Shown piece by piece: positions 1 to 11,698 of a stretch of 11,698 bases of DNA; the stretch's first letter is position 1; every line of letters starts with the position of its first letter. The position numbers and the translations under genes are program-made. The notes beneath the pieces are model-generated. The model saw nothing but the letters and a program-made list of their open reading frames with translations, was not told the DNA's origin and did not search any database. The DNA lies in assembly GCA_030636965.1 (NCBI GenBank), contig DAOVVW010000007.1, positions 1 through 11,698 of the forward strand. Reading direction: 5' to 3'. Origin of the DNA: Pseudomonadota bacterium. Its GTDB lineage: Bacteria > BMS3Abin14.

Positions 1-401
1 TTGCCCGTGGTGGGCAGCTTCCCGGGCCTGAATACCCGAAGAAAGGAGGCCACGACGTCAGCGGTGGTCAAATTATCGCCGTTGTGGAATTTGACTCCCT
101 TCCTCAGGGTAAACAGGTACTCCCTGCCATCCCTGCTGACTTTCCAGCTTTTCGCAAGACCGGGAACGACCCGTAGATTTTTGTCGTAGGCTACCAGTCC
201 GTCTCCAACCTGCTGCACTATATATGCTACAGAGTTCGATGTGTCCAGAGCCGGGTCAAAGGAATCAGGAGACCAGAATAAGGGGAAACGGAATATCCCG
301 GACGAATATGCAGTTGGAGCAGTAACAGCAAGAAAGATGATTATGAAAAATAAAAGTGAAGCCCCTTTGGAGTTGTTTCGTTTTTGTAATCTAAGAGACA
401 T
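1..401 (-). CDS. ABC transporter solute-binding protein, family 5 (peptide/nickel type), N-terminal part
   Basis: This is the N-terminal 133 codons of a periplasmic substrate-binding protein of the SBP_bac_5 (DppA/OppA/NikA) family; the rest lies beyond the left edge. The ATG at 401 is followed by a basic start and a hydrophobic stretch (about residues 14-28, LLFFIIIFLAVTA), a Sec signal peptide with likely cleavage after about residue 33. The mature start has the family hallmarks: SPDSFDPALDTSNS, then GDGLVAYDKNLRVVPGLAKSW, then a LRKGVKFHNGDNLTTADVV block. These proteins capture oligopeptides, dipeptides, nickel or other small ligands for an inner-membrane permease, and the fragment does not identify the ligand. 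Only a weak purine-rich stretch lies before the start. The gene has its own spacer, separated from the upstream tiny lipoprotein gene by a strong terminator. The family call is secure; the substrate is unknown. Confidence 0.88.
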   Translation of the reverse strand, partial: MSLRLQKRNNSKGASLLFFIIIFLAVTAPTAYSSGIFRFPLFWSPDSFDPALDTSNSVAYIVQQVGDGLVAYDKNLRVVPGLAKSWKVSRDGREYLFTLRKGVKFHNGDNLTTADVVASFLRVFRPGKLPTTG

Positions 402-476
402 AATAGAGGAAGGCCTCTCTGTGAGATTTCATGTATATGGAAACAAACCCCATGGAACCGGTAGACTATTGCCGCT

Positions 477-482
477 ATTATA
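477..482 (-). promoter_or_regulatory. possible -10 box for the solute-binding protein gene
   Basis: A perfect TATAAT reads on the minus strand about 75 bases before the ATG of the solute-binding protein gene and just downstream of the terminator of the preceding gene. No good -35 hexamer sits 16-18 bases upstream, and the surroundings are AT-rich, so the match could be chance. It is listed because this gene must start its own transcript after the terminator. Confidence 0.35.
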
Positions 483-536
483 TAGCTTAAAATACAATTC
501 ATTTCCAGTATATTAAGAAAATAAACAAAAAAACAG

Positions 537-565
537 AAAAAGGGGAGCTTCACGCTCCCCTTTTT
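537..565 (-). terminator. Rho-independent terminator after the tiny lipoprotein gene
   Basis: A perfect 12-bp stem (AAAAAGGGGAGC at 537-548 pairing with GCTCCCCTTTTT at 554-565) closes a 5-base loop. Read on the minus strand, the right side of the stem ends in a T run, followed by a second T-rich run at about 526-534. It begins 25 bases after the stop codon of the 31-codon gene. Because the stem is flanked by A and T runs it could work in both directions, but no plus-strand gene points into it. Confidence 0.92.
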
Positions 566-590
566 CAGAACAGTAACTTGTCAGTTTTCC

Positions 591-686
591 CTAGGGACCG
601 CCACCTCCACCACAGGCCAGGACTACTGTCGCCCAGCTCAGAACGGTTAATGCCGTCAGGGTCAGCGTAACGACTAGCTTCTTCAT
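591..686 (-). CDS. 31-residue minimal lipoprotein / exported peptide under sigma-54 control
   Basis: A 31-codon gene with ATG at 686 and TAG at 591-593. A consensus AGGAGGC at 692-698 lies 5 bases before the ATG. The product starts MKKLVV, has an uninterrupted hydrophobic core rich in Thr, Leu and Val (residues 4-23), then VLA-C at residues 22-25, which fits a lipobox with Cys25 as the modified residue. Only GGGGGP follows. If signal peptidase II processes it, the mature product would be a seven-residue lipopeptide of Cys, five Gly and Pro, and the released signal peptide would be 24 residues. Evidence that it is a real gene: the strong ribosome site, a sigma-54 promoter with the expected spacing, two upstream palindromes, and a terminator just after the stop. 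Its function is unknown. It could be a membrane-anchored tag, a signalling peptide or a small envelope stress product. I recognise no family. Confidence 0.82.
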   Translation of the reverse strand: MKKLVVTLTLTALTVLSWATVVLACGGGGGP

Positions 687-734
687 TTTCTGCCTCCTTA
701 TTCAACAGGGGTTTAAGGAACTTGTCCCTGCTAG

Positions 735-752
735 AAGCAATACCCTTGCCAA
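735..752 (-). promoter_or_regulatory. sigma-54 (RpoN) -24/-12 promoter of the tiny lipoprotein gene
   Basis: The minus strand reads TTGGCAAGGGTATTGCTT. The invariant GG (750-749) and GC (738-737) are separated by exactly 10 bases, and the flanks match the YTGGCACG-N4-TTGCW consensus at all but one position (A for C after TGGCA). Predicted transcription start is near 725, giving a leader of about 39 bases that contains the AGGAGGC ribosome site. A sigma-54 promoter requires an AAA+ activator, and such an activator is encoded by the adjacent gene. Confidence 0.88.
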
Positions 753-825
753 AAGTGTCGTCACGCCTAACATGTTGTTTTTAAAGTATTATTTAGTGCA
801 CCTCCAACTAATGAACGAACTTACA

Positions 826-843
826 TGCACACGTACGTGTGCA
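826..843. promoter_or_regulatory. 18-bp perfect palindrome, proximal upstream activator site
   Basis: TGCACACGTACGTGTGCA is a perfect dyad centred about 110 bp upstream of the predicted sigma-54 start. It shares the core GCACACG-N2-CGTGTGC with a second dyad 82 bp further upstream. The outer GCAC...GTGC halves resemble the general form of NtrC-type enhancer sites. The likely ligand is the Fis-type helix-turn-helix of the regulator encoded next door; this is inferred from position and symmetry. Confidence 0.75.
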
Positions 844-852
844 ACCAAAATG

Positions 853-873
853 CTGGCAGCAGTTCCATGCCAG
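853..873. repeat. short inverted repeat between the two palindromes
   Basis: CTGGCA at 853-858 and TGCCAG at 868-873 form a 6-bp inverted repeat with a 9-base gap, midway between the two activator-like palindromes. It has no T run and is not a terminator. It may be incidental or another protein-binding site. Confidence 0.3.
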
Positions 874-908
874 TAATGTTGTCTTAATTTCAATGGGATA
901 CAGTCGGT

Positions 909-924
909 GCACACGATCGTGTGC
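909..924. promoter_or_regulatory. 16-bp perfect palindrome, distal upstream activator site
   Basis: GCACACGATCGTGTGC is a perfect dyad centred about 192 bp upstream of the predicted sigma-54 start and 30 bp beyond the regulator's stop codon. Compared with the proximal dyad, only the central two bases differ (AT for TA). Paired enhancer sites at about -110 and -190 are typical for a hexamer-forming sigma-54 activator. Confidence 0.75.
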
Positions 925-953
925 GAGTGTTGACAAATATGTGCGTACTAATC

Positions 954-2348
954 TTACGGAAGTGCGATCCCCAAGGCCATCATTTTCTTGTACAGGGTAT
1001 TGCGGTGTACTTTCAGCAGCCTTGCCGCTTCAGACTGATTCCAGTCGGTCTTCCTCAGGGCAGAGAGGATGTACATCCTCTCGAATCTGTCTCGAGCCGA
1101 AATAAGTCCATCCGACACCGACCCTGAGGAAGCCTCCGGATCCCCCCTGGCAACGGTTATCTCCATGGGAAGGTCCTGCACGTCAATTTCGGACCCTTTC
1201 GGAGACAGAACTACGATCCTTTCCAACAGGTTCTCCAGTTCCCTGACGTTTCCCGGCCACTGACAGGATTTCAGTACCTTCATGGCCTCCCGGGAAACTT
1301 TTGGCACTGTCTTGTTCAGGCGCTCGCAGAGCCTTCCGAGAATATGTTTTACCAGCAGGGGTATGTCCTTTCTGCGGTCACGCAGTGGGGGTATGTTTAT
1401 GGGAATAACATTCAGGCGATAGAAAAGATCCTCCCTGAACTTTCCGTCAGCTACCATCTCCCCCAGGTCCTGGTTTGAAGCGGCTATGATCTGAACATCC
1501 GATCTGACAGACTGGGTGCCGCCCACCCTCACAAATTCCCTGTCCTGCAGGACCCTGAGGAGCTTTGCCTGAAGTTCCTGCTGAAGGGTCGATATCTCAT
1601 CAAGGAAGAGTATTCCCCCGTTCGCAAGTTCGAATTTCCCTATCTTCCGGGCATGCGCCCCCGTGAAGGCGCCCTTTTCATGACCGAAGAATTCACTCTC
1701 TAAAAGTTCACGTGGAATGGCGGCGCAGTTTACGGGGACAAAGGGGCCTTTTTTCCTCTCTCCCCTGGAGTGTATCGCCCGGGCCACCAACTCCTTCCCG
1801 GTTCCGCTCTCGCCCGAAATGAGAACGCTTGTATCTGTCTGCGCTACCTTTTCCACGATCATGAATAGCTCCAGCATCATGGGGGGTCTGCCCACCATGT
1901 CACCGAACCCACCGAGCTTTTCAACCTCCGCCCTCAGGAAGCTTACTGCCCGTTCAAGGCTTCTTCTTTGAAGCGCTCTTTTTATAACCTCCTTGAGTTC
2001 CTCTTTATCGAAAGGTTTTGCCAGATAATCGTAGGCCCCTTCCTTGACGGCCTGTATCCCCAACCTGGCACTGTCTGTAGCAGACAGCATGACAACCTCC
2101 GGTGGAGCCGGAAGCTTCATTATGCGGCTCAGGGTTTCCATTCCGTCTATCCCGGGCATGGTTACATCAAGAATTACGAGGTCCACACCAAGGTCCTCGA
2201 TCCTGTCAAGAGCCTCCTTGCCGTCGGCAGCCTTGTACATCCTGTAGCTCTCCTCAAGGAGAAGCTCGAGAGAGTCCCTTACGCTTTCCTCATCGTCCAC
2301 GATAAGGAGTTTGAACAGGTTTTCTCCTGTGGGTATTGAGCTCGTCAT
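954..2348 (-). CDS. NtrC-family sigma-54-dependent response regulator (REC / AAA+ / Fis HTH)
   Basis: A 464-residue transcription activator. Residues 12-125 are a receiver domain with acidic pocket DDE (18-20), phospho-acceptor Asp61 in VILDVTMP, Ser89 and Lys111. The AAA+ domain (about 150-385) has Walker A GESGTGKE (179-186), the sigma-54 contact loop GAFTGA (226-231), Walker B ILFLDE (246-251) and the FREDLFYRLNV segment. The C-terminal 45 residues hold a Fis-type helix-turn-helix (SEAARLLKVHRNTLYKKM). All elements needed to open a sigma-54 promoter are intact. It is the last gene of the five-gene operon. Its ATG overlaps the AMMECR1 stop as ATGA, so translation is probably coupled. No histidine kinase is adjacent, so its sensor is unknown. 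The best target in the window is the sigma-54 promoter 202-219 bp after its stop codon. Confidence 0.95.
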   Translation of the reverse strand: MTSSIPTGENLFKLLIVDDEESVRDSLELLLEESYRMYKAADGKEALDRIEDLGVDLVILDVTMPGIDGMETLSRIMKLPAPPEVVMLSATDSARLGIQAVKEGAYDYLAKPFDKEELKEVIKRALQRRSLERAVSFLRAEVEKLGGFGDMVGRPPMMLELFMIVEKVAQTDTSVLISGESGTGKELVARAIHSRGERKKGPFVPVNCAAIPRELLESEFFGHEKGAFTGAHARKIGKFELANGGILFLDEISTLQQELQAKLLRVLQDREFVRVGGTQSVRSDVQIIAASNQDLGEMVADGKFREDLFYRLNVIPINIPPLRDRRKDIPLLVKHILGRLCERLNKTVPKVSREAMKVLKSCQWPGNVRELENLLERIVVLSPKGSEIDVQDLPMEITVARGDPEASSGSVSDGLISARDRFERMYILSALRKTDWNQSEAARLLKVHRNTLYKKMMALGIALP

Positions 2349-2857
2349 CTGTATCGTTTCACCTCGAAGCGGTAAATCTCAAAGCTCTCATCATGACCGA
2401 TACCGGCCTTTTTCCTTGCAATTTCAAGCTGCCGGGAGACACTGTCCACTCCGGAAAGGTCAGGAAGCAGAACGCCTCTTTTGCCGCCACTCTTGACAAT
2501 GATCCCATACCTCTTTTCATCCAGCAAGGATGCATCCTGAACCGGCTCCGGCTCGGTGAGAACATCTACCGTTATTTCCAGGTCATCCAACTCCTCGTCC
2601 GAAACCGGTGAGAACCGGGAATCCCGCACTGCCGCACTGATTGCATTTTCGATGATCTCCTGACCGAGGTTTTCCGTGGCAGGCGTAATGGTACCTATAC
2701 ACCCCCGAAGCTTTTCGGACTTTTTCAAACTGACGAAGACGCCGGAAGGCGGATCATTCATGTAATCTTCCGGAGCTTGTAGTTTTCTGGCCGATTTGAC
2801 AAACTCCTCGATTGCTCTTTGAGCAAGTTCTGCCAATGGATGCCTGGGTGTAGTCAT
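2345..2857 (-). CDS. AMMECR1-domain protein
   Basis: A 170-residue stand-alone AMMECR1 domain (COG2078/TIGR00296 type). Family marks are FVSLKKSEKLRGCIGTI (with the conserved LRGCIG at 50-55), the helix with AVRDSRFSPV (RDSRF at 78-82), then LEITVDVLTEPEPV and a YGIIVKSGGKRGVLLPDL segment. The biochemical role of the domain is not established. In many bacteria it sits with MEMO and radical-SAM partners, neither of which is seen here. I chose the ATG at 2857 because an AGGA lies 6 bases upstream; an in-frame TTG at 2863 would add two residues. The gene starts 8 bases after the stop codon of the prenyl synthase and ends in a 4-base overlap with the regulator, so it is inside the operon. Confidence 0.9.
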   Translation of the reverse strand: MTTPRHPLAELAQRAIEEFVKSARKLQAPEDYMNDPPSGVFVSLKKSEKLRGCIGTITPATENLGQEIIENAISAAVRDSRFSPVSDEELDDLEITVDVLTEPEPVQDASLLDEKRYGIIVKSGGKRGVLLPDLSGVDSVSRQLEIARKKAGIGHDESFEIYRFEVKRYR

Positions 2858-2865
2858 CAACAATC

Positions 2866-3867
2866 CTAGGCCTTTCTGTAAACCACATATTTCACCATAG
2901 CCTCGAGGCTTGTCCTGGAGTCAGACTTGGGGAAGACTGCAAGTTCAGCACTCGCCTTATCGGAGTACTGCCTGGCGATTTCCCTGGTTCTTTCGAAGAC
3001 TCCCTCTTGATTCATCATTTCACGCACTTTTTCGAAATCGTCAGGATCAGGAGCTTCTTTAAGGAAGATATCTGCCACCTCACGCCTGCTGCCACTGCCA
3101 AGAACTTCCTGGAGGATGATCACCGGAAGTGTCACCTTGCCCTCAAGGAAATCCTTTCCTGTGGTTTTGCCGAAAACACCCTTTTGGGCAGTGTAATCCA
3201 GGATATCATCAACGATCTGGAACGATAATCCCAGATTCAGCCCGTACTGTTCCAGTGCCTTGAGAACAATATCGTCGAAATTCGCAAGATAGCCGGCAGC
3301 CCGGCATGAACCCGAGATCAGGCTAGCCGTTTTGCCTGTAATTACCTCGATATACTCTTCTATAGTAGTAGCCACGCTGTAGGAGCGGAGAAGCTGGAGG
3401 ACCTCTCCCCTGGCCATGGATGTTGTGGCAGTGGACATAGACTGGAGTATGCCCAGGTGTCCTATCTCTACGAGTATGGAAAAGGCCCTTGAATAAAGGT
3501 AATCGCCGGCCAGAACACTAGGTTCGGCGCCCCAGATATGGTGAGCGACCCTGTTGCCCCTGCGCACATCTGACTGGTCCACAACATCATCATGAAGCAA
3601 CGTTGCTGTATGTATGAACTCAACAGCCACCGCGAGCCGGTTTATGTCTTCAGGCGGGATGCTGTTGTTGCAGGAGGCAACAAGGAGAACCAGAAGGGGG
3701 CGGAATCTCTTTCCTCCCCCATCCAGAAGGTGCTGAAAGATACTGTCAATAACCGGAACGTCAGTTCTCAGATAATCTTTGAAGTGACTCTCGAGCGCAT
3801 CGAGCTCGATCCTTACAGGTTCGCTTATTTCTTTTAGGGTAGCGTTTGGCTGCCCTTCATCCCCCAT
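2866..3867 (-). CDS. ispB: long-chain trans-polyprenyl diphosphate synthase
   Basis: A 333-residue all-alpha prenyltransferase that condenses isopentenyl diphosphate onto an allylic primer; the product supplies quinone side chains. GGGKRFRP is at 50-57, the first aspartate-rich motif HDDVVDQSD with DDVVD at 93-97, and the second FQIVDDILDY with DDILD at 220-224. GKT (178-180) and KDFLEGKVTLPVI (238 onward) are also typical. Length and the DDxxD form of the first motif fit the octaprenyl/heptaprenyl class rather than FPP or GGPP synthases, but chain length cannot be read from sequence alone, so ispB is by family resemblance. The ATG overlaps the nfnB stop by one base (TAATG). The pairing with nfnAB suggests coupling of quinone supply to redox metabolism, an inference from position only. 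Confidence 0.93.
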   Translation of the reverse strand: MGDEGQPNATLKEISEPVRIELDALESHFKDYLRTDVPVIDSIFQHLLDGGGKRFRPLLVLLVASCNNSIPPEDINRLAVAVEFIHTATLLHDDVVDQSDVRRGNRVAHHIWGAEPSVLAGDYLYSRAFSILVEIGHLGILQSMSTATTSMARGEVLQLLRSYSVATTIEEYIEVITGKTASLISGSCRAAGYLANFDDIVLKALEQYGLNLGLSFQIVDDILDYTAQKGVFGKTTGKDFLEGKVTLPVIILQEVLGSGSRREVADIFLKEAPDPDDFEKVREMMNQEGVFERTREIARQYSDKASAELAVFPKSDSRTSLEAMVKYVVYRKA

Positions 3868-5324
3868 TACTCTTCCCCGTTTTCTTCTTCCTCGAATACG
3901 AGTTCCTCACCCATCATATGTGCATGCATAGCTCTTGAGGCGACTCTGCCGTCTCCCATTGCAAGAATGACAGTTGCGGCACCACGCACGATATCGCCGC
4001 CGGCATACACGCCCGGGAGACTGGTTTCTCCCGTCTTTTCATTGATCTCCACATAATCCCACTTGTTCAGGCCAAGACCAGGTGTAGATTTGGTCATGAG
4101 TGGATTTGCGCCGGTTCCAACTGAAACGATCACTGTCTCGACATCAACGATGAATTCGGAACCCTTGATTGGAACGGGCCTTCGGCGGCCTGAATCATCA
4201 GGTTCACCAAGTTCCATCCTGATACACTCCATGCCGGTAACCCAGCCATCATCGTTACCTATTATTCTTGCCGGATTCACAAGCAACTCGAAGATTATGC
4301 CCTCCTCCTCCGCGTGGTGAATCTCCTCTATTCTTGCCGGCATCTCTTTTCTCGAACGCCTGTAGACAACGGTAACTTCCTTCGCACCCATCCTGAGGGC
4401 AGTTCTGGCTGCGTCCATTGCCACATTGCCGCCCCCGATAACAGCCACCTTCTTGCCCGTGACAAGGGGCGTGTCGTACTTTGGAAAGAGATAGGCTTTC
4501 ATCAGGTTTGCCCTTGTCAGGTACTCGTTGGCTGAATAGACACCGTTGAGGTTCTCGCCGGGGATATCCATGAACCACGGAAGTCCCGCGCCTACTCCAA
4601 GGAAAACAGAATCATAGCCTTCATCTTCCATGAGATCCATCACGGTCAGTGTTTTCCCGATCACCATATTGTAGATGATCTTAACCCCCATCTTTTCCAG
4701 GTTCTCGATCTCGTAGTAGACGATCTCTTTGGGGAGCCTGAACTCCGGTATACCATATACAAGAACACCGCCAGGTTTGTGGAGCGCTTCGTATATTGTC
4801 ACCTCATGCCCCTTCACGATGAGATCTCCAGCCACAGTCAAGCCCGCCGGACCTGCTCCAACTATAGCTACTTTTTTCCCGGTAGGCTCGGCTGATTCGG
4901 GCAATTCCGTTTCAGGTTGGGCCATTTCCCAGTCAGCTGCAAACCTCTCCAGTCTGCCAACGGCCACCGGTTCTTCCTTGACACCTATAATGCACAGGAT
5001 CTCACACTGGTCCTCCTGGGGACATACCCTTCCACAGATAGCGGGCAGGGCATTGCTCTCCTTCAGTATCCTTATAGACCGGGCAAAATCGCCCTCTTCT
5101 ATAGCCAGTATGAAGCCCGGGATATCTATTCCCACCGGACATCCCGCAACGCAGCGCGGGTCTTTGCACTGGATGCACCGTGTTGCTTCAAGCATTGCCG
5201 TCTCAGGAGGATACCCCAACGGGACTTCCTCAAAGTTTCCGGCTCTTTCAACCGGCTCCTGCGCGGGCATCGCCTGACGTGGGACTTTTTCTTTCTTCTT
5301 TTTTGGTTCCTTTTTCTCTGTCAT
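3867..5324 (-). CDS. nfnB: NfnB: NADPH-binding large subunit of NADH-dependent ferredoxin:NADP+ oxidoreductase
   Basis: A 485-residue flavoprotein of the glutamate-synthase small-subunit type. After a Lys-rich head (residues 3-13), two 4Fe-4S cluster motifs occupy the N-terminal ferredoxin-like domain (Cys50, 53, 58, 62 and Cys97, 101, 107, 111). A FAD fold follows with GAGPAGL from 156, an NADP fold with VIGGGNVAMDAA around 296-306 and VYRRSRKEMPAR for the 2'-phosphate, and a C-terminal AGGDIVRGAATVILAMGDG flavin motif. Immediate pairing with nfnA separates it from GltD and from lone homologues. Nfn complexes bifurcate electrons between NADPH, NAD+ and ferredoxin in the cytoplasm. Start choice: ATG at 5324, with GAGG about 11 bases upstream and 13 bases after the nfnA stop; an in-frame TTG at 5348 would add eight residues and overlap nfnA. 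An older name for related pairs is sulfide dehydrogenase SudA. Confidence 0.92.
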   Translation of the reverse strand: MTEKKEPKKKKEKVPRQAMPAQEPVERAGNFEEVPLGYPPETAMLEATRCIQCKDPRCVAGCPVGIDIPGFILAIEEGDFARSIRILKESNALPAICGRVCPQEDQCEILCIIGVKEEPVAVGRLERFAADWEMAQPETELPESAEPTGKKVAIVGAGPAGLTVAGDLIVKGHEVTIYEALHKPGGVLVYGIPEFRLPKEIVYYEIENLEKMGVKIIYNMVIGKTLTVMDLMEDEGYDSVFLGVGAGLPWFMDIPGENLNGVYSANEYLTRANLMKAYLFPKYDTPLVTGKKVAVIGGGNVAMDAARTALRMGAKEVTVVYRRSRKEMPARIEEIHHAEEEGIIFELLVNPARIIGNDDGWVTGMECIRMELGEPDDSGRRRPVPIKGSEFIVDVETVIVSVGTGANPLMTKSTPGLGLNKWDYVEINEKTGETSLPGVYAGGDIVRGAATVILAMGDGRVASRAMHAHMMGEELVFEEEENGEE

Positions 5325-5337
5325 CGGTGCGCTTTCC

Positions 5338-6168
5338 TCACTCTCCAATGTATGTTAAAGACTCAATCGCTTCCCTTTCTTCTTTCAGATACATCCTCTG
5401 TCTTAATCTCAGTTCGGCAAAATCCACCTGATGGCCGTCGAAGTCCGGCCCCTCAACACAAACGAACTTTGTCTTGCCAGCTACAGTTACCCTGCAGGCA
5501 CCACACATTCCTGTACCGTCAACCATAATGGGGTTAAGGCTGACCATGGTTTTTATCTCAAAGGGTTTGGTGAGCTTGCACACTGCCTCCATCATGGGCA
5601 CGGGGCCTATCGCTACGACCAGGTCTATGGGAGAACCATTATTGATGAGATCTTCCAGAAGGTTTGTCACAAATCCCTTCTGTCCGTAGCTTCCATCATC
5701 GGTGCATATCATAATTTCCGTGCTGGCCTTTACCATCTCCTTTTCCATTATCAGTAGATCCCTGGATCTTGCTCCCAGGATCGAGATCACCTTGCTCCCG
5801 GCATTCTTGAAACCTCTGGCAACAGGATGCACAGGGGCAATTCCTATGCCGCCCCCGATACATACCACAAGGCCCAGCTTCTCAAGATGACTCGGGATCC
5901 CCAGAGGGCCAACTACATCTTCCAGGAAGTCACCCTTGGAAAGTCCGCCGAGCTGCATGGTGCTCTTGCCTACCTCCTGGAAGATCAGAGTGACCGTTCC
6001 CCTTTTCGGGTGGCTGTCAGCTATTGTGAGAGGTATTCTCTCCCCCTCCTCGTTGATCTTTATGATCACAAATTGTCCGGGAAGGGTTTTTGAAGCAATG
6101 TAGGATGCTTCTACCTCAATGGAGTGAACGTCATGAGCCAGAGTTGTTTTTTTCTTGATCTCAAACAC
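5338..6168 (-). CDS. nfnA: NfnA: FAD/NAD(H)-binding, 2Fe-2S small subunit of NADH-dependent ferredoxin:NADP+ oxidoreductase
   Basis: A 276-residue protein of the ferredoxin-NADP reductase / PyrK family. The N-terminal barrel carries the flavin motif ERIPLTIAD (43-51), the Rossmann part has CIGGGIGIAPV (103-113), and the C-terminal cluster motif is VDGTGMCGACRV with Cys222, Cys225 and Cys237 (KFVCVEG). Nfn enzymes ligate this 2Fe-2S cluster with three Cys and one Asp, and Asp217 lies in that loop. In the complex this subunit bears the NAD(H) site and the bifurcating flavin is in NfnB. The start is GTG at 6168, preceded by GGAGGGAGGAAGGA with good spacing. It is the first gene of the operon. 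A 5-bp hairpin (6189-6206) lies just before the ribosome site. Adjacent nfnB makes the assignment firm. Confidence 0.93.
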   Translation of the reverse strand: MFEIKKKTTLAHDVHSIEVEASYIASKTLPGQFVIIKINEEGERIPLTIADSHPKRGTVTLIFQEVGKSTMQLGGLSKGDFLEDVVGPLGIPSHLEKLGLVVCIGGGIGIAPVHPVARGFKNAGSKVISILGARSRDLLIMEKEMVKASTEIMICTDDGSYGQKGFVTNLLEDLINNGSPIDLVVAIGPVPMMEAVCKLTKPFEIKTMVSLNPIMVDGTGMCGACRVTVAGKTKFVCVEGPDFDGHQVDFAELRLRQRMYLKEEREAIESLTYIGE

Positions 6169-6360
6169 TGTTTTTCCTTCCTCCCTCCGCTGGTTTCTGA
6201 TCCAGCCTTAATAAAGCAGGTCACCATGCCTGTCCCGGCACTTGTGCCTAGACAACCGCAATCATCACGCCGAGCAGCCACTAATTGTTCATGGTACGCG
6301 GGAAGTTATTTTGGAAAACGAAGGGTTAAAGTATCATGAATTTAGTTCACTTGCGACCCT

Positions 6361-6382
6361 CAATGTGGATATTTTTCACAAA
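6361..6382 (-). promoter_or_regulatory. imperfect Rex-like dyad upstream of nfnA
   Basis: The minus strand reads TTGTGAAAAATATCCACATTG. This resembles the redox-sensor Rex operator TTGTGAA-N4-TTCACAA, but with one extra spacer base and two mismatches in the right half. It lies about 200 bp upstream of nfnA. Nfn uses NAD(H), so Rex control would make sense, but a match this poor may be chance. Confidence 0.2.
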
Positions 6383-6437
6383 CTGATTTTTTGTATATTT
6401 GGGAGTGTATCCATGCAAGTTTTTGGTTGTTAGTTGG

Positions 6438-6518
6438 TAGTTGTTGGTTGACTCGAAAAACGAAATTGGAAATTGGAGCATTGGAAATTAGATTAACTCA
6501 GTTGATAGTTGTTGGTTG
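6438..6518. repeat. direct repeats TAGTTGTTGGTTG and ATTGGAAATT words
   Basis: TAGTTGTTGGTTG occurs at 6438-6450 and again at 6506-6518. Between them lie repeated TTGGAAATT words (6466-6489), of which GAGCATTGGAAATT at 6476-6489 has an exact inverted copy at 9990-10003. No coding or transposon signature is associated. Confidence 0.7.
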
Positions 6519-6553
6519 TTAGTTGTTAAATGGGTAGCAACCTTATGGTTGCA

Positions 6554-6581
6554 GTTCCAGGTTCCAAGTTCCAGGTTTCAA
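6554..6581. repeat. four copies of a 7-bp tandem word (GTTCCAG type)
   Basis: GTTCCAG, GTTCCAA, GTTCCAG and GTTTCAA follow each other without gaps. A different word with the same 7-bp period occurs at 9864-9891. Confidence 0.75.
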
Positions 6582-6809
6582 GGAGATTGACACAGCGCCA
6601 AATACAGATAAAGCGACGCCCATGAAAGGCTCCTCACAGTGCGTTAGATTCAAGGCCAGAGTTCTGAGGAGACCGGAGATGTATATGGCACATACATCGA
6701 GGATCTTCGAAGGACGATAACGCAAAAGATGACGTGCTATGAGAGCCGCATAACTAACCCCAAATCAATCATGTTGACTCAGAAAAACGCAAATGCTAAT
6801 TCTCACCCT

Positions 6810-7394
6810 ATGAAGATCAAATCCGCAGACTTGTATGACCAAGCCTTCACTCCCCGGCAGATCCCCCACACTCAACATCCTCAGGTGGCGGTGGTAGGGC
6901 GGTCCAATGTTGGAAAGTCATCTCTCCTTGCTAAGATGATGAGGAGAAAAAAACTGGTCAAAACAAGCTCCACACCGGGAAAGACAAGAGCCCTCTTTTA
7001 CTATCTTGTCAATGAATCCATCCTGCTTGTGGACCTGCCCGGATACGGCTTTTCCCGGGCGCCAAAGCAGGTCTCCTCCCGCTGGAGAGCGTTGGTGGAA
7101 GCATATCTTGACGGGGATTCCGGACCAGATCTTGTTCTGCAGCTTATCGATATACGCCACCCTCCAACCGGCGACGACATAGCCGTTAACCGCCTTCTGT
7201 CCGACAGAAGCATTCAGACCCTGATCGTTGCAACCAAGGCAGACAAGATATCCCGCTCTGCAAGAAGCAGGTCCCTCGACGTTATAGCCAGGGAACTTGC
7301 GACCTCTCCCTCAGCTATTGTCCCCTTTTCGGCCAAAGATTCATCCTTTGACCCCAAAGAGCTCTGGGATAACATCATTTCCATCCTCACCTAG
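6810..7394 (+). CDS. engB: EngB/YsxC ribosome-biogenesis GTPase
   Basis: A 194-residue single-domain TRAFAC GTPase needed for large-subunit assembly in the cytoplasm. All nucleotide motifs are present: G1 GRSNVGKS (30-37), G2 TPGKT (55-59) within the family-typical KTSSTPGKTR, G3 DLPGYGFSRAP (75 onward), G4 TKAD (142-145) and G5 SAK (174-176). The start is uncertain. MKIKSADLYDQAF at 6810 matches the usual family N-terminus and length, but has no Shine-Dalgarno sequence. Upstream in-frame ATGs at 6771 and 6729 would add 13 or 27 residues unlike the family, and they also lack a well-placed ribosome site. It stands alone, divergent from nfnA and convergent with the cytochrome gene. Confidence 0.95.
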   Translation: MKIKSADLYDQAFTPRQIPHTQHPQVAVVGRSNVGKSSLLAKMMRRKKLVKTSSTPGKTRALFYYLVNESILLVDLPGYGFSRAPKQVSSRWRALVEAYLDGDSGPDLVLQLIDIRHPPTGDDIAVNRLLSDRSIQTLIVATKADKISRSARSRSLDVIARELATSPSAIVPFSAKDSSFDPKELWDNIISILT

Positions 7395-7451
7395 GGTGGG
7401 CTGGGCCCCTTCGTAGCTGATCTGACGCTCCTGGATACTACGGACTGCTGG

Positions 7452-7482
7452 ATGCTGCTGGCTAAACCTGCCAATGCAGCAT
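7452..7482. terminator. possible terminator hairpin between engB and the cytochrome gene
   Basis: ATGCTGCTGGC at 7452-7462 pairs with GCCA (7470-7473) and GCAGCAT (7476-7482), leaving a 7-base loop and a 2-base bulge. It lies in the 100-bp convergent gap. Neither strand has a clear T run after the stem, so it is at best a weak or Rho-assisted end. Confidence 0.3.
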
Positions 7483-7494
7483 TACGACGATCTT

Positions 7495-8496
7495 TCAGCC
7501 TCCCTGCCTGGGATCAGGGGCAGTTCTATTGTAGTCCTGAGGCTTGTGGCATCCAACTGTACAGTTGCCGCCATCCTCTGAGGGGGTGTAGGTCATTGTG
7601 AGAAAAATGATCCCCTTGTGTACATATTTACTTATCAGACTGAAGGGCTGGGTGGTTCCATGAGGACTGTGGCATATGGAACAGGATCTTGCCTTGCCTC
7701 TCTTTGCAATCCCGTATCTGTTGGGCTTTAAAGCGCCCATTACATGAACGTTATGCAGATTCTTCGAACCGTTACTGAAATTGGTATCCTCCGGGCCACC
7801 GGTGACAAGTGATGATTCATGGCACTGAAAACAGAGCGGGTACATCTCCTCGCTGAACCCACCAGGGAATCGGGTGGTTTCGTACTTGTCAATCAGAAGC
7901 TTTGAAAATTCAGTGGAGTGTGGATCGTGACAGTCCGTACATTCTCCGTCGGAAAGAGCTGTGTGGGTCAGGCTGTTCATTTCATCAGGAATATCATGGC
8001 ACTGACTGCACAGGTCTGGTATTCCTTCTGTCAGGAGAGCACCCTGGTCGGATGAATGCGGATTGTGACAGTCTGTGCAACTGCCGTCCGAGACTGCTTC
8101 GTGGACCACCTTGCCTTCAGTTGGATCGTCGTGACACTGAAGACACAGTTCTGGCACAGCATCTACAAGGAGCGATGCCTTATCAGATGAATGCGGGTCG
8201 TGACAGTCGATACAGTCCCCGTCCGTTACCGCTTCATGGACCACCTTGCCTTCAGCTGGATCATCGTGGCACTGAAGGCACAGGGCGCTACCCTCCTCCA
8301 CCAGCACCAGCCTCTCGTCATCGCCGTGAGACTCATGGCAATCCTCGCAGGCATCATCCTCAATTGCAGAGTGAATCACTTTTTTAGCCCGAATCTCCCC
8401 GATCCGCTCCTCGTGGCATTCGGCGCACTGATCTCCGGCGAGGGCAGGACTTACCAAGGCAAGGAGAATGGTCACGGTGAATAAAATTTTATTCAT
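7495..8496 (-). CDS. periplasmic 11-heme doubled-CXXCH cytochrome c (paralog A)
   Basis: A 333-residue exported multiheme cytochrome. Residues 1-20 form a signal peptide (MNKIL, hydrophobic core, PALA cleavage). Ten CXXCH sites have first Cys at 24, 50, 73, 95, 118, 140, 163, 186, 222 and 272, and an eleventh site is CTVGCH (Cys312, His317), a CX3CH form. The C-x-D-C-H-[DN]-P-H-S plus L-C-x-Q-C-H pairs are the doubled-CXXCH pattern (PF09699/TIGR01905 type) seen in electron-transfer cytochromes of deltaproteobacteria. Residues 73-162 are two near-identical 45-residue units. Extra His residues in the CH-x-P-H and HNVH segments could be distal ligands. The ATG at 8496 has only a weak AAAGG about 15 bases upstream. 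A second paralog lies upstream in the same direction. The redox partner is unknown. Confidence 0.92.
   Translation of the reverse strand: MNKILFTVTILLALVSPALAGDQCAECHEERIGEIRAKKVIHSAIEDDACEDCHESHGDDERLVLVEEGSALCLQCHDDPAEGKVVHEAVTDGDCIDCHDPHSSDKASLLVDAVPELCLQCHDDPTEGKVVHEAVSDGSCTDCHNPHSSDQGALLTEGIPDLCSQCHDIPDEMNSLTHTALSDGECTDCHDPHSTEFSKLLIDKYETTRFPGGFSEEMYPLCFQCHESSLVTGGPEDTNFSNGSKNLHNVHVMGALKPNRYGIAKRGKARSCSICHSPHGTTQPFSLISKYVHKGIIFLTMTYTPSEDGGNCTVGCHKPQDYNRTAPDPRQGG
8011..8280 (-). repeat. 135-bp tandem duplication inside cytochrome paralog A
   Basis: Two adjacent 45-codon units (residues 73-117 and 118-162), each holding two heme motifs, are very similar at the DNA level. For example, ccaccttgccttcag is shared, and differences are mostly single bases. 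A third, more diverged unit follows. This points to recent unequal duplication of a two-heme module. Confidence 0.8.
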
Positions 8497-8794
8497 TGCT
8501 GTGTAAAGAGCCTTTCGAGGAAAGCTTAATCCCCCAATGTCAGTGGAGGTACTCCCCGGGAAATAACCAGTATTTAGATTGTTAGTGACAAGTGGGAGTT
8601 TGCTACCAGAAGGACAGATTTATGTCAAGCTGAAATTTTCCCTTGTGACAACTATAATTGCCAATTATTACAAGAAGTTACCGTATCTACCATCCTGCCC
8701 GGCATCAGATTCATCAACAACTGAAAATTCTATCGGTTCCGGGTCTGTATATCAGGATAACCAACCAGGGAATTGGCCTTTTTACAGCATCGTT
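8497..8794. other. 298-bp spacer between the two cytochrome genes
   Basis: AT-rich with no ribosome-bound open frame. It probably contains the promoter of cytochrome paralog A and the 3' end of paralog B. No good terminator is visible after paralog B. Confidence 0.6.
8600..8628 (-). promoter_or_regulatory. candidate sigma-70 promoter for cytochrome paralog A
   Basis: On the minus strand a perfect TTGACA (8628-8623) is followed after 17 bases by TAGCAA (8605-8600), a 3-of-6 match to TATAAT. The leader to the ATG would be about 100 bases. Spacing is ideal but the -10 box is weak. Confidence 0.35.
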
Positions 8795-9793
8795 TTACTG
8801 TCTGGCATAGGAAGCCCGTCCATGGCACGCAGTCAGACATCTGCCACCATCCGGTTCAGGAAAAAATGTGATCATCCTGCACATTATTTCGGTGCATTCG
8901 AAATACCGCCTCAGACTGAAAGACTGAACTGAACCATGTGGGTCGTGGCAGTTTGCACAGGACCGGGATTTGCCCTTGACGGTGAGGCCTTCTCCTGTAA
9001 AACGCACTTTTCCAAGAACATGAACCGTGTGCAGATTGACAGATCCATCCCTGAAGCCAGTGTCACTCGGGTCTTTGCCGACAACAAGGAAGCTGTCGTG
9101 ACAAGAAAAGCAAAGGCTGTATTTCTCCTTTTCATAGGATCCCGGGAAAAAGTCGCTTCTATATTCCTGCTTGAGTAACCTGTACAGAGTGGAAGAATGG
9201 GGATCATGGCATGAAACGCACCCTCTTTTATGAAGGGCAGAGTGGGGCCGTTCCTCCTCGGACAAAACACTGTGGCATCCGGAGCATAATTGATCTGATT
9301 TCGCCTTTAACATCTTTCCCGTGTCGGAGATGTGAGGTGTATGGCATTCCCGGCAGCCTTTGTAAGTTATTGCCTGATGGACATATGACGCTTTAACAAT
9401 GTTTCCGTGGCATAGCATACAAAGCTCATCGAAGGACTTGACCGTCAGGTTCTTCTTGTCTGAGCTGTGAGGATCATGACATGGCAGGCAGGCATTTTCT
9501 CCGGGCAGGTGCGTTCTTAACTCTCTGCCAGGGCTGTCGTGGCATTTCAGGCACAGGGTTGTTCCCTCCAGGACAAGAGTTAACTCGTTGGACTCCCCAT
9601 GATCCAGGTGGCAATCCAAACACTCCCCGGAAATAAAGGGAGTGTGAAGTATTCTATCACTGGACATCTTGTCGATCCAGGCCCCATGGCACTGCCTGCA
9701 TTCAACCGCACCAAATACGGGAAGGATCATAACAACCATAATGAACAGAGAGCCGATGATTATTTGTATGCATTGTATGTATTTTTTTGTCAC
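8795..9793 (-). CDS. periplasmic 11-heme doubled-CXXCH cytochrome c (paralog B)
   Basis: A 332-residue paralog of the neighbouring cytochrome with the same heme order. CXXCH first Cys are at 32, 58, 81, 102, 125, 147, 170, 192, 228 and 279, and the final site is CLTACH (Cys319, His324), again CX3CH. The N-terminus has a long hydrophobic segment (9-29) ending in VFGA, which may be a signal peptide or an uncleaved anchor. Overall identity to paralog A is modest, but landmarks such as FFPGSYEKEKYSLCF, NLHTVHVLG and KSRSCANCHDPHG align. Residues 300 and 305 are extra Cys (CTEIMC) without a His, absent from paralog A. The start is GTG at 9793, since no ATG is placed to keep the full signal sequence; an AGGA lies about 14 bases upstream, far for a ribosome site. 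The tandem pair suggests a shared electron-transfer job, partner unknown. Confidence 0.9.
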   Translation of the reverse strand: MTKKYIQCIQIIIGSLFIMVVMILPVFGAVECRQCHGAWIDKMSSDRILHTPFISGECLDCHLDHGESNELTLVLEGTTLCLKCHDSPGRELRTHLPGENACLPCHDPHSSDKKNLTVKSFDELCMLCHGNIVKASYVHQAITYKGCRECHTPHISDTGKMLKAKSDQLCSGCHSVLSEEERPHSALHKRGCVSCHDPHSSTLYRLLKQEYRSDFFPGSYEKEKYSLCFSCHDSFLVVGKDPSDTGFRDGSVNLHTVHVLGKVRFTGEGLTVKGKSRSCANCHDPHGSVQSFSLRRYFECTEIMCRMITFFPEPDGGRCLTACHGRASYARQ

Positions 9794-9863
9794 TGTCAGC
9801 TAATTATCCTGTGTTGCTTCGTTAAGGTTGATAGTTATAACCAACAACTTGCAACATTGTAAT

Positions 9864-9891
9864 GGGCGTTGGGCCTTGGGCTTTGGGCAGT
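9864..9891. repeat. four copies of a 7-bp GGGCNTT-type tandem word
   Basis: GGGCGTT, GGGCCTT, GGGCTTT and GGGCAGT run without gaps. A partly complementary run, AGCCCATGGCCCACAGC, lies at 9944-9960, so the segment could fold back imperfectly. Confidence 0.7.
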
Positions 9892-9902
9892 GAGCTATGA
9901 AC

Positions 9903-9932
9903 TTCATAAATACATAATTCTTCATTTATGAA
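9903..9932. repeat. 9-bp inverted repeat TTCATAAAT / ATTTATGAA
   Basis: TTCATAAAT (9903-9911) and ATTTATGAA (9924-9932) are perfect inverted copies separated by 12 bases. There is no flanking T run, so a terminator is unlikely. It may be an operator or part of the repeat mosaic. Confidence 0.5.
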
Positions 9933-9974
9933 ATGATTCTTGAAGCCCATGGCCCACAGCACACTGCACAATAT

Positions 9975-10003
9975 CAATTTCCAATGTCCAATTTCCAATG
10001 CTC
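9975..10003. repeat. CAATTTCCAATG direct repeat, including the inverted copy of the 6476-6489 word
   Basis: CAATTTCCAATG occurs at 9975-9986 and 9989-10000. AATTTCCAATGCTC at 9990-10003 is the exact reverse complement of GAGCATTGGAAATT at 6476-6489, on the other side of engB and the two cytochromes. Confidence 0.75.
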
Positions 10004-10040
10004 TAATGATCTAATGTTCTTCAACCGCTTTTAGTGATGC

Positions 10041-10069
10041 TTGACAGAACCACAATAACCCGAAAAGAT
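10041..10069 (+). promoter_or_regulatory. candidate promoter for the REC-PilZ / hflX unit
   Basis: A perfect TTGACA at 10041-10046 is followed after 17 bases by AAAGAT (10064-10069), a weak -10 box. It lies about 95 bases before the start of the REC-PilZ gene, just after the repeat mosaic ends. Confidence 0.35.
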
Positions 10070-10164
10070 GGATTACCGTTCGCGAAATATCATGAGATTA
10101 AATAGTAGCTCAATCGGAGTCTGTGGGAAAGACTCAACATGGGAAACGGATCCTGAGGGTTTGA

Positions 10165-10875
10165 ATGGATGAGCTGAAATTGCTTCTGGTAGACGATGTG
10201 GAGCTTTTCCTGGATCTCGAAAAGAGTTTCCTGAACAGAGAATCGTTCACCATTTTTACTGCAAAATCAGGCAAGGAAGCCCTGGAGGCAGTCAGCAGAA
10301 TAAAACCGGACCTTGTTCTGGTTGATCTTTTCATGCCGGATCTCAATGGTGATGAAGTCTGCCGCGAACTCAAGAGTAATGCCGAGACCAGAAATATCCC
10401 CGTGATCATAACGAGTTCCGACACCCTGGAGGGAGTTCGTGAGAGATGCTACTCTGCCGGTTGTGACGGCTTTATATCAAAGCCGATCCACCGTGAAACA
10501 CTGATATCAACCATTGAGGATAATCTCCAGATTGCAAAAAGGCGTTTCAAGCGGATACCCGCACATCTTCTGAGTTCTGTAAGAATTGATGACGCAGTAA
10601 TCGAGTGCGTTGTTACTACAATTGCCCAGATGGGGGCCTTTGTTGTGATATCTCCACCTCCTGAAGCAGGAAAATCCATTGAACTTGCCATAAAACTACC
10701 CGAGTCCAACAAACCGTTAACTGTCAGGGCAGTTGTAAGATGGACAACATTGGAAGCGGGTGATACTTCCGAAGGGGCAGGGGTAGAGTTTGTTGCGTTA
10801 AGCGAAGAGGATGAGGACAAGATAGAGGATTATGTAGCTTCAAGACTCAGCATTACGGGTTCCGCGAAGAGATAG
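10165..10875 (+). CDS. response regulator with C-terminal PilZ-like domain
   Basis: A 236-residue cytoplasmic signalling protein. Residues 4-120 are a receiver domain: DD at 10-11, phospho-acceptor Asp54 in LVLVDLFMP, Thr83/Ser84 in VIITSSD, and Lys106 in FISKPI. Residues 126-226 look like a PilZ domain of the kind common in myxobacteria and other deltaproteobacteria, with the RxxxR c-di-GMP motif as RRFKRI (126-131). The second motif (D/N-x-S-x-x-G) is degenerate, reading TIAQMG at 152-157, so ligand binding is doubtful. The later part (VRAVVRWTT... GAGVEFVALSEED) follows the usual PilZ barrel and end helix. ATG at 10165 has GAGGG 5 bases upstream. The stop at 10873 is followed within 5 bases by the hflX ribosome site, so the two are likely cotranscribed. 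Output is probably protein-protein contact. Confidence 0.88.
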   Translation: MDELKLLLVDDVELFLDLEKSFLNRESFTIFTAKSGKEALEAVSRIKPDLVLVDLFMPDLNGDEVCRELKSNAETRNIPVIITSSDTLEGVRERCYSAGCDGFISKPIHRETLISTIEDNLQIAKRRFKRIPAHLLSSVRIDDAVIECVVTTIAQMGAFVVISPPPEAGKSIELAIKLPESNKPLTVRAVVRWTTLEAGDTSEGAGVEFVALSEEDEDKIEDYVASRLSITGSAKR

Positions 10876-10880
10876 TCAAG

Positions 10881-10896
10881 AAGGAGAAACATAATC
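10881..10896 (+). promoter_or_regulatory. hflX ribosome site with ATA/ATC start codon
   Basis: AAGGAG at 10881-10886, then AAAC, then ATA and ATC. The spacing to ATA is 4 bases and to ATC is 7 bases. Both codons are rare starts that initiation factor IF3 discriminates against, as known for the AUU start of infC. There is no standard start codon nearby in this frame. Confidence 0.6.
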
Positions 10897-11698
10897 GCAA
10901 AAGTTGAGGGCAAAACTTCCGGACTGAAGACTGGTCAGATCCGCCGCCTACAGCGTCTTACCAGAGCAAAACCACGCCCTGAGGAAGTCATCCACACCGA
11001 AATTCTAAAAACACTCTCCACCCTTTCCAGGGAGACCGGACGGCAGCTGGGAGTTCTAATCAACAGAACCGGTGCGGTGGATATTATCCTGGTAGGTGAC
11101 AGACACAGCATCCTTATCCCCGACCTGTCCCGCTACCGGATAAGCCCGGGGCGCCTGAAGGGGCTCCGTTTCATCCACACACACCTGGATGATTCAGGGC
11201 TCTCCATGGAAGATTTGACAGACCTCCTTCTTCTCCGGTTGGACATGATCATTAGTGTCTGTGTTTCCTCCGATGGTCAACCCGGGAAAACTCACCTTGG
11301 AACTCTGAACCCTCAATCGGTTACGAGGTGGGAGATCCAGACTTTTCCTGATCCTGGCGAGCTTCCTCACAGCCCGCTGACAATTATTCATGAAGTTGAA
11401 CAGGAAATGTCCCGTCACATCCGCGGCCTTGTTACAGAAGGGGTTGAGCGAGCGGTTCTCGTAGACCTGAAAACATCTTCGAAGTCCGACACAGAAGAAT
11501 CCATGAATGAACTGGCAGAGCTTGCAAGGACCGCCGGAATACAGGTTGCCGACACCGTGATCCAGCAGCGAGCAAAGCCTGATCCACGCTACCTGGTGGG
11601 CCTGGGCAAACTCCAGGAAATTGTGATCATGGCTCTGGACAATGGTGCAGAAATGCTGATTTTTAACCGCGAACTCTCAGCATCACAGCTGAGGGCAA
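10891..11698 (+). CDS. hflX: HflX ribosome-associated GTPase, N-terminal 269 residues, non-canonical start
   Basis: The N-terminal part of HflX, a GTPase that splits stalled or hibernating ribosomes; the GTP-binding domain lies beyond the right edge. Residues 185-269 match the classic HflX N-domain (VERAVLVDL, a LAELARTAGIQVADTVIQQR block, DPRYLVGLGKLQEI, AEMLIFNRELSASQLRA). Residues 1-184 are an added domain found in long HflX forms, starting KVEGKTSGLKTGQIRRLQRL. The frame opens right after the REC-PilZ stop, in the same frame. AAGGAG at 10881-10886 is an excellent ribosome site, but the codons after it are ATA (10891) and ATC (10894). The first GTG lies deep in the domain (codon 63) and no ATG or TTG comes earlier. 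I give ATA as the left limit; ATC has the better spacing (7 bases). A sequence error or a true ATA/ATC start are both possible. Confidence 0.88.
   Translation, partial: MIAKVEGKTSGLKTGQIRRLQRLTRAKPRPEEVIHTEILKTLSTLSRETGRQLGVLINRTGAVDIILVGDRHSILIPDLSRYRISPGRLKGLRFIHTHLDDSGLSMEDLTDLLLLRLDMIISVCVSSDGQPGKTHLGTLNPQSVTRWEIQTFPDPGELPHSPLTIIHEVEQEMSRHIRGLVTEGVERAVLVDLKTSSKSDTEESMNELAELARTAGIQVADTVIQQRAKPDPRYLVGLGKLQEIVIMALDNGAEMLIFNRELSASQLRA

What the first reader, a model, noticed from the sequence alone, without database searches (positions are those of the whole stretch)
537..924. Self-contained sigma-54 module driving a 31-residue lipoprotein that is almost all signal peptide
Seen directly: two palindromes, a GG-N10-GC promoter, a consensus ribosome site, a 31-codon gene ending Cys-Gly5-Pro, and a 12-bp-stem terminator, all correctly ordered and spaced. 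If processed as a lipoprotein, the mature product is only seven residues. A strictly regulated transcription unit with a single tiny product suggests the lipopeptide itself or its released 24-residue signal peptide is the active species. I know of no named family for it.
Basis: partly seen in the sequence, partly recalled or inferred. Interest (0 to 1): 0.8.

Follow-up and report, generated by a model that had tools for sequence, protein, structure and literature searches.

The report
Glycine-rich peptide signal with own receptor
A tiny exported peptide ending in a run of glycines sits in a conserved circuit with a peptide-binding protein, a membrane sensor kinase and the regulator that appears to switch on the peptide's own gene, which looks like an undescribed kind of bacterial chemical signalling.

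Summary
The module is real and conserved, but not self-contained and not a lipoprotein. It lies between an NtrC-type response regulator and the gene of an oligopeptide-binding protein (SBP_bac_5), which is followed by a membrane histidine kinase; in this draft genome that part continues on contig C78. I list 55 such peptide genes (53 sequences, 48 genomes). In 389 genomes of one class, 28 had a strong peptide match and 28 of 28 had the binding protein beside a peptide gene; outside the family and G042, 0 of 353 genomes of a broad set matched. Cys follows the leader in only 15 of 53 sequences. Purifying selection is clear (pooled dN/dS about 0.2). In six distant genomes every exact activator palindrome lies at the peptide promoter; in others it is degenerate or absent. 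Most likely this is a self-inducing peptide signal circuit: exported precursor, 5-8-residue glycine-rich tail, binding protein plus kinase as receptor, sigma-54 activator closing the loop. Cleavage, release and binding are inferred. The leader is far more conserved than an ordinary signal peptide, so an uncut membrane peptide is a live rival.

The parts
954..2348 (-). NtrC-type response regulator (receiver, sigma-54 activation AAA+, Fis-type HTH), the probable activator of the peptide gene
   Evidence: Pfam Response_reg, Sigma54_activat, AAA_lid_14, HTH_8; orthologues at 60-65% identity in 8 of 11 other family genomes (one a fragment), 7 of them next to the peptide
908..925 (.). distal palindromic activator site (TGCACACGATCGTGTGCG, 1 mismatch to TGCACA-N6-TGTGCA)
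   Evidence: a pair of sites (at most 1 mismatch) 80-82 bp apart lies between regulator and peptide in 8 of 8 family genomes with the peptide
826..843 (.). proximal palindromic activator site (TGCACACGTACGTGTGCA)
   Evidence: same pairing in relatives
736..751 (-). sigma-54 -24/-12 promoter TGGCAAGGGTATTGCT, start of transcription expected near 725
   Evidence: such a site 65-99 nt before the start codon in 32 of 39 peptide genes and 74-104 nt in 9 of 9 further genomes
693..699 (-). ribosome-binding site AAGGAGG
   Evidence: read; a GGAG-type site is seen before the genes printed
591..686 (-). 31-codon peptide precursor gene
   Evidence: pooled dN/dS about 0.2
615..686 (-). leader, codons 1-24 (MKK, hydrophobic core, V-L-Ala at the end)
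   Evidence: Ala at -1 in 52 of 53 distinct sequences, Ser in one; unusually conserved
594..614 (-). predicted released tail, codons 25-31 (C-G-G-G-G-G-P)
   Evidence: tails of 5-8 residues, 41 distinct among 53 sequences
536..566 (-). intrinsic terminator, 13-bp stem with T-run
3..401 (-). start of the SBP_bac_5 oligopeptide-binding protein gene, cut by the contig end; the rest of such a gene, then the histidine kinase, begins contig C78 (L223)
   Evidence: Pfam SBP_bac_5 E 1e-18; L223 carries an SBP C-terminal part 8-772, kinase 787-2613, a palindrome pair 2619/2638, a -24/-12 site 2719 and a single-domain response regulator 2842-3213

Best explanation
This is the signal gene of a peptide-sensing, self-inducing two-component circuit. 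The precursor is exported by Sec; signal peptidase I cuts after the conserved Ala; the short glycine-rich tail is freed in the periplasm, from where a 5-8-residue peptide could pass through porins. The dedicated oligopeptide-binding protein captures it and, instead of feeding a transporter, acts on the membrane kinase (single Cache, HAMP, PAS, HisKA, HATPase). The kinase phosphorylates the NtrC-type regulator, which binds the paired palindromes and drives the sigma-54 promoter of the peptide gene, closing a positive loop. In the window's family it also appears to drive small response-regulator genes. A nearly side-chain-free core would let a narrow pocket exclude ordinary nutrient peptides, and the variable ends would give species-specific forms. 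Shown: gene content, co-occurrence, regulatory sites, selection, fold class of the binding protein. Inferred: cleavage, release, binding, phosphotransfer, density sensing.
For: Synteny: regulator, paired sites, promoter, peptide, start of the binding protein in 8 of 12 family genomes; a ninth (G011) has these genes on two contigs that end where the peptide would be. Another class: 28 of 389 genomes (27 besides G065, which was in the profile) had a strong peptide match; 28 of 28 have the binding protein beside a peptide gene; of 30 with that binding protein at 50% identity or more, 29 have a peptide gene of this type (G427's cut by a contig end, G379's with a changed tail) and one is unobservable at a contig end. 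Out of sample: 9 new strong hits in 345 genomes of the phylum of L071's genome, 9 of 9 between regulator and binding protein, 9 of 9 with a -24/-12 site. Specificity: 0 of 353 genomes outside the family and G042 at E 0.001. Loop: in G118 (5.2 Mb, nearly all one contig), G400, G405, G061, G1027 and G1046 every exact TGCACA-N6-TGTGCA site lies at the peptide promoter; reversed control 0. Receptor: the model (pLDDT 80, pTM 0.73) matches peptide and signal binders best or nearly so (AapF, DppA, OppA with a PhrE pentapeptide, PrgZ) and keeps the Asp aligned to DppA Asp408. Export: -1 Ala in 52 of 53; -3 Val, Ala or Leu. Selection: pooled dN/dS 0.17-0.21, tail about 0.1.
Against: Nothing shows that the peptide is cut, leaves the cell or binds this protein. 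The leader is more conserved than an ordinary signal peptide (69% against 25% for the binding protein's own and 62% for its mature part), odd for a leader that is only removed. One genome (G379) has a very different tail (SASGSSYP) with four binding-protein copies. The palindrome is not universal: G359 has no exact one, L111 only copies with 1-2 mismatches, and 5 of the 9 new phylum genomes none within 2 mismatches. G188 and family genomes also have palindromes elsewhere. Nickel, sialic-acid and opine binders score close to the peptide binders in the fold comparison, so the fold does not name the ligand. Four class genomes hold a more distant binding protein (35-36%) without a strong peptide match. 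G095 has two further peptide genes with no partner found in the 7 kb read. dN/dS rests on near-saturated pairs.
Confidence: 0.58

Rival explanations
1. The peptide is not cut: it stays in the inner membrane as a one-helix small protein with a periplasmic glycine tail and feeds back on the kinase or the binding protein, as MgrB and SafA do on PhoQ (recalled).
For: The leader is 69% identical between genomes against 25% for the binding protein's own signal peptide, and higher in 231 of 231 pairs; Pro at -4 in 44 of 53 and Tyr or Trp at -7 in 45 of 53. G379 keeps the leader while its tail has changed.
Against: Near-invariant Ala at -1 followed by a freely varying residue, never Pro, is what signal peptidase I wants (the preference is recalled). 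A Gly core under dN/dS about 0.1 and a tail in every sequence are not explained by a membrane anchor alone. It gives the peptide-binding protein no clear ligand.
Confidence: 0.2
2. The active species is the end of the leader (about Y-A-M-P-V-L-A), released from the membrane as Enterococcus sex pheromones are from lipoprotein signal peptides and caught by the PrgZ-like protein.
Against: In a two-membrane cell the freed leader lies in the inner membrane, the binding protein outside it; the tail would then have no reason for its conserved Gly core and variable ends.
Confidence: 0.08
3. The binding protein and kinase sense foreign peptides or an envelope state, and the small peptide is only an output, for instance a reporter of Sec and signal-peptidase capacity.
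For: SBP_bac_5 proteins mostly bind nutrient peptides (recalled); the kinase also has a Cache domain of its own; family genomes have further targets.
Against: In six distant genomes the only exact sites are at the peptide gene, and peptide and binding protein occur together almost without exception; an output alone need not be so tied to a receptor.
Confidence: 0.1
4. One reading: a lipoprotein whose mature lipopeptide is active.
For: Cys at +1 in the window and in 14 other distinct sequences.
Against: 38 of 53 distinct sequences lack Cys; -2 is Leu or Met throughout; Cys/Ser swap between relatives with identical leaders.
Confidence: 0.03

Closest known systems
LuxP/LuxQ (AI-2) and CBP/ChiS (chitin) of Vibrio: periplasmic binding protein plus membrane histidine kinase
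   Same: A periplasmic binding protein acting with a membrane kinase; the Vibrio AI-2 pathway also ends in a sigma-54 activator, LuxO (recalled)
   Different: Ligands are AI-2 and chitobiose (PMC13220807 and PMC7564644, passages), not a peptide encoded beside them; signal synthesis is not driven by the same regulator (recalled)
Autoinducing-peptide two-component systems of Gram-positives (Agr, ComX/ComP, Fsr)
   Same: Gene-encoded peptide, kinase and response regulator in one locus, with self-induction (recalled)
   Different: No binding protein and no sigma-54 (recalled); modified or cyclic peptides. The peptide section of a 2026 review, read whole, names only Gram-positive systems although its heading says 'and beyond' (PMC13220807 section 7)
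Enterococcus pheromones with PrgZ/TraC
   Same: Short peptide from a signal-peptide-bearing precursor, caught by an SBP_bac_5-fold protein
   Different: Pheromone is the leader end, is imported by Opp and acts on a cytoplasmic regulator (PMC7117660, passages)
RRNPP/Phr peptides with OppA
   Same: Short exported peptide signal, OppA-fold capture (8are)
   Different: Imported and read inside the cell (PMC13220807); no kinase partner of the binding protein (recalled)

Membership tests
Bacterial lipoprotein | invariant Cys at +1 of the leader | tested here: not met
   15 of 53 distinct sequences
Bacterial lipoprotein | lipobox with small residue at -2 (usual form, recalled) | tested here: not met
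   Leu 48, Met 5 of 53
Sec signal peptide cut by signal peptidase I | basic start, hydrophobic core, small residues at -1 and -3 | tested here: met
   Lys or Arg at 2 in 53 of 53; -1 Ala 52, Ser 1; -3 Val 45, Ala 4, Leu 4, the last a poor fit
Sec signal peptide cut by signal peptidase I | actual cleavage and release | not testable with these tools
   needs mass spectrometry
Sigma-54-dependent promoter with enhancer | GG-N10-GC element at fixed distance and a sigma-54 activator gene in the locus | tested here: met
   32 of 39 genes and 9 of 9 further genomes; regulator domains
Sigma-54-dependent promoter with enhancer | distal activator sites | tested here: met
   pairs in 8 of 8 family genomes; elsewhere uneven: none within 2 mismatches in 5 of 9 phylum genomes
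SBP_bac_5 peptide-binding protein | Pfam PF00496 and fold | tested here: met
SBP_bac_5 peptide-binding protein | Asp that anchors the peptide amine in DppA (Asp408; role recalled) | tested here: met
   aligned Asp in the profile, at least 90% conserved over 34 rows
Peptide autoinducer (quorum-sensing) system | candidate signal, receptor and regulator encoded together | tested here: met
Peptide autoinducer (quorum-sensing) system | regulator acts on the signal gene | tested here: inconclusive
   sites and promoter are there; action untested
Peptide autoinducer (quorum-sensing) system | peptide leaves the cell, binds the receptor, response depends on density | not testable with these tools
   needs experiment
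Enterococcus-type sex pheromone system | cytoplasmic PrgX-type receptor and Opp import | not tested
   no search was made

The most novel reading that the evidence does not exclude
A widespread family of gene-encoded, unmodified, glycine-cored peptide autoinducers in two-membrane bacteria, read in the periplasm by a binding protein plus kinase and self-amplified through sigma-54, with dozens of species-specific tail forms.
Probability: 0.5. Interest if true: 0.95.

Novelty: new variant of a known kind. Interest (0 to 1): 0.86.

Why it matters
Peptide autoinducers are mostly described from Gram-positives. A complete, repeatedly conserved circuit in sulphate-reducer relatives (binding proteins 57-78% identical to L111's are recorded from Desulfobacula, Desulfotignum and other Desulfobacteraceae) and further lineages would give two-membrane bacteria a gene-encoded peptide language, explain why some proteins filed as ABC transporter components sit beside kinases, and offer a signal simple enough to synthesise and test at once. 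It also shows that 30-codon genes can be the core of a regulatory system.

Tried and rejected
Rejected: lipoprotein; known RNA element (no Rfam match at gathering score); chance ORF (selection and 48 genomes). Ordinary peptide transporter: not favoured, because a kinase gene follows the binding-protein gene in 17 loci read (L065, L066, L068, L111, L151, L218, L223, L245, L246, L247, L250-L256); the exception is G009 (L064), where a 100-N gap lies inside the gene and an unrelated gene follows. No search for permease genes was made. No Pfam or NCBIfam family matches the window's peptide.

Literature: nine searches, two with no hits and seven with capped lists, showed no such system among the titles and abstracts listed; the library holds open-licence papers only. 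Passages were seen of PMC8895600, PMC12316311 (also its outline), PMC13220807 (also section 7 whole), PMC7117660, PMC7564644 and PMC12288465; none was read whole. PMC3262810 (Azoarcus, an unidentified cell-cell signal) appeared and was not opened.

Led nowhere or not run: the named collection did not return the close relatives, so the family's own name is unknown. A complex of peptide and binding protein was not modelled (the tool folds one chain). Co-variation of tail and pocket was not run, because tail type and ancestry are confounded. Palindromes elsewhere in family genomes were only partly traced (16 stretches).

Dropped rows and script limits: of the 34 class genomes, six weak ones (E 8.6e-4 to 0.005) were set aside; G379 proved real by eye, G309's locus showed no binding protein, four were not inspected. 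One search listed 11 genomes: G061 was in the profile, G820 lies in a 516-aa frame without the binding protein and was dropped, nine remain. One search missed G313 and G379. Its promoter pattern was right, but the promoter patterns had the wrong spacing, so their promoter columns are void; one search repeats the scan for 11 peptide genes of the nine phylum genomes and three others. One search used 22 class genomes with a lipobox found by pattern, and compared signal peptides without gaps.

Full report
What is in the window. On the minus strand, in order of transcription: an NtrC-type response regulator (2348..954), two palindromes (908-925, 826-843), a -24/-12 promoter (751..736), a ribosome site, a 31-codon gene (686..591), a terminator (566..536) and the first 133 codons of an SBP_bac_5 protein (401..3) cut by the contig end. 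Contig C78 of the same draft genome starts with the end of such a binding protein, followed by a histidine kinase, another palindrome pair, another -24/-12 site and a single-domain response regulator. That C78 is the continuation is inferred from the gene order of relatives.

Is it more than chance. The palindromes are: 2 found, mean 0.01 in shuffles. The promoter sequence alone is not; its position is: in 32 of 39 peptide genes the best GG-N10-GC site within the up to 420 nt examined lies 65-99 nt before the start. The other seven are G042 at a contig start, two downstream copies of a tandem array in G219, and G095, G163, G365 and G262, whose best site lies 209-274 nt up. In nine later genomes, not used to choose the pattern, the site lies 74-104 nt before the first peptide gene in 9 of 9.

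Relatives in the family. Of 12 family genomes, 8 carry the peptide. In each, regulator (60-65% identical to the window's in the seven others), two palindromes 80-82 bp apart, promoter, peptide and the start of the binding protein follow in the same order. G011 has the regulator and, on another contig, the binding protein and kinase; both contigs end where the peptide should be. G001, G002 and G008 lack the peptide and show no regulator above 47% identity.

Wider relatives. A named scan with the binding protein gave L071 and L111, each with a peptide of the same type before the binding protein; G042 has peptide, binding protein and kinase. A profile of 11 peptides matched 34 of 389 genomes in the class of L111's genome at E 0.01 or better, 28 of them (27 besides L111's own genome) at 6.2e-6 or better. 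All 28 have the binding protein beside a peptide gene (for G095 on contig C217). The binding protein at 50% identity or more is in 30 of the 389: 27 of these are among the 28, G427 has a tail at a contig end, G379 a peptide with changed tail, and G412's gene starts at a contig end; the 28th, G365, has a partial binding protein at 52%. A profile of 29 peptides matched 11 of 345 genomes in the phylum of L071's genome: G061 itself, one false hit (G820) and nine new ones, 9 of 9 between a regulator (54-63% identical to L111's) and a binding protein (43-60% to L111's or L071's). In a broad set of 366 genomes only the 8 family members and G042 matched.

The peptide. I list 55 genes, 53 distinct sequences, 48 genomes. 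Leader: Lys or Arg second, hydrophobic core, Tyr or Trp at -7 (45 of 53), Pro at -4 (44), Val at -3 (45), Leu or Met at -2 (53), Ala at -1 (52). Next residue: Cys 15, Ser 13, Gly 7, Glu 6, Val 4, Thr 3, Asp 2, Gln, Tyr and Asn 1 each. Tails of 5-8 residues, 41 different, nearly all with a Gly core and a variable end. Pooled dN/dS is 0.21 (8 family members, 28 pairs) and 0.17 (29 class sequences, 403 pairs), tail about 0.1; synonymous sites are near saturation, so these are rough. The Cys is not a family trait, so lipidation is not the common mechanism.

An awkward fact. Between 22 class genomes (231 pairs) the leader is on average 69% identical, the binding protein's own signal peptide 25%, its mature part 62%; the leader exceeds the other signal peptide in all 231 pairs (ungapped, so the 25% may be somewhat low). 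Ordinary signal peptides drift. Either the leader is recognised by something specific, or the peptide acts uncut in the membrane. I keep this as the main rival.

The loop. Exact TGCACA-N6-TGTGCA sites in eight chosen genomes: G118 two, G400 two, G405, G061, G1027 and G1046 one each, all 177-334 nt before a peptide gene; G188 five, two of them at the peptide; G359 none; reversed control none. Against this, five of the nine new phylum genomes show no such palindrome within two mismatches and L111's genome only degenerate ones near the peptide, so the site has drifted with the regulator or is not used there. In the window's family more sites exist: between the regulator and a divergent receiver-PilZ gene (G003, G004, G006, G009, G011), before a single-domain response regulator after the kinase (own genome, G003, G011) and before a receiver-PilZ gene elsewhere (G010, G005), each of the last five with a -24/-12 site (domains of these proteins, except G010's, which was judged by likeness). 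So the peptide is the regulator's most constant target, with small signalling proteins added in this family.

Verdict. It works like LuxPQ on the receptor side and like Gram-positive peptide systems on the signal side, but is a member of neither. Tandem peptide genes (G219 three, G1046 three, G1027 two) and the many tail forms fit a signal under diversification. Literature searches found no description; they cover open-licence papers only and their lists were capped.

Noticed in passing
L247 (G379:C367:38000-50000): Four tandem binding-protein genes next to a peptide whose tail is SASGSSYP instead of a glycine run, with the leader kept: a possible receptor and signal diversification event.
   Followed up: partly
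L251 (G219), L232 and L242 (G1027), L233 (G1046): Two or three tandem copies of the peptide gene, in G219 identical in protein sequence.
   Followed up: no
L249 (G095:C171:7000-14000), 2242-2337 and 2452-2547: Two extra peptide genes ending GGGGPW with no regulator, kinase or binding protein match in the 7 kb read.
   Followed up: no
window 10165-10875 (+): A receiver-PilZ protein. G003, G004, G006, G009 and G011 keep such a gene divergent to the regulator with a palindrome between. In the window it lies 8 kb away and no such palindrome within 3 mismatches precedes it.
   Followed up: partly
L207 4002, L209 4198, L212 730: Exact palindromes near genes for similar proteins containing AFASNTVTLPLFEPE in G006 and G004; the -24/-12 pattern used found no site near them.
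   Followed up: no
L234, L235, L237-L240: Peptides ending EGGGY, EGGGW, TGGGW and the like, with a -24/-12 site but, in five of the six, no palindrome within 2 mismatches (one with 2 in L234): their regulator may read another site.
   Followed up: no
window 7495-8496 and 8795-9793 (-): Two multihaem cytochromes with paired CXXCH repeats.
   Followed up: no
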